DNA of 64,000 bases, from positions 4,254,001 to 4,318,000 of the forward strand of contig NC_022657.1 in the NCBI RefSeq assembly GCF_000494755.1, written 5' to 3'. Positions 1 to 64,000 of the stretch are shown here, in pieces. How positions within the stretch are numbered: the stretch's first letter is position 1; every line of letters starts with the position of its first letter. Both the position numbers and the translations under genes were made by a program. The notes below the pieces were generated by a model. The model did no database searches. It was not told the DNA's origin and worked only from the letters and a program-made list of their open reading frames with translations. This DNA is from Amorphoplanes friuliensis DSM 7358 (GTDB lineage: Bacteria > Actinomycetota > Actinomycetes > Mycobacteriales > Micromonosporaceae).

Positions 1-131
1 GGGTCTCGTCCGTCGACGACGTGCTGGTCAACGCCGCCGGTGCAGTGCTGGCCGGGCTGGCGTCGCGACGCTGGTGGCGTGGCCGGTCCCCGAGCCGGCA
101 CGAGCGGGTCGAGGCGGCGTGCGCGTACTGA
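1..131 (+). CDS. VanZ-like protein, C-terminal end only
   Basis: This is the last 42 codons of a gene that starts upstream of the window; the reading frame begins at base 3 and ends with TGA at 129-131. The tail contains SVDDVLVNAAGAVLAG followed by a basic stretch (SRRWWRGRSPSRHER). That resembles the last membrane segment of VanZ-family proteins, where a D-D-x-x-x-N-x-x-G pattern precedes the final helix. The family is linked to teicoplanin resistance, but most members have no proven role. The gene overlaps the start of the response regulator by 13 bases, so the two are probably cotranscribed. The assignment rests on a short piece and is tentative. Confidence 0.5.
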   Translation, partial: VSSVDDVLVNAAGAVLAGLASRRWWRGRSPSRHERVEAACAY

Positions 132-790
132 TCGTGGAGGACGAGCCGCACCTGGCCGAGGCCGTCCGCGACGGTCTGCGGCTGGAGGCGATCGCCGCCG
201 ACATCGCCGGTGACGGCCACACCGCCCTCGAGTTGCTCAGCGTCAACTCCTACGACCTCGCCGTCCTCGACCGCGACATCCCCGGCCCGTCCGGCGACGA
301 AGTGGCCCGGCACATCGTCGCCTCCGGCAGCGGCCTGCCCATCCTCATGCTGACCGCGGCCGGCCGCATCGACGACAAGGCGTCCGGCTTCGGCCTCGGT
401 GCCGACGACTACCTGACCAAGCCGTTCGACCTCCGCGAACTCGTCCTGCGCCTCCGGGCCCTCGACCGCCGCCGCGGCACCGGCCGGCCGCCGGTCCACG
501 AGATCGCCGGCCTGCGGCTCGACCCGTTCCGCCGGGAGGTCCTCCGCGAGGGACGCCACGTCGCGCTCACTCGCAAGCAGTTCGCCGTGCTGGAGGTCCT
601 GGTCGCCGCCGGGGGCGGGGTGGTCGGCGCCGAGGAGCTGCTGGAACGCGCCTGGGACGAGAACGCGAACCCCTTCACCAACGCCGTACGCATCACCGTC
701 TCCGCCCTGCGCAAACGGCTCGGCGAGCCCTGGATCATCACCACGGTGCCCGGCGTCGGCTACCGCATCGAGGGCGGGGACGGTGGATAG
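119..790 (+). CDS. OmpR/PhoB-family response regulator
   Basis: A 223-residue two-component response regulator. The receiver domain (about residues 1-115) begins VRVLIVEDEP with the acidic pocket, has the phospho-acceptor Asp in LAVLDRDIPG, the Thr of MLTAA and the Lys of YLTKPFD. A winged-helix DNA-binding domain follows (ALTRKQFAVLEVL, then VRITVSALRKRLGEP and the wing VPGVGYRI). A longer frame opens at 74, but the family start fits the GTG at 119, which directly precedes the first beta strand. The gene overlaps the histidine kinase by 8 bases, so translation is probably coupled. It should be a transcription factor phosphorylated by that kinase; its targets cannot be read from the sequence. 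Confidence 0.9.
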   Translation: MRVLIVEDEPHLAEAVRDGLRLEAIAADIAGDGHTALELLSVNSYDLAVLDRDIPGPSGDEVARHIVASGSGLPILMLTAAGRIDDKASGFGLGADDYLTKPFDLRELVLRLRALDRRRGTGRPPVHEIAGLRLDPFRREVLREGRHVALTRKQFAVLEVLVAAGGGVVGAEELLERAWDENANPFTNAVRITVSALRKRLGEPWIITTVPGVGYRIEGGDGG

Positions 791-1901
791 GGAACTCGGG
801 CTGAGCGTCCGCCTCAAGCTGACCCTCAGTTATGCGGGGTTCCTCATGGTCGCGGGTGTCCTGCTGATGGGCGCCGTCTGGGTGTTCCTCCTGAGTTACG
901 TCCCCGACCGGTTGCTCATCGTCCCCACCGGCACGGAGATGACCGGTGTCTTCCCGGTCCGGTCCGTGCTGCTGCACGTCTTCGCGCCGAGGGCGGCCGC
1001 GGTGCTGGCGGTGCTGCTGGTCTTCGGTCTCGGAGGAGGATGGTTCCTCGCCGGTCGCATGCTCGCGCCGCTGTCCCGCATCACCGCTGTCACCCGGGCG
1101 ACCGCGGCCGGATCACTCGCGCACCGCATCCGGCTCCCCGGACGCAGGGACGAGTTCCGCGACCTCGCCGACGCCTTCGACGCGATGCTCGCGCGACTCG
1201 AGGACCACGTCGCCGAGCAGCAGCGGTTCGCCGCCAACGCCTCCCACGAGCTGCGTACGCCGCTGGCGATCTCCCGGGCCCTGCTCGACGTCGCCCGCCA
1301 GGATCCGGACCGGGACACCGCCGACCTCGTCGAACGCCTGCACGCCGCCAACACCCGGGCCATCGACCTCACGGAAGCCCTGCTGCTGCTCAGCCGGGGC
1401 ACGTTCGCCCGCGAGAGCACCGACCTCTCGCTGCTCGCCGAGGAAGCCGCCGAGACGCTGCTGCCCCTCGCCGAACAGCGCGGGATCACCCTGGACGTGA
1501 CCGGCGGCATGGCCCGGACCAGCGGTTCCACCGAGCTGCTGCTCCGGGTGGTGACCAACCTGGTCCAGAACGCCGTCGTCCACAACCTCCTGACCGGCGG
1601 CACCGTCACGGTCCACACAGAGACGTACGCCGGCACGAGCGTGCTGCGGGTGGCGAACACCGGTCAGCCACTCCCACCCGATCTGGTGCCGACCCTCGTC
1701 GAGCCCTTCCGGCGCGGGACCGACCGTGTGCGCACCGGGGAGCACGCCGGTGCCGGTCTCGGGCTGGCCATCGTGCACCGCATCGTCCGCGCCCACGACG
1801 GAAGCCTCGACCTCGCACCCGGTCCCGGCGGCGGTCTTGTGGTCACGGTCCGGCTCCCGGCCGCCCGAGCTTCTCTTCTCCGTCCGGTTCAGGCACCGTA
1901 G
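783..1901 (+). CDS. Sensor histidine kinase
   Basis: A 372-residue membrane histidine kinase partnered with the response regulator just upstream. Hydrophobic segments near residues 11-38 and 64-87 bracket a short extracellular loop of only about 25 residues, too small for a large sensor domain. A HAMP linker follows (about 88-140). The HisKA box FAANASHELRTPLA carries the phosphorylated His. The ATPase domain shows the N box (NLVQNAVVHN), the G1 motif (RVANTGQP, with N in place of the usual D) and the G2 motif GAGLGLAIVHRIV. The start is GTG 783, overlapping the regulator gene. The short loop suggests sensing within or at the membrane. The signal is unknown. Confidence 0.9.
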   Translation: MDRELGLSVRLKLTLSYAGFLMVAGVLLMGAVWVFLLSYVPDRLLIVPTGTEMTGVFPVRSVLLHVFAPRAAAVLAVLLVFGLGGGWFLAGRMLAPLSRITAVTRATAAGSLAHRIRLPGRRDEFRDLADAFDAMLARLEDHVAEQQRFAANASHELRTPLAISRALLDVARQDPDRDTADLVERLHAANTRAIDLTEALLLLSRGTFARESTDLSLLAEEAAETLLPLAEQRGITLDVTGGMARTSGSTELLLRVVTNLVQNAVVHNLLTGGTVTVHTETYAGTSVLRVANTGQPLPPDLVPTLVEPFRRGTDRVRTGEHAGAGLGLAIVHRIVRAHDGSLDLAPGPGGGLVVTVRLPAARASLLRPVQAP

Positions 1902-1905
1902 GCCC

Positions 1906-2463
1906 GTGAAGGAGTACACCGCAGCGGACCTCACGGTCCTGTATTTCGACGAATCGGTCCGGCGCAGGCCGGCCATGTATTTCGGGACCGATCCGCATCT
2001 GGCGACCAGCGTCCTGACCGCCCTGGTCATAGCCTCTCTGCACCCGGGCCCGAAAGCAGCACCCACCGGTCCACCCGACGTCACGGCTGAGATCCTCGAC
2101 GACCTGGTTCTCTCGATCACGGACAACTGGCCGACCGGGCCGGACGGCTCGACCGCCGGCTACTTCGGCTCCGTCCTGACCTCCTGCCGCTGGGTTCACG
2201 CCGCAGCCGCCGCCGTGAGCACCCGCACGACGATCGAGACCTGGCACGCGGGCCGCGCCTGGCAGCAGACCCTGACCGGGCTCCGTCCCACCGGACCGCC
2301 CCGCGATCTCGACGCACCACCGGGGACCGGCACCAGCCTGACCTACCACCTCGACCCGTCACGCTTCGCGCCGTCCACCCTCGGTGCCCTCACCCGCGAC
2401 GTCCACGCGGAAGGATGCTGCGAGCTACCCGGGGAGTTCCGCCTCCACGACCGCCGTCCCTAG
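1906..2463 (+). CDS. Small GyrB-N-terminal-like ATPase domain protein
   Basis: A 185-residue protein starting at a GTG four bases after the kinase stop, so very likely in the same operon. The segment SVRRRPAMYFG closely resembles the VRKRPGMYIG signature near the N terminus of DNA gyrase B and topoisomerase IV B. Near the C terminus, GTGTSLTYHLDPSRFAP resembles the GTGTSVTFWPDP region of the gyrase GHKL fold. Between them the usual Asn-rich ATP-binding box is replaced by DDLVLSITDN, so ATP hydrolysis is doubtful. No transducer, TOPRIM or gate domain is present, so it is not a gyrase subunit. It may be a stand-alone GHKL-like accessory protein of the two-component system; the function is unknown. 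Confidence 0.55.
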   Translation: MKEYTAADLTVLYFDESVRRRPAMYFGTDPHLATSVLTALVIASLHPGPKAAPTGPPDVTAEILDDLVLSITDNWPTGPDGSTAGYFGSVLTSCRWVHAAAAAVSTRTTIETWHAGRAWQQTLTGLRPTGPPRDLDAPPGTGTSLTYHLDPSRFAPSTLGALTRDVHAEGCCELPGEFRLHDRRP

Positions 2464-2813
2464 ACCTTCGGCGCGCCGCCGAGGCCGATCTCGTTGCCGT
2501 CCGGGTCGCGGAACGTGGCTTTGCGGACGCCGTTCTCGTACGTCTCGCGGTCGGCCGGTTCGAGGCCTCGCGCGGCTATCTCGGCGATCCGGGTGTCGAA
2601 GTCGGAGACGAACACGGTGTGCATGGCGTGGCCGGCGTGCGCGGGCCGCACCTCGATGAACACGTACCTGTTCTCGGCGAGCTCCCACACGGCCTCGGTG
2701 TCGTTCGGCAGGAACGACGGCGGGCCGCCGAGGAGCCGCTCGTACCAGGCCACGGCGGTGGCGTAGTCCCGGACGGGAATGCCTGCGAACAGGTCCACGG
2801 TCACCCCGCCCAT
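2460..2813 (-). CDS. Glyoxalase/bleomycin-resistance (VOC) family protein
   Basis: A 117-residue single VOC-fold protein. The first beta-alpha unit reads LFAGIPVRDYATAVAWYERL, and the second ends with the typical RDPDGNEIGL, whose Glu is a usual metal ligand of the fold. VOC proteins are dioxygenases, isomerases or drug-sequestering proteins, and the substrate here cannot be read. The start at the ATG (2811-2813) overlaps the 3' end of larC by 13 bases, so it may be the last gene of the lar operon. Its stop overlaps the stop of the convergent GyrB-like gene (CTAG). Confidence 0.8.
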   Translation of the reverse strand: MGGVTVDLFAGIPVRDYATAVAWYERLLGGPPSFLPNDTEAVWELAENRYVFIEVRPAHAGHAMHTVFVSDFDTRIAEIAARGLEPADRETYENGVRKATFRDPDGNEIGLGGAPKV

Positions 2814-3979
2814 GCTAGACCGGCGATGAGACCCGCGGCGGTGGCCGCGGCCAGGGCCTCCTGCAGCACCACGCGCTCCGGGCGGCCGGTGCCGGCAGCC
2901 AGCGCGGCGACGTCGGCGAACTCCGGCATCGCCTGGGTGATCAGACCGTCCGCGTACCCGATCTTGATCGCGACCGTCCCGCCCGCGACCGTGACCTCCC
3001 GGAAGGCTCGCGGCAGGGCGGTCTTGGTCCGGCTGCTCTCGCGTACGCCCAGAGTGCTCGTGTCGCGGAAGATCCTCGTCCGCAGCGCCGCGGCGCGCTC
3101 CGGGGTGCACAGCACGGTCAGGGTGTGCGCGGGCCGGCCCTTTTTCATCAGGATCGGGACGAGCCAGGCGTCGTCGGCTCCCTCGGCCAGCAACCCGGTC
3201 AGCACGCCGGGCCACAGCCGGGGATCGAGGTCGTCCACATTGGCCTCCAGCACCACCGATTGTGCGCTGGTGGACGGGACGGGCGCACCGAGGACAACGC
3301 GGACGACGTTGGCGCGGCCCGGGGTGTCCCGGCCACCGGCGCCCACACCGACGGTGTCGACGGTCATCGGCGGGAGGTCCTCGCAGCGGCCGGCGAGGGC
3401 CTGGATCAGGGCCAGACCCGTCGGGGTGGCCAGCTCGTTGCTGCCACCGCCGCTGGTGACCCGCCAGCCGCGCGACAGCTCCAGGACCGCGGGCGCGGGC
3501 ACCGGGAGCTCGCCGTGCGCGGTCCGGACCCGGCCCGCCCCCAGGGCCACCTCGCCCGCGCTGACCGACGTCACGCCCAGATCCCGCAGGGCCGCGCAGA
3601 CCCCGACGATGTCGGCGACGGAGTCGAGGGCACCCACCTCGTGGAAGTGGACCTCGTCGGCGTCGACGCCGTGCACCCGCCCCTCGGCCTCGGCCAGCCG
3701 CTCGAACACGGCGAGCGCGTCGCCGGAACCGTCGAGCAGCGCCCGGATGTCCCGCCAGGTGCGGTGCGGTGGCGCCGCCACCAGCGGTGTCACCTCGGCC
3801 TTGAGGGCACGCAGACCCGCCCGGGTCACGGTCGCCGCCGACAGGGCGATCGAGTCGGGAAGGACCGCGTCGACCGCCCGCTGCACCACCTCCAGGCTCG
3901 CTCCCGCGTCCAGGAGGGCGCCCAGCAGCATGTCCCCGGCCACCCCGGCGGACGCGTCGATCCACGCGTGCCGGCTCAC
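2801..3979 (-). CDS. larC: Nickel-pincer cofactor biosynthesis protein LarC
   Basis: A 392-residue LarC homologue. LarC is a CTP-dependent cyclometallase that inserts nickel into the pincer nucleotide made by LarB and LarE. The N terminus HAWIDASAGVAGDMLLGALL is the family hallmark. A histidine-containing segment VHFHEVGALDSVADIVG follows, and the C-terminal half has the typical VLEANVDDLDP and the metal-region sequence GVRESSRTKTALPR. The gene appears to be one intact frame; in Lactiplantibacillus plantarum it is split in two and needs a frameshift. The GTG start overlaps the larB stop (GTGA). The order larE-larB-larC with overlapping ends indicates one transcript. Confidence 0.92.
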   Translation of the reverse strand: MSRHAWIDASAGVAGDMLLGALLDAGASLEVVQRAVDAVLPDSIALSAATVTRAGLRALKAEVTPLVAAPPHRTWRDIRALLDGSGDALAVFERLAEAEGRVHGVDADEVHFHEVGALDSVADIVGVCAALRDLGVTSVSAGEVALGAGRVRTAHGELPVPAPAVLELSRGWRVTSGGGSNELATPTGLALIQALAGRCEDLPPMTVDTVGVGAGGRDTPGRANVVRVVLGAPVPSTSAQSVVLEANVDDLDPRLWPGVLTGLLAEGADDAWLVPILMKKGRPAHTLTVLCTPERAAALRTRIFRDTSTLGVRESSRTKTALPRAFREVTVAGGTVAIKIGYADGLITQAMPEFADVAALAAGTGRPERVVLQEALAAATAAGLIAGLAWAG

Positions 3980-4638
3980 CGGGGCGCGGCGATCTGCGCG
4001 GCCAGGTGCCCCGCGCCGTACCCGTTGTCGATGTTGACGACCGCAACACCGGGCGCGCAGGCGTTCAGCATCGCCAGCAGCGCGGCCAGCCCTTCGAACG
4101 CGGCGCCGTACCCGACCGACGTCGGCAGGGCGACCACGGGCGCGCTGACCAGACCGGCGACGACACTCGGCAGAGCGCCGTCCATCCCGGCGGCGACAAC
4201 GATGGCGTGGGCACGGCGCAGCACCTCCAGATGACCCAGGACCCGGTGCAGGCCGGCCACGCCGACGTCCACGATCAGCGAGGTGTCGCGGCCGAGATAA
4301 CGGGCCGTGAGCAGTGCTTCCCGGGCGTACGGGAGATCCGAGGTGCCGGCGGCCAGCACCAGCACCGGGCCGCCGGTGGGCGCCGGGACCTCGGGCGGCC
4401 AGGCGAGCAGCCCCGCATCGTCGTCGTGGAAGGCCGTCGGGAGCACCTCGAGAACCGCCGCCGCGTGCGCGGGGGAGGCGCGGGTGAACAGCGTGATCAC
4501 GTCGGGGCGGCCGGCCACCGCGGCGGCGATCCCGGCGACCTGCTCCGGCGTCTTGCCCGCGCAGTAGACCGCCTCCGGATAACCGCGGCGGGCGGACCGG
4601 TCCAGATCCAGCTCCGCGTACGACGAGAGGTCAGGCAC
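3976..4638 (-). CDS. larB: Nickel-pincer cofactor biosynthesis protein LarB
   Basis: A 220-residue LarB homologue. LarB carboxylates nicotinic acid adenine dinucleotide and hydrolyses the phosphoanhydride, the first step of pincer-cofactor synthesis. The C-terminal domain resembles PurE and shows LVLAAGTSDLPYAREA, VVAAGMDGALPSVVAGL and ALPTSVGYGAAFEG, all characteristic of the family. The N-terminal part carries DLDRSARRGYPEAVYCAGKT, typical of LarB. A longer frame opens far inside larE, but the GTG at 4636-4638 overlaps the larE stop and gives the family length, so I chose it. Confidence 0.92.
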   Translation of the reverse strand: MPDLSSYAELDLDRSARRGYPEAVYCAGKTPEQVAGIAAAVAGRPDVITLFTRASPAHAAAVLEVLPTAFHDDDAGLLAWPPEVPAPTGGPVLVLAAGTSDLPYAREALLTARYLGRDTSLIVDVGVAGLHRVLGHLEVLRRAHAIVVAAGMDGALPSVVAGLVSAPVVALPTSVGYGAAFEGLAALLAMLNACAPGVAVVNIDNGYGAGHLAAQIAAPR

Positions 4639-5434
4639 GCTGCACCAGCGGCAACGTGAACGCCCCGGACTGCACGCCCGCCACGTCGACGGCGGCAAAA
4701 CGGAAACCCGCCGCCAGCATCGCCTTGTGGACCTCGGCTCGCAACGGGTCGGCGACTGCGCGTACGAGATCTGCCGGGGGAAGCTCGATGCGGGCGACGT
4801 CGCCGTGGTGGCGTACCCGGAGATCCTGGAAGCCCAGGCCACGCAGAGCGGCCTCGGCCCGCTCGACCTGGGCCAGCTTTTCCCGGCTCACCGGCTGGAA
4901 GTGCGGGATGCGCGAGGCCAGGCACGGCGCCGCGGGCTTGTCGGCGCAGGGCAGCGCGAACTCGCGGGCGAGCCGCCGCACCGCGGCCTTGTCCAGACCC
5001 GCGTCCGCGAGCGGCCGCAGCACCCGGTGCTGGGTCGCCGCCCGGCTCCCCGGCCGGTCCGGACGCTGCGCGTCATCCGCGTTCTCCCCGTAGGCAACCG
5101 CATCCAGCCGGTACGCGGTGACGACCTCGTCCGCGATCCGCGTGAACAACTCGTCCTTGCAATGGAAACAGCGGTCCGGACCGTTCGCCCGATAGGCGTC
5201 CCGATCACCCTCGAACGTGGTCACCTCGACCACCGCCACACCGATGAACCGGGCCACCGCGTGAGCCGCCTCGCGCTCGTCCGCGGCCAGGCTCGGCGAC
5301 ACCCCGAGGACGGCCACCACCCGGTCCCGGCCCAGGTCACGCACGGCCAGCGCGAGCAGCACCGACGAGTCCACACCGCCGGAAAAGGCGACACCGAGCC
5401 GGCCGACGCCGGGGAAGAAGTCCATGCTGACCAT
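4631..5434 (-). CDS. larE: ATP-dependent sacrificial sulfur transferase LarE
   Basis: A 267-residue LarE homologue. LarE adenylates the pyridinium dicarboxylate mononucleotide and donates sulfur to form the dithio pincer ligand. The PP-loop SGGVDSSVLLALAV lies near residue 20. A cysteine is present in RCFHCKDELF, and PCLASRIPHFQPVSREKL matches the family region where the sacrificial Cys is found, so both the CxxC-type and single-Cys mechanisms are possible. Two in-frame ATGs (5434 and 5425) could serve as start. It is the first gene of the lar operon and faces a LacI-type regulator across a 62-bp gap with a palindrome. Confidence 0.92.
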   Translation of the reverse strand: MVSMDFFPGVGRLGVAFSGGVDSSVLLALAVRDLGRDRVVAVLGVSPSLAADEREAAHAVARFIGVAVVEVTTFEGDRDAYRANGPDRCFHCKDELFTRIADEVVTAYRLDAVAYGENADDAQRPDRPGSRAATQHRVLRPLADAGLDKAAVRRLAREFALPCADKPAAPCLASRIPHFQPVSREKLAQVERAEAALRGLGFQDLRVRHHGDVARIELPPADLVRAVADPLRAEVHKAMLAAGFRFAAVDVAGVQSGAFTLPLVQRA

Positions 5435-5457
5435 GTAAGAGCCGGAAATGGCGAAGT

Positions 5458-5471
5458 GGCAAGCGATTGCC
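5458..5471. promoter_or_regulatory. Palindromic LacI-type operator between larE and the regulator gene
   Basis: GGCAAGCGATTGCC is a near-perfect dyad (arms GGCAA/TTGCC) that contains the AAnCGnTT core typical of LacI-family operators. It sits in the 62-bp gap shared by the divergent larE and LacI-type genes. The binding protein is inferred from position to be the adjacent regulator. A related half-site (GGCAAGCGATCC) lies at about 6568-6579, just after the regulator gene. Confidence 0.6.
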
Positions 5472-5496
5472 GGATGTTGCGGTTAGCCTGAGCCCG

Positions 5497-6552
5497 ATGG
5501 CCGAGAATCGGGCGCCCACGATCTACGACGTCGCCCGCGCCGCCGGGGTGGCGCCGTCCACCGTGTCCCGCGCCTTCTCCCGGCCGGGCCGGGTCAGCGC
5601 CGGGACTGCCGAGCGTATCCGGGAAGTCGCCCGCGAACTCGGCTATCGCACCAATCCCTTCGCCCGGGCGCTGCCCACCGGCCGTACCGCCATGATCGCT
5701 CTGGTCGTGTCGGACGTGACCAACCCGTTCTGCAGCGAACTCGTCCAGGGCGCGCAGGCCGCGGCGGGCGAAGGCGGCTACACGATGCTGCTGGCCGAGG
5801 CCCGCGAGAGCGAACCCCTCGAGCGGGCGCTGGCGAGTGCCGACGGCATCGTCCTGGCGACCTCGCGGATCAGCGACGAGACGGTCCTGACAGCCGCCGG
5901 GCAACGCCCCGTGGTCGTGCTGAACCGCGTCCTGCCCGGCGTGCCCAGCATCATCAGCGACAACGCCCGCGGCATGCGCCAGACGGTTGCGCACCTGGCT
6001 GCCCTCGGGCACGAACACGTGACGTACGTGGCGGGTCCGGAACGGTCCTGGGCCGACGGGATGCGGCGCCGGTCACTGCGCCAGGCCGGCACCGAACAGG
6101 GCATCCAGTCCCGGCGCGTCGGGCCGTACCCCGCAACGGTCGAAGGCGGTGCCCGGGCAGCCGTCGAGGTGGTCCGCCGGCCGACCACCGCGGTCATCGC
6201 GTACAACGACCTGATGGCGATCGGCCTGATCCGCGCGCTGGCGTCCCACGGCCTCCAGGTGCCCTGGGACGTGAGCGTGGTCGGCTTCGACAACATCTTC
6301 GCGGCGGAGCTGATCACGCCGCCGCTGACCACGGTGGCGGCGCCGCTGCACCTGCTGGGGGAGACCGCGGTGCGTCACCTGCTGGCGATCCTCGGTGGAG
6401 CCCGGGCGGAATCCGCGGAACCGGTGGTGCTGCCGGCGAGTCTGGTGGTGCGGGGCTCGACGGCTCGGCGGCGGCGGAACAGTACGGCGCTGACGTCGGA
6501 GTCGTTCCTGCTGTCCGCCGCCTCGCCCTACGCGGAGATCACCCAGTCCTAG
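5497..6552 (+). CDS. LacI-family transcriptional regulator
   Basis: A 351-residue LacI/GalR-type repressor. The N-terminal helix-turn-helix and hinge read PTIYDVARAAGVAPSTVSRA and REVARELGYRTNPFARALPTG. The periplasmic-binding-protein-like effector domain follows (IALVVSDVTNPFC, TAVIAYNDLMAIGLIRAL, VSVVGFDNIFAAELITPPLT). The frame is open earlier, but the ATG at 5497 directly precedes the conserved DNA-binding domain. It diverges from larE and shares the palindrome at 5458-5471, so it probably controls itself and the lar operon. Family effectors are usually sugars, which makes a LacI regulator beside nickel-cofactor genes unusual. The effector is unknown. Confidence 0.88.
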   Translation: MAENRAPTIYDVARAAGVAPSTVSRAFSRPGRVSAGTAERIREVARELGYRTNPFARALPTGRTAMIALVVSDVTNPFCSELVQGAQAAAGEGGYTMLLAEARESEPLERALASADGIVLATSRISDETVLTAAGQRPVVVLNRVLPGVPSIISDNARGMRQTVAHLAALGHEHVTYVAGPERSWADGMRRRSLRQAGTEQGIQSRRVGPYPATVEGGARAAVEVVRRPTTAVIAYNDLMAIGLIRALASHGLQVPWDVSVVGFDNIFAAELITPPLTTVAAPLHLLGETAVRHLLAILGGARAESAEPVVLPASLVVRGSTARRRRNSTALTSESFLLSAASPYAEITQS

Positions 6553-6875
6553 CGTCGCCGCTCTTACGGCAAGCGATCCGGCCGCGCTGCCGGGCCGTCG
6601 GCTTTGCCTGTCACCATGCTGCGCCGCGCTGGGGCGGCGACGCCTAAAGTCTCTATCCCAGCAACCTAGGATGCTTTACGGGTTGTGCCCCGGGCCGCTC
6701 GACCAGCTCGAGGGAAAGGGAGTTCACGCGACCGCGACTGGGAGTAGCAGCCGTGTTTACCTCGGCCGCCGTGCTGCTGGGCCGTTGGGCCCGGTGCCGC
6801 CGCCCGGCATGGGCGGCGGCGCGGGGTGGGCGGCGGCGCGGGGCGGGTGGCGATGTGTGGTGGGTGGCGATGTGG
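6553..6875. other. 323-bp gap between two convergent genes; possible structured element
   Basis: No convincing gene is visible. The gap lies between the LacI-type gene and the 3' end of the giant gene, so it must hold the terminators of both. Around 6629-6664 a GCTGGG/CCCAGC pair could form a stem enclosing about 25 bases, followed by further short pairings. I compared it by eye with cobalamin, c-di-GMP and c-di-AMP riboswitches and found no match. The GGCAAGCGATCC half-site of the LacI-type operator lies at its left end. Confidence 0.4.
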
Positions 6876-9800
6876 TCAGCGGGTTCGGCGGCCGCGGGCG
6901 GCGACGCGGGCCAGGACGCCGCCCACCACCAGCAGCACCGACAGGAGCAGTAATCCGGTCAGGTCCTGCCCGGTTTTGGGGAGGGCGCCGCCGCCGTTCG
7001 TGCCCTGGTTGCTGTCGCTGGGGTCGGTGCCCGGCGCGGGGATCACGATGTCGTCGGGGTCGGGTGTCGTCCCGGCGGCGATGGTCAGGTCGGCGGTGGC
7101 GGTGTTGTTGACCGTGTCGCCCTCGGGGCTGGTTGTGCTGATCATGACGGAGATCGGGTAGGTGCCGGCCTTCGCCGTCTGTGCCACCGCGAGGTAGAGC
7201 CAGAGCTCGCTCGCCGTGCCGATCGGGGCTTCGGGGCCGGTGCAGCGGGCCGCGTTGCTGTCGATGTCCGGCGCCGGGACGCAGGTGGCGTCGATCGTGC
7301 TTGCCGCGGCGGCCTGGGCGCCGGTGCCCGCCGCGGTGAACGCGGCCGAGGAGGCGTCGAGGAGGATCGCCGCGCGGGTCAGGGTCACGCCCGCGGGCGG
7401 GTCGATGACAAAGACGACGTCGGCGGCGCTCTGGGAGCCGTTGTTGCTGTAAGGGAGCCTCAGCAGGATCGGCTTGCCCCTGACGACCGTCGGCTTCGGG
7501 TTGGCGTACTCGATCTCGAGGTCGACGCTGGGGGCGACCACCGTGAGGTTCGGCAGGGCGACGTCCTCGTCGCTGCCGCAGGTGCCGTCGCCGTCGGTGT
7601 CGACGCAGCCGCCGCTGATGGTCGAGCCGACACTCGCGTCCTCGTCGACGACCAGCGGGATGCTCAGGTCGGCCGTCTCGCCGGGCGCCAGCGACAGTGT
7701 GCACTTCACGGTCCGGTCGGTGGTGCCCTCGGTGCAGCCGCTGGGCAGCGTGCCGTGGGTCGTGCGGGCCGGGAGGACGATCGTCGCGGTGTACGGGTCA
7801 GCGTCACCCGGCCCCGCGTTGGCCACCGTGATCGGGAGGATCGTGGTCTGGCCCGGCGCGGGCCGGCGTACCGACGGGGTTCCGACGGAGACCGTGACGG
7901 CCGCGCCGGTGGCCGTGGTGCCGGCGAGCTTGCCCCCGGCGGTGATCCTGTCGGTCACGTCTGCGGTGTTCACCAGGGTGATGCCGGTCGCCTGCCAGGT
8001 GGTGCCTGCGGCCACCGTCGGTGCGACCCCGAGTGCGATCGACAGGACGAGGGGTTCACCGGCGGAGAGGGACACGTCCGAGCACACGATCGACGCTGGT
8101 GTCACGGTGCAGGCGGCGTCGCCCAGGGTCGCCCCGGTGACGTCGAAGCCGGTCGGCAGCTGGCCCAGCGGGACGGTCAGGGTCAGGGCCTCGTTGTCGG
8201 CCGTGGACGTGACGGTGACGGTGGCCGTGCCGTTGTCGCCCGCGGCGATGGTCGCCGGGCCGAGAAGCAGCTGGGTCGTCTCGATCAGCGGGCGTCCGAC
8301 GGAGAACTCCGGCCCTTCCACGTCGACGGAGTCGGTGCAGCGGGTGTCGGCGTTGACCGAGACGCAGCCGCCGGAGACGGTGTCGCCGGTGGTGGCGGTG
8401 GACGACACGATCAGGGGAACGGTCCAGACCAGGGTGGCCGCGGTCGCCGCCTGGCTGAAGGTGCAGGTCAGCAGGGTGCTGCTGGTCCGGCTGCAGTTCG
8501 CGGCGGCCTGGCCGGACAGGGTGCCGAAGGTCGTGTTGCCGGGTGCCACGACGGTCGCGGTGACCGAGGTCGCGTCCGACGGGCCCGGGTTGGTGATGGT
8601 GATGGTCATGGCCGTGGTGGCGCCGGGGGCGACGGTGCCGGTCGGCCCGGCGACGGCGAAGGCCACCGGGGCGATCGGGGTGCCGGTCACCGCGACCTGG
8701 CCGCCGCCGCTGATCGTCTGGGTGCCGTCGGCGAGGGTGATCCCGCCCGCGGTCCAGGTGACACCGGGCGCGAGGTTCGAGGCGGCGCGGACGGTGAGCG
8801 ACACGGCGGTGTTCGCGCCGGTGGTGAGGTTGACGCCGGTGCAGACGATGCGGACGCTGTCGCGGGCGCAGGTGGAGCCGGCCGGGCCGCCGAACGTCTC
8901 GACGGTCAGGCCCGCGGGCAGTCCGGCCAGCGGCACGGTGACCGTGGTGCCGGTGAGCGCGCCATCGGCCGTGGCCCGGACCAGGGCCGTACCGGTCAGA
9001 CCGGGGGTGACCGTGACCGGCGTCAGGCTCAGCTGGACCCGCCCGGCGAGGGGCGTGGCCAGCGTGAAGGACGGCACGGTGGTGTTGCAGGAGCCGTTGT
9101 TGTCGGTGTCGACGCAGCCGCCGCTGACCGGTGTCGCCGGGTCGGCGTTCGACAGAACGCTCACCGGCAGGTTGAAGGTCACCGAGTCGGCGGCGTCGAC
9201 CTCCACGGCACAGCTGATCTCGGTGGACGAGGTGAGGTCGCAGTAGCCGACCGTCGGCGCCAGGAAGGTCGTGCGGGCCGGGGCCTGGAAGGCGACCCGG
9301 TACGGGCGGGCGTCCGACGGGCCCGCGTTGCTGACGGTCACGGCGAGATCGCCGGTGCCGCCGGGCAGGACGGTGCCGGCCGCGGGCGGGACCACGGCGA
9401 CGGTCACCCCGGTCGCGGGTGCGCCGACGGTGGCGACGGCGACCGTCCGCGTGACGGTCGCGACGGCGATCCCCGGGCTCCACACGCCCCCACCGGTGGC
9501 GCTCGAAGCGGCGGACAGGGTGATCACGATGGCCGTGCTGCCGCCGCCGGTGAGGCTCACGCCGGTGCACGAGATCGTGGCGGCGGAGACGATGCACGGT
9601 GTGCCGCCGCGCTGGGCCGCGGTCGCGGTGAGCCCGGCCGGCAGGGAGGCGAGGGGGATCGTCACGTCGAGGCCGGTGCGGTTGTCGGCCGAGGCCACGG
9701 TGACGGTCGCGGTGCCGGTCTGCCCGGGTGTGATCGACGGGTTGTCAGCGCTGACGGTGAGGGCCTGGTCCAGGGTGCGCCGCAGGGTGAGGCCCGGCAG

Positions 9801-12800
9801 CGGGTCGTCGCCGGTGCAGGCGCCGTCACCCGCCTCGTCGAGACAGCCGCCGCTGACGACCACGGCCGGGTCGGCCAGGGACGAGACCAGCAGCGGGATG
9901 CTCCACACCAGGGGCGCGGCTCCCGCGTTCAGGCCGAAGGCGCAGTTGAGCCGGGTGTCGCCCGTGACCGGGGTGCAGTTGGCCTGGGCCTGGCCGGTCA
10001 GCGTGCCGAAGGTCGTGCCGGTCGGCGCGAGGATGCTCGTCGTCCGCCCGGTGGCGTCCGACGGGCCGGCGTTGGTGACCGTGACCGTCAGGGTGGCGGT
10101 CCCGCCCGGCTCGACCGTGCCCGGGGCCGAGACCGTCGTCGCGTACGTGACAGACGCGACGGGGCTGCCCGTGCTGATCAGCGTGCCGGTGGTCTGCGAG
10201 GACTCGCCGCCCGCGTTGGTCAGGGTGATCGGGCCGGCGGACCAGTCGACACCGCTGCCGAGGTTTGCAGCGGCCCGGACGGTGACGGCGATGACCCGAC
10301 GCTGCCCGGTGCCGAGGTTCACGCCGGTGCAGACGATGTCCGGCGTCAGGGTGCAGGTGGTTCCGGACGGGCCGCTCGCACCGTCGACGGTGAAGCCGGT
10401 CGGCAGGGCGTTGCGGGGGATCGCCACGGTCAGGCCGGTGAAGGCCCGGTCGGCGTCGATCACCACGTAGCCGGTCGCGGCGGTGTCACCGGGTACGGCA
10501 GTGCCGGTCTCGACGGTGAGCCGCGCGTCGGCCGCCAGCGGTGTCGCGAGCTGGATGTCGGCGATGGGCTGGTCCGGCGCGCCGGTGCAGGCGCCGTCGA
10601 GGTTGATGTCGACGCAACCGCCGTCGAGGACCACGTCCGGGTCGGCGTTCGGCGGCACGACCACGGGCAGCGTGAACGTGCGGGTCTCGGCCGCGAGGGT
10701 GAACGTGCACTCGACCAGGGCGGGTGAGGTACGCGAACACGACGCGGAGGCCGGGGCGGGCAACGGTGTGGCGAAGGTGGCGCCGGTCGGAGCCCGGAAG
10801 GCGACGCGGGCGTTCGGGTACGACGACGGGCCGGCGTTGGTCACGGCCACGGACAGGTCGCCGGTGCCGCCCGGGAGCAGGGTGCCACTCGCCGGAACGC
10901 CGACGGTCACCGACAGCGGGTGGACGGGTACGCCGACCGTGGCGGTTTGCGGGCTGCCGGTGATGGTCTCGCCGCCTCCGGTCACGGTGACCGTCGGCGT
11001 CCACACGCCGCCCTGCGGTGCGTCGGCGGTGGCGCTCAGCGCCAGGACCACGCGGGCGTCGCCGCCGCCGGGGATGTCGACGCCGGTGCACTCGAGGACG
11101 CCGTTGCCGGCCGCGCAGGCATTGCCGGCGACCGTGGCGCCGGTTGCCGTGAGACCGGTGGGCAGGGTGCCGGTGTCGATGCTGATCGTCAGCCCCGTAC
11201 GCGCCTGGCTCGCGGCGATCGTGAGTGTGGCCGTACCGGTGCTGCCCGGGGTGACCGGGGGATCGTCGGCCGAGAGGGTCAGCACGGTGCCGAGCGGGGC
11301 GCGGGCCGTGATGTCCGGGAGGACGGCGTCGTCGGTGCCGCCGCAGGCGTTGTCACCGTCGAGGTCGGCGCAGCCGCCGGTCAGCGCGACCTGCGGGTCC
11401 GCGTTCCCGGGCAGGATCACCGGCAGCGTCCAGACGAGGGACCGGTCCGTCACGGCGAGCGTGACGGTGCAGGTCAGGGCCGTGCTGGCCGGGTTCGGTG
11501 TGCAGGCCTGGGCGGCGGGTCCGTCGAGCGGCCCGAAGGTGGTGCCGACCGGCGCGCGGACGGTGACGGGCGCGTTGAGCGCGTCGGACGGGCCGCTGTT
11601 GTCGAGGGTCAGGGTCAGGTCGGCGGTGCCGCCGGGCAGGACCGTCCCGGCGGCGGGGCCCGTGCTGGTCGCCGTCAGCCGGTACGCGGCGGCCCCCGTC
11701 TGCAGGAGCAGGCCGTTGCCGCTCGCCGTGTCGCCCCCGGCGTTGGTGACGGTGATGCTCGTGGCGTTCCAGGTCAGGTTCGCGGGCGCGGACGGGGTGA
11801 CCGACAGCGGCACGGTGATCGTGGCGGCGTTGCCGGCCGCGATGTCCACACCGGTGCAGCGGATCTCCGTGGCGTCGGCGGTGCAGGTGCCGGCCGGGCT
11901 GATGCTCGGGCTGCCGAGGAAGACGTCCGCGGGCTTGCCGGCGAGCGGGACGACAACGGTCAGGCCGGTCTGCGCGCGGTCGGTGGTGACGACGACGCGG
12001 CCGATGTCGTTCTCGCCGGCGGCGGGCTCGGCCGGGGTGGTGCTGACGGTGATCTGCTCCGCGAACGGTGTCGCGACCGTGACCGGCGGCAGCGGCTCGT
12101 CGGCGCCCGTGCAGGTGCCGTTGTTGTCCAGGTCGACGCAGCCGCCCGTGGGCGGGTTCGCCGCGGTGGCACCGGGATCGACGACCAGCGGCACGGGGAA
12201 GGTGATGACGGGTGCCGCCGCGGCCAGGTCGAAGGTGCAGCTGAGCCGGGTCCGGCCGGCGTTCGCCGTGCACGCGTCCGAGGTCGGCGCGGTCAGCGTG
12301 CCGAAGGTCGCTCCGGCCGGCGCATTGACGCCGATGACGGCCTGGGTGACGTCGGACGGGCCGAGGTTGTCGACGGCCACGCTCAGGTTGCCGGTGCCAC
12401 CGGGCAGGATCGGCTGCGCCGGCGGGGTGACAGTCGCGTCGAGCAGGTGCACCGGCGTACCCGTCACGGCGAGCGCGCGGTTGGCGGCGACCTGGCCGGC
12501 CGCGGCGGCCGCGGTGATGCCGTTGGCGGTCCAGGTGACACCCGCGGCAGCCGACGGCAGGGCCAGGACGCGCAGGGTGATCGTCGTGGTGGTCTGGTCG
12601 GCGGCGTCGATGCCGGTGCACCGGATCTCCCCGTTGCCGACGGTGCAGCCCGGGTCGGTGGTCGTGACGGTCAGCTCCGGCGGTACGTCCGCGAGCGGCA
12701 CGGTCAGAGTCACGTTCGTCAGGTTGCCGTGGAGGGCGTGGACGCCGACGGTCGCGGTGTCCTCGGTGCCGGGGGTGACCGTAGCCGCAGCGGTGTCGAT

Positions 12801-15800
12801 GCGCGCCAGCCGGTCGAACGGCACCCGCAGCACGATGGTGTCCACGTCGGTGTCGGCGTTGCCGCACCCGGCGACCCCGTCGATCTCGACGCAGCCGCCG
12901 GCGATCGGCGTGAACGGGTCGGCGGCCGGGTCGATCACCAGGGGGAGGTCCAGCTGCGGTGTGCTCGTCGTCGCCGCCAGGCTCACGGTGCAGGTCACCA
13001 GCGTCGGGTTCGAGACCGTGCACAGGGTGGCAGCGTCGCCGGTGAGCGTTCCGAACGTCGTGCTGGGCGCGGGAGCGCTGATCGTCACGGTCCGGCCGGT
13101 GACGTCCGACGGGCCGGCGTTGCTGACCACCACGGTCAGGGTGGTGGTGTCACCGGCGTTGACCGTGCCGTCAGCGGGTCCGGCCACGGTGGCCGAGACA
13201 CCCGTGGCCGGGGTGCCGGCGATGGCCAGCGGACCGCCGCCGGTGGCGTGGTCGCTGCCCGCGGCGACGTCGATCCCCGCGACCGTCCAGGTCACCGGGG
13301 GGACGACCGACGAGGCGACCGTGACGCGGACCGCAAGATCCAGCGGGGTGTTCGCGGTCAGGTCGACGCCGGTGCAGGTGATCGCATTGGTGTCGGCGGT
13401 GCAGGCGCCGCCCACGGGAGCGGCGGTGAAACCGGCCGGCAGCGCGGCCTTCGGCACGGTGACCGTCAGGTTGCTCTCGGGGCGGCTCGACGTGAGGGTG
13501 ACCCGGCCCAGCCCGAACTCGCCGGGCACGATCGTGGCCGCGGTCGTGCCGATGGTGAGCCGCTCGCTGAGCGCCTTGGCGAGCCAGATGTCGGTGATGG
13601 CCCGGTCCGGCGGCGTGGTGCACGTGGCGGTGTTGTTCAGGTCGATGCACCCGCCGCTGACGGCCACGGCCGAGTCCGCGCCGGGGTCGACGAGCACGTC
13701 GAAGCTGAGGACCAGGTCGGGTGCCGTCGCGGGAAGGGTCGTCGTGCAGATCGCCCGCTGGTTGCCGGGCTCGAGCGCGCAGACGGTGGCGGTCGCGCCG
13801 GTCAGCGCCTGGAAGGTCGTGCCGGTCGGTGCCAGCACCCCGAAGGTGGCGCCGAGGGCGTCCGACGGGCCCTGGTTGTCGACGGTCACGCCGATGGTGC
13901 CGACCTGGCCCGCCTGGACGGTTCCGGGGGCGGGCACGGTCACCGTGGGATCGAGGACGAACACCGGCGTACCCGTCGTGGCGAGCAGCGGGTCCTCGGC
14001 GAGCTGGCCGCCGCTGCCGTCGGCGACGGTCACACCGGTCGCCGTCCAGGTGAGACCGGCGATGCTCGCGGGGTCGGCGCGGACGGTCAGCTCGACGGTC
14101 GCGGTCGCGCCGTCCTGGATCTCCAGGCCCGTGCAGGTGACGTCGCCGTTGTTGACGACACAGGCGGCGGCCGTGGAGGTGGCCGCGGTGACGGTGAGCT
14201 CCGCGGGCAGGCTCCCGGTCGGCACGGTCAGTGTGAGACCGGACTGGTCACCGTGGACGGCGGTGACGGTCACCCGGGCGGTGGCCGTGGCGCCGGGGGT
14301 GACGGTCGCCGGAACCGCACCGATGGTGACCCGCTCGTCGAACGGCACCCGCAGCAGGATCGGGTCGAGGGCCACGTCGCCGGGGTCGCCGCAGGAGCCG
14401 TTGTTGTCCAGGTCGGCACAGCCACCGGTCAGCGGTGTCATCGAGTTCGTCCCGGGCGGCACGACCACCGGCAGGACCAGTGCGGGGCTGCTCGCCCCGT
14501 CGGCGAGGGGCAGGGTGCAGACCGCGCTGCCGCCGCCGTTGGCCAGGACGCAGATGCCGTCGGTGGGGGCTGTGGGCGTACCGAAGGTGGTGCCGGTGGG
14601 TGCGGTGACCGTGAAGGTCGCCGCGGGGTTGTCCGACGGTCCTTCGTTGGTGACGGTCACGGTGACGCTGGTGGTCTCGCCGGGCAGCACGGTGTTGTCC
14701 GGCGGACCGGACACGGTCGCGCTCAGCGTGGACGCCGGAGTGCCCGCGGTCGCCAGGGCACCGTCGATGGTGACGTCCTCACCGCCGTCGGAGACCATGA
14801 TGCCGGTCGCCGTCCAGGTCGCGGGCGGGGTCACCGACGAGGCGGCGGCGATCGTCAGCGAGATGTCCCGGGTCTGCCCGGCGGTCAGGTCGACGCCGCT
14901 GCAGACGACGTCCGGCCCGCCGAGGGTGCAGGAACCACCGGTCACGGTCGCCGCGGTCACGGTGAAACCGGTCGGCAGGGCAGCCTTGGGGACGGTGACG
15001 ACCAGGTCGTCCTCGGTCTGGGTCGAGGTCAGCCGCACCCGGCCGGTGCCGTCGTGGCCCGGCACGATCGTGGCGGAGGTCGTGGCGGCGGTGAGCCGGT
15101 CGGCGAGCGGCGTCCGCAGCTCGATCGACGCGAGCGCCACGTCCGCGGCGTCGTCGCAGTCCAGGTCGTTGTTCAGGCTGACGCAGCCGTCGGCCAGCGG
15201 CACGGCCGGGTCGGCCTGACCGGAGACGACGAGCGGCAGGGTGAGCACCACGTCCGGGCCCGCGACCGGGATGTCCTCGGTGCAGCGCAGGGTGGTGGGG
15301 GAGAGCTGGGCGCAGGCCCCGGCCGCGCCCGTCAGCGTGCCGAACGTGGTGCCGGTCGGTGCCTTGACCACGAACTCGGCGTTCCGGGCGTCTGAGGGCC
15401 CGAGGTCGCGGACGGTCACGGTCATGGTGGCCGTCTGCCCGGGCCGTACTGTCCGCGCGGCCGGGCCGCTCGAGGTGACACCGAGAGTCCAGCGCGGGTC
15501 GGCGGTGACGATGGTGCCGCTCGCCGTGCCGGTCGAGTCGCCGCTGGTCGCGCTGACCGGAGACCCACCCGGCGCGGTCCAGCTCGCCGTCACCCCGGCC
15601 GCCAGGGTCACCGGTACGGACACAGTGACCGACCCGTTCGCCGGCACCGTCACACCGGTGCACGTGATCGCACCCGACGTCGTGCACGTGCCACCACCGG
15701 TGGTGGTCACCGCGCCGACGGTGTAGCCCGCGGGCGGCGCCGGCAGCGTGATGGTGGTGCCCGTCGCCGGGATGATGCCGATGTTGCGCACGCCGACGGT

Positions 15801-17324
15801 GGCCGTGGCCTGTGAGCCACCGGGCACCGCCGTGGCGGGCGTGATGGTGACACCGGCGTCGAGGTTCACGTCCGGGTCGCTGACGGTCAGCAGCCGTCCC
15901 GAACCGGTGATCGGTGTGCCGTTGAGCGTGCCGGTGATGCCGGTCAGATCCCAGGTGGCGCCGGGCGGGGTGGTGATCGTGGCAGCGGCCCGGACGCTGA
16001 TCGCGGTGCTGCCGCTGCCGGGTACGCGCACACCCGTACAGGTGATGGCGGAGGCGGAGACCGTGCAGGGGTTGCCGGCGACGGTGGCCGAGACGACGGA
16101 GACGCCGGCCGGTTTGTCGGCGCCGACGATCGGAACGGTGATCGTCGTGGTGGCGTCCGACGGCCCCTGGTTGCTGACGGTGAGCGTGGTCGTGGCGGCC
16201 TTGCCGGCGGCGAGGTTCATCGGGTTGACCGTGATCGAGCCGCCGGTGCTGACCGGGGCGAGCGCGGTGACCAGGGTCCCGCCGCCGTCGACGCTGATGG
16301 TCGTGCCGCTGACCCCGGCGATCGGCGTGCTGACCGCGGTGATCGAGTTCGCGGACGGCGCCCAGTTCTGGGCCGACGTGGCCGAGGCCGCGAGGGACAC
16401 CGGCAGGGAGACGAGCACACTGCCCTGGCCGGGCACGGTGACGCCCGTGCAGGTGATGAACGTGCTGCTCGCCGTGCAGGTGCCGCCACCGGTCACGGTC
16501 GGCGTCCCGAGGGTGTACCCGGCCGGCGGCGCCGGGATCCGGATGGTCGTGTTCGGCGCGGCGATGTCACCGGTGTTGGTCACGGCGACCTTCGGCACGA
16601 CAGCGGCGGCGCCCGGGACGACGGAGGTGGAGGTGAGGTTGACCGCGCCCAGCTTGACGATGCCCGAGCAGGTCGACTCGGCGACGACGATGCTGCCGCT
16701 CGCCACGACCCCGTCGAGCAGGTCGATGTCGAGCGCCCGCACGGTGTAGTCCAGCCGCCCGGTGCTGGTGTTGTACGCCGCCACCCGCTTGTCCACGGTC
16801 GCGGTCAGAATGCCGGGAGCACCGACACCCAGCCCGACCGCCGGGTTGACGGGCTGGCCGGCGACGTTGAGGTTGGCGATGTTCGTGGTGGTGGTGATGT
16901 TCGAGGCGGTCATCGTGCAGCTGGTGCTGACGGCGTCGACGCTGAGCGCGCCGAGCACACCCAGACCGGCCGTGCCCGCCTCGGCCTTGCCACCACCGGC
17001 GACCGGCGCCGCCGTGGCGTTCACCGCGCCGACGTTGAGGATCTGGGTGGTCGACAGGGGCACGTAGAGGGTGGTGCCGAGCGTCGAGGCGGTCGAGGTG
17101 TTGCCGCCGGTCGTCCAGCTGCGTTTGACCGCGGGCAGGGCGAGGGAGAGCGCGTCGGAGATGCCGAGCAGGCCGATGCCGACCCGCAGGCCCTGCGCCG
17201 TGGTGTTGATCGGTCCCGCCGCGGCGGCCCTCGCGGCCGTCGGCGGACCGGTCAAGGCCAGGACCAGCACCGCCGCCACCAGCACGGCTACCTGTTTTGT
17301 TGCTCTCTGCGCCCGCGTCGCCAC
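6876..17324 (-). CDS. Giant LPKTG-anchored DUF11-type repeat surface protein
   Basis: A 3482-residue secreted protein. It starts (GTG) with a signal peptide (basic MATRAQRATKQ, then VAVLVAAVLVLALTG, cleavage near AARA) and ends with a sortase signal: LPKTG, a hydrophobic helix and the basic tail RGRRTR. After a distinct N-terminal domain of about 220 residues, nearly all of it is tandem beta-sandwich modules with the DUF11 signature (VTNAGPSD, APTGTTFGTLTG, CTGVDLTAG). Eleven modules end in a cysteine pair around an acidic loop, e.g. GGCVDTDGDGTC and GGCVDLDNNGTC, which could bind calcium. These recur every 730-775 bp between about 7.6 and 15.2 kb. It probably acts as a long cell-wall stalk or adhesin. 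No sortase gene lies in the window. Confidence 0.88.
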   Translation of the reverse strand: MATRAQRATKQVAVLVAAVLVLALTGPPTAARAAAAGPINTTAQGLRVGIGLLGISDALSLALPAVKRSWTTGGNTSTASTLGTTLYVPLSTTQILNVGAVNATAAPVAGGGKAEAGTAGLGVLGALSVDAVSTSCTMTASNITTTTNIANLNVAGQPVNPAVGLGVGAPGILTATVDKRVAAYNTSTGRLDYTVRALDIDLLDGVVASGSIVVAESTCSGIVKLGAVNLTSTSVVPGAAAVVPKVAVTNTGDIAAPNTTIRIPAPPAGYTLGTPTVTGGGTCTASSTFITCTGVTVPGQGSVLVSLPVSLAASATSAQNWAPSANSITAVSTPIAGVSGTTISVDGGGTLVTALAPVSTGGSITVNPMNLAAGKAATTTLTVSNQGPSDATTTITVPIVGADKPAGVSVVSATVAGNPCTVSASAITCTGVRVPGSGSTAISVRAAATITTPPGATWDLTGITGTLNGTPITGSGRLLTVSDPDVNLDAGVTITPATAVPGGSQATATVGVRNIGIIPATGTTITLPAPPAGYTVGAVTTTGGGTCTTSGAITCTGVTVPANGSVTVSVPVTLAAGVTASWTAPGGSPVSATSGDSTGTASGTIVTADPRWTLGVTSSGPAARTVRPGQTATMTVTVRDLGPSDARNAEFVVKAPTGTTFGTLTGAAGACAQLSPTTLRCTEDIPVAGPDVVLTLPLVVSGQADPAVPLADGCVSLNNDLDCDDAADVALASIELRTPLADRLTAATTSATIVPGHDGTGRVRLTSTQTEDDLVVTVPKAALPTGFTVTAATVTGGSCTLGGPDVVCSGVDLTAGQTRDISLTIAAASSVTPPATWTATGIMVSDGGEDVTIDGALATAGTPASTLSATVSGPPDNTVLPGETTSVTVTVTNEGPSDNPAATFTVTAPTGTTFGTPTAPTDGICVLANGGGSAVCTLPLADGASSPALVLPVVVPPGTNSMTPLTGGCADLDNNGSCGDPGDVALDPILLRVPFDERVTIGAVPATVTPGATATARVTVTAVHGDQSGLTLTVPTGSLPAELTVTAATSTAAACVVNNGDVTCTGLEIQDGATATVELTVRADPASIAGLTWTATGVTVADGSGGQLAEDPLLATTGTPVFVLDPTVTVPAPGTVQAGQVGTIGVTVDNQGPSDALGATFGVLAPTGTTFQALTGATATVCALEPGNQRAICTTTLPATAPDLVLSFDVLVDPGADSAVAVSGGCIDLNNTATCTTPPDRAITDIWLAKALSERLTIGTTAATIVPGEFGLGRVTLTSSRPESNLTVTVPKAALPAGFTAAPVGGACTADTNAITCTGVDLTANTPLDLAVRVTVASSVVPPVTWTVAGIDVAAGSDHATGGGPLAIAGTPATGVSATVAGPADGTVNAGDTTTLTVVVSNAGPSDVTGRTVTISAPAPSTTFGTLTGDAATLCTVSNPTLVTCTVSLAATTSTPQLDLPLVIDPAADPFTPIAGGCVEIDGVAGCGNADTDVDTIVLRVPFDRLARIDTAAATVTPGTEDTATVGVHALHGNLTNVTLTVPLADVPPELTVTTTDPGCTVGNGEIRCTGIDAADQTTTTITLRVLALPSAAAGVTWTANGITAAAAAGQVAANRALAVTGTPVHLLDATVTPPAQPILPGGTGNLSVAVDNLGPSDVTQAVIGVNAPAGATFGTLTAPTSDACTANAGRTRLSCTFDLAAAAPVITFPVPLVVDPGATAANPPTGGCVDLDNNGTCTGADEPLPPVTVATPFAEQITVSTTPAEPAAGENDIGRVVVTTDRAQTGLTVVVPLAGKPADVFLGSPSISPAGTCTADATEIRCTGVDIAAGNAATITVPLSVTPSAPANLTWNATSITVTNAGGDTASGNGLLLQTGAAAYRLTATSTGPAAGTVLPGGTADLTLTLDNSGPSDALNAPVTVRAPVGTTFGPLDGPAAQACTPNPASTALTCTVTLAVTDRSLVWTLPVILPGNADPQVALTGGCADLDGDNACGGTDDAVLPDITARAPLGTVLTLSADDPPVTPGSTGTATLTIAASQARTGLTISIDTGTLPTGLTATGATVAGNACAAGNGVLECTGVDIPGGGDARVVLALSATADAPQGGVWTPTVTVTGGGETITGSPQTATVGVPVHPLSVTVGVPASGTLLPGGTGDLSVAVTNAGPSSYPNARVAFRAPTGATFATPLPAPASASCSRTSPALVECTFTLAAETRTFTLPVVVPPNADPDVVLDGGCVDINLDGACTGAPDQPIADIQLATPLAADARLTVETGTAVPGDTAATGYVVIDADRAFTGLTVAIPRNALPTGFTVDGASGPSGTTCTLTPDIVCTGVNLGTGQRRVIAVTVRAAANLGSGVDWSAGPITLTNAGGESSQTTGTLISTGSPVASVTYATTVSAPGTVEPGGTATLTVTVTNAGPSDATGRTTSILAPTGTTFGTLTGQAQANCTPVTGDTRLNCAFGLNAGAAPLVWSIPLLVSSLADPAVVVSGGCLDEAGDGACTGDDPLPGLTLRRTLDQALTVSADNPSITPGQTGTATVTVASADNRTGLDVTIPLASLPAGLTATAAQRGGTPCIVSAATISCTGVSLTGGGSTAIVITLSAASSATGGGVWSPGIAVATVTRTVAVATVGAPATGVTVAVVPPAAGTVLPGGTGDLAVTVSNAGPSDARPYRVAFQAPARTTFLAPTVGYCDLTSSTEISCAVEVDAADSVTFNLPVSVLSNADPATPVSGGCVDTDNNGSCNTTVPSFTLATPLAGRVQLSLTPVTVTPGLTGTALVRATADGALTGTTVTVPLAGLPAGLTVETFGGPAGSTCARDSVRIVCTGVNLTTGANTAVSLTVRAASNLAPGVTWTAGGITLADGTQTISGGGQVAVTGTPIAPVAFAVAGPTGTVAPGATTAMTITITNPGPSDATSVTATVVAPGNTTFGTLSGQAAANCSRTSSTLLTCTFSQAATAATLVWTVPLIVSSTATTGDTVSGGCVSVNADTRCTDSVDVEGPEFSVGRPLIETTQLLLGPATIAAGDNGTATVTVTSTADNEALTLTVPLGQLPTGFDVTGATLGDAACTVTPASIVCSDVSLSAGEPLVLSIALGVAPTVAAGTTWQATGITLVNTADVTDRITAGGKLAGTTATGAAVTVSVGTPSVRRPAPGQTTILPITVANAGPGDADPYTATIVLPARTTHGTLPSGCTEGTTDRTVKCTLSLAPGETADLSIPLVVDEDASVGSTISGGCVDTDGDGTCGSDEDVALPNLTVVAPSVDLEIEYANPKPTVVRGKPILLRLPYSNNGSQSAADVVFVIDPPAGVTLTRAAILLDASSAAFTAAGTGAQAAAASTIDATCVPAPDIDSNAARCTGPEAPIGTASELWLYLAVAQTAKAGTYPISVMISTTSPEGDTVNNTATADLTIAAGTTPDPDDIVIPAPGTDPSDSNQGTNGGGALPKTGQDLTGLLLLSVLLVVGGVLARVAARGRRTR

Positions 17325-17413
17325 GCTGCGAACCCTAAAACGTGAATAGCGAACAGTCCTCGTTTTTGGGATTTACAGGACAAGTGGCCGACGGGGGCCG
17401 AGCCTGGTGGTTG

Positions 17414-17962
17414 CTATCCGGTTCCGACCAGCTCGGTCGCCAGATCCACGGCGACCCGGGCGCGCGCGGGCGCGTCCGGCCGTCCGGCCACCGCGTAGAG
17501 GCTCTCGACCACGAGCCACAGGCGGTCGGCCAGCGTGTCGTCCCGGCTCAGATCCCGGATCTGCTGCTCGGTGCTCGCCAAATAGTCCCGGGCGATCCGG
17601 TCCGGCGCGTCGTCACCGGTGGGGAATTCCGTCAGGTAGTTGCGCATCGCGCACCCCCGGAAGCCCGGCTCCCGGACCCGGTCGGCGATCTCGCCGAGCA
17701 CAGCGATCAGCGCTTCCTCCGGCCCTCGGGCTCCCTGCACGGCCCGGCCGGTCGAGCGCTCCCGCTCCCCACGGACCAGTGACAGGTACGCCGCCACAAG
17801 ATCGGTCTTCGCCGGGAAATGGGTGTAGAGCAGGTTCTTGCCGCAGCCGGCCGCCTCGACGACCTGAGCCATGCCGACGGCGCGGATCCCCTGCGTGTAG
17901 AAGAGCGGTGCCGCCGCCGCCACGATCCGTTCCCGGGTGCCTGGTGCTGCCGTGCGTGCCAT
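17414..17962 (-). CDS. TetR-family transcriptional regulator
   Basis: A 182-residue TetR/AcrR repressor. The N-terminal helix-turn-helix reads RERIVAAAAPLFYTQGIRAV, then MAQVVEAAGCGKNLLYTHF and the Lys-Thr-Asp of the second half (PAKTDLVAAYL). The C-terminal half is variable, as expected for the ligand domain, and includes a Cys in GFRGCAMRNYL typical of the YxaF/LmrA-like subgroup. It diverges from the thiolase gene, and the 83-bp gap holds two 16-bp palindromes that are likely its operators. It probably represses itself and the thiolase. The inducer is unknown. Confidence 0.88.
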   Translation of the reverse strand: MARTAAPGTRERIVAAAAPLFYTQGIRAVGMAQVVEAAGCGKNLLYTHFPAKTDLVAAYLSLVRGERERSTGRAVQGARGPEEALIAVLGEIADRVREPGFRGCAMRNYLTEFPTGDDAPDRIARDYLASTEQQIRDLSRDDTLADRLWLVVESLYAVAGRPDAPARARVAVDLATELVGTG

Positions 17963-17975
17963 GTGGCAAATATAA

Positions 17976-17991
17976 CGGACCGATCAGTCCG
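17976..17991. promoter_or_regulatory. TetR-type operator 1 (imperfect palindrome)
   Basis: CGGACCGATCAGTCCG is a 16-bp dyad with one mismatched pair. It lies 14 bases upstream of the TetR start codon and matches the second site (18007-18022) at all but one base. The two centres are 31 bp apart, about three helical turns, which would place both sites on the same DNA face. Confidence 0.72.
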
Positions 17992-18006
17992 CCACTCTCG
18001 TAGTAT

Positions 18007-18022
18007 CGGACCGATCGGTCCG
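18007..18022. promoter_or_regulatory. TetR-type operator 2 (perfect palindrome)
   Basis: CGGACCGATCGGTCCG is a perfect 16-bp palindrome 23 bases upstream of the thiolase ATG, just before its GGAGG ribosome-binding site (18035-18039). The position suggests that a bound repressor would block the thiolase promoter or early elongation. Confidence 0.75.
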
Positions 18023-18045
18023 TCACGTCTCAGCGGAGGTGCACC

Positions 18046-19227
18046 ATGCGAGATGCAGTCATCGTCGAAGCCGTTCGCACACCGGTCGCCAAGGGCAAGC
18101 CCGGCGGCGCGTACGCGGACATCCACCCCGTCGACCTCCACGCCCATGTCCTGCGTGCCGCGGTCGACCGGCTGGGACTCGATCCCGCCGAGGTCGACGA
18201 CGTCATCGGCGGCACGGTCGGGCAGGTCGGCGAGCAGAGCACCAACAACACCCGGCTCGCGGTGCTGGCCGCGGGTTTCCCCGAGTCGGTGCCCGGCACG
18301 ACCGTCGACCGCCAGTGCGGCAGCAGCCAGCAGGCGTTGAGCTTTGCCGCCCAGGGGGTCGCCGCCGGTGCCTACGACATCGTGATCGCGTCCGGCATGG
18401 AATCGATGAGCCGCGTACCGATCGGCAGTTCTGCCCTGGCCGGCGGGACCCGGGCCTTCGTCGGCGGTCCGGCGGTCGCCGCGCGTTACCCCGGTGGCCT
18501 CGTCCCGCAGGGTGTGAGCGCCGAGCTCATCGCCCGCAGATGGGGTCTCACGCGTGTCCAGCTCGATGAGTTCGCCGCGACGAGTCACCAGCGGGCGGCC
18601 GAGGCGTGGAAACAGGGGCGGTTCGCGGAGCAGATCGTGCCGATGGCCGGCCTGGAGACCGACGAGACGATCCGTCCGGGCACGACCGTCGAGACTTTGG
18701 CCGGTCTCCGCACGGCCTTCGCCGACGAGCGCTGGGAGCAGCGGTTCGGCGCCATCGACTGGAAGGTCACCGCCGGCAACTCCAGCCCGGTCAACGACGG
18801 CGCCGCGGCCCTGGTGGTCACCACGAGTGAGATCGCCCGGCAGCGCGGCTGGCGTCCACGCGCCCGCGTCCACACCGCCACGGCCGTCGGTGACGACCCG
18901 ATCCTGATGCTCACCGGCATCATCCCGGCGACCGCCAAGGTGCTCGCCCGCGCCGGGCTCACCCTGGCCGACATCGACGCGTTCGAGGTCAACGAGGCGT
19001 TCTCGTCCGTGGTCCTGGCCTGGCTGGCCGAGACCGGCGCCGACCCGGCGAAGGTCAACATGGACGGTGGTGCGATCGCCATCGGTCACCCGCTCGGCGC
19101 GAGCGGGGCCCGGCTGGCGACCACGCTGCTCGGAGTCCTGGACCGGACCGGCGGCCGTTACGGGCTGCAGACGATGTGCGAGGCGGGCGGCACCGCCAAC
19201 GCGACCGTCATCGAGCGACTGGGCTGA
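18046..19227 (+). CDS. Thiolase (acetyl-CoA acetyltransferase family)
   Basis: A 393-residue thiolase. It shows the nucleophilic Cys in VDRQCGSSQQAL (about residue 91), NEAFSSVVLAWLAE, the His of GGAIAIGHPLGASGAR and the second catalytic Cys in MCEAGGTANATV. Thiolases condense two acyl-CoAs or cleave 3-ketoacyl-CoA in fatty-acid breakdown. The Q-C-G-S-S-Q-Q form around the nucleophile is that of steroid/fatty-acid degradative thiolases rather than the PhaA type. A clear GGAGG precedes the ATG. Control by the divergent TetR through two palindromes is likely. The 3' end overlaps the convergent transporter ATPase gene by 20 bases. Confidence 0.92.
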   Translation: MRDAVIVEAVRTPVAKGKPGGAYADIHPVDLHAHVLRAAVDRLGLDPAEVDDVIGGTVGQVGEQSTNNTRLAVLAAGFPESVPGTTVDRQCGSSQQALSFAAQGVAAGAYDIVIASGMESMSRVPIGSSALAGGTRAFVGGPAVAARYPGGLVPQGVSAELIARRWGLTRVQLDEFAATSHQRAAEAWKQGRFAEQIVPMAGLETDETIRPGTTVETLAGLRTAFADERWEQRFGAIDWKVTAGNSSPVNDGAAALVVTTSEIARQRGWRPRARVHTATAVGDDPILMLTGIIPATAKVLARAGLTLADIDAFEVNEAFSSVVLAWLAETGADPAKVNMDGGAIAIGHPLGASGARLATTLLGVLDRTGGRYGLQTMCEAGGTANATVIERLG

Positions 19228-19948
19228 ACCCGAACGGCAGCTCGAGCCGGTGGGCCTTCAGCAGTTCCTCGTCGGCCAGGAGTTCGGGTGTCGGGGCGTC
19301 GGCCACGATCCGGCCGTCGTCGAGGATCACGGCGCGGGAGCAGAGCTGCAACGCGTACGGGAGGTCGTGGGTCACCATCAGCACGGTGACCGGCAGGCGC
19401 TGGAGGATCTCGGCGAGCTCGCGCCGGCTGGCCGGGTCCAGGTTGGACGACGGCTCGTCGAGGACCAGCAGCGAGGGCCGCATCGCCAGCACGGTGGCGA
19501 CCGCGACCCGCCGCCGCTGACCGAACGACAGGTGCTGCGGCACCTGGTCGCGGTGGGCGGCCATGTCGACGGCCTCGAGGGCCTCGTCCACCCGGGCCTG
19601 CAGCTCAGCGCCGCGCAGGCCGAGGTTGGCCGGTCCGAAGGCGACGTCCTCGGCGACGGACGGCATGAAGAGCTGGTCGTCGGGGTCCTGGAAGACGATG
19701 CCGACCCGGCGCCGGATCTCCGCCAGGCGGGCGCGGTCGGCAGCATCGACGCGCAGGCCGCCGACGTCGACCGTGCCGGCACCGCCGTGCAGGATGCCGT
19801 TGAGGTGCAGCACCAGGGTGGTCTTGCCGGCGCCGTTGGGGCCCAGCAGTGCCACGCGCTCGCCCTCGGCGACGCTGAGGTCGACACCGTGCAGGGCGAC
19901 GCTGCCGTCCGGGTAGGCGAAGGTCAGCCCGGCGATCTCCAGGCTCAT
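19208..19948 (-). CDS. nikO: Nickel/cobalt ECF transporter ATPase (NikO/CbiO)
   Basis: A 246-residue ABC ATPase with Walker A GPNGAGKTT, Q loop FQDPDDQLF (the DDQ form is typical of ECF-transporter ATPases), signature LSFGQRRRVAVA, Walker B LLVLDEP and switch His in THDLP. The signature has F in place of the usual S/G at its third position. It energises the transporter encoded by the three upstream genes, and its ATG overlaps the end of the Q subunit (ATGA). A longer frame runs into that gene, but the ATG at 19946-19948 gives the normal length. The name follows the nickel reading of the operon; CbiO would apply if the substrate is cobalt. Confidence 0.9.
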   Translation of the reverse strand: MSLEIAGLTFAYPDGSVALHGVDLSVAEGERVALLGPNGAGKTTLVLHLNGILHGGAGTVDVGGLRVDAADRARLAEIRRRVGIVFQDPDDQLFMPSVAEDVAFGPANLGLRGAELQARVDEALEAVDMAAHRDQVPQHLSFGQRRRVAVATVLAMRPSLLVLDEPSSNLDPASRRELAEILQRLPVTVLMVTHDLPYALQLCSRAVILDDGRIVADAPTPELLADEELLKAHRLELPFGFSPVAR

Positions 19949-20706
19949 CGCAGCACCGCCAGCAGCGCGATCGCGGCGGCGGCGACCGGCAGCACCGCCG
20001 ACACCGCCCAGTCCGCGGTCGTCGCGCCGCCGCCCTCGGGCCGGGGCAGGCGCCCGTCGTAACCGCGCGACACCATCGCCAGGTACACCCTCTCGCCGCG
20101 CTCGTACGCCCGCAGGAACAACGCGCCCACACCGACCGCGAACGCCTTGACCTGCCACAGAAACCTCGGATCGTAACCGCGGGACAGCCGGGCGATCCGC
20201 ATGCGCCGCGCGTCGTCGGCGAGGATGTCGAGATAGCGCAGCATGAACGTGGCGATCTGCGTGAAGACGCGGGGGCAGTGCAGCCGGTCGAGGCCCAGGA
20301 TCAGGTCGCGCATGGTCGTGCTCGCGGCGAGCAGCAGCGACGCGACAACACCGAGCGTGCCCTTGGCGAAGATGTTCCACGCGCCGTAGAGGCCGTCGAC
20401 GGACAGCGACATCCCCAGCCAGGTGATCCGCTCACCGTGACCGGCGAACGGCAGGGCCACCGCCAGCACCACGAACGGCAGCTCGATCGTCGCCCTCCGG
20501 GCCAGCCACGGTACGGGCACACGGGCGAGCGCCGTCACCACCGCGAGCAGCAGGGCGTACCCGCCGAAGGCCAGGAACTCCGTCCGCGGCGTCGCCACGA
20601 CCACGATCGTGAAGAGCAGCGTGGCCAGGATCTTCACTTCGGGGGCGAGCGCGTGCACGGGGCTGCGGTGGTCCAGGTGCAGCGGATGTGCGTGGCCCGC
20701 GCCCAT
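19945..20706 (-). CDS. nikQ: Nickel/cobalt ECF transporter transmembrane protein (NikQ/CbiQ)
   Basis: A 253-residue CbiQ-family membrane protein, the T component that couples the ATPase to the substrate subunit. It has four to six hydrophobic segments, and the cytoplasmic part shows RMRIARLSRGYDP and YLAMVSRGYDG, the two Ala-Arg-Gly/Ser-Arg-Gly coupling motifs of T components. The start ATG (20704-20706) overlaps the previous stop by one base (TGATG), indicating coupled translation. The order M-N-Q-O is that of group I ECF transporters. Confidence 0.9.
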   Translation of the reverse strand: MGAGHAHPLHLDHRSPVHALAPEVKILATLLFTIVVVATPRTEFLAFGGYALLLAVVTALARVPVPWLARRATIELPFVVLAVALPFAGHGERITWLGMSLSVDGLYGAWNIFAKGTLGVVASLLLAASTTMRDLILGLDRLHCPRVFTQIATFMLRYLDILADDARRMRIARLSRGYDPRFLWQVKAFAVGVGALFLRAYERGERVYLAMVSRGYDGRLPRPEGGGATTADWAVSAVLPVAAAAIALLAVLR

Positions 20707-21053
20707 CAGACCTTCTCGGGCGTACGCCGCCGCACGAGCCAGAACACGCCGCCGCCGATGGCGAAGGTGATCAGGACGCCGAGGACACCGGAGAGACCGG
20801 TCGACAGGTACTCGTTGTCGATGCCCTTGATGCCGTAGTCGGCGAGCGGGCTGTCCGACAGCTGGTGGTCCTGCTCCTTCTGCAGCATGCACGTGCCGCC
20901 GGTGATCTCGCCCTGGGCGTTGAACGTGCAGCCCTCACGGGCGGTCGCGTCGAGGCCGTCGGGGCTGCCGGAGGCGAAGTTGCTGACCACTCCGGCCAGC
21001 AGCAGGGCCACCAGCAGGCCACCGGCCAGGAACCATCCGAGTCGTTTGCTCAC
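20706..21053 (-). CDS. nikN: Nickel/cobalt transporter small subunit (NikN/CbiN-like)
   Basis: A 115-residue protein with one N-terminal (about 5-24) and one C-terminal (about 86-107) transmembrane segment around an extracytoplasmic loop. The loop contains SPDGLDATA, the PDGL motif of CbiN and NikN subunits. CbiN-type subunits assist metal loading of the M subunit. Two cysteines (EGCTFNAQ, GGTCML) in the loop are an extra that could form a disulfide. It overlaps its neighbours by 4 bases upstream and 1 base downstream. Confidence 0.85.
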   Translation of the reverse strand: MSKRLGWFLAGGLLVALLLAGVVSNFASGSPDGLDATAREGCTFNAQGEITGGTCMLQKEQDHQLSDSPLADYGIKGIDNEYLSTGLSGVLGVLITFAIGGGVFWLVRRRTPEKV

Positions 21054-21772
21054 GCGGCACCTCCGGAGACCGTGGCGGGCGCCGCCGGGGTGGCGACGGG
21101 CGGCGGCTTGCGGAAGCGCCGCAGCGCGTAGACGAGGTCCGGGCGGACCCGCGCCACGGTCGCCACGGTGGTCGCCGCGATCAGGCCCTCACCGATGCCG
21201 ATGAGCACGTGGGTGCCGGCCATGGTCCCGGACACCCACGGCAGCGACAGCTGCGTCGTGCCACCGAGCCAGTACTCGAACACGAACCCCTGCGAGGCGA
21301 CCACCACACCGACGATCGAGGCGATCAGGGCGGTCGCGCCGACGCCGCCCGGTGTCTTGGGCAGCAGCCGCATCAGCCCGGCGACCAGCAGGTACCCCGC
21401 GGCCGTACCGAGAATGGCCATGTTGGTGATGTTGAGCCCGAGGGCGGTCAGGCCGCCGTCGGCGAAGAGCAGGCACTGGATGATCAGGACGGTCGAGACG
21501 CACAGCGCGCCGACCCACGGTCCGACCAGGACGACGGCGAGGGTGCCGCCCAGCAGGTGACCCGAGACACCGGGCAGCACCTGGAAGTTGAGCATCTGCA
21601 CCGCGAAGATGAACGCCGCGACCAGGCCGGCCATCGGCGCCAGCTTGTCGTCGAGGTCGGCACGCGCACGCCACACGCAGAAGGCCAGGGCCAGAGCGGC
21701 GAAGACGGCAAAGATCGCCGAAACCGTGCCGTTCACGATCCCGTTGGCGATGTGCATCGCCTGAACGTCCAT
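21050..21772 (-). CDS. nikM: Nickel/cobalt ECF transporter substrate subunit (NikM/CbiM)
   Basis: A 240-residue membrane protein of the CbiM/NikM family, which binds Ni2+ or Co2+ through the N-terminal Met-His and further His residues. Several hydrophobic segments and GVSGHLLGGTLAVVLVGPW are family features. The start matters: a GGGGAGG box precedes ATG 21772, giving MDVQAMHIANG, so the metal-binding Met-His would be residues 6-7 unless the leader is removed. An internal ATG (MHIANG) would give the classic N terminus. The usual HIPDG is HIANG here. A Nur-like box about 59 bases upstream, with no sign of a cobalamin riboswitch, favours nickel. Confidence 0.88.
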   Translation of the reverse strand: MDVQAMHIANGIVNGTVSAIFAVFAALALAFCVWRARADLDDKLAPMAGLVAAFIFAVQMLNFQVLPGVSGHLLGGTLAVVLVGPWVGALCVSTVLIIQCLLFADGGLTALGLNITNMAILGTAAGYLLVAGLMRLLPKTPGGVGATALIASIVGVVVASQGFVFEYWLGGTTQLSLPWVSGTMAGTHVLIGIGEGLIAATTVATVARVRPDLVYALRRFRKPPPVATPAAPATVSGGAA

Positions 21773-21830
21773 CGGACAACCTCCCCGGTCGATCGGCACC
21801 TCCGGGTCAGCATATGGGGCTCAGTAGCAG

Positions 21831-21847
21831 TTGCAAAGCTTTGGCAA
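21831..21847. promoter_or_regulatory. Nur-like (nickel-responsive Fur family) box upstream of nikM
   Basis: TTGCAAAGCTTTGGCAA reads as TTGCAA-N5-TGGCAA. The Streptomyces Nur box is described as tTGCaa-N5-ttGCAA, so this site differs at one base. With one more base on each side it forms a longer dyad centred on AAAGCTTT. It lies in the only gap upstream of the nikMNQO operon, so a nickel-loaded Nur would be expected to repress uptake. The Nur gene itself is not in the window. Confidence 0.62.
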
Positions 21848-21873
21848 CAGCCTCGGCGGGGCTGGGATGTGGA

Positions 21874-22731
21874 TCACTTCCGGGGCGGTGCCGCCGCGGC
21901 GAGAAAACCGGCCTTGACGAGGGTCCGGCTGAACGGCCGCGTCAGCTCCGCGAGCCGCTCACACCCTTCAGAGCCCAGCACCTGGTACGCCGGGACGGCC
22001 AGCCGGTCCGTGTCAGCCTCGAGGCGCGCCCGCAGCTCGCGGCCGCTCTCGCTGAGCTCCTCACCGTCGATCAGCCCACGCTCCTGCAGCACGGCGACCT
22101 CGGCTGCCCACCGCTCCCGGCTCCACCCGCGGCTCGCCCGCAGGAACCGACCGTTGGCCTGCCCTGACGCGGCGTGCAGAACGATCGACTGCAGTCCGGT
22201 GACCCCAGCGACCAGCAGCGCGGCCACGTGCCCGTCGCCCCGGAACTCCCGCAGCAGCGTGATGGCGTGCCAGAGCTTCAGGTGCGGCTCGTCCGGCCAG
22301 TCGAGGCCGGCGTGGGCGGCGAACAGCGGCCGGCCCTCGGCGTACGCGGTGGCGGACTCCGCGGCGCGCCGGGCCAGCTCGGCGGCCTCGGCCACCTCCG
22401 GGCTCTTGACCGCGTCACCGAGCCCGCGGGTCAGCGCGGCACCGGCCGCGTCCAGCCGGGCCGCCAGAGCCGCCGCGGGTGAAGCGATCTCCCAGACCGC
22501 CGGCAGTGCCCGCGCGACCAGCCCGGGCTCGAAGTTGTAGAACGTGGCGACGACCGGCCCCGGCCCGACGGGACCGAAGACACCGCCCCGCGAGGCGAAG
22601 TAACCCGCCGTGACCGGGATGCCGAGGGCGTCGTAGCGCTCCTGCGCCTCGGGCACGAAGTAGATCATCGCGTGCAGCGGCTCGGCGAGCCGCCACGCTT
22701 CACGGGCCAGGGCGGGGGTCACGTCGGTCAT
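21874..22731 (-). CDS. SCO6745-family conserved actinobacterial protein
   Basis: A 285-residue protein resembling the SCO6745 family, common in actinomycetes and of unknown biochemical role. Recognisable features are the start AREAWRLAEPLHAMIYF, the segment AGYFASRGGVFGPV, and a helical body with the His-containing PHLKLWHAITLLREFRGDGH followed by SGQANGRFLRASRGWSRE. The C-terminal half resembles a winged helix. I used the ATG at 22731 (MTDVTP); an ATG nine bases upstream is equally possible. No operon partner is obvious, and no function is inferred. Confidence 0.75.
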   Translation of the reverse strand: MTDVTPALAREAWRLAEPLHAMIYFVPEAQERYDALGIPVTAGYFASRGGVFGPVGPGPVVATFYNFEPGLVARALPAVWEIASPAAALAARLDAAGAALTRGLGDAVKSPEVAEAAELARRAAESATAYAEGRPLFAAHAGLDWPDEPHLKLWHAITLLREFRGDGHVAALLVAGVTGLQSIVLHAASGQANGRFLRASRGWSRERWAAEVAVLQERGLIDGEELSESGRELRARLEADTDRLAVPAYQVLGSEGCERLAELTRPFSRTLVKAGFLAAAAPPRK

Positions 22732-22754
22732 GACCGCCATCCTGTCATTACCCG

Positions 22755-23936
22755 CTAGTAGGGTGCGACCGTCAGTGCCGACATCCCGGCCGCCGCGTCC
22801 ACGTCGACGCGGTTCGCCGTCGCGTCCCACGAGTCCGGCGTGAACGTCCTCCCGGCTGCTACTCCTGCGTGGCTGCGGCCGTCCACGGTGACCTGACCTG
22901 CGCCGCTGCCTACGCGGACACGCACCGGGACCGCGCCCGCGGTCCGTACGTCGAAGAGGCTGACACCGCCGCTCATCCGGACGTTCAGGGTGCCGTCCGG
23001 CCGGGGGAGGGTCAGAGCGATGCGGCCCGCGCCGCCGGTCAGATCCACACCGCCGACGCGGCCCGCGCTGAGATCGATCGTGCTGAGGTCGGCACCACCG
23101 GCCATCCGCAGGTCCCAGAGCACGGCGGCATTCAGCAGCACCTCGACCGCCTGGGCGTCACCGTCGAGCCGCAGCCGGACGCGGCCGTCCTGCTCATCGG
23201 CTCGGGGCACCACGGTGCCGGTCTCCGGAGTGCTGATCCGGTAGAGGCTGTCGCCCAGGTCCGCGGCCCGGACGGTCACCCTCTTCGCGCCGTCGATCAG
23301 GTCGAAACCGGCGGTCGTGCGGCCTTCGAGGGCCGCGGTGGCGGTGTGGGCCGCGGCGGCGGCAGCGACCGGCGGGCTCCAGCCACCGCCGTCGGCCGGC
23401 GGGCTGCCGTCCCGGCCGAGGACGATGACGGTCGCCCCGGTGAGCAGCAGCGCAACGGCGGCGACACCCGCACCGATCAACCACCGCCGGCCCGGCGCGG
23501 CGGCATCAGCCGATGCCGGTTCCAGCGTTCCGGGTGCCGCCGTTCCCGGTTGCGCGTTCCCGGCCTGCGGCGTTTCCAGCCGCGCGTTTCCGGCCTGCGG
23601 CGTTTCCGGCTGAGCGTTTCCGGCCTGTGGCGTTCCCGGCTGAGCGTTCCCGATTTGCGGCGTTTCCTGCGTGGGTTCGGTCAGGGGTGCGGGCCCGGAG
23701 CGGGGACGGCCGAGCCGGCCCAGGGCCGGGACGCGCCGCGAACGCTGGGGATCGGCGCCGGTCAGAGCCAGGGTGAGCGCCGCCTGGGCCAGCGTCGGCG
23801 TCGACCGCGGTGTGTCCGCCGCGAGCATCTCCGCGGTGACGACGGGCAGTTCGAGCGTCGGCTCGTCACCCGGCAGGGGATGGCCGGGCTCGGGCCAGTC
23901 CTGCGGTGACGAGGGGTCGCCGGTGATTCCGTGCAT
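22755..23936 (-). CDS. Membrane-anchored protein with decapeptide repeats and DUF4097-like outer domain
   Basis: A 393-residue protein with a cytoplasmic N-terminal half, one membrane helix (WLIGAGVAAVALLLTGATVI, about residue 165-185) and an extracellular C-terminal domain. Before the helix lie four 10-residue repeats of the form TPQAGNAQPE, encoded by a 30-bp tandem repeat. The outer domain is rich in short beta strands with regularly spaced Gly-Gly turns (RMAGGADLSTIDL, MSGGVSLFDVR), resembling DUF4097-type beta-helix proteins. A GGAGG box precedes the ATG at 23936. No known partner is adjacent and the function is unknown. Confidence 0.65.
   Translation of the reverse strand: MHGITGDPSSPQDWPEPGHPLPGDEPTLELPVVTAEMLAADTPRSTPTLAQAALTLALTGADPQRSRRVPALGRLGRPRSGPAPLTEPTQETPQIGNAQPGTPQAGNAQPETPQAGNARLETPQAGNAQPGTAAPGTLEPASADAAAPGRRWLIGAGVAAVALLLTGATVIVLGRDGSPPADGGGWSPPVAAAAAAHTATAALEGRTTAGFDLIDGAKRVTVRAADLGDSLYRISTPETGTVVPRADEQDGRVRLRLDGDAQAVEVLLNAAVLWDLRMAGGADLSTIDLSAGRVGGVDLTGGAGRIALTLPRPDGTLNVRMSGGVSLFDVRTAGAVPVRVRVGSGAGQVTVDGRSHAGVAAGRTFTPDSWDATANRVDVDAAAGMSALTVAPY
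23551..23670. repeat. 30-bp tandem repeat (4 units) coding for decapeptides
   Basis: Four consecutive units start at 23551, 23581, 23611 and 23641, each exactly 30 bp and differing at a few bases. The period is a multiple of three, so the repeat keeps frame and encodes TPQAGNAQPE-like decapeptides in the membrane-anchored protein. Such arrays can vary in copy number between strains. Confidence 0.8.
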
Positions 23937-24055
23937 GGTGTACCTCCATGTCGGTGCCACCGACAGGTACGCATCCGGGACGCCCGCGGATCGGAGTAAT
24001 CAGGAAATTCGCGCACCCCGCCCATCCGTACGCCACGCGGACGAACCCTGAGCCC

Positions 24056-25003
24056 TCAGCTCGTCACCCGCGCGGGACCCATCACGAAGCCCGGGTCGAC
24101 CTGCCGGGTCAGGTCCTCGCCCGTGGCGTCGTTGGCCCAGGCGTGCGCGTTGCGCAGGTGGAACTCGACCGCCTGCGCCTGGAAGCGGTCCCAGTCCCGG
24201 ACGGTCGCGTCGACCGTGGCGCGCATGGTGTCCAGGACGGCCCGGTTCTCCGGTTCGAGCCCTTCGATCGGCCCGGGGCGGCCCTGCTCGGCGGCCCGGA
24301 CGTGCCGCGAGGTGCCCAGCCAGGCGAGCAGGTCGGTGCCGGTGTGCTCCCGCAGGAAGTCCACGTCGACCGCGTCGGTGACCTTGTTGCCCACGACCGA
24401 CAGTGCGACCCCGTGATCGGCGGCGTACTGCCTGTACTGCCGGTAGACCCCGATCCCGCGTACGGTCGGCTCGCACACCACGAAGGTGTGATCGAACCGC
24501 GTGAACAGCCCGGAGGCAAAGGCGTCGGCGCCCGCTGTCATGTCGACTACGACGTACTCGTCGTCGGCGTCGGCCAGGTGGTTGAGGATCAGTTCCACCG
24601 CCCCGACCTTCGAGTGGTAACAGGACACACCGAGGTCCGACTCGGCGAATGCACCCGTACCGGCGAAGCGGATCCCGCCGGTGGTGGCGACGCAGCGGGA
24701 CCAGATCGGGTTGGTCTCCGTGACCCGCAGCAGGCGCGAACCGCGACCGGCCGGTGTGGTCTTGACCATGGCCGCAGCCGAGCTGATCAGCGGGTTCGAG
24801 CCGCGCAGGTGGTCCTTGATCTCGGTGAGGCTGTCGCCCAGAGCGTGCTGTCCGGGTGAGGCGCCGAGTGCTGGGGCGAGGTTCTGGTTGATGTCGGCAT
24901 CGAGCGCCAGCACGGTCCGCCCCTGCGCGGCGAGCTGACGGCTGAACAGGGCGGCGAGCGTGGTCTTCCCCGCGCCACCCTTTCCGACGAAGGCGATTTT
25001 CAT
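24056..25003 (-). CDS. CooC/ParA-like P-loop ATPase, putative metallochaperone
   Basis: A 315-residue deviant-Walker ATPase. It starts MKIAFVGKGGAGKTTLAALF (KGGxGKTT box) and continues VLALDADINQNLAPALG, where CooC and NifH-like proteins bind nucleotide and metal. The sequence VVDMTAGADAFASGLF matches the switch region, and DHTFVVCEPTVRGIGVYRQY matches the CooC-type loop. CooC helps insert nickel into carbon monoxide dehydrogenase, but no CODH gene is visible here. The C-terminal third has YxxxN-like conserved acidic residues I cannot assign. A Zur-like box 9 bases from the start suggests zinc-dependent control, so a zinc-related role is as likely as nickel. Confidence 0.75.
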   Translation of the reverse strand: MKIAFVGKGGAGKTTLAALFSRQLAAQGRTVLALDADINQNLAPALGASPGQHALGDSLTEIKDHLRGSNPLISSAAAMVKTTPAGRGSRLLRVTETNPIWSRCVATTGGIRFAGTGAFAESDLGVSCYHSKVGAVELILNHLADADDEYVVVDMTAGADAFASGLFTRFDHTFVVCEPTVRGIGVYRQYRQYAADHGVALSVVGNKVTDAVDVDFLREHTGTDLLAWLGTSRHVRAAEQGRPGPIEGLEPENRAVLDTMRATVDATVRDWDRFQAQAVEFHLRNAHAWANDATGEDLTRQVDPGFVMGPARVTS

Positions 25004-25011
25004 GGCGATAG

Positions 25012-25026
25012 TGATAACCGTTTTCA
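25012..25026. promoter_or_regulatory. Zur-like 7-1-7 inverted repeat in the divergent promoter
   Basis: TGATAACCGTTTTCA is a 7-1-7 inverted repeat (TGATAAC and the complement of GTTTTCA agree at 6 of 7 positions). It resembles actinobacterial Zur boxes of the TGAAAAT-N-ATTTTCA kind. It lies in the 78-bp gap between the divergent CooC-like ATPase and the PD-(D/E)xK-like gene, so it could control either or both. Zur represses when zinc is plentiful. The assignment is by consensus only. Confidence 0.58.
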
Positions 25027-25081
25027 ACAAGAGGGTCAAGTCGCCGGGCCGGATGTCGGAGGGAGCCGATAATCTGCCGCC

Positions 25082-25558
25082 ATGGACGACCTCGAAGCCT
25101 GGCTGGCGCGACTGACCTTCGCGGACCTCACCCAGGACGAGGTGACCACCCGCATCATCGACGCGGTGGCAGCCTGGGGTGAGGCGCAGGGCTGGCGCGT
25201 CTACCGCCGTGCCCCGAGCGTGGTCACCCTCCCGCCGCCGATGGACAAGCAGCACTCGGTGCTCGACGTGGCTCTCGCGCGGCCCGGCGCACCCCCGATC
25301 GTGGTGGAGATCGACCACACCGACCGCAAACGCACCCTGGAAAAACTTCGCGCCGAGGCCGAGGCAGGCCGTGTTCCGCTCTGGGTCCGCTGGGGCCCGG
25401 GGCGCTTCACCGACCCGCCGGCCCCGATCCGCATGGTCCCGCTGCCGGTCACCCGCCACCAGGGCCGATACAGCCGCACCACCGAGCCGGACCGCCCGGC
25501 CCCGGCCCACTCACCCACAGCCCCCGCCACCGCCGAGGTGACCGAGCTGCCCTGGTGA
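25082..25558 (+). CDS. Hypothetical protein with nuclease-fold-like core
   Basis: A 158-residue protein without a family name I can give with certainty. Its core SVLDVALARPGAPPIVVEID followed by HTDRKRTLEKLRAEAEAG has the spacing of a PD-(D/E)xK nuclease fold (strand-Asp, turn, strand with Glu-x-Asp), but the usual Lys after the Glu is absent, so catalysis is doubtful. The C-terminal 40 residues are Pro/Ala/Thr-rich and probably disordered. It diverges from the CooC-like ATPase across the Zur-like box and ends 8 bases before smpB on the other strand. Confidence 0.55.
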   Translation: MDDLEAWLARLTFADLTQDEVTTRIIDAVAAWGEAQGWRVYRRAPSVVTLPPPMDKQHSVLDVALARPGAPPIVVEIDHTDRKRTLEKLRAEAEAGRVPLWVRWGPGRFTDPPAPIRMVPLPVTRHQGRYSRTTEPDRPAPAHSPTAPATAEVTELPW

Positions 25559-25565
25559 GCCGGGC

Positions 25566-26048
25566 TCAGGCCTTGGTGCGGCCCTTGAGGTGGCGGCCCA
25601 TGGCGCGGGCGATCTCCCGGTTGGCGTCGCGTTCGGCAAGGGTCTGGCGTTTGTCGTACTCCTTCTTGCCGCGGGCGAGGGCCAGCTCGACCTTCGCCCA
25701 GCCGTCGTTGAAGTACAGCGACAGGGGCACCAGGGTGTTGCCGGGCTCGCGAAGCTTCTCCAGGATGCGGGCGATCTCGATCCGGTGCAGCAGCAGCTTG
25801 CGGGTGCGGCGTGGCGCGTGGTTGGTCCAGGAGCCGAAGCCGTACTCGGCGATGTGCAGGTTGTAGAGCATGAGCTCACCCTCGTGTTCCTGCGCGAAGG
25901 CGTCGACGATCGAGGCGTAACCGGCCCGCAGGGACTTCACCTCGGTGCCGGCGAGCACCAGCCCCGCCTCGTAGGTCTTCAGCACGGCATAGTCGTGCCG
26001 GGCCTTCTTGTTGGACGCGATGACCTTGCGCCCGGTCTCCCTGGCCAC
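25566..26048 (-). CDS. smpB: SsrA-binding protein SmpB
   Basis: A 160-residue SmpB, the partner of tmRNA in rescuing stalled ribosomes. Hallmarks are [59 protein letters not shown] and the basic tail [19 protein letters not shown], which reads the empty mRNA channel. The start is GTG at 26048 and the length is normal for the family. tmRNA (ssrA) genes often lie near smpB, but I found none here. The gene faces away from its neighbours and appears monocistronic. Confidence 0.95.
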
Positions 26049-26244
26049 GCGGCCCCCCTCGTCGTCACCGGAACCTCACCCGGTGCTCACCGTAACCGTC
26101 GCCCCTCAGGTCCACGCCATCGAATTCCGGTGGAGGATCGAACTGCCGGAGATCCCGCTCGACCACTGCAGGGTCCGTGGGCCGGTTGGATGATTCAGGT
26201 CAGCGGCCGGTGCAGGCCGGACGATCCCCGACGCGGAGGCACTC

Positions 26245-26571
26245 ATGATCTTCATTACGGCGAAGTTCCTGGTCAAGGCCGAGGACGCGGACCGCTGGCC
26301 CGAGATCTCGCGGGCTTTCACCGAGGCGACCCGGGCGGAGCCGGGCTGCCTGTGGTTCGAGTGGTCCCGCAGTCTCGACAACCCGCACGAGTACGTCCTG
26401 GTGGAGGCTTTCCGCGACGGTGACGCGGGCGGTGCGCATGTCGGGTCGGCGCACTTCAAGCAGGCCCAGCAGGAGTTGCCACCGCACCTGGCCGCGACCC
26501 CGAAGATCGTCAGCCAGTCGGTCGAGCAGGAGGACTGGTCCGAGCTCGGCGAGATGGCCGTCCGCGACTGA
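26245..26571 (+). CDS. Antibiotic biosynthesis monooxygenase (ABM/YgiN-like) domain protein
   Basis: A 108-residue single ABM-fold protein: MIFITAKFLVKAEDADRWPE, EPGCLWFEWSRSLDNPHEYV and HVGSAHFKQAQQELP are the strand and helix pattern of YgiN-like quinol monooxygenases. These small dimeric ferredoxin-like proteins oxidise quinols or polyketide intermediates without cofactor. A GGAGG-like box precedes the ATG. No operon partner is present, so the substrate is unknown. It ends four bases before a strong bidirectional hairpin. Confidence 0.82.
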   Translation: MIFITAKFLVKAEDADRWPEISRAFTEATRAEPGCLWFEWSRSLDNPHEYVLVEAFRDGDAGGAHVGSAHFKQAQQELPPHLAATPKIVSQSVEQEDWSELGEMAVRD

Positions 26572-26574
26572 CCG

Positions 26575-26606
26575 CGGCAGGGCCCCGGGGTATCGGGGCC
26601 CTGCCG
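26575..26606. terminator. Bidirectional hairpin terminator
   Basis: A perfect 13-bp stem (CGGCAGGGCCCCG and its complement) encloses a 6-base loop. It lies between the convergent ABM gene and the CE3-type esterase gene and would serve both. There is no T-run on either side, which is common in high-GC actinomycetes. Confidence 0.75.
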
Positions 26607-26613
26607 AGCGGCG

Positions 26614-27735
26614 TCAGGACAGAGCTGCGGTCAGCGCCGGATACCAGCGATTCGCGATCTTGACGTTGCCGGCGTCGTTCGGGTGCACACCGTCCGGGGT
26701 GTCGATCGCGGTATTGAAGCCGGTGTACTGGTCGACGACCGTGACCGGGGAGGCCGCGGTGCTCGTCGATGCCGCCCAGGCCGGGATGGCCGCGTTGAGG
26801 GCGAGCACCCGCTGGTTGCAGTCCGCGCAATTGCTCGGTGTCATCGGCAGGATCTGCGCGACCAAAATCTTCATCGCCGGGTTCGAGGCGCGCATCTGGC
26901 CGACCAGCTTCGTGAACGCCGCCAGGATCGTCGCGGGGGAGCGGTTGCTCCACACGTCGTTCGTGCCGAAGTGCATCATCACGACGTCCGGATCGGTGGC
27001 CGCGAGCCAGCCCGGCAGCTGGTTCTGGTCGGCGACGTTGGTGGCCAGGAAACCGCCGTGGCCCTCGTTCTCACCGTCGTAGGTGAAGCCGCAGCCCTGC
27101 CCCGGCAGCGTGCCGACGAAGTCCACACCGGTGTACCCGCCCTGCTGCAACTGCCGCCAGAGCAGCGCCCGCCAGCACCCGGGCGACCCGGTGATCGAGT
27201 CACCCAGCGCCATCACCTTGACCGCAGCACCGGGCGGCGGGGTGGTGGGCGGCGGGGTCGTCGGAGGCGGCGTGGTGGGCGGCGGTGTGGTCGGTGGTGG
27301 TGTGGACGGCGGCGGTGTGGTCGGGGGAGTGGTGACGCCTCCGGTGCAGGTCACGCCGTTGAGCGTGAAGGAGGACGGCACGGTGTTCGACCCGGACCAG
27401 GCGCCGTTGAAGCCGAACGACGTCGACGCGTTCGTGCCGATCGACCCGTTGTAACCCGCGTCCTTGACGCTGACCGCGGAGCCCGATTGTGTGACGACAC
27501 CGTTCCAGAGCTGGGTGACGGTCTGTCCGGAGGGGAACGAGAACGCCAGGGTCCAGCCGGCGACGGGGTCGCCGAGGTTGGTGATCGCCACGGACGCGCC
27601 GAAGCCGCCCTGCCACTGGTTGGTCACCGTGTAGGCGACGCTGCACCCGGCGGCGGCGGACGCCGGCGCGGCGAAGAGACCGATGGGGACGAGCGCGGCC
27701 ACGGCCATGCAGGCGAGCAGTTTCTTTCCGGACAT
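26614..27735 (-). CDS. Secreted CBM2 plus SGNH esterase (CE3-type)
   Basis: A 373-residue secreted esterase. The signal peptide (MSGKKLLACMAVAALVPIGL, cleavage near ASA-AAG) is followed by a CBM2 cellulose-binding domain (about 30-130: CSVAYTVTNQWQGGFGASV ... TLNGVTCTGG), a Pro-Thr linker, and an SGNH hydrolase domain with catalytic Ser in VMALGDSITG, the Gly and Asn blocks (MMHFGTNDVWSNR) and DGVHPNDAGN with the catalytic Asp and His. The hydrolase resembles CE3 acetyl-xylan esterases. GAGGTGA precedes the ATG. The divergent PL11 gene has an almost identical CBM2. A CebR-type palindrome upstream suggests cellobiose-type control. Confidence 0.87.
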   Translation of the reverse strand: MSGKKLLACMAVAALVPIGLFAAPASAAAGCSVAYTVTNQWQGGFGASVAITNLGDPVAGWTLAFSFPSGQTVTQLWNGVVTQSGSAVSVKDAGYNGSIGTNASTSFGFNGAWSGSNTVPSSFTLNGVTCTGGVTTPPTTPPPSTPPPTTPPPTTPPPTTPPPTTPPPGAAVKVMALGDSITGSPGCWRALLWRQLQQGGYTGVDFVGTLPGQGCGFTYDGENEGHGGFLATNVADQNQLPGWLAATDPDVVMMHFGTNDVWSNRSPATILAAFTKLVGQMRASNPAMKILVAQILPMTPSNCADCNQRVLALNAAIPAWAASTSTAASPVTVVDQYTGFNTAIDTPDGVHPNDAGNVKIANRWYPALTAALS

Positions 27736-27789
27736 CACTTCACCTCGGGGAGAGCTGAACCGCGAAAGGGGAATGACCGCATCATGGCA

Positions 27790-27803
27790 TGGGAGCGCTC
27801 CCA
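27790..27803. promoter_or_regulatory. CebR-type operator for the esterase gene
   Basis: TGGGAGCGCTCCCA is a perfect 14-bp palindrome identical to the Streptomyces CebR operator consensus. It lies 54 bases upstream of the CE3-type esterase start codon. CebR is a LacI-family repressor released by cello-oligosaccharides; no cebR gene is in the window. Confidence 0.8.
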
Positions 27804-27882
27804 GAAACAGACCCGGCATTCACGAAGGTTAATTGCCTGTAGATTTCGGGGGCTTGACGGCAGCATTACGCGGCGGCATTCT

Positions 27883-27896
27883 TGGGAGCGCTCCCA
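27883..27896. promoter_or_regulatory. CebR-type operator for the PL11 gene
   Basis: A second perfect TGGGAGCGCTCCCA lies 32 bases upstream of the PL11 start codon and 93 bp from the first copy. A TTGACG hexamer at 27854-27859 could be the -35 of the PL11 promoter, which would put the operator just after the -10 region, a roadblock position. Confidence 0.8.
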
Positions 27897-27928
27897 ATTG
27901 ATACGTGTCACTGCGTGAGGGGATCCGG

Positions 27929-30118
27929 ATGCGGACCATCGGAAAGATCGCCGGTCTCGGCGTCGTGGCGATCGGCGCCACCCTGCTGACCGTCGTCGAC
28001 GCCCGGGCCGCAGCCGGCTGCCGGGTCACCTACGCGGTCACCAACACCTGGCAGGGTGGTTTCGGCGCCTCCGTGGAGGTGACCAACCTCGGCGACCCGG
28101 TGAACGGCTGGACGCTGGGCTGGACCTTCCCGTCCGGGCAGACGGTCACCCAGCTGTGGAACGGCGTCGTCACGCAGGCGGGCTCCGCGGTCAGCGTCAA
28201 GGACGCGGGGTACAACGCGGCGCTCGGCACCAACACCTCCGCGACCTTCGGCTTCAACGCCGCGAGCCCGGGCGCGAACACCAACCCGTCGTCCTACACG
28301 CTCAACGGTGTCGCGTGCACCGGTGGCACGACGCCGACCACACCGCCGACAACACCGCCGCCGACGACAGCTCCACCGCCGGCCAATGCGGCCGGGCGGC
28401 AGATGGAGAGGCTCGACCGCGGGCTGATCAGCGTACGGTCCGGGAGCGGCAACCTGGTCAGCTGGCGGTGGCTCGCCGCCGACCCGGCCGACGTGGCTTT
28501 CAACGTCTACCGCGGCACGACCAGGGTGAACAGCACGCCGATCACCGCCTCGACGAACTATCTGGACGCCGGGGCCGCGGCGGGTTCCGCGTACACGGTC
28601 AGGGCTGTGGTGGGTGGGGTCGAGCAGGCGGCTTCGGGCACGGCGCTGAACTTCGCCAACGGCTATCTCGACGTGCCGATCCAGAACCCGAACGGCTCCG
28701 CGTACGCCGCGAACGACGCGAGTGCCGCCGACCTCGACGGCGACGGTCAGCTGGAGATCGTCCTCAAGTGGGAGCCGCTGAACGCCAAGGACAATTCGCA
28801 GTCCGGCGTGACCGACCCGGTCTACGTGGACGCGTACGAGCTGAACGGCACGCGGTTGTGGCGGATCAACCTCGGGCGCAACATCCGGGCAGGTGCGCAC
28901 TACACGCAGTTCCAGGTGTACGACTACGACGGCGACGGTGACGCCGAGGTGGCCATGAAAACCGCCGACGCGACCGTGTCGGGCACGGGTCAGGTCATCG
29001 GCTCCGCGAGCGCCGACCACCGGAACTCCAGCGGCTACATCCTCACCGGACCCGAGTTCCTGACGATGTTCGACGGGCGTACGGGTGCGGCCCTGTCCAC
29101 CGTCGACTACGTCCCGCCGCGCGGCACCGTCTCCTCCTGGGGCGACTCGTACGGCAACCGCGTCGACCGTTTCCTCGCCGGCACCGCCTATCTCGACGGC
29201 ACCCGGCCCAGCCTGATCATGGCCCGCGGCTACTACACCCGTACGGTCGTGGTGGCCTGGGACTTCCGCAACGGCACGCTGACCCGGCGCTGGACCTTCG
29301 ACAGCAACAGCTCGACGAACTCCGGCACCGCGGGCCAGGGCAACCATCAGCTCTCGGTCGCGGACGTCGACGCCGACGGCCGGGACGAGATCGTCTACGG
29401 CTCGCTGGCCATCGACGACAACGGCTACAAGCTGTGGAACACCGGCCTCGGTCACGGTGACGCGCTCCACGTCGGCGATCTCGATCCGTCCCGGTCCGGT
29501 CTCGAGGTGTTCAAGGTCGACGAGGACGCGAGCAAACCGTCGTCCTGGTTCGCCGATGCGCGTACGGGTCAGGTGCTCTGGTCGACCCCGGCCGGAGGTG
29601 ACAACGGCCGCGGCGTGTCCGCGGACGTCTGGGCCGGCAGTGCCGGTGCCGAGTCGTGGTCCGCAGCCGCCGACGGCCTGCGCGGCCCGTCCGGCTCGGT
29701 CGTGCAGAGCCGCAAGCCGGGCTCGATGAACTTCCTCGCCTGGTGGGACGGCGACCCGGTCCGCGAACTGCTCGACGGCACCCACATCGACAAGTACGGC
29801 ACCTCGTCGGACAGCCGGCTGCTGACCGCGGCGAACGTCCACTCCAACAACGGCACCAAGTCGACCCCGTCCCTCTCGGGTGACCTGTGGGGCGACTGGC
29901 GCGAGGAGGTGATCTGGCCGACCGCCGACAACACCGCACTGCGCATCTACGCGACGCCGGTCGCGACGGACCGCCGGATCACCACCCTGCTCCAGGACTC
30001 GCAGTACCGGGTGGCGCTGGCCTGGCAGAACACCGCCTACAACCAGCCGCCGCACCCGAGCTTCTTCCTCGGCTCGGGCATGGCGACCCCACCCCGGCCG
30101 ACCATCAACCAGCCGTAG
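27929..30118 (+). CDS. Secreted CBM2 plus rhamnogalacturonan lyase (PL11)
   Basis: A 729-residue secreted enzyme. After a signal peptide (MRTIGKIAGLGVVAIGATLL, cleavage near ARA) comes a CBM2 domain (about 30-130), a short Pro-Thr linker, and a PL11 catalytic domain beginning RQMERLDRGLISVRSGSGNL. PL11 enzymes such as Bacillus YesW cleave the rhamnogalacturonan-I backbone. The calcium-rich propeller repeats are visible (ADLDGDGQLEIVLKWE, YDYDGDGDAEVAMK, DVDADGRDEIVYG), as is GDLWGDWREEVIW near the end. The ATG at 27929 follows GAGGGG. A cellulose-binding domain and a CebR operator on a pectin lyase suggest it is deployed on whole plant cell wall. Confidence 0.9.
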   Translation: MRTIGKIAGLGVVAIGATLLTVVDARAAAGCRVTYAVTNTWQGGFGASVEVTNLGDPVNGWTLGWTFPSGQTVTQLWNGVVTQAGSAVSVKDAGYNAALGTNTSATFGFNAASPGANTNPSSYTLNGVACTGGTTPTTPPTTPPPTTAPPPANAAGRQMERLDRGLISVRSGSGNLVSWRWLAADPADVAFNVYRGTTRVNSTPITASTNYLDAGAAAGSAYTVRAVVGGVEQAASGTALNFANGYLDVPIQNPNGSAYAANDASAADLDGDGQLEIVLKWEPLNAKDNSQSGVTDPVYVDAYELNGTRLWRINLGRNIRAGAHYTQFQVYDYDGDGDAEVAMKTADATVSGTGQVIGSASADHRNSSGYILTGPEFLTMFDGRTGAALSTVDYVPPRGTVSSWGDSYGNRVDRFLAGTAYLDGTRPSLIMARGYYTRTVVVAWDFRNGTLTRRWTFDSNSSTNSGTAGQGNHQLSVADVDADGRDEIVYGSLAIDDNGYKLWNTGLGHGDALHVGDLDPSRSGLEVFKVDEDASKPSSWFADARTGQVLWSTPAGGDNGRGVSADVWAGSAGAESWSAAADGLRGPSGSVVQSRKPGSMNFLAWWDGDPVRELLDGTHIDKYGTSSDSRLLTAANVHSNNGTKSTPSLSGDLWGDWREEVIWPTADNTALRIYATPVATDRRITTLLQDSQYRVALAWQNTAYNQPPHPSFFLGSGMATPPRPTINQP

Positions 30119-30644
30119 GTCCCCGGCGCGGCGACACGGTGTAACTGAAGGCCCAGATGAAGTCGACGACGAGCACGATCGCCCACGGTGCCATCACGGA
30201 CCACAGCGGCACGGTCCGCGCGACGTCACCGACGAACAGGGTGAAGACGGCGAGCACGGCGGCGGCCACGGCATACGCAAGCAGATGCCTGAGCCACTGC
30301 CGCCGCTCGCGGGCGGCGTGGGCCCGTCCGGTACGCGGTGGGCGTACCGGTGCGGGCCCACCCGCGAACCGGTGGGCGAACCGCTGGTCGGCCCAGCTCA
30401 TCAGCTGGTGGCCGAAGGCCAGCGAGACACCGATGTAGACGGCGGCGAGCCCGTGTTGTGGGCCGGCCTCGCCGCCACCGCGCAGGTCCAGCGCCGCCAC
30501 GACGAGCAGCACGACGTCGACCAGCGGCACGGCCAGCAGCAGTGCGGTGCTGAGGGCCCGGGCCCGCAGCAGGTAGCGGGCGGCCAGCCCGAGGCCGAGC
30601 AGCACCCAGAACCCGATCTCACACGCGACGATCACCGCGACCAT
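30105..30644 (-). CDS. Four-helix integral membrane protein
   Basis: A 179-residue protein with four predicted membrane helices (about 3-22, 30-50, 118-138 and 148-167), arranged two and two around a basic cytoplasmic loop (FAHRFAGGPAPVRPPRTGRA). I recognise no named family, though such proteins occur widely in actinomycetes beside TetR regulators. GGGGAGGG precedes the ATG at 30644. It diverges from the TetR gene across a 39-bp inverted repeat, so it is probably that regulator's target. Its 3' end overlaps the PL11 gene by 14 bases. Confidence 0.65.
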   Translation of the reverse strand: MVAVIVACEIGFWVLLGLGLAARYLLRARALSTALLLAVPLVDVVLLVVAALDLRGGGEAGPQHGLAAVYIGVSLAFGHQLMSWADQRFAHRFAGGPAPVRPPRTGRAHAARERRQWLRHLLAYAVAAAVLAVFTLFVGDVARTVPLWSVMAPWAIVLVVDFIWAFSYTVSPRRGPTAG

Positions 30645-30661
30645 GGCACCCTCCCCGTTTT

Positions 30662-30700
30662 CGCACAACTGTGTTGTTTCCTTGATAACACAGTCGTGCG
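30662..30700. promoter_or_regulatory. Long inverted repeat operator between membrane protein and TetR genes
   Basis: CGCACAACTGTGTT (30662-30675) and AACACAGTCGTGCG (30687-30700) form 14-bp arms with 13 of 14 pairs matching, separated by 11 bases. It fills most of the 67-bp gap between two divergent starts and is likely bound by the adjacent TetR. Confidence 0.72.
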
Positions 30701-30711
30701 ACAATCGGAAG

Positions 30712-31248
30712 GTGCCGAAGATCGTGGACCACACCGAACGCCGCCGTGAGCTGGGCGAAGCCGTCTGGCGTGTCATCGACCGCGACGGTGTCGCCGAGGT
30801 CTCCATCCGTACGGTCGCGGCCGAGTCGGGCTGGTCATCTGGGGCGCTGCGGCACTACTTCGCCACCCGCGCGGAGCTGCTCGCCTTCGCCTGCGAGCTG
30901 GTCATCACCAAGGTCACCGAACGCATCGAGGCCGGGCCGCGGACCGACGTGAGCGCCATCCTGCGCGAGACCATGCCGCTGGACCCCGAACGCCGCACCG
31001 AGGTCTCGATCATGTTCTCGTTCCTGGCCCTCGGGCTGGGCGACCCGGCCCTGGCCCGCGTCCAGCGCACCCACTTCACCGCGATGTACGACCTGTGCCG
31101 TCACCTCGTCCCCACCGAGGACGAGCGCGCGGCCCGCCGCCTGCACGCCCTGGTCGACGGTCTCTCGGTGCAGGTCCTGGCCGGCCACCTGACCCCGGCC
31201 GAGGCCGACACCGAGCTGGTCGCCTACCTCGACGAGCTCTACGGCTGA
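30712..31248 (+). CDS. TetR-family transcriptional regulator
   Basis: A 178-residue TetR/AcrR regulator. The DNA-binding part reads HTERRRELGEAVWRVIDRDG, then VSIRTVAAESGWSSGALRHYF and ATRAELLAFACELV. The ligand domain is of the BetI-like C-terminal type. The frame is open earlier, but GTG 30712 (after GGAAG) gives the family start and lies just past the inverted repeat. It likely controls itself and the divergent membrane protein. Its end overlaps glcF by 10 bases. Confidence 0.85.
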   Translation: MPKIVDHTERRRELGEAVWRVIDRDGVAEVSIRTVAAESGWSSGALRHYFATRAELLAFACELVITKVTERIEAGPRTDVSAILRETMPLDPERRTEVSIMFSFLALGLGDPALARVQRTHFTAMYDLCRHLVPTEDERAARRLHALVDGLSVQVLAGHLTPAEADTELVAYLDELYG

Positions 31249-32594
31249 AGCAGGCTCGAGACGGGAAGGCCGCGGAGCGAGGCGTCGAGGACCTTGGCGG
31301 TGTGGGCGAGGGCGATCTCCCCGCCCTGACGCCGGACGGCCGACGCCACCTGCATGAGGCAGCCCGGGTTGGCCGTCACGAGCAGGGTCGCGCCGGTGGC
31401 CAGGACGTTGGTGGCCTTGCGGTCGCCGAGGTCGGCGGCCGGGGCCGGGTTGAGGATGTTCCAGACGCCGGCGGAGCCGCAGCAGAGTTCCGGGTCGGCG
31501 ATCTCGCGCACCTCCAGGCCGGGGATGCCGTTCAGCAGGGCGCGGGGCTGGGCGCGGACGCCCTGGGCGTGCGCGAGGTGGCAGGCGTCGTGGTAGGCGA
31601 CGGTCACCGGGAGCGGGTGGCGTTCAGCGACCGGGCCGAGTTCGACCAGGATCTCCGACAGGTCACGGACCTTGGCGGCGAAGGCCGCGGCGCGGTCGGC
31701 ATAGCGGGGGTCGTCGCGGAGCAGGTCGGCGTATTCCTTCATCGAGGAGCCGCAGCCGGCCGCATTGACCACGACGTGGTCGACGCCGGCGCGTTCGAAG
31801 CGGTCGATCAGGCGGCGGGCGAAACCCTGCGCCTCCTGCTCGCGTCCGTTGTGGACGCTCAGGGCGCCGCAGCAGCCCTGCGCCGGGGGGATCACCACGT
31901 CGCAGCCCTCGGCGGCCAGGACGCGGATCGTCGCGGCGTTCACGTCCGGGAAGAACGCGCCCTGGACGCAGCCGGTCAGGACGCCGACGACGGCGCGCCG
32001 CTTGCCTCGGGCGCGGACCCGCCGCGGCGGACGGGGGACCCGCGTCAGCCGCGGCGCCAGCGACTCCAGGGTGGCGAGTGCCGGCGCCAGCCGTTGCAGC
32101 AGACCGGTCCGGGCGACAAGACCCTGCAGACCACTGACCTGGTACGCCCGCAGCGGCCCCCGCAGCAGCCGCAGCCTCCGCGGGTACGGGAACAGGGCGA
32201 AGATCGCCGACCGCAGCGCCCGATCGCGGGCGGACCGGGGGTGCCGCCGTTCGACCTGCGCGCGGGTGTCCTCGATGAGCCGGTCGTACTTCACCCCGGA
32301 CGGGCACGCGGTCACGCACGCCATGCAGCCGAGGCACGCGTCGATGTGCTGGACCATCGAGTCCGTCATCGGTTCGCCGTCGAGGCCCTCCTTCATCAGG
32401 TAGATGCGGCCGCGCGGCGAGTCCATCTCCTCGCCCCACAGCACGTACGTGGGGCAGGTGGTCAGGCAGAAGCCGCAGTGGACGCAGTCGTTGACCAGAT
32501 CGAGGCTGGGCGGGCGGTGGTCGTCGAAGGCGCGGACCGGGCCGAGCACGTCGCGCGGCGGCTGATCCCCGCTGCCCCAGGTCCCGTCGACCAT
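31239..32594 (-). CDS. glcF: Glycolate oxidase iron-sulfur subunit GlcF
   Basis: A 451-residue iron-sulfur protein. Two CxxCxxCxxxCP clusters (CVHCGFCLTTCP and CLGCMACVTACP) bind [4Fe-4S] centres. Two CCG-domain copies follow (AQGCCGALSVHNG with AAGCGSSMKEY; PELCCGSAGVWN with ANPGCLMQ). GlcF passes electrons from the flavin subunits GlcD and GlcE to the membrane quinone. The ATG overlaps the glcE stop (TGATG). The N terminus lacks a membrane segment, as expected. Confidence 0.92.
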   Translation of the reverse strand: MVDGTWGSGDQPPRDVLGPVRAFDDHRPPSLDLVNDCVHCGFCLTTCPTYVLWGEEMDSPRGRIYLMKEGLDGEPMTDSMVQHIDACLGCMACVTACPSGVKYDRLIEDTRAQVERRHPRSARDRALRSAIFALFPYPRRLRLLRGPLRAYQVSGLQGLVARTGLLQRLAPALATLESLAPRLTRVPRPPRRVRARGKRRAVVGVLTGCVQGAFFPDVNAATIRVLAAEGCDVVIPPAQGCCGALSVHNGREQEAQGFARRLIDRFERAGVDHVVVNAAGCGSSMKEYADLLRDDPRYADRAAAFAAKVRDLSEILVELGPVAERHPLPVTVAYHDACHLAHAQGVRAQPRALLNGIPGLEVREIADPELCCGSAGVWNILNPAPAADLGDRKATNVLATGATLLVTANPGCLMQVASAVRRQGGEIALAHTAKVLDASLRGLPVSSLLQP

Positions 32595-33739
32595 CAGATG
32601 CCTCCCACGAAGCGGCCGGGCGCAAAGGCGTGCGCCGGGTCGAACTGGTCCTTGACCCGGCGCATCAGGGCCAGCCCGGGCATCGGCCCCCACATGTCGA
32701 CCTGGTCGCGCACCGGCGGCGGCGCGGTGAGGACCACGCCGTGGCCGCCGGCCCGGATCGCCGTCGCGCGCAGACGCTCGACCACGGTCGGCGCCCCCTC
32801 GGCAGGGACGGCGGCGTAGAGCACCCCGGTGCCGGCCGACCCGCGCAGGGCAACACCACAGCCCAGGAGATCCGGTACGCGCGACAGCGCCGCGGTCAGC
32901 TTCAGGCCCGCCTCCTCGCCCGTCCACGGGTACGCGCCCCACCACGGCGGCAGCGTGTCGGTGACCTCGCCGTCCAGCACCTTCGCGAGGGTCGCGGCCC
33001 GGTCGCGGACGCCGATCGCCGTGCCCTCGACCAGCACGGCCAGCGTCACCGGGCCCTGCGCGGGAGCGTCGAGCTCGACTGCGGCCGGGACGACCTGCTC
33101 GGCGCGGACCGCCGCCAGCAGTGCCCCGATGGCGGCGGCCGGAGCCGTCCGGAGCACCACCGCCTGCGCGGCCGGGCGCGGGTGGAGCCGGAACGCGCAC
33201 TCGGTGATCAGCCCGAGCGTGCCGTACGAGCCGGTGTAGAGCTTGCCCAGGTCGTACCCGGCGACGTTCTTGACGACCTTGCCGCCCGCCCGGGTGACCA
33301 TGCCGCCCGGCCGGACCACGGTGATGCCGATGAGCAGGTCGCGGACCGTGCCGTAGGCCTGGCGCCGCGGCCCGCTGGTGTTGGTCGCGACCGTGCCGCC
33401 CACGGTCGCGCCGGGCAGTGGCAGGTCGAGGGCGAGCTGCTGGCCGGGCAGGTCGAGCGACGCGAGCGGCGTCCCGGCGCGGAGGACGACGATCAGGTCG
33501 CCGGCGGCGTGCTCGACGACGCCGGTGAGGTGCCGGGTGTCCACGATCAGGTCGGCGCGGCGCGGTGGCATTCCCCAGTCGAGCTTGGTCGCGCCGCCGC
33601 GCACCACAACCGTGAGATCGTCGGCGGCGGCCGCGCGCAGGACCTCGGACGCCTCCTCGGTGCTCGCCGGGGCCGCGACGAACCGGGCCGGCACACCCGC
33701 GACGGTGTCCTCGCCGGTCGCTGCCTCCCAGAGCGCCAT
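32594..33739 (-). CDS. glcE: Glycolate oxidase FAD-binding subunit GlcE
   Basis: A 381-residue FAD-binding PCMH-type protein: VVVRGGATKLDWGMPPRRAD, LPLPGATVGGTVATNTSGPR and YGTVRDLLIG are the flavin-binding segments, and GGKVVKNVAGYDLGKLYTGS is a GlcE hallmark. GlcE is one of the two flavin subunits of glycolate dehydrogenase, which oxidises glycolate (often also D-lactate) to glyoxylate. It shares TGATG-type or one-base overlaps with glcD and glcF, so the three are one operon. Confidence 0.92.
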   Translation of the reverse strand: MALWEAATGEDTVAGVPARFVAAPASTEEASEVLRAAAADDLTVVVRGGATKLDWGMPPRRADLIVDTRHLTGVVEHAAGDLIVVLRAGTPLASLDLPGQQLALDLPLPGATVGGTVATNTSGPRRQAYGTVRDLLIGITVVRPGGMVTRAGGKVVKNVAGYDLGKLYTGSYGTLGLITECAFRLHPRPAAQAVVLRTAPAAAIGALLAAVRAEQVVPAAVELDAPAQGPVTLAVLVEGTAIGVRDRAATLAKVLDGEVTDTLPPWWGAYPWTGEEAGLKLTAALSRVPDLLGCGVALRGSAGTGVLYAAVPAEGAPTVVERLRATAIRAGGHGVVLTAPPPVRDQVDMWGPMPGLALMRRVKDQFDPAHAFAPGRFVGGI

Positions 33740-35187
33740 CAGAACAGCTCCGCCGGGGTCGTCTCGCCGGCCTTGTGCCGCCTGGGCACCTCGCCGCAGA
33801 GCCGGGGCGTAGGGAAGACCTTGCCCGGGTTGGCCAGCCCGGCGGGGTCGAACGCGCAGCGCAGCAACTGCATGGTCTCGAGGTCGTCGTCGGTGAACAT
33901 GCGGGGCATGTACTTCGCCTTGTCCATCCCGACGCCGTGCTCGCCGGTGATCGACCCGCCGTACTCGATGCAGAGGTCGATGATCGCCCCGGAGACCTCC
34001 TCGGCGCGGTCCGCCTCGCCGGGGACACCGTCGTCGAAGAGCACGAGCGGGTGGAGGTTGCCGTCGCCGGCGTGGAAGACGTTCGCGACGCGGACACCGT
34101 GCGCGCGGGACACCTCGCCGATGCGGCGCAACACCTCGGGCAGCGCCGTCCGCGGGATCACGCCGTCCTGGACGATGTAGTCCGGGCTGATCCGGCCGAC
34201 GGCGGCGAATGCTGACTTGCGGCCCTTCCAGAACAACGCGCGTTCGGCCGGGTCCGCCGCGATCCGCAGCTCGAACGCGCCGTTGCCGTCGCACAGGGCG
34301 GTCACCTGCTCGAACTGCGCCTCGACCTCGGCCCGCGGCCCGTCCAGCTCGACGATCAGCACAGCGCCCGCCCCGGCCGGATAACCGCAGGCCACGGCGG
34401 CTTCGGCGGCCTCGATGGCGAGCGCGTCCATCATCTCCACGGCGGCGGGCACGACCCCGGCCGCGATGATCGCCGAGGTGGCGGCGCCGGCCTCGTCGGT
34501 GGTCCGGAACGCGGCCAGCAACGTCCGCACGGTCTCCGGGAGGCGTGTCAGGCGTACGGTCACCCGGGTCGCGATGCCGAGGGTGCCCTCGGAGCCGACA
34601 AACGCGCCGAGCAGGTCGTACCCGGGGGAGTCCGGCGCCCGGCCGCCCAGCTCGACCAGGTCGCCCTCCGGGGTGACGATCTGCGCGCCGATCACGTGGT
34701 TCGTGGTGAAGCCGTATTTCAGGCAGTGCGCGCCGCCGGAGTTCTCCGCCACGTTGCCGCCGATCGAGCAGATCTGCTGGCTGGACGGGTCGGGCGCGTA
34801 GTAGTAGCCGGCCGGGGTCGCGGCGTGGGTGACGTGCAGGTTGATCACGCCGGGCTCGACGACCGCACGCTCGTCGTCCGGGGCCACCTCGATGATCGTG
34901 CGCATCTTCGACGTCACGATCAGCACCCCGTCGGCGTGCGGCAGGGCGCCACCGGAGAGCCCGGTGCCCGACCCCCGGGCCACGAACGGCACACCCGCCT
35001 CGACGCAGGCCTTGACCGTCCGAGCGCACTCGGCGGCGTCGCGGGGCAGGACGACCAGGCCGGGCGTGACCTTGTAGTGGGCGAGGCCGTCGCACTCGTA
35101 CGTCCGCAGCTCCTGCCGGTCGCTGATCACCCGGCCGGCGCCCAGCGCGGAGCGCAGTCCGGTGGCGAGGCGTTCCAGTGCGGTCAT
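33739..35187 (-). CDS. glcD: Glycolate/D-lactate oxidase FAD subunit GlcD
   Basis: A 482-residue flavoprotein. FARGSGTGLSGGALP-type PCMH motif (ARGSGTGLSGGA), GGNVAENSGGAHCLKYG and GAFVGSEGTLGI are the FAD-binding segments, and the C-terminal region has VANVFHAGDGNLHPLVLFD and GEHGVGMDKAKYMP with the substrate-binding His residues. GGAGGG precedes ATG 35187; an upstream GTG is less likely. It is first in glcDEF. With Lar genes 30 kb away, D-lactate oxidation is worth considering, but lactate and glycolate activities cannot be told apart here. Confidence 0.92.
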   Translation of the reverse strand: MTALERLATGLRSALGAGRVISDRQELRTYECDGLAHYKVTPGLVVLPRDAAECARTVKACVEAGVPFVARGSGTGLSGGALPHADGVLIVTSKMRTIIEVAPDDERAVVEPGVINLHVTHAATPAGYYYAPDPSSQQICSIGGNVAENSGGAHCLKYGFTTNHVIGAQIVTPEGDLVELGGRAPDSPGYDLLGAFVGSEGTLGIATRVTVRLTRLPETVRTLLAAFRTTDEAGAATSAIIAAGVVPAAVEMMDALAIEAAEAAVACGYPAGAGAVLIVELDGPRAEVEAQFEQVTALCDGNGAFELRIAADPAERALFWKGRKSAFAAVGRISPDYIVQDGVIPRTALPEVLRRIGEVSRAHGVRVANVFHAGDGNLHPLVLFDDGVPGEADRAEEVSGAIIDLCIEYGGSITGEHGVGMDKAKYMPRMFTDDDLETMQLLRCAFDPAGLANPGKVFPTPRLCGEVPRRHKAGETTPAELF

Positions 35188-35256
35188 CGGCGACCCTCCG
35201 GGGGACAACGTAACCCGCCGGGCCGCCCGCCGTCATCGTTGAAACAATTCGTTCAT

Positions 35257-35280
35257 CTACGCACGTCTATGCACGCGTAG
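35257..35280. promoter_or_regulatory. Short repeat element upstream of the M36 protease gene
   Basis: Two adjacent 10-base repeats, CTACGCACGT and CTATGCACGC, are followed by GTAG, so the outer CTACGC/GCGTAG also pair as an inverted repeat. It lies about 50 bases upstream of the protease start in the glcD/protease divergent gap. A regulator site is possible; a second hairpin (CCGGAG-N5-CTCCGG) follows near 35293-35309. Confidence 0.35.
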
Positions 35281-35329
35281 TGTCTCGAACGTCCGGAGAG
35301 ATCCTCCGGGCCGATCTCAGGAGGCATGC

Positions 35330-38203
35330 GTGCGCAGACGCAGACGGTCCGCCGTCGCCGGTATCCTCGCCGCGACCACGATATTCGCCACCGCGCCCAT
35401 CGGCGCGCAGGCGGCACCCGCAGGCTCCGAGCCCGCGGGGGCCACGCCGCTGACCGGCGAGCACCTCGACGACGAGTACGCGTTCGTCGACAACCGCGGC
35501 GGCACCGCCGCCCCCAGCGCCGGCCAGCGCTCCCTGGTCCGCGACGACAACCTCGTCACCCGCTGGAACAAGCTCGGCACCCCGGCCTCCGTGACCCCGG
35601 CCAAGGGCCGCCTCGCCGCGGGGCTCAAGGGCGACGCCAACAGCGTGGCTCGTGCGTACCTGAAGGGCAGTGTCGGTCTCTTCTCCCTGAAGACCGCCGC
35701 GGTCGACGAGCTCGAGACGATCGCGCAGACCAAGGTCGGCAAGGGCACGGTCGTGCTGATGCGTCAGCGTTACGGTGGTCTGCCCGCGGCCCACGACGGC
35801 CTGGTCGCCGTCGCGGTCAAGGGCAGCGACGTCCTCCAGGTCACCTCGACGCTGAGCCCGAGCACCGCGAAGCCCGCCGCCGCGAAGCTGTCCGCCGACG
35901 ACGCGACCGCCGCCGCCCTCGCCGACGCGAAGATCGACCGCGCCGACCTGGCCGACTCCCGCGTCCGGCTCGTTGCGGTGCCGATGCCCGGCGCCGACCC
36001 GCGGGCCGCGTACGAGGTCGTCGTGATGTCGAAGGACGCCGAGCACCCGCTGGGCTACACGACCTACATCGACGCCCGCGACGGCAAGGTCCTGCTCCGG
36101 GAGAACCTGGTCAACTTCGCCGAGGACGACCCGCACTGGAAGGTCTTCCCGGCCACCCCGCCGGCCAACGGCGCCGACACGCGCCAGACCTGGTGCGCGA
36201 CGACCGCGACCGGCTGCTCGCGTCAGGTGATCGACCCGGCCACCGGCAAGCCGTGGGACATCGACCCGGCCACCGGCCTGCCGACGTTCACCACGACCGG
36301 CAACTCCGCCGAGACCGTCAGCCTGTGGGGCAACGGCTCCCCGGCGACCCCGGCGACGGCCAGGCCCGACCGGGAGTACGTCTACCCGTTCACGAACCAG
36401 TGGAACACCAGCAAGTGCGACCCGAACTCGCTGACCTCGCCCGAGCGGGCCGACGTCGACGCCGCCACCGCGAACCTCTTCGCGATGCACAACCGGATGC
36501 ACGACTGGTCGTACAACCTCGGCTTCACCGAGGCCACCTGGAACCTCCAGAAGACCAACACCGTCGCGTACGGCAAGGGCGCCGACGCCGAGCGGGGCAA
36601 CGCCCAGCAGGGTGCGGCCACCGCCACCACGCGGAACAACGCCAACCAGGCGACGCCGCCGGACGGCATGCAGCCGACCACCAACATGTACATGTGGCAG
36701 CCCTTCGCCGGCAGCGCGTACCCGCCCTGCGTCGACGGTGACTACGACATGACGGTCATCGGCCACGAGTACACCCACGCGATCAGCAACCGGATGATCG
36801 CCGGCCCGGACAGCGGCATCAGCTCCTCCCAGGGCGGTGCGATGGGCGAGAGCTGGTCGGACCTCCTGGCCATGGAGTACCTCTTCGAGAGCGGCTACAC
36901 CCCGCGGGGCAACACGCCGTACGTCACCGGCGCGTACGTGACCGGCGACCTGGGCACGGGCATCCGCAACTACGACATGAGCAACAGCCCGCTCAACTAC
37001 TCGAACGTCGGGTACGACCGCGGTGCAGCCGTCCACTCCGACGGCGAGATCTGGAGCGCGACGAACTTCGACGTCCGCCGCGCGTTGATCGCGAAGTACG
37101 GCTCGGGCACCCGGGCCCTGCAGGAGAGCTGCGCGGCCGGCACCACGCCGGCGACCGAGTGCCCGGGCAACCGGCGCTGGGCGCAGCTGGTCTTCGACTC
37201 GTTCCTGCTCGCGGCGACCGGCTCGATCAGCATGCTCGACATGCGCGACAACATGATCACCGCCGACGCGCTGCGCTTCGACGGCGCCAACGCCGACCTG
37301 CTCTGGAACGCGTTCGCCACCCGCGGCATGGGTGCCGGCGCGTCCAGCGGCCCGGCCGACGCCGACCCGGTGCCGAGCTTCGCGTCGCCGTACGTCGAGA
37401 ACTCCGAGATCACCTTCAAGGCCCTCGGCGAGGCGTCGGGCAAGCCCGTCCGCCTCTACGTCGGTGACTACGACTTCGGCGCCGTGCCGGTCGCCGACAC
37501 CGACCCGGCGACGGCCCTGCCCGAGACCGTCACCCTGGCCCCCGGCACCTACAAGTTCCTGGCCATCGGTACGGGCTACGGCCACAAGCGGTTCACCCAG
37601 ACCGTCTACCCGGGTGTCACCGCGAACGTCGGCGTGGTCATGCCGGCGAACCTCGCGTCGTCCGCCTCCGGTGCGACGATCAGCGGTGACGGCACCAACC
37701 TGGGCCGCCTGACCGACGACGCCGAGGGCACCGCCTGGACCGCCACCGGCGGTGCGGCCGGCCGTCAGGTCACCGTCGACCTCCCGACGGACGCCGCCAA
37801 GCTGGTCTCCCGGGTGCAGCTCAGTGCCTTCCCGGGCGCCGGTGCCGCTACGTCCACGATGTACAGCACCGTCCGCCAGTTCGAGGTGCTGACCTGCAAC
37901 GCCGCGGCGGGCGCCGACTGTGCGACCGACGCGGGTTACAAGGTCGCGTACGCCAGCCCGGCGAACGCGTTAGACACCGCGCAGTTCCGGCCCAAGGTCC
38001 CGAACCTGGTCCTGAAGTCCTTCCCGGTCCGGCCGACCCTGGCCACCCACGTGAAGCTGCGCGTCCTCACCAACCAGTGCACCGGCAACCCGCTCTACGC
38101 CGGCGAACAGGAGAACGACCCGCGCAGCGCCACGGACTGCACGACCGCCTCCGCGGCGGCCGGCAACGTGGTCGCCGCCGAGTTCGAGGTGTTCAGCAGC
38201 TGA
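35330..38203 (+). CDS. Secreted M36 (fungalysin-type) metalloprotease
   Basis: A 957-residue secreted zinc protease. The start is GTG 35330 after AGGAGG. A signal peptide (basic RRRRR, then AVAGILAATTIFATAPIG) is followed by an inhibitory propeptide, and the M36 catalytic domain has HEYTHAISNRM (zinc ligands, about residues 479-483) with the third ligand Glu in GESWSDLLAMEYLF. The last 300 residues form extra beta domains, including a discoidin-like part (ANLASSASGATISGDGTNLG). It would be exported as an inactive proenzyme and degrade extracellular protein. A strong terminator follows. Confidence 0.9.
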   Translation: MRRRRRSAVAGILAATTIFATAPIGAQAAPAGSEPAGATPLTGEHLDDEYAFVDNRGGTAAPSAGQRSLVRDDNLVTRWNKLGTPASVTPAKGRLAAGLKGDANSVARAYLKGSVGLFSLKTAAVDELETIAQTKVGKGTVVLMRQRYGGLPAAHDGLVAVAVKGSDVLQVTSTLSPSTAKPAAAKLSADDATAAALADAKIDRADLADSRVRLVAVPMPGADPRAAYEVVVMSKDAEHPLGYTTYIDARDGKVLLRENLVNFAEDDPHWKVFPATPPANGADTRQTWCATTATGCSRQVIDPATGKPWDIDPATGLPTFTTTGNSAETVSLWGNGSPATPATARPDREYVYPFTNQWNTSKCDPNSLTSPERADVDAATANLFAMHNRMHDWSYNLGFTEATWNLQKTNTVAYGKGADAERGNAQQGAATATTRNNANQATPPDGMQPTTNMYMWQPFAGSAYPPCVDGDYDMTVIGHEYTHAISNRMIAGPDSGISSSQGGAMGESWSDLLAMEYLFESGYTPRGNTPYVTGAYVTGDLGTGIRNYDMSNSPLNYSNVGYDRGAAVHSDGEIWSATNFDVRRALIAKYGSGTRALQESCAAGTTPATECPGNRRWAQLVFDSFLLAATGSISMLDMRDNMITADALRFDGANADLLWNAFATRGMGAGASSGPADADPVPSFASPYVENSEITFKALGEASGKPVRLYVGDYDFGAVPVADTDPATALPETVTLAPGTYKFLAIGTGYGHKRFTQTVYPGVTANVGVVMPANLASSASGATISGDGTNLGRLTDDAEGTAWTATGGAAGRQVTVDLPTDAAKLVSRVQLSAFPGAGAATSTMYSTVRQFEVLTCNAAAGADCATDAGYKVAYASPANALDTAQFRPKVPNLVLKSFPVRPTLATHVKLRVLTNQCTGNPLYAGEQENDPRSATDCTTASAAAGNVVAAEFEVFSS

Positions 38204-38210
38204 GGAAACC

Positions 38211-38251
38211 GGGCCCGGGAGACTGCGGTGGCGGCCGCACCTCCCGGGCCC
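38211..38251. terminator. Terminator after the M36 protease gene
   Basis: GGGCCCGGGAG (38211-38221) pairs perfectly with CTCCCGGGCCC (38241-38251); the loop can pair further (TGCGG/CCGCA). The stem is followed by TTCTCT. It starts 7 bases after the stop codon. Confidence 0.82.
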
Positions 38252-38349
38252 TTCTCTGTCCGGAAGTGTCAGATCTCGCACCGACCCCCTCCGTCCCCGG
38301 CGAACCGGTGGATGCTGAACGATGCCCGCGCGTCGTGAAGGGGGATCTG

Positions 38350-39348
38350 ATGCAGAGCCGGTCACCGTGGTATCGCATCGTGGCGGTGTTCGTCGCCGTC
38401 GCCGTCTCGGCGGTGTTCGTGCCGCAGCCCGCCGTTGCCGCTCCCTCCTGGCGCCTGATCGACCTGGGCGCGGGCGACGACAGCGAGGCGATCGCGATCA
38501 ACGATCTCGGTCATGTGGTCGGCAACCGGAACGGGACGTCGTTCCTTCTGCGCGACGGCCGGTTCACCGAGCTCGGCTCCCTGCCCGGCGGATACACCCG
38601 GGTCAGCGACATCAACAACCGCGACGAGGTCGTCGGCTGGAGCTTCGTCGACGGGGACACGATCCACGGGTTCCTGTGGCGGCGCGGCACGATGATCGAC
38701 CTCGGCGCGCTGCCCGGTGGCCGCGACAGCCAGGCCCTGGCGATCAACGACCGCAGCGAGATCGTCGGCAATGCGGACAACGGCAGTGCCCTGCACGGGT
38801 TCGTCTGGCGCGACGGTGTGCTGACCGATCTCGGCGGTGACCCGGTCAACGACTACTCCGACGCCCAGGACATCAACAACGCCGGTCAGATCGCGGGCTA
38901 CTGGGGCGCGGGGAACTACAGCGCCGTACCGGTCCGCTGGTCGCGGGGCGAGCGGCTGCAGCTCTCGGACGAGCTCGGCGGCGCCACCGGCATCAACGGT
39001 CGTGGTCACGTGACCGGCTCGTTCGTGGTCGAGGGTGGAGGGTTCTCCCGCGGATACCTGTGGCGTGACGGCCGGTTCACCGCGGTGGATCCGCCGGCCG
39101 GTGCCTCGTTCTTCATCGTGCAAAAGCTCAACAACCGCGATCAGGTGGTGGGCCGCAGCGATCTGGGCGGCGTCGTGTGGCAGGACGGGCGGGCCCGGGT
39201 GCTGCCGAAACTCGGCGAGGCCGCCGAGGCCAACGACATCGACGAGCAGGGCCGGATCGCCGGTTACAGCACCACCGCCGGCCCGGGCTTCACCACCCGC
39301 GCCGTGCTGTGGGTGCGACAGGGGTTCTCTTTCCCGGGTGGCCGGTGA
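38350..39348 (+). CDS. Secreted HAF-repeat protein
   Basis: A 332-residue secreted protein. The signal peptide (YRIVAVFVAVAVSAVFV, cleavage near AVA-APS) is followed by about six repeats of 45-50 residues with the pattern (A/D)-I-N-(D/N)-x-G-x-(I/V)-x-G and a downstream Leu-W-R-x-G-x-x-x-D-L-G, e.g. AIAINDLGHVVGN, ALAINDRSEIVGN and DINNAGQIAGYW. This is the HAF (extracellular) repeat family, probably a beta-propeller. Members have no known enzymatic role. A start at GTG 38335 would also be possible; the ATG 38350 follows AAGGGG. Confidence 0.82.
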   Translation: MQSRSPWYRIVAVFVAVAVSAVFVPQPAVAAPSWRLIDLGAGDDSEAIAINDLGHVVGNRNGTSFLLRDGRFTELGSLPGGYTRVSDINNRDEVVGWSFVDGDTIHGFLWRRGTMIDLGALPGGRDSQALAINDRSEIVGNADNGSALHGFVWRDGVLTDLGGDPVNDYSDAQDINNAGQIAGYWGAGNYSAVPVRWSRGERLQLSDELGGATGINGRGHVTGSFVVEGGGFSRGYLWRDGRFTAVDPPAGASFFIVQKLNNRDQVVGRSDLGGVVWQDGRARVLPKLGEAAEANDIDEQGRIAGYSTTAGPGFTTRAVLWVRQGFSFPGGR

Positions 39349-39394
39349 AACATGTCCGTCATGGCTGCGTGACAATTCAGGAACGGAGCGTGAC

Positions 39395-40642
39395 ATGGCA
39401 GGCAACAGAGCGGTTGTCTATCGAGGACCCGGCCGGGTCGAGATCCAGGACGGCGACTACCCCACGTACGAGATGAAGGACGGGCCCGGCGTCAACAAGG
39501 AGAACGTCGGCCGGAAGACCCCGCACGGTGCCATCCTCCGGACGGTGGCGACCAACATCTGCGGCAGCGACCAGCACATGGTCCGCGGGCGCACGACGGC
39601 GCCGGAAGGGCTCGTCCTCGGTCACGAGATCACCGGGGAGGTTGTCGACATCGGACCGGACGTCGAGTTCATCAAGGTCGGCGACCTGTGCTCGGTGCCC
39701 TTCAACATCGCCTGCGGCCGGTGCCGCAACTGCAAGGAACGCAAGACCGGCGTCTGTCTCAACGTCAACCCGGACCGGCCGGGGTCGGCGTACGGCTACG
39801 TGGACATGGGTGGCTGGATCGGTGGCCAGGCGGAGTACGTGATGGTGCCGTACGCCGACTGGAACCTGCTGAAGTTTCCCGACCGGGACCAGGCCATGGA
39901 GAAGATCCTCGACCTGGCCATGCTGACCGACATCTTCCCGACGGGCTACCACGGCTGTGTCAGCGCCGGCGTCACCACGGGATCCACCGTCTACATCGCG
40001 GGTGCGGGACCGGTCGGCCTGGCCGCGGCGTCGTCGGCGTTCCTGCTCGGCGCGGCCGTTGTCATCGTCGGCGACCTCAACGAGCAGCGGCTGGCGCAGG
40101 CCCGGAGTTTCGGCTGCGAGACCGTCAACGTCGCCGAGGGTGACCCGGTGGAGCAGGTGCACCAGATCCTGGGCCGGGACGCACCGGCGATCGGTCAGCC
40201 GCTGGTCGACTCCGCCGTCGACGCGGTCGGCTTCGAGGCCCGCGGTCACGGCGCCGACTCGGAGACCGAGATGCCGGCGACGGTCCTGAACTCGCTGATG
40301 GAGCTCACCCGGGCCGGCGGCGCGATCGGCGTCCCGGGTCTCTACGTCACGGGTGATCCGGGTGGTGTCGACGAGGCGGCCAAGGTCGGCTCGTTGTCGA
40401 TCCGGCTCGGGCTCGGCTGGGCCAAGTCCCACTCGTTCGTCACCGGTCAGTGCCCGGTGATGAAGTACAACCGGGAGTTGATGATGGCGATCCTGCACGA
40501 CCGGGTGCAGATCGCGAAGAACGTCAACGCCACGCCCATCTCGCTGGATCAGGCGCCCCAGGGGTACCAGGACTTCGACCAGGGCGCGGCCCGCAAGTAC
40601 GTCATCGACCCGCACGGTCTGCTCGGCGGGCGCGCCGCCTGA
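39395..40642 (+). CDS. fdhA: Glutathione-independent formaldehyde dehydrogenase
   Basis: A 415-residue zinc-dependent medium-chain dehydrogenase of the Pseudomonas putida FdhA type, which oxidises formaldehyde with NAD+ without added thiol. It shows the catalytic zinc region ATNICGSDQHMVRG and LGHEITGEV, the structural zinc cysteines CGRCRNCKERKTGVC, and the NAD-binding AGAGPVGLAAASSAFLLGA. The C-terminal IAKNVNATPISLDQAPQGY is typical of the family. No C1-pathway genes adjoin it, so it may serve detoxification. Confidence 0.92.
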   Translation: MAGNRAVVYRGPGRVEIQDGDYPTYEMKDGPGVNKENVGRKTPHGAILRTVATNICGSDQHMVRGRTTAPEGLVLGHEITGEVVDIGPDVEFIKVGDLCSVPFNIACGRCRNCKERKTGVCLNVNPDRPGSAYGYVDMGGWIGGQAEYVMVPYADWNLLKFPDRDQAMEKILDLAMLTDIFPTGYHGCVSAGVTTGSTVYIAGAGPVGLAAASSAFLLGAAVVIVGDLNEQRLAQARSFGCETVNVAEGDPVEQVHQILGRDAPAIGQPLVDSAVDAVGFEARGHGADSETEMPATVLNSLMELTRAGGAIGVPGLYVTGDPGGVDEAAKVGSLSIRLGLGWAKSHSFVTGQCPVMKYNRELMMAILHDRVQIAKNVNATPISLDQAPQGYQDFDQGAARKYVIDPHGLLGGRAA

Positions 40643-40654
40643 GGTGGTGCGGGG

Positions 40655-40783
40655 TCAGTGGGCCTGGCGGATGAGCCGGTAGCAGCGCTGGAAGTGCACG
40701 GCCCAGACCGCCACGAGTTCACGGGCGACGTCGCGCCGGGTCTGGGGACGGTCTCCGTCGGTCCAACTGCTGATCACCACCAT
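40655..40783 (-). CDS. Small hypothetical protein (42 aa)
   Basis: A 42-codon frame starting MVVISSWTDGDRPQTRR and ending RCYRLIRQAH. It lies in the 228-bp gap between the dehydrogenase gene and the serine-repeat gene. It has no recognisable domain. A basic, tryptophan-containing small protein is plausible, but the codon bias of the region gives many chance frames, so confidence is low. Confidence 0.3.
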   Translation of the reverse strand: MVVISSWTDGDRPQTRRDVARELVAVWAVHFQRCYRLIRQAH

Positions 40784-40870
40784 GCCGAGAAGTCTGCGGG
40801 GTGCCGGTCGGCAGGAGGGTTTCCGGACCGCAGCAGAACGGGTGCAGGTTTTCCCGGGCACAATCGGCGC

Positions 40871-41107
40871 ATGAATTCGAAATGGTCCATCCGCTCCGAG
40901 AACTCGGTCCTGAGCATCTGCTCGAAGGATTCCGTGCTGTCGATCGGGTCGGTCGGCTCCGGTCTGTCGATCGGGTCCGTGGGCTCGTTCGCGTCGGTCG
41001 CGTCCGTCGGCTCGGTGCTCTGCGTCGGCTCGCTGCTGTCAGCGGTGTCGCTGTGGTCGGTGATGTCCTGGCGTTCCCGCAAGGCCGTCACCGCCGGTCG
41101 GCGGTGA
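40871..41107 (+). CDS. Small serine-repeat protein (SxxSxGS pattern)
   Basis: A 78-residue protein made almost wholly of Ser at every third residue or so: ENSVLSICSKDSVLSIGSVG then SGLSIGSVGSFASVASVGSV, ending LWSVMSWRSRKAVTAGRR. The pattern S-(V/L)-L-S-I-x-S-(V/K)-G-S would put Ser and small hydrophobic residues on alternating faces, as in a narrow solenoid. There is no signal peptide and a basic tail. The frame continues upstream, but ATG 40871 precedes the pattern. Similar tiny proteins occur in actinomycetes, without known function. Confidence 0.6.
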   Translation: MNSKWSIRSENSVLSICSKDSVLSIGSVGSGLSIGSVGSFASVASVGSVLCVGSLLSAVSLWSVMSWRSRKAVTAGRR

Positions 41108-41126
41108 CGGCCCGGCGGGACACCCC

Positions 41127-41396
41127 CTACGGAACGGGACGGCGCATCGAGTACGTGACGCCGTGCAGGCGGTGCGGCTCGTTGATGACGTGGATCGCGG
41201 CGCGGTCGTAGGCCTGCCAGCCCGCGGCTCCCGCGCGGTTCAGGTGGCGCAGGTCGTCGAAGCGCTCGTCCGTGCCCCAGCGCAGGGTTCCGCCCGGGTG
41301 GTAGAAGGTCGCGGTCCAGTCCATGTACTTGTCCGCACCGAACGTGCCCGCCGCCCGGTACTCGAGTCGTGCGTACTCCCAGTTGGTCACGTTCAT
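41127..41396 (-). CDS. Small hypothetical protein, DUF4177-like
   Basis: An 89-residue protein. NWEYARLEYRAAG at the start and HLNRAGAAGWQAYD in the second half match the pattern of DUF4177-like proteins (WEY... LNxxGxxGWE), small single-domain proteins of unknown role. It follows the M4 protease terminator and reads the same way as the protease, but the strong hairpin between them argues for its own promoter. Confidence 0.55.
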   Translation of the reverse strand: MNVTNWEYARLEYRAAGTFGADKYMDWTATFYHPGGTLRWGTDERFDDLRHLNRAGAAGWQAYDRAAIHVINEPHRLHGVTYSMRRPVP

Positions 41397-41412
41397 GATT
41401 ATCTCTGTTCGG

Positions 41413-41447
41413 CGCGGGGCCGCACGCCACCGGCGTACGGCCCCGCG
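41413..41447 (-). terminator. Terminator downstream of the M4 protease gene
   Basis: CGCGGGGCCG (41413-41422) and its perfect complement CGGCCCCGCG (41438-41447) form a 10-bp stem around a 15-base loop. It lies between the M4 protease stop and the DUF4177-like gene, both on the minus strand. Confidence 0.7.
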
Positions 41448-41459
41448 ACAGGAAGTGGA

Positions 41460-43022
41460 TCAGGCCACGTTCACGGCGGACCAGGCGGCCGCGGTGGTGG
41501 CGTACTCGGTGCTGCCGGCGCCGTAGAGGTCACGGGCGGCGTTGAGGGTGGCGGTCCGGGCCGCGGCGTAGTTCGTGCCCGACGTCATGTAGGTCGTCAG
41601 CGCCTTGTAGAAGATGGCGCCCGCCTTGTCGTTGCCGATGCCGGTCACGGTGCTGCTGTTGCAGGTGGGGCTGTTGTAGGTCACACCGTTGACCGTGGAG
41701 GCGCCGCTGCCGACGGCGAGCAGGAAGAAGGCGTGGTTGCCGACGCCGGAGGAGTAGTGCACGTCGAGGTTCTTGACCGCGGTGCTCCAGCACGCCGCCG
41801 ACTTGCCGTCCTTGCCCGGGTCGTCCATGTAGCGCAGCGGCTCGTGGTCGAAGGCGATGTTCTCGCCGATCAGGTAGTCGCCGGTGTCCTCGGCGTTCGC
41901 CGAGTGGAACTCGACCAGGGAACCGAAGACGTCGCTCATCGACTCGTTGATCCCGCCGGACTCACCGCTGTAGACCAGACCCGCCGTCCGCGAGGTGACG
42001 CCGTGGGTCATCTCGTGCCCGGCGACGTCGAGGGCGGTGAACGGGCCGTAGGTCACGCCGTCGCCGTCCCCGTAGAGCATGCAGAAGCAGCTGTCGGACC
42101 AGCCGGCGTTGTTGTAGCGCGAGCCGTAGTGCACCTTGTTGTAGCTGCCGACGCCGTCACCGGCGATGCCGGAGCGCCCGAACTTCTCGAGGTAGTAGTC
42201 CCAGGTCTCGGCCACGCCGTACTGGGCGTCGACCGCGACGGTCTGATCGTTGGTCAGCTCTCCCGTGCCCCAGACGTTGTCGGCGTCGGTGAAGAGGGTG
42301 CCCTTGCCGATGCGCCGGTTGTTCATGTCGGTCGTGTAGTTGCCGCCCCGCACCGGGTCCTTCAACTGGTACGTGGAACCGGACTTCGTGGTGTCCAGCG
42401 TGACGGTGCCGACGCTGTAGCCGGAGCCGGAACCCTCGACCGTCTGCACCTCGGCCCACTTGTCGACGACCGTGCCCGTCTGCGCGTTCACGAGGACGTG
42501 GGTCACGCCGTCGCCGCCGGCCGGGTCGGTGACCGTGACGACCGTGCGCCAGACCAGGACCGGGGTGGCGGCACGGGCGTCGACCGCGAGGGTGGCGGTC
42601 ACGCCTGCGTTCTTCCCGCCGAGCGCCTTGGCCGCGGCACTGGTCGCCTTCGCCGCGGTGAGTGCGGGTGCGGCCGACAGTGTCAGGGGACGTGTCTGCG
42701 TGCTCGTGACGGCGTTCAGGGCGCCGGTGGGCGTCAGGTGGGCGATGACGTCACCGCTGATCACCGGCAGACCGCGGTACGCGCGGTTGAGGCGTACGTG
42801 GGAGGCGCCGTTCTTCTCGATGATCACGCCGCGGTCCGAGAACGTGTCCGCCGGGCTCGCGGCGAACAGCGCGGCCTGCTTGGCGACGGCGCTCGTGGCC
42901 CGGTCGACGGCGAGGGCGGGGGTGACCGGCGCCGGTCCGGCGGCCTCGCGGGCAGTGGCGGGTGATGCCAGCGCGACCGACGCGACTAGCGTGGTGGCAG
43001 TGACGATGGCTCTGGTGCGCAC
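41460..43022 (-). CDS. Secreted M4 (thermolysin-type) metalloprotease
   Basis: A 520-residue secreted zinc protease. The start is GTG 43022 after AGGAG. A signal peptide (VTATTLVASVALASPATARE) is followed by a long propeptide (FTP and PepSY-like) and a catalytic domain with HEMTHGVTSRTAGL (about residue 336) and the third ligand Glu in GGINESMSDVFGSLVEF. The C-terminal domain has the usual thermolysin segment VKNLDVHYSSGVGNHAFFLL, whose second His stabilises the transition state. No C-terminal accessory domain is present. It is the second secreted metalloprotease in this stretch. Confidence 0.92.
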   Translation of the reverse strand: MRTRAIVTATTLVASVALASPATAREAAGPAPVTPALAVDRATSAVAKQAALFAASPADTFSDRGVIIEKNGASHVRLNRAYRGLPVISGDVIAHLTPTGALNAVTSTQTRPLTLSAAPALTAAKATSAAAKALGGKNAGVTATLAVDARAATPVLVWRTVVTVTDPAGGDGVTHVLVNAQTGTVVDKWAEVQTVEGSGSGYSVGTVTLDTTKSGSTYQLKDPVRGGNYTTDMNNRRIGKGTLFTDADNVWGTGELTNDQTVAVDAQYGVAETWDYYLEKFGRSGIAGDGVGSYNKVHYGSRYNNAGWSDSCFCMLYGDGDGVTYGPFTALDVAGHEMTHGVTSRTAGLVYSGESGGINESMSDVFGSLVEFHSANAEDTGDYLIGENIAFDHEPLRYMDDPGKDGKSAACWSTAVKNLDVHYSSGVGNHAFFLLAVGSGASTVNGVTYNSPTCNSSTVTGIGNDKAGAIFYKALTTYMTSGTNYAAARTATLNAARDLYGAGSTEYATTAAAWSAVNVA

Positions 43023-43207
43023 CGTTTCTCCTCTCGCGCCCGGCCGGGGTACGGCCGGGACCAGATAGAGCTTCGTGAATATCTCTCACGATCGGAAGCC
43101 TTTTGTGTAACAAACGTGTCACGCAGAGGTACATTTACGGACATCACTGACACGAAGACCCCCGCCGATCCCTCAACCGCCCGTCCGGAGCGCCGATAAG
43201 CGGGGAC

Positions 43208-44209
43208 ATGCAATCGGTACCGCGCGTCGGCATCCTCGGTACGGGCTCGTACGTGCCCGACCTCGAGGTCACGAACGACAACCTGGTGGAGCGGGTGACC
43301 GACACCACCTCCGAATGGATCACCCGGAAGACCCTGATCGAGGCCCGGCGGTTCGCCGCGCCCGACGAGGCGACCTCCGACCTGGCCGTCAAGGCCGCGG
43401 TCGCGGCGCTGGACCGGGCCGGGATCAGCGCCGAACGGGTCGACTACCTGATCGTGTCGACGTCGACCGGTGACTCGCCGCAGCCGCCGACCGCGTCCCT
43501 GGTGCAGCACGCCATCGGGGCGTACCGGGCGGCGGCGTTCGACATCAACGTCGTCTGCGCCGGTTTTGTCTTCGGTCTCGCGCTCGCCAACAGCCTCGTC
43601 GCGACCCGGCCCGACGCCGTGGTGCTGGTCGTGGCGGCTGACGTCTACTCGCGGATCCTCGACTTCGACGACCGTCGCACCGCCATCCTGTTCGGCGACG
43701 GTGCCGGAGCCGCCGTGGTCGGTGCCGTGCCCGCGCCGTACGGGCTGGTCGACCTCGAACTGGTCACGCGCGGCGACGCGCACGAGCTGATCCACGTCAA
43801 GGCCGGTGGCAGCCGCCTGCCGGCCTCCGCCGAGACCGTGGCCGACGGCGACCACTTCTTCCGCATGAACGGCCGCGGTGTCCGCGACTTCGTCATGGCC
43901 GGTGTCCCGCCGGTGCTCGCCGACCTGCTCAAGCGGGCCGGTTTCACCGCGGAGGACGTCAAGCACTTCGTCCCGCACCAGGCCAACGGCGTGATGATCG
44001 AGGAGCTGGTCGAGGCCGCCGGTCTGGGCTCGGCCCGGACCCACCTGGTCCTGGACCGTTACGGCAACACCGGCAGCGCCTCCGCCGCGATCGCGCTCGA
44101 CGTCGCCGCCCGCTCCGGTGAGCTGCACGACGAGGAGCTCGTCCTGATCGCCGGCTTCGGCGGCGGCATGTCGGTGGGCGCGGCCCTCCTGCGCTGGTAC
44201 GAGCGTTAG
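43208..44209 (+). CDS. Stand-alone 3-oxoacyl-ACP synthase III (FabH-like)
   Basis: A 333-residue KAS III enzyme with the full triad: Cys in DINVVCAGFVFGLALANS (about residue 117), His in FVPHQANGVMIEEL and Asn in DRYGNTGSASAAIAL. It condenses an acyl-CoA with malonyl-ACP or makes related bonds. No acyl carrier protein, malonyl transferase or other fatty-acid gene adjoins it, so it may prime a specialised pathway elsewhere or act on unusual acyl-CoAs. The promoter gap with the divergent M4 gene has a small dyad (CGTGA-N7-TCACG, 43074-43090). Confidence 0.88.
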   Translation: MQSVPRVGILGTGSYVPDLEVTNDNLVERVTDTTSEWITRKTLIEARRFAAPDEATSDLAVKAAVAALDRAGISAERVDYLIVSTSTGDSPQPPTASLVQHAIGAYRAAAFDINVVCAGFVFGLALANSLVATRPDAVVLVVAADVYSRILDFDDRRTAILFGDGAGAAVVGAVPAPYGLVDLELVTRGDAHELIHVKAGGSRLPASAETVADGDHFFRMNGRGVRDFVMAGVPPVLADLLKRAGFTAEDVKHFVPHQANGVMIEELVEAAGLGSARTHLVLDRYGNTGSASAAIALDVAARSGELHDEELVLIAGFGGGMSVGAALLRWYER

Positions 44210-45354
44210 CGGCTCATCCGGGCACCGAGGAAGAAGATGCCCGGTACGGTCTCGAAGCCCGCACTGCGGTTGGCCTCGAGCGTCGAGCTCTTGATCGTCA
44301 GCGTGCCGGTGCGGTCGTTGCTCACGAAGAAGATCGCCCCGCCGCCCTCGTTGGCCCGGTTGTCCCGTACGACCGTGCCGGCGAGGTTCACGGCGAACTT
44401 GTCACCGTCGGTGTAGATCGCCCCGCCGGACCCGCCGCCCGGTGTGCCGCCGCGGGCCGGGTTGGCTCCCTTCCCGATGGCCTTGTTGCCGGTGAAGACG
44501 CTGTTCAGCACGGTCCACGAGACACCGATGCTGCTCAGGGCGCCGCCGTTCGAGCAGATCCCGCCGGTGAAGGTGCTGTGGACGATGTAGACCGGTTTGC
44601 CTTGTGACTGGGACAGCACGCGGATCGCCGCACCGCCGAGGTCCGGGCCGGTGCTGTCGCAGCGGTTGCCGGTGAACCGCGAGTTGACCACCTTGAGCCG
44701 GCCGCCGCGGACGAAGATCGCACCCCCGCCGCCGCCCTCGAGTTTCTCGCCGGTCGCGTTGCCGTTCCGGAACGCCAGGTTCTGCACGGTCAGCCGTGGT
44801 ATCGCCTGGTCCTGGCAGTGCGACGTGGTGAAGCGCTGCGCCTCGTCGCACGTGTTCTGGTACAGGATCCGGCGTCTGCCGTCGCCGCTGAGCGTGACGC
44901 GGCCACCGCCGTCGAGCACCACCGCCGGGCCGTGATCGTTGCGGACCTTGGCGGTGGCCTTCATCGTGATCGTCACCGGCGCCGGCCCGCAGTCGAAGGT
45001 GATCACGCCACCGGCCGCGACCGCCTTGACCACTGCCGCCGAGGTGCAGCTCGCGGCTGTGCCCGTACCGATGACCCTGTCGGGTTTGCTGGTGTCCACG
45101 GCCCTGGCCTCGGCCGGGACGGAGGCCTTCCCGCCGGGGTTGCCGGGACTGGGCAGGGCAGCGACCTTGGCGGGTGACGATGACGACGGGACCGCCGACG
45201 GTGCCGGCGAGGAAGGACGCGCGCTCGGCGCGGCCGGAGCCGGGGCGAGCGACGGCGCGACAAAAGCCGGCGCCGGCGCGGCGGGCGGGGGAGGCGACGA
45301 CCCGCACCCGGCGAGCAGCAGCGCACAGCTCAATACCGAGATCCTGGAATGCAC
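44206..45354 (-). CDS. Beta-helix lipoprotein
   Basis: A 382-residue lipoprotein. The signal peptide ends in the lipobox LLAGC, with the Cys near residue 17, and a long Pro/Ala/Ser linker (about 20-75) separates it from a right-handed beta-helix domain with ladders of short strands: VQNLAFRNGNATGEKLEG, VVNSRFTGNRC, TVLNSVFTGNKAIGKG and LTIKSSTLEANRS. This is the polymorphic-outer-membrane/pectate-lyase-like repeat fold. Catalytic residues of a lyase are not evident, so it may bind rather than cut polysaccharide. The start is GTG. Confidence 0.72.
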   Translation of the reverse strand: MHSRISVLSCALLLAGCGSSPPPPAAPAPAFVAPSLAPAPAAPSARPSSPAPSAVPSSSSPAKVAALPSPGNPGGKASVPAEARAVDTSKPDRVIGTGTAASCTSAAVVKAVAAGGVITFDCGPAPVTITMKATAKVRNDHGPAVVLDGGGRVTLSGDGRRRILYQNTCDEAQRFTTSHCQDQAIPRLTVQNLAFRNGNATGEKLEGGGGGAIFVRGGRLKVVNSRFTGNRCDSTGPDLGGAAIRVLSQSQGKPVYIVHSTFTGGICSNGGALSSIGVSWTVLNSVFTGNKAIGKGANPARGGTPGGGSGGAIYTDGDKFAVNLAGTVVRDNRANEGGGAIFFVSNDRTGTLTIKSSTLEANRSAGFETVPGIFFLGARMSR

Positions 45355-45452
45355 CGGCCGATACTAAGACGCGAAGTGTCGATCCGGGCGGGGCTGCTTC
45401 GTCGTGATGCTGACCGGGCCCGCCAGAGGCCCTGGACGAACGGACTGACGAG

Positions 45453-45809
45453 ATGGCCAAGTACCTGATCCTCATCTACGGCGACGAGAAGGAGTGGGCG
45501 GCGGCTACGCCGGAGGAGCGGAAGCAGAAAGAGGCTGCGCACCTGGCGTTCATGGCCGCGGCGGGCTCCCGGGTCGTCGGCGGCGAAGAGCTCATGCCGC
45601 CGGACACCGCGACCACCGTGCGGCGCGGCGACGCGGACCGGCCCGCCGTCACCGACGGCCCGTTCCTCGAGACCAAGGAGGTGCTGGGCGGCTTCTACGT
45701 GCTGGAGGCGGCGGACCTCGACGAGGTGATCGCCCTGGCCGCGACGCTGCCCGAGGTCGCGGCGGCCCACAGCGGCGTGGAGATCCGGCCCCTCGTGGAC
45801 CACTCCTGA
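45453..45809 (+). CDS. DGPF/YciI-related protein
   Basis: A 118-residue protein of the YCII-related (DGPF) family, with MAKYLILIYGDEKEW at the start and AVTDGPFLETKEVLGGFYVL carrying the DGPF signature. DGPF proteins are regular neighbours of ECF42 sigma factors and are thought to take part in their control, although the mechanism is not settled. The stop codon TGA overlaps a CTG that seems to start the sigma-factor frame, so translation is probably coupled. Confidence 0.88.
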   Translation: MAKYLILIYGDEKEWAAATPEERKQKEAAHLAFMAAAGSRVVGGEELMPPDTATTVRRGDADRPAVTDGPFLETKEVLGGFYVLEAADLDEVIALAATLPEVAAAHSGVEIRPLVDHS

Positions 45810-47020
45810 ACGCTGGGATCGGTGAGGCGGTAGCGCACGCGCACCGTCGCGAGTGGGCCAAGGTGCTCGCCGCGACGGTGCGTGTCACCCGCGACCTCGA
45901 CCTCGCCGAGGAGTGCACCCAGGAGGCGTACGCCGAGGCGCTGCGGAACTGGCCGGTGCACGGCATCCCGGCCCGGCCCGGCGCCTGGCTCACCACGGTC
46001 GCCCGCAACCGCGCCACCGACGTGCTGCGCCGGGAGTCGGCGCTGCGCCGGGTGCTGCCACTGCTCGTCCTGGACGAGCCGGTCGCGGGTCCGGCGCACG
46101 ACGACCGGCTGCGGCTGATCTTCACCTGCTGTCACCCGGCGCTGTCACCGGACGCCCGGGTGGCGCTGACGCTGCGGCTGCTGTGCGGGCTGTCGACGGC
46201 CGAGGTGGCCCGGGCGTTCCTGGTGCCGGAGACGACGATGGCCGCCCGCATCACCCGGGCCAAGAAGAAGATCGCGGCCGCGCGCATCCCGTACCGGGTG
46301 CCGGGCCCGGGGGAACTGGGCGAGCGTCTCGGTGCCGTCCTGGCCGTGGTGCACCTGGTCTTCACCACCGGGCACAGCGCGCCGACCGGGGCCGCACTCA
46401 GGCGGCACGATCTGGTCGAGGCGGGGCTCGACCTGGCCCGCATGCTGCACCGTCTGCTGCCCGCCGAGCCGGAGGTCGCCGGTCTGCTCGCGCTGCTCCT
46501 GCTGACCGACGCGCGGCGCGACACCCGGACCACCGCCGACGGCAGGCTGCTGCTCCTCGCCGACCAGGACCGGTCCCGCTGGGACCGCGGGCAGATCGCC
46601 GAGGGTACGGCCCTGCTCACCGAGTCGCTGAGCGGCGGACCCCCGACCCGGTACGCGGTGCAGGCCGCGATCGCCGCCGTCTACACCGAGGCTCCGACCT
46701 GGGACGACACCGACTGGACGGAGATCACCGGTCTCTACGAGGTGCTGCTGCGCCTCTGGCCGTCACCCGTGGTGGCCCTCAACCGCGCCGTGGCCATCGG
46801 CCTGCGCGACGGGCCGCAAGCGGGACTCGACGCGCTGGCACCCCTGCTGGACGAGCCCGCCCTGGCCACCTACGGCTACCTCAGCGCGGCGCGGGCCGAC
46901 TTCCTGCGCCGGCTCGGGCGGCGCGCGGAGGCCGTCACCGCGTACACGGAGGCTCTGGCCCTGACCGGCAACGAGGTCGAGCGGGCTTTCCTGGCCGGGC
47001 GTCTGGCCGAGCTCGGTTAA
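45806..47020 (+). CDS. ECF sigma factor (ECF42/SigJ-like) with C-terminal extension
   Basis: About 404 residues. Sigma region 2 is AEECTQEAYAEALRNWPVHG with PGAWLTTVARNRATDVLRRE. Region 4 is LTLRLLCGLSTAEVARAFLV and TMAARITRAKKKI. A long C-terminal extension with TPR-like helices (NRAVAIGLRDGPQAGLDALA) is typical of ECF42. The frame has no ATG, GTG or TTG before the sigma region. The only candidate at the expected place is CTG 45806, which overlaps the DGPF stop as CTGA. A sequencing error, a true CTG start or a frameshifted DGPF-sigma fusion would all fit. I used CTG 45806. Confidence 0.72.
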   Translation: MNAGIGEAVAHAHRREWAKVLAATVRVTRDLDLAEECTQEAYAEALRNWPVHGIPARPGAWLTTVARNRATDVLRRESALRRVLPLLVLDEPVAGPAHDDRLRLIFTCCHPALSPDARVALTLRLLCGLSTAEVARAFLVPETTMAARITRAKKKIAAARIPYRVPGPGELGERLGAVLAVVHLVFTTGHSAPTGAALRRHDLVEAGLDLARMLHRLLPAEPEVAGLLALLLLTDARRDTRTTADGRLLLLADQDRSRWDRGQIAEGTALLTESLSGGPPTRYAVQAAIAAVYTEAPTWDDTDWTEITGLYEVLLRLWPSPVVALNRAVAIGLRDGPQAGLDALAPLLDEPALATYGYLSAARADFLRRLGRRAEAVTAYTEALALTGNEVERAFLAGRLAELG

Positions 47021-47853
47021 TCCCAGTCGGGGCGGACCGCGCCGGGCCGGGAGAAGGCGGCGAAGTCGGTGGTGTCGCGGAACGCGGGGATCCGGTAGAG
47101 CGCACGGGCGTACGACCACAGGTGCGGGTGGACGTGCAGGCCGGGGCTGACGGTCCGGCCGGCGTTCACACCCACGTCGTACCGGACGAGCGTCACCCAG
47201 AGCCGGATGTCGGCCTCGGTCAGGTCGTCACCGATCAGGTAGCGCGAGCCGGACAGGTGTTCGTCGAGCTGCTCGAACGCCTCCAGCAGCGCGGACCGGG
47301 CCGCACCCGGTCTCGCGGCGGCGCCGGCGCCGTGGTTGACGGCCGGGCCGAGCCACCGGTCCAGCTCCTCGATCCGCTCCCGGTGACGTTCCGGGTACGT
47401 GTCCACGACCGGCGTCGCGAGGTGCCGGAAGCGGGTGGCGAGGTCGATGCCGATGGTCGCGCAGTCGTTGCTGACCAGCCGGGCGTTCTCGCGGTCCCAC
47501 AACGCCGGCACCGAGACGTGGCCGTCGAAGTTCTCCTCGGTGGCGTCGTAGGCCTCGCGCAGCAGCGTGAAGCCGTTCACCGGGTCCGGACCGTAGCGTT
47601 CGCGGAACGCCCACCCGCGCCCGTCACGGTCACCGTCGACGAAGGACATGCCGACAACGTCCTCGAGCCCGGACAGGGCCCGGGTGATCGCCACGCGCTG
47701 CGACCAGGGGCAGAACCAGCCGCCGTACACGTGATAGCGGAACGGTCGCGCGTCTCCGGTGATGCGGCCGGTGAAGCGCAGCAGCGGTCCGGGTGTGTCG
47801 GGGATCGCGTACTCGCCGTGGGTGGCGGTGTCGACGGGGGAGGCCAGCATCAT
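47017..47853 (-). CDS. Glutathionyl-hydroquinone reductase-like protein (YqjG/GST)
   Basis: A 278-residue member of the xi-class GST family (YqjG/Ecm4), with the catalytic Cys in GGWFCPWSQRVAI. The C-terminal helical domain has IDLATRFRHLATP and EHLSGSRYLIGDDLTEADIRL. In actinomycetes the thiol is probably mycothiol rather than glutathione, and the enzyme would reduce thiol-hydroquinone conjugates or act on other adducts. The ATG pair at 47850-47853 gives the start. Its stop overlaps the ECF gene end (TTAA). Confidence 0.85.
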   Translation of the reverse strand: MMLASPVDTATHGEYAIPDTPGPLLRFTGRITGDARPFRYHVYGGWFCPWSQRVAITRALSGLEDVVGMSFVDGDRDGRGWAFRERYGPDPVNGFTLLREAYDATEENFDGHVSVPALWDRENARLVSNDCATIGIDLATRFRHLATPVVDTYPERHRERIEELDRWLGPAVNHGAGAAARPGAARSALLEAFEQLDEHLSGSRYLIGDDLTEADIRLWVTLVRYDVGVNAGRTVSPGLHVHPHLWSYARALYRIPAFRDTTDFAAFSRPGAVRPDWD

Positions 47854-47863
47854 CCGCGGAAGC

Positions 47864-49099
47864 CTAGTTCTGGGTCGCCTGAACGGCCATCCGCGACCAG
47901 CGCATCGCATCCATGACGGTGCCCGTGAGGTCGTCGCCGGAGTACGCCGCCGCCACCTCGGCCAGGTCGCCCCGCTCGTACGCGTTGACCACCCGCAGCA
48001 CCTGACCGATCGGTCCCGTACCCCGTTCGAGCGCACCGGCGATGTCCGGGCTCAGCGGCAGCTGGTGTGCCATCGCGGCGTTGGAGAGGCCGAGCATGCC
48101 GGCCACCGCCCCGATCAGCCCGGCCATGAACGCGGCGTCCGCACTGGCGCCGAAGGCCACCGCGACGTTCTCGCACAGGCGGGCCCGGGTCAGCGCCTCG
48201 GCCATCTGGACCTCGGTGGCCTCGGCCACGTCGTCGACGACCATCAGCATGGCCCACTGCCGGATGTGCGCGATGCCGAGCATGACCACGGCCTGGCGTA
48301 CCGAGGAGATCTTGGTGGTGGCACCGACCGCGGCCGAGTTGCTGGCCCGCAGGACCCGCATGGTCAGCGCGGGGTCCCCGGCGATGATCGACAGGATCCG
48401 CTCGAGGTCGGTGTCGGCGGCGCTGAGGGCGCCGAGGAGCTCCAGGCGGCGCAACCGCGACGGGGTCAGGCTGGTGGCGGTCAGGACCTGGGGCCGGCTG
48501 AGCACGTACCCCTGGCGCAGCTCGAAGCCGTACCGGTTGCTCAGCGCCAGGTGCTCACCCGTCTCCAGGCCCTCGGCGACGATCTGGATCCCCGGGTACG
48601 CCCGGCAGGCCGCGACGATCTCGTCGAGGTGCGTGAGGTCGCCCTCGAGCAGGTCGAGCTTGACGAACGAGGCCAGCGGCAGCAGCTTCTCGTGGCCGGA
48701 ACCCCAGACGAAGTCGTCCAGCGCGATCCTGTACCCCTGCCCGACGAGCGCGGTGACACCCGCGATCACCTCGTCGTCCACGGCGACCGTCTCCAGCACC
48801 TCCAGCACCACGTGGTCCGGGCCGAACGGCAGGACCAGCTCACCGGTGAGGAACTCCCGGGTCAGGTTGATGAAGCAGGTCCGGTCGCCGACGACCTCGT
48901 CGATGCCGAACTCGGTGAAGGTGTTGACGATGACCTGGCTGGTCGCGTACGTGTCGCGGCGGCCGGCGTCGACTGCGTCCATGCTGCCGCGGAACAGCAG
49001 CTCGTAGGCGACCACATCGCCGGTCACGTCGAAGATCGGCTGCCGGCCGACGTGCACGAGCTGAGTGCCCGGCAGGGGGAACGGCAACGTTGGGTTCAC
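47864..49099 (-). CDS. EAL-HDOD signalling protein (YuxH-like)
   Basis: A 411-residue protein with an N-terminal EAL-like domain and a C-terminal HDOD domain. The EAL signature is YELLFRG, so the catalytic Glu-Ala-Leu is degenerate and cyclic-di-GMP hydrolysis is unlikely. The TIM-barrel still shows GYRIALDDFVWG and IVAEGLETGEHLAL. The HDOD half has LSIIAGDPALTMRVLRASN and AVVMLGIAHIRQWAMLMVV. Such proteins are signal-transduction adaptors in many bacteria. I chose GTG 49099 because the upstream GTG would overlap the methyltransferase gene. Confidence 0.85.
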   Translation of the reverse strand: MNPTLPFPLPGTQLVHVGRQPIFDVTGDVVAYELLFRGSMDAVDAGRRDTYATSQVIVNTFTEFGIDEVVGDRTCFINLTREFLTGELVLPFGPDHVVLEVLETVAVDDEVIAGVTALVGQGYRIALDDFVWGSGHEKLLPLASFVKLDLLEGDLTHLDEIVAACRAYPGIQIVAEGLETGEHLALSNRYGFELRQGYVLSRPQVLTATSLTPSRLRRLELLGALSAADTDLERILSIIAGDPALTMRVLRASNSAAVGATTKISSVRQAVVMLGIAHIRQWAMLMVVDDVAEATEVQMAEALTRARLCENVAVAFGASADAAFMAGLIGAVAGMLGLSNAAMAHQLPLSPDIAGALERGTGPIGQVLRVVNAYERGDLAEVAAAYSGDDLTGTVMDAMRWSRMAVQATQN

Positions 49100-49151
49100 G
49101 GCTTGATTGATCGGCCGGACCGGCCCTCGGTTGAGACTTCTGCGACCGTCA

Positions 49152-49976
49152 TCACCCGAGGGTCGCACGAAGGGCGTAGATCAGCGGCAGTTTCGGTGCC
49201 GGCAGCCGCCACCAGCCGCTCGCGGCCTGTTCCATCTGCGGCCAGCGCGGCCAGGGCAGCTCGTCGCTCTCCCGCAACGACCGGACAGTCAGCCCGGCGC
49301 CGGTCAGCGCGGTGACGACCTCGCCCAGCCCGTGCGCCCACTCGTAACTGGTCGTGGCCTCGACCAGCTCCGGCCCGTCGGTGTAGGTCCGCGTCGCGTC
49401 GAGCGTCACCGGCCCGCGCCCGCCGATGACGTCGTTGCGCAGCGCCAGCGTGTCGTCGTCGCCCCGCGGCACCAGACCCAGGCCGGTCAGGACCGGATGG
49501 AACTCCACGACATACACCTGCCCGCCGGGACGCAGCAGCCCCGCGAGCACCGCCGCCCACTCCCGCAGGTCCGGCAGGTAACAGAGCGCACCCTTACCCG
49601 TGTAGATCACGTCGAAGCGGCGGTCGCCGAGAGCCTCCCGCGCGTCGTAGACGTTCGCGTGGACGTACTCGATCTCCAGCCCGGCGTCCGCGGCCAGCCT
49701 CCGGGCCGCGTCCACCGCGGCCCCCGACAGATCAAGTCCGGTCACCGTACGCGCACCGCGCCGGACGAACGCAGCCGTCTCGGTCCCGAGGTGCGACTGC
49801 AGGTGCAGCACGTCCCGTCCCGTGAGGTCGCCGAGGTCCTCCCACTCGTAGGCGGCGAACCACGCGGCGGGATCACGCCCCTCGACGTCGTAGAAACGGC
49901 TCGCCAGGTGGATCGGTGTGCGCTCGTCCCAGTTCGCCTCGATGGCCGCCATGAGGCGCCGGTCGCCGGTCTCCAT
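49152..49976 (-). CDS. Class I SAM-dependent methyltransferase
   Basis: A 274-residue methyltransferase. The SAM-binding motif reads GRDVLHLQSHLGTETAAFVR, with the acidic motif II TVTGLDLSGAAVDAARRL and motif III-IV FDVIYTGKGALCYLPDL. The start METGDRRL overlaps the SnoaL stop (TGATG), and a second ATG eight codons later is possible. The substrate is unknown; neighbours are a SnoaL-like protein and an NAD-dependent epimerase, so a small-molecule role is likely. Confidence 0.85.
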   Translation of the reverse strand: METGDRRLMAAIEANWDERTPIHLASRFYDVEGRDPAAWFAAYEWEDLGDLTGRDVLHLQSHLGTETAAFVRRGARTVTGLDLSGAAVDAARRLAADAGLEIEYVHANVYDAREALGDRRFDVIYTGKGALCYLPDLREWAAVLAGLLRPGGQVYVVEFHPVLTGLGLVPRGDDDTLALRNDVIGGRGPVTLDATRTYTDGPELVEATTSYEWAHGLGEVVTALTGAGLTVRSLRESDELPWPRWPQMEQAASGWWRLPAPKLPLIYALRATLG

Positions 49977-50338
49977 CAACGCGGAGTGTTCTGGTCGTGA
50001 AGCAGCAGCCAGGTGTCGCCGTTGCGAACGAAGACCAGCGTGAGCAGGTAACTGAGCTCGTACGGCTGCCCGTTGCCGTCCAGATCGTGGTAGTCCACCG
50101 CGAAGATCGCCACACCGGTGTCCCCGGCCGTGGTGCTGCGCTGCAGGTCCAGCTCCCAGCTCCAGTCGGGGTCGTCGAACCATCCCCGGTGGAAGGCGGC
50201 GACCTCTTCCCGACCGCTCAGCAGCTTGCCGTTCGGCATGATCAGGCTGACCTCGTCGTGCACGGTCGAGAGATAGCCGTCGAGGTCCCGTTTCCCGATG
50301 GTCGTCAGGTGCAGATTGACTGCCGCAGTGAAATCCAT
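49976..50338 (-). CDS. SnoaL-like (NTF2-fold) protein
   Basis: A 120-residue single-domain protein of the SnoaL/NTF2-like fold: helix MDFTAAVNLHLTTIGKRDLD then YLSTVHDEVSLIMPNGKLLS and FVRNGDTWLLLHDQNTPR. The fold serves polyketide cyclases, isomerases and many stress proteins. It is coupled to the methyltransferase by a TGATG overlap and follows the epimerase after 21 bases, suggesting one operon of three genes. Confidence 0.78.
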   Translation of the reverse strand: MDFTAAVNLHLTTIGKRDLDGYLSTVHDEVSLIMPNGKLLSGREEVAAFHRGWFDDPDWSWELDLQRSTTAGDTGVAIFAVDYHDLDGNGQPYELSYLLTLVFVRNGDTWLLLHDQNTPR

Positions 50339-50359
50339 GGCCGCATCATGCCCTGTTTG

Positions 50360-51190
50360 TCAGGCGTAGGTGCCGGAGCGAAGATCGTCGAGCAGCGACA
50401 CGGCCTTCGGCGCCCAGCCCAGCGACCGGGCCTTCGCACCGGTGGTCTGCTGGTCGAGCAGCAGCGCGTCGGCGAAGAGAGCACCGAGCCGCTCACGAGA
50501 CGCGTCGACACTCTCCGGGGTGACACCGGCGTTGCCGGCTGCAGCCTCGCCCAGCTCACGCACGGTCGGGTTCTCACCCGAGGCGCCGATCAGGTAGCCG
50601 AGCCCCTCACCACGCTCGAGCACCGTGCGGTAGAGCGCCGCGATGTCGTCGACGTGCACGGTCGTCCAGTGCTGCGTGCCTTGGCCGACGAGCTTCCCGC
50701 TGCCGTCGAACACCCCACCCGGAATGCCACCGCCATACCCGTAGACAATCCCCGGTGCGATGATCGTGGCCGTCAGGTCGGCCTGGAGAACAAGCTTCTC
50801 GACCGCACTGCGCCACGCGGTCAGCTGCGGGGGTGCGAACGGCGACTCCTCGGTGATCGTGTCGTTGCTGCCCCAGATCCAGATGCCGCTCGTGTGCACG
50901 TACGGCTTGCCCGCGCGGACCGCCGCCGCGACCACGCCGCGGTCCAGCTCCTGGGTTGTTGCATCGCCGGTGGCCGCGAGATGTGCCACGGCATCCCCGG
51001 CGGCGAACTGCTCGGCCACCCACGCGGAGTCGAAGAGATCACCCACGGTGGCCTGCGCACCGAGCGCGGTGACCTTGGCCGCCCCGGCCTCGTTACGCAC
51101 CAGCGCGGTGACCTGATGCCCGGCGCCGACCAGCTCCTTGATCAGCGCAACCCCGATGTAACCCGTCCCACCCGTCAAAACGACCTGCAT
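50360..51190 (-). CDS. NAD(P)-dependent epimerase/dehydratase-like SDR
   Basis: A 276-residue extended short-chain dehydrogenase. The dinucleotide-binding motif VVLTGGTGYIGVALIKEL starts the protein. The usual catalytic YxxxK is replaced: after VHTSGIWIWGSNDTITEE no Tyr-x-x-x-Lys is seen, only TAWRSAVEKLVLQA, which places Trp-Arg-x-x-x-Glu-Lys there. It may therefore be an atypical NmrA-like or reductase-type SDR. It is the first gene of a probable three-gene unit. Confidence 0.78.
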   Translation of the reverse strand: MQVVLTGGTGYIGVALIKELVGAGHQVTALVRNEAGAAKVTALGAQATVGDLFDSAWVAEQFAAGDAVAHLAATGDATTQELDRGVVAAAVRAGKPYVHTSGIWIWGSNDTITEESPFAPPQLTAWRSAVEKLVLQADLTATIIAPGIVYGYGGGIPGGVFDGSGKLVGQGTQHWTTVHVDDIAALYRTVLERGEGLGYLIGASGENPTVRELGEAAAGNAGVTPESVDASRERLGALFADALLLDQQTTGAKARSLGWAPKAVSLLDDLRSGTYA

Positions 51191-51303
51191 ACGCTCGACG
51201 CTAGACCCGCCTCAGCCATCACGCGGCGTGACGATAAACGCTCTTCCACCGGGACCGTACGGCCCGGCCGGAGTCAGCCCTCAGCCCGAACCGCCCTCCC
51301 ACA

Positions 51304-52038
51304 CGCCCAACTTCATCCATGTTGGGGCTAACCCAGCGCGGGTAGGCCCGACTTCGCTGATGTTGGGGCTAACGCGGTGTGGGTAGGCCCGACTTCGCCG
51401 ATGTTGGGCCTAACGCAGCGCGGGGAAGCCCAACTTCGCTGATGTTGGGCCGAGCGCGGCTGCTAGGCGGCGTCGGGGTTGCGCAGTGGGTCGATGTCTC
51501 GGGTTGGCCCAGCTTCGCTGATGGTGGGTCTCGCGCGGCTCGGCGAGGCCCAAGTTCGCTGATGTTGGGCCTAACGCGGCGTGGGAAGCCCCGACTTCGC
51601 TGATGTTGGGGCTAACGCGTAGCGGGAAGGCCACGCTTCGCTGATGTTGGGCTGAACGCGGCCCGGATAGGCCTAACTTCACCGATGTTGGGGCTAACCC
51701 AGCGCGGGAAGGCCCAACTTCACCGATGTTGGGGCTAACCCAGCGCGGGAAGGCCCAACTTCACCGATGTTGGGGCTAACCCAGCGCGGGAAGGCCCAAC
51801 TTCACCGATGTTGGGGCTAACCCAGCGCGGGAAGGCCCAACTTCACCGATCTTGGGGCTAACCCAGCGGGGGTAGGCCCGACTTCGTTGATGTTGGGCTT
51901 AGCGGGGTGCGGGAAGGCCCGACTTCGCTGATGTTGGGGCTAACGCCGCGTGGGTAGGCCCAACTTCGCTGAAGTTGGGCTTGGCGTGGCTCGGACAGGC
52001 CCAACCAAACCGACCTTGGTTACCGCCGTGGCATCGCC
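51304..52038. repeat. 41-bp tandem repeat array, about 18 units, each a hairpin
   Basis: Units start near 51304, 51345, 51386, 51427, a degenerate one near 51468, then 51506 and every 41 bp to 51998. One irregular unit is 38 bp. Three units (51711, 51752, 51793) are identical; others differ at several bases. Each unit has CCCAAC, a 9-base loop like TTCACCGAT, then GTTGGG, a hairpin. Several variant units read CCCGAC, which still pairs by a G-T wobble. There are no unique spacers. The array fills most of the 0.93-kb gap between the epimerase and recQ; the rest of the gap shows nothing. The period is not a multiple of three, which argues against coding. Confidence 0.88.
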
Positions 52039-52119
52039 GCCGCGGAGTTGTTCGTCGGCGACAGCACCGGCCTCGGCGCGGGAACCCACACGCCCTGCCG
52101 GTGCTGCGTCAGGCCCGGG

Positions 52120-53961
52120 TCACTCCTCGGCCAGGGCCTTGAGGACCTGCTCGCCGAACTTGGCCAATTTGTTCTCCCCGACGCCGTTGATCGTGGACAG
52201 TTCGGCCAGGCTGCCCGGACGCTGCGTGGCGATCTGGCGCAGCGTCGCGTCGTGGAAGACGACGTAGGCCGGAACGCCGGCCTCCTTCGCCGCGGCGGCC
52301 CGCCAAGTGCGCAGGCGTTCGAACATGGGCGCAGCCTCCGGCGGCAGGTCGGCCGCCGGGGCCGCCGTCTTGCTCGTCCGGGCTTTCGGGGCGCGGGCGG
52401 CGCGTTCCGGTTCGCGGCGCATCATGACCTGGCGTTCCTTGCGGAGGACGCTGCCGCTGTCGTCGGTCAGGACGAGGGTGCCGTATTCGCCCTCGACCGC
52501 GAGCAGGCCCTGGGCGAGCAACTGCCGGACCACGCCACGCCATTCGGCCTCGCGGAGGTCGGCGCCGATGCCGAAGACGCTCAGCTCGTGGTGGCGGAAC
52601 TGGGTGACCTTTTCGGTGGTCTTGCCGAGCAGGATGTCGATGGACTGGCCGGCGCCGAACTTCTGGCCGCGTTCGCGTTGGAGGCGCAGGACGGTCGAGA
52701 GGAGCTTCTGGGCGGCGACCGTGCCGTCCCAGGACTCCGGGGGGTTGAGGCAGGTGTCGCAGTTGCCGCAGTCGGCGGCGCCCTGCTGACCGAAGTAGGC
52801 CAGGAGGCGGGACCGGCGGCACCCCACCGTCTCGCAGAGGGCCAGCATCGCGTCGAGGTGTGCGGCGAGGTTGCGGCGGTGCGCGAAGTCGCCCTCGGAC
52901 GTTTCGATCATTTTGCGTTGCTGGACCACGTCCTGCAGGCCGTACGCCAGCCAGGCCGTCGACGGCAGGCCGTCACGACCCGCGCGGCCGGTTTCCTGGT
53001 AGTAGCCTTCGACGGATTTGGGCAGGTCGAGGTGGGCGACGAACCGCACGTCGGGCTTGTCGATGCCCATGCCGAACGCGATGGTGGCCACCATGACCAG
53101 GCCGTCCTCGCGCAGGAAGCGGGACTGGTTGGCGGCGCGGACCCGTGAGTCGAGCCCGGCGTGGTACGGCAGCGCGGCGATGCCGTTCTGCACCAGGAAG
53201 TCGGCGGTCTTGTCGACCGAGGCGCGGGACAGGCAGTAGACGATGCCCGCGTCGCCGGGGTGTTCGGTGCGCAGGAGGTCGAGGAGCTGGCGGCGGGGCT
53301 CGTTCTTGGGGACGATCCGATATTGGATGTTGGGCCGGTCGAAGCTGGCGGTGAAGTGGCGGGCGCCGGTCAGGTCGAGCCGGGTGGCGATCTCGGCGTG
53401 GGTGGCGGTCGTCGCCGTGGCCGTCAGCGCGATGCGCGGCACGTCGGGCCAGCGCTCGTGCAGCATGGACAGCTCGAGGTAGTCGGGCCGGAAGTCGTGC
53501 CCCCACTGCGACACGCAGTGCGCCTCGTCGATCGCGAAGAGCGAGATCTTGCCGCGGTCGAGCAGTCGCTGCGTCGACGGCACCCCCAGGCCCTCGGGCG
53601 CGACGTAGAGCAGGTCGAGCTGGCCCTCGGTGAAGGCCTGCTCGACGCGGCGCCGCTCGGTGAGGTCCTGGGTCGAGTTGAGGAAGCCGGCCCGCACGCC
53701 GAGCGTGCGCAGCGCGTCGACCTGGTCCTGCATCAGGGCGATCAGCGGCGAGACGACCACCGCGACACCGTCCCGGACCAGGGCGGGGATCTGGTAACAG
53801 AGTGACTTGCCGCCACCGGTCGGCATCAGCACCAGGGCGTCGCCACCCGCGATGACGTGCTCGATGATCTCCCGCTGCTCGCCGCGGAATCCGGAGTAGC
53901 CGAAGACGCGGTTGAGCACGTCGGCGGCGGGGGACCGATTGATCTCGGGGGCGGAAGTCAC
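52120..53961 (-). CDS. recQ: ATP-dependent DNA helicase RecQ
   Basis: A 613-residue RecQ helicase. Walker [18 protein letters not shown] and the DEAH box [20 protein letters not shown] mark the ATPase. The helicase C domain has [13 protein letters not shown], and the RecQ zinc-binding region has the cysteine cluster ([14 protein letters not shown] with [12 protein letters not shown]). A winged helix and a C-terminal HRDC domain ([20 protein letters not shown]) complete it. RecQ unwinds DNA in recombination and replication repair. GTG 53961 overlaps the GT87 stop (GTGA), so it is transcribed with mptB and the GT87 gene. Confidence 0.93.
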
Positions 53962-55076
53962 TCCGCGATAGTAGTGACTCCCTCGGACGAGGGCGCGGAC
54001 GCTGTGGACAACTCCGGGCCCGGCGCCAAGGGCAGTCCGAGCAGCAGGCCGGCGGTGATCCACACGTACGTGTTCGCACCGGCGAAGGCGAGCAGCCCTT
54101 CCGCGCCGGCCCACCACAGCCACACGACGCTGCTGCTGAGCACGCACCACAGCACCACGGCCACCGCGCGGCGGCCCCGGTCGAAGAGCAGGAACAGCGC
54201 CGGCAGCAGCCAGACCAGGTGGTGCACCCAGGTCACCGGGCTGATCAGGCAGGCCAGCGCGCCGGTGAGGGCGAAGCCCGCCCGGAGGTCGGCCCGCCGG
54301 ACCCGCAGCAGCCAGCAGACCAGGGTCACGGCCACGGCGGCGAGCCACCAGACCGAGTCCCCGTCGAGGCGGGCGACCACGCCGCGCAGGGACTGGTTGG
54401 ACACGTACGCGAGCTGCCCGACCCGGTCGGTGTCCCACATCGCCCCGGTCCAGAAGCGCCACGACGAGTCCGGCGCGACGAGGACCGCGAGGCCGGTCGC
54501 CACGGTGGTGGTCCCGGTGGCGATCGCGGCCGCCCGGAACCGCCGTGTCACCAGCAGGTAGCCGATGAACACAGCCGGGGTCAGCTTGATCGCCGTGGCG
54601 AGGCCGGTGGCGACACCGGCCCAGCGGCTGCCGCGTTCCAAGGCCCGCAGGTCGGCCAGCACGAGGACCAGCAGCACCAGGTTGACCTGGCCGAAGCTGA
54701 AGGTGTCCCGGGCGGGTTCGAAGACCAGGACGGCCAGGAAGGCCAGCGCGGCCCACATCCAGGGGTCGCCGCGGCGGAACCAGCGCACCAGCAGCACCAC
54801 GGCACCGGCGTTGACCAGCAGTGATGCGGCCACCGCGACCGGCCACGCGGTCAGCGCCAAAGGGCTCAGCACCAGCGCGGCGAACGGCGGATAGGTGAAG
54901 CCGTACCCGGTGCCGCGGTAGTCGAAGTCGTAGAGGTCACGCCCGTCGACCAGCCAGAATCGCACCGCGCCGCGGTAGACACCGAGGTCGAAGAAGTGCC
55001 GGAAGGCCGGCACGGTGACCAGGAAGACCGCGACGGCGATGGTGGCGACCACGACGGTCGTGATCCGCGTTCTCAT
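53958..55076 (-). CDS. GT87-family (DUF2029) mannosyltransferase
   Basis: A 372-residue polytopic membrane protein with about 9-10 hydrophobic segments. An Asp-x-x-x-Tyr region near the N terminus ([20 protein letters not shown]) and [19 protein letters not shown] match the DUF2029/GT87 polyprenyl-phosphate-mannose-dependent enzymes, such as those for lipomannan or PIM side chains. It starts inside the mptB-like stop (ATGA) and overlaps recQ at the other end. Confidence 0.82.
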
Positions 55077-56383
55077 CGCGGCACCTTCCCGGGGACGCCC
55101 GGAGTGGTGGCCAGCGCGAACACCGCCGTGCCGAGCAGGACGCCCAGCACGGCGGCCAGCACCTCCGGCAGGTCCGCCGCGAAACCGTCCGGCAGCACGA
55201 CGGGGGTCAGCGCGATGCTCAGCAGCGCCAGCCACCGCCGGGCCGCGGGCAGCCCGGCCGCGAGCGGCACGAGTCCCCAGATCATGTACCAGGGGCGGAA
55301 GGCCGGCGCGAAGGCGACCGCCGCCAGCAATACCAGACCCAGACCGGTCAAAGGCCCGACCCTGTTCCTGTACGTCCACACGAGCCCCGCCACCACCAGC
55401 GTGGCCAGCAGGCCGGCCCAGCGCCACAGGTCCACCGCCAGCGAGGCGCCGACGTCGTCGTGGGTGAACGTCCCGGCGGTCCAGCGGCCGAGCACGGCGA
55501 CGGGTGCCCAGTTCCCCGGCGACACGGGCGTGGACAGGGCGGCGATCCACCCGTACCCGGTGCCGGAGATCGCGGTGATCACGACGGTGGCCGCGGCAGC
55601 GACGAGGCCTGTCGCGGTGATCGCGCGCAGTTCCGGCCACCGGCCGGGGAGCCGGGCGGCCCAGATCAGGGCGACGGCCGCCAGCCCGAGCGCCGCCGGG
55701 GCCTTGACCAGGGCGCCCGCGGTGACCAGCACGACGCCGAGCACCGGCCGGCGCCGGAGTGCCGCGGCGAGCCCGGCGACCAGCAGACCGACCATCAGCG
55801 CGTCGTTGTGCGCACCGCCGACCAGGTGGATCAGCACGAGCGGATTGAGCACGACCAACCGGAAGACCGGCTCGACCGCGGGACCGGCGAGCGCCGGGAG
55901 GCCGAGGCCGATCAGCACCAGCCCGGCCACGGCGGTCAGGCGCAGGCCGAGCACCCCGGCGATCGGCTCGCTCCCGGTCACCTCCGTCACGAGGCGGGAC
56001 ACCAGGAGCGACACCGGCCCGTACGGGCTGGGGGTGTCCTGCCAGATCTCGGGCACCCGGGCGGCGACCGGACCGCCGAGCGCGGCCGGTCCGCGGGTGT
56101 GGACGTCGAGACCGTTCCCGGCCATCAGGCCCTGCGCCAGGTAGCTGTAGACGTCCCGGCTGAACAGCGGGGGAGCGATCAGCAGCGGGCCGGCCCAGAG
56201 CGCGAAGGTCAGCCACGGCCGGGGCAGTTCGCCCGGCCACCACCAGGCGAGCAGGAGCAGGGCCAGGCCGGCGTACACGTGGACCAGACCCGGCCGGCCC
56301 AGAAGGGCACCGAGGGTGATCAGCACGGACCCGGCGCAGCCCGTGGCCGTCGCCACCCTGTGATCACCGCGCACGGACAGCAC
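55073..56383 (-). CDS. mptB: MptB-like alpha-(1,6)-mannosyltransferase
   Basis: A 436-residue polytopic GT-C enzyme, 10-13 hydrophobic segments. The catalytic loop LFSRDVYSYLAQGLMAGNGL contains the Arg-Asp-x-Tyr-Ser-Tyr of the MptA/MptB family, and IWQDTPSPYGPVSLLVSRLV follows. MptB starts the alpha-(1,6)-mannan backbone of lipomannan. The gene symbol follows that resemblance. The GTG 56383 start gives the normal length. Confidence 0.82.
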   Translation of the reverse strand: MLSVRGDHRVATATGCAGSVLITLGALLGRPGLVHVYAGLALLLLAWWWPGELPRPWLTFALWAGPLLIAPPLFSRDVYSYLAQGLMAGNGLDVHTRGPAALGGPVAARVPEIWQDTPSPYGPVSLLVSRLVTEVTGSEPIAGVLGLRLTAVAGLVLIGLGLPALAGPAVEPVFRLVVLNPLVLIHLVGGAHNDALMVGLLVAGLAAALRRRPVLGVVLVTAGALVKAPAALGLAAVALIWAARLPGRWPELRAITATGLVAAAATVVITAISGTGYGWIAALSTPVSPGNWAPVAVLGRWTAGTFTHDDVGASLAVDLWRWAGLLATLVVAGLVWTYRNRVGPLTGLGLVLLAAVAFAPAFRPWYMIWGLVPLAAGLPAARRWLALLSIALTPVVLPDGFAADLPEVLAAVLGVLLGTAVFALATTPGVPGKVPR

Positions 56384-56490
56384 GCTGGCAGGGGCAGGTG
56401 TCCGGCGGGCGGCTGCCGGAAGGCTCCTTAGGGGACGGATCCGGGATTCTCCGGATTACCCGCCGGTCCGGGATCCGTGAGAGTCGATCC

Positions 56491-57858
56491 ATGATGATTG
56501 CCCGTTTTATGGTGCTCGTTACGGTGGCCGCGGGGGTCACCGCCGTGGCGCCACCGGCGTCCGCCCGTCCTGCCCCGATCGACTGGCGGCCCTGTGCGGC
56601 CGACAAGGACGCCCAGTGTGCCGACCTCACGCTGCCCGTCGACTGGTCCGAGCCGTCGGGTGCAACCTTCACCCTGGCCGTCGCCCGGCGTGCCGCCCCG
56701 GAGTCCACCCGGATCGGCACGCTGATCTTCGGTCCCGGCGGGCCGGGCGACTCCGGCGTCAGACGAGTCGTGACCGGACAGTCGCGGTTCAGCGACGAGC
56801 TGCGCAGCCGCTTCGACATCGTCAGCTTCGACCCGCGGGGTGTGGGCGGCAGTAATCCGATCAAGTGCCCCACGAAGGTGCCGGCCCCGGCCGTCCTGAA
56901 GGACCAGGCCGAGTTCGACGCGACCAGGAAGGCCAACCGGGAGTTCTGGGACGCCTGCCGGGTCCTGACCGGGCCGGTGTTCGACCACGCCGACACCGGC
57001 AGCACGGTCCGTGACCTCGACGCGCTGCGCGCCGCGCTCGGTGAGCGGTCGTTGACCTTCCACGGCTCGTCCTACGGCACGCTGCTCGGTGAGCTCTACG
57101 CCGAGCGCTACCCGGGACGGGTCCGGGCGATGGTCCTGGAGAGCGTCGTCGACCACAGCCAGGACACCCGCGGCTTCCTGACAACTCAGGCGTGGGCACT
57201 CCAGGACTCGTTCGACGCGTTCGTCGCGTGGTGCGACACCACCGAAGCCTGCGTGCTGCACGGCGAGGACGTCCGGTCGATCTGGGCGCAGCAGATGGCC
57301 CGTGCGGACGACGGCACCCTCGGTGTATCGGCGTTCGAGCTGGCCGCGAACGCGCACGACGCCCTTCGCAAGCCGAACTATCCGGCCCTGGCCACCTTCA
57401 TCGACGGCCTGCGGGACGGCGGTACGGCGTCACCCGCGTCGCAGCGACCGGTCCAGGCGGTCTTCTGCGCGGACTGGTCGCTGCCGGTCCGCAACTACCG
57501 CGAGTACCAGCGTCTGCTGCGTGCTGCGGCCGCCGAGGCACCGGACGTGCGCCTGCCGGCGGCGACGTTCGGGCTGTCGGACTGTCTGGGCTGGCCGAAA
57601 CCGGTGGCGAGTCCCCAGCATGTCCTGCACGTCCGTACCCGGACACCGCTCCTGCTGATCAACGCCCGGCACGATCCGGCGACCGGCTACAACTGGGCCA
57701 CCGAGGTCGCGCGGCAGCTGGGCCGGCACGGGGTGCTGCTGACGTACGCCGGTGCCGGGCACGGGTCGTACGGCTCGACCTGCATGAGGAGTGCCGTCGA
57801 CGCCTACTTGATCTCGGCGGCGCTCCCGGCGCCGGGGACGGTGTGCCCGGCGGCCTGA
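56491..57858 (+). CDS. Secreted alpha/beta hydrolase, TAP-like
   Basis: A 455-residue secreted serine hydrolase of the tripeptidyl-aminopeptidase (TAP) type. A signal peptide (MMIARFMVLVTVAAGV, cleavage near ASA-RPA) precedes an alpha/beta-hydrolase domain with the oxyanion region LIFGPGGPGDSGV, nucleophile Ser in TFHGSSYGTLLGELYAERY, and a C-terminal TAP domain with LLLINARHDPATGYNWA and the catalytic His in AGAGHGSYG. The enzyme removes tripeptides or short peptides from extracellular protein. The last 55 bases overlap the convergent SpoIIE-type gene. Confidence 0.88.
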   Translation: MMIARFMVLVTVAAGVTAVAPPASARPAPIDWRPCAADKDAQCADLTLPVDWSEPSGATFTLAVARRAAPESTRIGTLIFGPGGPGDSGVRRVVTGQSRFSDELRSRFDIVSFDPRGVGGSNPIKCPTKVPAPAVLKDQAEFDATRKANREFWDACRVLTGPVFDHADTGSTVRDLDALRAALGERSLTFHGSSYGTLLGELYAERYPGRVRAMVLESVVDHSQDTRGFLTTQAWALQDSFDAFVAWCDTTEACVLHGEDVRSIWAQQMARADDGTLGVSAFELAANAHDALRKPNYPALATFIDGLRDGGTASPASQRPVQAVFCADWSLPVRNYREYQRLLRAAAAEAPDVRLPAATFGLSDCLGWPKPVASPQHVLHVRTRTPLLLINARHDPATGYNWATEVARQLGRHGVLLTYAGAGHGSYGSTCMRSAVDAYLISAALPAPGTVCPAA

Positions 57859-59771
57859 TCGACGCGGTGGGGCAGCGCGACCAGCTCGAGCACGTGCTGG
57901 GCGACGCTGCCCCGCCGCGCGTGCAGGTCGAGTTCGGTGCCCTCACGGCGGTGGCGGTCGGCCACGTAGTGCAACGCGGCCACCCCGGCGCTGGCCAGGT
58001 GGGTGACGCCGGTGAGGTCGACGCTCAGCGGCAGGTGGCCGCCGCGGGTGCGCTGCAGCAGATCCTGCTGCAGGTGGGCGGCGGTGGTCGCGTCGACCGG
58101 GCCCTCGACGCGGACGGCGGCGTCGCCCGAGCCGGGCACGTCCTCGAGACGCAGAGGCTCGCCCAGGGCGATGTGCGGTGGGCGCCCGTCGGTCAGCTCC
58201 GGGGTCCGGGCGGGCCGGGTCAGCGTGTGCAGCACCGTCGCGACCGTGCCGTGCTCGCCCGGCACCACCGTCAAGCGGGTCACGAGCTGGGCGGTGAGCG
58301 CGAGCCCGCGCCCGCGCAGGGTCTGCCGGGCCGGTTCGCGCCAGGTGCCGTGGTCGGTGACCCGGGCGCTGATCTGGCCCTCGGGTGTCAGCGTGACGCA
58401 CACCTCGACCGCCGCGTGCCCGAGCTCGCCGCCGAAGGCGTGCTCGATCGCGTTGGTCGTCAGCTCGCCCAGGGCGTGCTGCAGCACGAAGATGTCGTCG
58501 TCGGTCGCGCCGACCCCGGCCAGCCAGTCGGCGAGGGCGATCCGCGAGGCGCGCAGCGAGGTGAGCTCGGCGGGGAGCACCAGGTCGAGGTCGGCCGAGG
58601 GGGTGACCCGCTGGGCAGCCAGCAGCGTGATGTCGTCGTCGTGCCCGGTGGCGCGGACCAGGAGCTCGACGGTCTGCGTGCAGACACGGTCGGCGGCGGT
58701 GGCGTCCGGTGCGTGCAGCGCCCGCCCGGTGGCGGCGGACGCGGCCACCCGGGCCAGGTCCTCGATGCTCGCTGCCGGGTCCCGGCCGGGGCGTTCGAGG
58801 ATGCCGTCGCTGTAGAGCAGCAGCAGGTCACCGACTTCGAGCCGGTCGGAGCGGACCGGGAACTCGCCCACGTCGCCGGTGCCCAGCGGACCGCCGCCGG
58901 TGCTGCGCAGATAGCGCGTCCCGCCGGTGTCCGAGACGACCAGCGGCGGCGGGTGCCCGGCCGTGCAGTACTCCAGGGATCCGTCGGCGGGATCGAGAAC
59001 GGCCACGCAGACCGTGGTCGCGCGGGCCGCGGGCAGCCGCCGGGCGAAGCGGTCGGCGGCGGTGAGGGCCTCCACGAGGTCTGCGCCACTGTCGAGCCGG
59101 TCCTGCAGAACCGCACGGAGCTGACCCATCGCGCCGGAGGCGGTGACGCCATGACCGACGACGTCACCGACGACCAGGGCGACCGTGCCGTCGGGCCGCA
59201 CGACGGCGTCGAACCAGTCGCCTCCGGCCGAACGGTGGGTGTCCGCGAGCAGGTAGGTGGCGGCGACCTGGAGCCCCGGCAGCACCGGCAGCCCTCGGGG
59301 GAGCAGCTCACGCTGCAGGGCGGTGACGACGTCCCGGGTCTGCTCGTAGCGTTCCTGGAGCTGGGCGGTCTCGCGCTCGGCGGTGATCCGGGCGGTCACG
59401 ATCTCGGTCACGTCGAAGCCGGCGCCGATGACACCGCGGATCTCACCCCGTGCGTCCCGCCACGGGCTGATGCTGAAGTTGGAGTAGATCTCGTGGATCG
59501 ACCCGTCCGGGTTGGTCAGGTGGGCCCGCCACTCCGCGCCGGCGATCGCCTCGCCCGTGCGGTAGACGGTGCTGTACATGTCGATCCACTGCTGGCCGCT
59601 GAGGTCGGCGAAAACCTCAGCCAGGGTGCGCCCGACCGCGTCGCGATCCGGGATCAGGGCCCGGGTGGCGTCGTTGATCCAGGCGAGCCGCAGGTCGGGA
59701 CCCTCGCACAGGATGACGATGAAGGGCATCTGTTCGGCGGCCGAGGTGACCACGTCCTGCTCGTCGCCCAT
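57804..59771 (-). CDS. PAS-SpoIIE phosphatase-RsbW kinase-STAS fusion regulator
   Basis: A 655-residue cytoplasmic regulator with four domains in order. PAS (about 15-120) includes DLRLAWINDATRALIPDRDA. A PP2C/SpoIIE phosphatase (about 150-350) has GGDWFDAVVRPDGTVALVVG and DILLLYSDGI-type residues (LLLLYSDGILERPG). An RsbW-like ATPase (about 380-500) has ALGELTTNAIEHAFGG. A STAS anti-anti-sigma domain (about 540-640) has VDLTGVTHLASAGVAALH. Such fusions are partner-switching modules that control sigma-B-type factors. ATG 59771 has the better ribosome-binding site (GAGGTGAG); ATG 59813 would add 14 residues. Confidence 0.85.
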   Translation of the reverse strand: MGDEQDVVTSAAEQMPFIVILCEGPDLRLAWINDATRALIPDRDAVGRTLAEVFADLSGQQWIDMYSTVYRTGEAIAGAEWRAHLTNPDGSIHEIYSNFSISPWRDARGEIRGVIGAGFDVTEIVTARITAERETAQLQERYEQTRDVVTALQRELLPRGLPVLPGLQVAATYLLADTHRSAGGDWFDAVVRPDGTVALVVGDVVGHGVTASGAMGQLRAVLQDRLDSGADLVEALTAADRFARRLPAARATTVCVAVLDPADGSLEYCTAGHPPPLVVSDTGGTRYLRSTGGGPLGTGDVGEFPVRSDRLEVGDLLLLYSDGILERPGRDPAASIEDLARVAASAATGRALHAPDATAADRVCTQTVELLVRATGHDDDITLLAAQRVTPSADLDLVLPAELTSLRASRIALADWLAGVGATDDDIFVLQHALGELTTNAIEHAFGGELGHAAVEVCVTLTPEGQISARVTDHGTWREPARQTLRGRGLALTAQLVTRLTVVPGEHGTVATVLHTLTRPARTPELTDGRPPHIALGEPLRLEDVPGSGDAAVRVEGPVDATTAAHLQQDLLQRTRGGHLPLSVDLTGVTHLASAGVAALHYVADRHRREGTELDLHARRGSVAQHVLELVALPHRVDQAAGHTVPGAGSAAEIK

Positions 59772-59913
59772 CTCACCTCGCACTCGCCGATTCACGACCG
59801 TCCTGGTCATCATCGTGCCCGATCGCCGGGCGAGCATGCCGAACGGGTGCGGTTCCCCCGGTTCCGGAACCTCTCCCGATCGACCCCCGTCGCTGCCGAT
59901 GACCAGCGTCCGG

Positions 59914-60561
59914 TCAGAGGCCGGGCAGGTCCAGGGTGTGCGAGGTGTGTGTCGCCTTCGTGGCCAGGTAGCGCAGGTTGGCCGAGGAGAGATGCACACC
60001 CGTCGGGATCCGCTCGGCGATCCGCACGCCGCGGGCCTCGAGCTGGGCCGCCTTGTCGGGGTTGTTGCTGAGCAGGCGGATGCGGCCCGCGCCCAGCGCC
60101 AGCAGCATCTGCGCCGCGGCGGTGTAGTCGCGCTCGTCCTCGCCGCGGCCGAGCGCGACGTTCGCCTCGTACGTGTCCAGCCCGGCCTCCTGGAGCGCGT
60201 ACGCGTCGAGCTTCGCGTACAGGCCGATGCCGCGGCCCTCCTGGCGCAGGTAGAGGAGCAGGCCACCGGTGTCGGTGATGCGCTCGACCGCCTCGCGCAG
60301 CTGCGGGCCGCAGTCGCAGCGCTGGCTCCCGAACACGTCGCCGGTCAGGCACTCGCTGTGCGGGCGGACGAGCGGCGTGGCCTGCACGGCGCGTTCCCAG
60401 TCGCCGAGGCCCAGCGCGAGGTGTTCCTTGCCGTCGACGAGCCCGTCGAAGGTGAGCACCCGCGCGGTCGTCGAGTAGCCGTCGGCGAAGCGCAGCGGGA
60501 CGGTGACGCGGGTGCGTACCGTGGCTTTCGGAATCGTCCCCAGGCCCAGCGCCTCGGTCAT
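59914..60561 (-). CDS. ribA: GTP cyclohydrolase II
   Basis: A 215-residue enzyme that opens GTP in the first step of riboflavin synthesis. The zinc-binding cysteines lie in CLTGDVFGSQRCDCGPQ, and the catalytic loop is LYLRQEGRGIGLYAKL. NNPDKAAQLEARGVRIAERI is the family C-terminal motif. The DHBP synthase domain that is often fused to it is absent. A GGGGGG box sits just before ATG 60561; an upstream GTG (60597) is also possible. The RibD-C gene lies just upstream on the same strand. Confidence 0.9.
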   Translation of the reverse strand: MTEALGLGTIPKATVRTRVTVPLRFADGYSTTARVLTFDGLVDGKEHLALGLGDWERAVQATPLVRPHSECLTGDVFGSQRCDCGPQLREAVERITDTGGLLLYLRQEGRGIGLYAKLDAYALQEAGLDTYEANVALGRGEDERDYTAAAQMLLALGAGRIRLLSNNPDKAAQLEARGVRIAERIPTGVHLSSANLRYLATKATHTSHTLDLPGL

Positions 60562-60602
60562 CGGCCCCCCAGTTTTCTTGTCGGACACGTCGGTCACCCA
60601 GG

Positions 60603-61292
60603 TCAGGCCCGGTAGCGGTCGGAGAGCGCGTAGCGCAGCAGCACCACGTCGCCGATCTGCCGGACCTCGGTCAGGTCGGCGCGGCGCCGCGGGCCCCACG
60701 GGAAGGTGCCGTCTCCGACGAAGCGCGGCGCCCGCGAGTCGCCGACGAAGAACGGCGCGACCACGAGCTGCAGCTCGTCGGCGAGGCCGGCCGTGAGGAA
60801 CCCGGTGTGGATCATGCCGCCTCCCTCGACCATCAGGCGGCGGATGCCGCGCGTGTGCAGGTCGGCGGTGACCTGGCCCAGATCGAGCGGATCACCGCCG
60901 TCGATCACGGTAGCGACCCGTCCCAGCTTGTGCCGGGCGTTCGGCAGGGCGGAAGAGACGCAGTAGACCAGCTTGTCGGCCTCGCCCAGGGTGAAGAACC
61001 GGGCGTCCGGGTCCAGGTCGCAGCTGTTGGTGACGGTCACCTTGACCGGGTCGGGCTGCTCACCGCGCTCGACCCGGGCCTTGCGGCGGGTCTCGTCGCG
61101 GACCAGCAGCCGCGGGTTGTCCTGGCGGACCGTGGCCGCGCCGACCAGGATCGCGTCGCAGCCGGCCCGGACCTCGTCGACCCGGTCGAAGTCGGCGTCG
61201 TTGGACAGCAGCAACCGCTCGTCGTCCGGGGTGTCGACGTAGCCGTCGATGGACATCCCGCAACTGAGCACGACATACGGACGTTGCAGCAC
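60603..61292 (-). CDS. RibD C-terminal-type pyrimidine reductase
   Basis: A 229-residue reductase domain of the RibD C-terminal type, with VVLSCGMSIDGYVDTPDDER, ILVGAATVRQDNPRLLVRDE and MVEGGGMIHTGFLTAGLADE, the NADPH-binding and substrate segments. It reduces the ribosylamino-pyrimidine intermediate of riboflavin synthesis. The deaminase domain of bifunctional RibD is missing. It sits directly upstream of ribA with a 41-bp gap. A GTG start at 61292 was chosen. Confidence 0.85.
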   Translation of the reverse strand: MLQRPYVVLSCGMSIDGYVDTPDDERLLLSNDADFDRVDEVRAGCDAILVGAATVRQDNPRLLVRDETRRKARVERGEQPDPVKVTVTNSCDLDPDARFFTLGEADKLVYCVSSALPNARHKLGRVATVIDGGDPLDLGQVTADLHTRGIRRLMVEGGGMIHTGFLTAGLADELQLVVAPFFVGDSRAPRFVGDGTFPWGPRRRADLTEVRQIGDVVLLRYALSDRYRA

Positions 61293-61365
61293 TGACGGCC
61301 CCCCTGACGAGCGACCACCGTCACCCCGGGGTCCAACATAATCCGAACATGAGGCTGTGACACTT

Positions 61366-62424
61366 TCAGGCACCGGTGCCGACCAGCTCCCGGACCGGGA
61401 TCATGATCCGCTGCTGCGGGACGACCACCGGGGTGGCCAGGGTGATCGGCGCCAGGACCGGCTCGGTCACGACGACCCGGGCGGCCCGGCGGGCCTTCGC
61501 CCGGGCCAGGGCCCGCGTGATGATCACGACGAGGCCCGGCAGTGCGGCGACGAAGGCGAAGAGGCCGTAGACCACGGCGATGGTGAGGCCCTGGGTGGCG
61601 CTGAGACCGGCCGCCCCGAACGCCCAGGCGGTCACACCCTCGCGCGGGCCCCAGCCGCCGATGTTCACCGGCAGGGTCATGGCCAGCAGTGCGAGCAGCA
61701 TCAGCGGCGCCAGGCGCAGCAGCGAGGCGTCCGAGCCCGCGGCCCGGGCGGCGACGACGAAGGTGGCCAGGTGACCGGCCAGGACCACGGTCGAGGCGAG
61801 CACGATGCCGGGCCAGTTGCGCCGGGAGAGCAGCCCGGACCGCACCTCGGAGGCGCCCGTCCGAGCCGCGCGGGCCCAGCGCGACGCGCCGCTGCGCAGC
61901 CGCGAGAAGGCGAAGACCAGCAGAGCCGCCAGGCCGGCGACGGTCGCCGCGGCCACGGCGATCGAGCGGGCGTGTTCCTCCAGGTGCGACAGCACCGGCG
62001 ACGGCACGGTCAGCAGCACGGTGACACCGACCGAGATGAGAACGACCTGGCCGGCCGTGCGCTCGAGGACCACGGCCCGGACGCTCTTGCCGACGTCACC
62101 CTCCTCGCGGCCGTGCTGCACCGCGCGGTCGACGTCGCCGAGCACCCCGCCGGGCAGGGCGGCGTTGATGAACAGCGCCTTGTAGTAGTCCGCGATCGCG
62201 CCCTTCAGCGAGAGCTTCATGCCGAGGCCGCGGGCCACCAGGCACCACCGCCACGCCGAGAAGACCGTCGTGGCCACGCCGATCCCGAACGCGGTCAGCA
62301 GCGCCGGGCCGTCGATCACCCGCAGCCCGTCGAGGAAGGCGCCGGTACCCAGGCGCCAGAGCAACACGGCGAGGATTCCCATCCCGCCGAGTACCCGCAC
62401 CCACGCCCAGATCGATCGGTTCAT
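61366..62424 (-). CDS. AglD/MprF-type integral membrane protein (UPF0104)
   Basis: A 352-residue polytopic protein of the lysylphosphatidylglycerol-synthase-transmembrane family, about 8 membrane helices. Signature segments include YYKALFINAALPGGVLGDVD with RAVQHGRE, and LPVNIGGWGPREGVTAWAFG. Homologues act as flippases or as GT-like lipid modifiers. No substrate can be told. GAGGGGGC precedes the ATG. Confidence 0.82.
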   Translation of the reverse strand: MNRSIWAWVRVLGGMGILAVLLWRLGTGAFLDGLRVIDGPALLTAFGIGVATTVFSAWRWCLVARGLGMKLSLKGAIADYYKALFINAALPGGVLGDVDRAVQHGREEGDVGKSVRAVVLERTAGQVVLISVGVTVLLTVPSPVLSHLEEHARSIAVAAATVAGLAALLVFAFSRLRSGASRWARAARTGASEVRSGLLSRRNWPGIVLASTVVLAGHLATFVVAARAAGSDASLLRLAPLMLLALLAMTLPVNIGGWGPREGVTAWAFGAAGLSATQGLTIAVVYGLFAFVAALPGLVVIITRALARAKARRAARVVVTEPVLAPITLATPVVVPQQRIMIPVRELVGTGA

Positions 62425-62484
62425 TCCGCTGCCCCCTCAGGTTCACCCTTCTGCGACTAATACGTCGCAGCGGCGGCAGGCGGT

Positions 62485-63288
62485 TCAGTCTTTCTGCGCG
62501 AGAAGATCTTGATGCCCGACCGTTACCTGCAGGCGGCCCGCCTCCGCGGCCTCGATCCGGCCCTCCAGGTACGCGTCCAGCCGCAGGTCAGGTCGCTGTT
62601 CGGCGGCGGCGCCGACCCACCCCCGGAGCCACTCGGCAGTGAGTTGTGCCTCACCGGGCCCGAGCCGCCACGGGCTCGGGCGTACTCCGACCGTGGCGCC
62701 GGCCTTCGCAAAAGCCTCCGCCGCGGCACCGACCGCCTCGGGCCCGAGCAGTCTCCGGTCACCGACGGCCCGCCGCTGGTGGGCGTTGAACGCGGCGGCC
62801 ACCTCCGCGTCGAGCGGGTCCTCCGGCTCGAACGTCACCTCGCCCACGACCGACAGCGTGAACAGCGCCGGCGTGCCCGAGGCCACACACACCTCGGCCA
62901 GCGCGGCGACCTCGTCGGTCGTGAAGAGGTCGAGCAGCGCCGAGCAGGTGACCAGCGACGTGCCGGCCAGGTCCTCGACGGTCAGCGCGGTGACGTCACC
63001 CTCGGCCGTCTCGACCGTGACCGGGCTGCCGTCCGCGGCCGCCGCCGGCAGGTGCGCGGCGGCGTGCGCGAGCAGCGCCGGGTCGCGGTCCTGCAGCACC
63101 CAGCGCTGCGGGCCGGGCAGGCGCGGGGCGAGCCAGCGGCCCATCGAACCGGTGCCGCAGCCCAGGTCACGGATGACCAGCTCGCCTCCGGCGGGCAGGC
63201 GCAGGGCCTCGACCAGTTCCACCGCGCGGGCGGCCGCGTCCGCGGGCTCGCGCAGCGTCAGCCATGTCGAACTGAACTCTCCGGTCAT
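62485..63288 (-). CDS. Class I SAM-dependent methyltransferase
   Basis: A 267-residue methyltransferase with SAM-binding VIRDLGCGTGSMGRWLAPRL, acidic motif WVLQDRDPALLAHAA and TSLVTCSALLDLFTTDEVAA. The start ATG 63288 overlaps the glycosyltransferase stop (ATGA), so the two are an operon. In such pairs the methyltransferase often acts on the same glycan, but the substrate is unknown. Confidence 0.82.
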   Translation of the reverse strand: MTGEFSSTWLTLREPADAAARAVELVEALRLPAGGELVIRDLGCGTGSMGRWLAPRLPGPQRWVLQDRDPALLAHAAAHLPAAAADGSPVTVETAEGDVTALTVEDLAGTSLVTCSALLDLFTTDEVAALAEVCVASGTPALFTLSVVGEVTFEPEDPLDAEVAAAFNAHQRRAVGDRRLLGPEAVGAAAEAFAKAGATVGVRPSPWRLGPGEAQLTAEWLRGWVGAAAEQRPDLRLDAYLEGRIEAAEAGRLQVTVGHQDLLAQKD

Positions 63289-64000
63289 GCGTCCAGCACC
63301 TCGCTCAATCGTCGTGTCGTCTCGTCCCAGCCGCGGAGCCCGTCCCGCCGGCTCCGGGCGGCGGCCCGCCACTGCTGCCGCAGCTCGGGCTCGGTCAGCC
63401 AGCGGCGAAGTGCCGTGGCCAGGGCCTCGGGGTCGCCCGGGGGGACCAGCATCCCGGGCAGTGTGCCGTCGGCGGCGGTGCCGAGGGCTTCGGGCACACC
63501 CTCGACCCGGGTGCCGAGCACGGGGACGCCGCGCGCCAGCGCCTCGGTCACCACCATGCCGTACGTCTCCGCCAGCGACGGCAGCACCAGCAGGTCCGCC
63601 CCGGCGTAGGTCTCGGCCAGCGCTTCCCCGGTCCGCGTCCCCACCAAATGGACCCGGCCGCCCTCACCGCCGGCCAGGGCAGGGATCGCCGCCGCCAGCT
63701 CCTGGACGTGTCCGGTGAAGTCCGGTGCCCGGTCGAGGGCGCCGACCAGCGTGCACGTCCAGGGCAGCCCGGACAGCGACTGCAGGGCTGTGACCAGCAC
63801 ATCCTGCGCCTTGCGGGGGGTCACGGCGGCGACACAGAGCAGGTGGCCACCGCCCGGCGACCCTTCCGCGAGAGGCGCGGCGTCGACACCCGGGGGAGCG
63901 ACGTGCACGCTCCCGGCCGGGAGGTCGTGCAGCGTCTCGAGCCTCCGCGCCGCACCTGCGCTGGTCGCCACGGCGGCCGCGGCCGCGTGGAGAGCGCGTC
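63285..64000 (-). CDS. GT4-family glycosyltransferase, N-terminal part beyond the window
   Basis: The C-terminal 238 residues of a glycosyltransferase of the GT4 family; the gene continues past base 64000. Seen are the second Rossmann domain with LCVAAVTPRKAQDVLVTALQ, VHLVGTRTGEALAETYAGAD, and the E-x7-E motif in PSLAETYGMVVTEALARGVP, which binds the sugar nucleotide. The N-terminal acceptor domain is outside. The frame is open back to the edge, so the GTG at 63971 is not the start. Confidence 0.85.
   Translation of the reverse strand, partial: RALHAAAAAVATSAGAARRLETLHDLPAGSVHVAPPGVDAAPLAEGSPGGGHLLCVAAVTPRKAQDVLVTALQSLSGLPWTCTLVGALDRAPDFTGHVQELAAAIPALAGGEGGRVHLVGTRTGEALAETYAGADLLVLPSLAETYGMVVTEALARGVPVLGTRVEGVPEALGTAADGTLPGMLVPPGDPEALATALRRWLTEPELRQQWRAAARSRRDGLRGWDETTRRLSEVLDA

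Follow-up and report, generated by a model that had tools for sequence, protein, structure and literature searches.

A tandem array beside recQ in Amorphoplanes friuliensis is one cluster of a REP-like palindromic repeat family with a replication-associated strand bias

The tandem array that fills the gap next to the recQ gene of Amorphoplanes friuliensis DSM 7358 belongs to a family of short palindromic repeats whose copies have multiplied to dozens of clusters across this chromosome, and the family is REP/REPIN-like in architecture and position. Judging from the searches described below, it appears to be private to one species among the 67 genomes of the genus. On balance, we favour the reading that the array is a head-to-tail amplified cluster of a mobile, species-private palindrome family of the REP/REPIN kind. 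The chromosome is a single contig of 9,376,071 bp; the window, i.e. the whole stretch of 64,000 nucleotides that was analyzed, covers positions 4,254,001-4,318,000, and the features of the locus are listed in Table 1 in window coordinates.

Table 1. The recQ-proximal repeat array, its units and the flanking genes
Feature	Position	Strand	Remarks
NAD(P)-binding / epimerase-like gene, transcriptionally downstream of the array	50360..51190	-	PF13460, PF01370
Tandem array of 41-bp units (21-bp core + 20-bp spacer)	51302..52040	+	about 18 units, including two decayed
Cores 1-4 (51306, 51347, 51388, 51429)	51306..51449	+	0-1 mismatch each
Off-step unit, decayed	51466..51503	+	3 bp short; 79-bp step between cores 51429 and 51508
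Twelve more cores at exact 41-bp steps	51508..51979	+	
Last core, decayed	52000..52020	+	5 mismatches
recQ helicase gene, 3' end towards the array	52120..53961	-	RQC, HRDC, DEAD

Genes were called with our own unpublished codon-usage caller, trained on this genome, and the array occupies a 929-bp gap between two minus-strand genes. A scan allowing ≤5 mismatches located 17 cores from 51306 to 52000, and 15 of the 16 core-to-core steps measure 41 bp, the remaining one being 79 bp (82 - 3). Together with the decayed off-step unit, these counts agree with a previous sequence-only reading of the window, which had described about 18 units with a 41-bp period, one of them 3 bases short, in a gene-free gap of about 0.93 kb. 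TRF reports the array at 51305-51979 (period 41, 16.5 copies, 78% matches) with a score of 609, the highest among its 18 rows in the window; further short tandem repeats lie at 23541-23667 (period 30) and 40939-41028 (period 27). Three units (51713, 51754 and 51795) do not differ from one another even in their spacers, which is unlike the unique spacers of a CRISPR, and the earlier judgment that neither coding nor CRISPR fits the array holds. Rfam produced hits to two microRNA models only, with scores far under the gathering cut-offs.

The hairpin proposed for each unit is present, but with other dimensions: the full palindrome of the family, CCCAACTTC-NNN-GAAGTTGGG, has arms of 9 bp and a loop of 3 nt, and the arms of 6 bp and loop of 9 nt given previously arose because 15 of 16 units of the window array have T:T at pair 7/15. 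On the plus strand, all three window units that were folded performed better than shuffled sequences (z -2.9, -2.9 and -4.1), and on the minus strand two were no better (z -0.8 and -0.9) and one was better (z -5.2).

The 21-bp core, CCCRACWTC-NNN-GAWGTYGGG, has 356 exact sites in the chromosome and none in 66 congeners. With ≤1 mismatch, 383 forward and 430 reverse matches were obtained genome-wide compared to 0 for the reversed control, which rules out a chance occurrence, and leaving positions 4, 7, 15 and 18 free gave 414 sites versus 1 for the reversed control. Clusters were counted in 956 kb of stretches (about 10% of the chromosome), a unit being any sequence with ≤2 mismatches to the core. 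This resulted in 69 clusters with 550 units, 55 of the clusters containing more than one unit and 63 lying outside called genes, so that the repeat is a high-copy and chiefly extragenic palindrome, as REPs are. The commonest steps are 41 bp (148) and 42 bp (133), while steps of 57-58, 60, 69, 73-74 and 27 bp are each confined to single clusters, and periods across the family range from 27 to 96 bp. One 27-bp tandem of the core (L158:2890-3018), with five copies in a convergent gap, has a reading frame that stays open over the repeats. The same genome also has unrelated intergenic arrays, such as L012:17280-17569 (period 28), L014:13412-13548 (period 31), L023:14564-15100 (period 120) and L028:2370-2715 (period 117), which serve as controls for the strand bias below.

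Outside this chromosome, the inner core alone was found in three relatives (two sites in G004, one each in G037 and G102) and in none of the other 63. Samples of three further relatives (400 kb of G050, 200 kb each of G017 and G055) contain other tandem repeats and no core; one of these, in G050 (L150:15014-15289), is an intergenic 42-bp array of 6.6 copies with a different short palindrome, CTGGGC..GCCCAG. A distant blastn search of a plasmid collection, from which records near the window were possibly left out, gave no match, and neither the core nor the two-core pattern introduced below was matched exactly in viral contigs. Across 84,980 species genomes, again possibly without near-genome records, the exact full palindrome occurs in 13 stretches of unrelated taxa, four of them on contigs of one Nitrospinales MAG (nzgw265). 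In that MAG (L087, L088, L094 and L096) it lies within about 40 bases of four contig ends, as if it had broken the assembly.

The position of the clusters relative to genes is strongly skewed. Of the clusters, 63 have all their units outside called genes, and 35 of these are in convergent, 25 in co-directional and 3 in divergent gaps. The 123 background gaps that measure 100 bp or more divide into 14, 62 and 47 (p = 3e-10 for the convergent excess and 2e-7 for the divergent deficit), and the full set of 352 gaps divides into 68, 212 and 72 (p = 1e-8 and 0.002, respectively). A preference for convergent and co-directional gaps is also reported for REPs (PMC3733652), as is their location between convergent genes (PMC1525189). 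Tolerance of insertions away from promoters would account for this bias equally well. In related genera, 7 of the 22 two-core elements lie in divergent gaps according to the same gene caller, indicating that promoter avoidance is no general rule.

Two clusters are in frame, each within an enzyme gene. The first (L057) encodes repeats of 14 residues (PNFKEVG type) within a beta-mannosidase-like protein of GH2 (PF22666, PF02836), and the second (L167) lies in a protein that has one weak Pfam match and presumably resembles peptidase S51/cyanophycinase. Matches to the two proteins were found in 66 and 7 other genomes, respectively, and all aligned homologs (11/11 and 7/7) are without the repeats, from which it follows that the repeat inserts. 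Single sites occur within called genes at L074 and L025, and units overlap gene ends at L052 and L159. At the window locus, the relative G025 keeps the recQ-epimerase order (its epimerase homolog is 72% identical) with a gap of 76 bp versus 929 and no family site; across the recQ loci of 29 relatives, no family site was detected and only G025 has the matching neighbor. Given the insertions within genes and this array-free junction, a mobile small repeat is the best of the options that the sequence-only reading had offered. No target duplication or element end could be defined for the repeat.

Comparison of adjacent units shows that the core arms are conserved as sequence and not as pairs. Mismatch averages 0.255 for the core arms, compared to 0.446 for the loop and 0.457 for the spacer; in 34 of the 38 arrays, the core differs less than the spacer does (p = 2e-8). 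These figures are to be read with the caveat that collecting units by the core (≤2 mismatches) favors a conserved core and that this bias is corrected only by middle units added blindly at double and triple steps. Pairing was analyzed in 525 units of the 63 intergenic clusters. At pair 4/18, 28 units have compensated double changes versus 39.5 expected within arrays (54.6 overall); at pair 7/15, the number is 29 versus 28.0 (23.2 overall); and the other seven of the nine core pairs have no alternative Watson-Crick pair at all. Compensation that keeps the core paired is therefore rejected for this genome, and the earlier argument that retained pairing in diverged copies reveals a preserved structure, for which compensatory changes in the arms were to be sought, does not stand here. 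Similarly, the wobble-pairing variants that it invoked do exist, but at pair 4/18 A-C mismatches (147) are about as common as G-T wobbles (133), and 224 of the 525 units have no Watson-Crick pair at 7/15. Such letter-by-letter conservation weakens the structural argument and speaks for a protein that recognizes each half-site.

A different picture was obtained for the two-core form in related genera. A generic pattern (CCC-N4-TC-N3-GA-N4-GGG twice, 42 bp apart, ≤1 mismatch) was found in 27 of the 354 genomes of the taxonomic family: 130 sites in this genome, 13 in G004, 3 in G037, 2 in G028, 1 in G104, 4 in G180, and one to three in each of 21 genomes of a genus (g50) that we take to be Micromonospora. 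The reversed control gave one match, in G004, and the matches in G028 and G104 look different in kind. In G004 the matches form arrays with a 40-44 bp step whose arms have different letters (e.g. CCCGTTTTCCTTGATGTCGGG), and in g50 and G180 they are each a single inverted doublet in which GGGGTGTCC-loop-GGACACCCC separates the cores. For 23 elements from two related genera (22 from the locus list plus one that a profile recovered), a 27-pair hairpin over both cores has 84.4% of its cells paired, compared to at most 54.3% in slid controls. Changes on both sides occur in 14 pairs versus 11.1 after shuffling (23 of 500 shuffles), and 57 cells are doubly changed versus 29.1 (0 of 500), positions fixed by the search pattern carrying no evidential weight. 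Compensatory change is thus present after all in related genera, in the two-core form. In this genome, neighboring cores are direct repeats: among 308 core pairs, loops are identical in 124 (98.9 in shuffles) and complementary in 14 (17.0 in shuffles), so that hairpins joining adjacent cores are unsupported, and doublets are few (e.g. L041, L045, L059 and L079).

The arrays also have a strand bias, and it goes with the half of the chromosome as defined by replication rather than with transcription. The dnaA gene is at coordinate 1 (PF00308 in L082:1-1881), from which the terminus was assumed to be at the chromosome middle, 4.69 Mb. The G+T excess of the spacers is positive in 20 of 23 arrays in the first half and in 1 of 23 in the second (p = 1e-8), compared to 16/11 and 11/11 for the 49 tandem arrays of other kinds that lie between genes in these stretches (p = 0.57). 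The GC skew of array spacers is +0.186 and -0.156 in the two halves versus +0.014 and -0.039 in ordinary intergenic DNA, its sign tracking the half and not the flanking genes. Core variants at pair 4/18 follow the half as well (16:6 and 6:19 arrays, p = 0.001), those at pair 7/15 not significantly (10:8 and 5:11, p = 0.19), and the G-T wobbles of the window array agree with this bias. Transcription as a source of the wobbles is unsupported (pair-4 variants by gene direction, p = 0.17), the transcript strand being the stabler one in only 14 of 25 co-directional gaps (p = 0.69). The leading-sense strand serves as the lagging-strand template, and it has the stabler hairpin in 52 of 63 arrays under RNA parameters and in 45 versus 14 under DNA parameters, although a G/T-rich strand gains wobble stability by itself. 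Mean composition alone orients 46 of 51 arrays correctly. With composition removed, the loop orients 34 of 51 (p = 0.024) and spacer columns only 30 of 51 in a leave-one-out analysis (not significant), and a column-specific sequence in the oriented spacer is therefore rejected. Since the bias is carried by composition, oriented insertion and strand-biased mutation confined to the arrays look the same.

For a mobile REP/REPIN-like family, the following course may be proposed. A non-autonomous, mobile hairpin element of one or two 21-bp cores inserts into the chromosome, chiefly downstream of genes, above all in convergent gaps, and now and then in frame within genes, as the location bias, the two in-gene arrays missing from homologs and the array-free junction show; the 41-42 bp unit then multiplies in tandem in place, as the direct repeats with array-specific spacers show. 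The slower drift of the arms leads us to infer that the half-sites are recognized by a protein, most simply the mobilizing enzyme. The on average stabler hairpin on the lagging-strand template suggests a process on single-stranded DNA there, and we regard spread or amplification on that template, put forward by analogy, as possible but less likely than not. IS200/IS605 and TnpA-REP enzymes work on single-stranded lagging-strand template (PMC6006769), and are the nearest working model because they act on such DNA.

High-copy, clustered extragenic palindromes in convergent and co-directional gaps, sequences that differ among species, and inverted doublets (here in related genera) are features shared with REP/REPIN/BIME systems, whose transposase is RAYT (TnpA-REP). 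Unlike those systems, the present family forms long head-to-tail 41-42 bp arrays, includes in-frame arrays in genes and has a strand bias by half-chromosome. A whole-genome search with PF01797 found no RAYT-like gene, from which a more diverged enzyme could escape; its three matches are of the IS200/IS605 type by eye, each adjoining a TnpB-like gene, and the 3-kb loci around them contain no family site. The three TnpB-like genes (L097, L098 and L099; likeness again judged by eye) are similar to each other, about 410 aa long, and each next to a partial Y1 transposase match. Nor is there a fixed GTAG/CGTC foot tetranucleotide: the base at -4 is A 0.41, T 0.29 or C 0.23, and that at -3 before the core is A 0.48 or G 0.28. 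As both transposase and tag were looked for and not found, we withhold an assignment to REP/RAYT proper. With IS200/IS605 elements the family shares hairpins and the tie to the lagging-strand template (PMC6006769), but neither element ends nor a linked transposase were found for it. GTAG/CGTC-tagged REP palindromes are reported from other phyla (PMC3733652), and a 2025 survey gives REP counts for three Actinomycetota genomes too (PMC12306157). In a literature search covering few subscription papers, no such repeats in Actinoplanes, Micromonospora or Micromonosporaceae were among the matches listed, and no paper joining RAYT, REPIN and actinobacteria was found.

Two other systems invite comparison. 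Rickettsia palindromic elements are likewise palindromic repeats in frame within protein genes, whereas the repeat here is mostly extragenic and tandem, with another sequence and another host. The sopC-type plasmid centromere is likewise built of tandem units, about 42 bp long and each containing an inverted repeat, but it is one plasmid array adjoining par genes, compared to dozens of chromosomal clusters here. That likeness bears on an alternative which the sequence-only reading had raised and which we consider unlikely, namely that the arrays are docking sites of a species-specific dimeric DNA-binding protein with a role in nucleoid organization, supercoiling or segregation, on the model of BIME-2 gyrase sites, sopC or polar FtsK-guiding signals and placed at gene ends, where twin-domain supercoils gather. 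Half-sites conserved with no pairing constraint, a 41-42 bp spacing close to four helical turns, the enrichment in convergent gaps and a bias that flips near mid-chromosome would all suit such sites. They fit poorly with a core missing from 66 other genomes of the genus, with insertions within enzyme genes and with periods of 27 to 96 bp. Moreover, the neighbors of the window array are RecQ and an NAD-binding protein, with no parA/parB, and no regulator was seen to recur among the neighbors of five loci (divergent or single-site), where one RpiR-type regulator and one sigma-factor-like gene occur.

It is improbable that the arrays are a passive satellite, in which random palindromic seeds expanded by slippage and acquired their polarity by strand-asymmetric mutation at stalled forks, immobile and functionless throughout. 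Composition alone would explain the polarity, unit numbers and spacings vary freely, and the location at gene ends could be mere tolerance; on the other hand, dispersal is needed to explain why dozens of loci whose spacers are unrelated have the same core, and the insertions within genes, the lack of strand bias in the 49 other tandem arrays and the conservation of the core relative to the spacer in 34/38 arrays argue against it. A terminator or 3'-end stabilizer of flanking transcripts is very improbable: in its favor are the gene-end location, the stable hairpins and the compensatory changes that the two-core form shows in related genera, but terminator-like matches (GC-rich stem plus T run) in the gap number 1 versus 0.8 by chance and lie at the array edge, the transcript strand is not the stabler one in co-directional gaps, and compensatory change is absent within cores.

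Returning to the mobile REP/REPIN-like family, a 21 + 21 bp frame is common to this species and G004, with differing arm letters, and appears more weakly in G037. We tentatively propose a bacterial satellite-DNA system, RAYT-less and replication-oriented, in which a hairpin would insert and amplify head to tail on the lagging-strand template, each species having its own fast-changing version. What has been found is an actinobacterial REP-like family that numbers hundreds of copies, occurs in one genome out of 67 in the genus, also lies in frame within genes, has no recognizable RAYT and is biased with replication. It raises two testable questions: what moves REP-like repeats where RAYT is absent, and whether the amplification of bacterial repeats may be coupled to lagging-strand synthesis.
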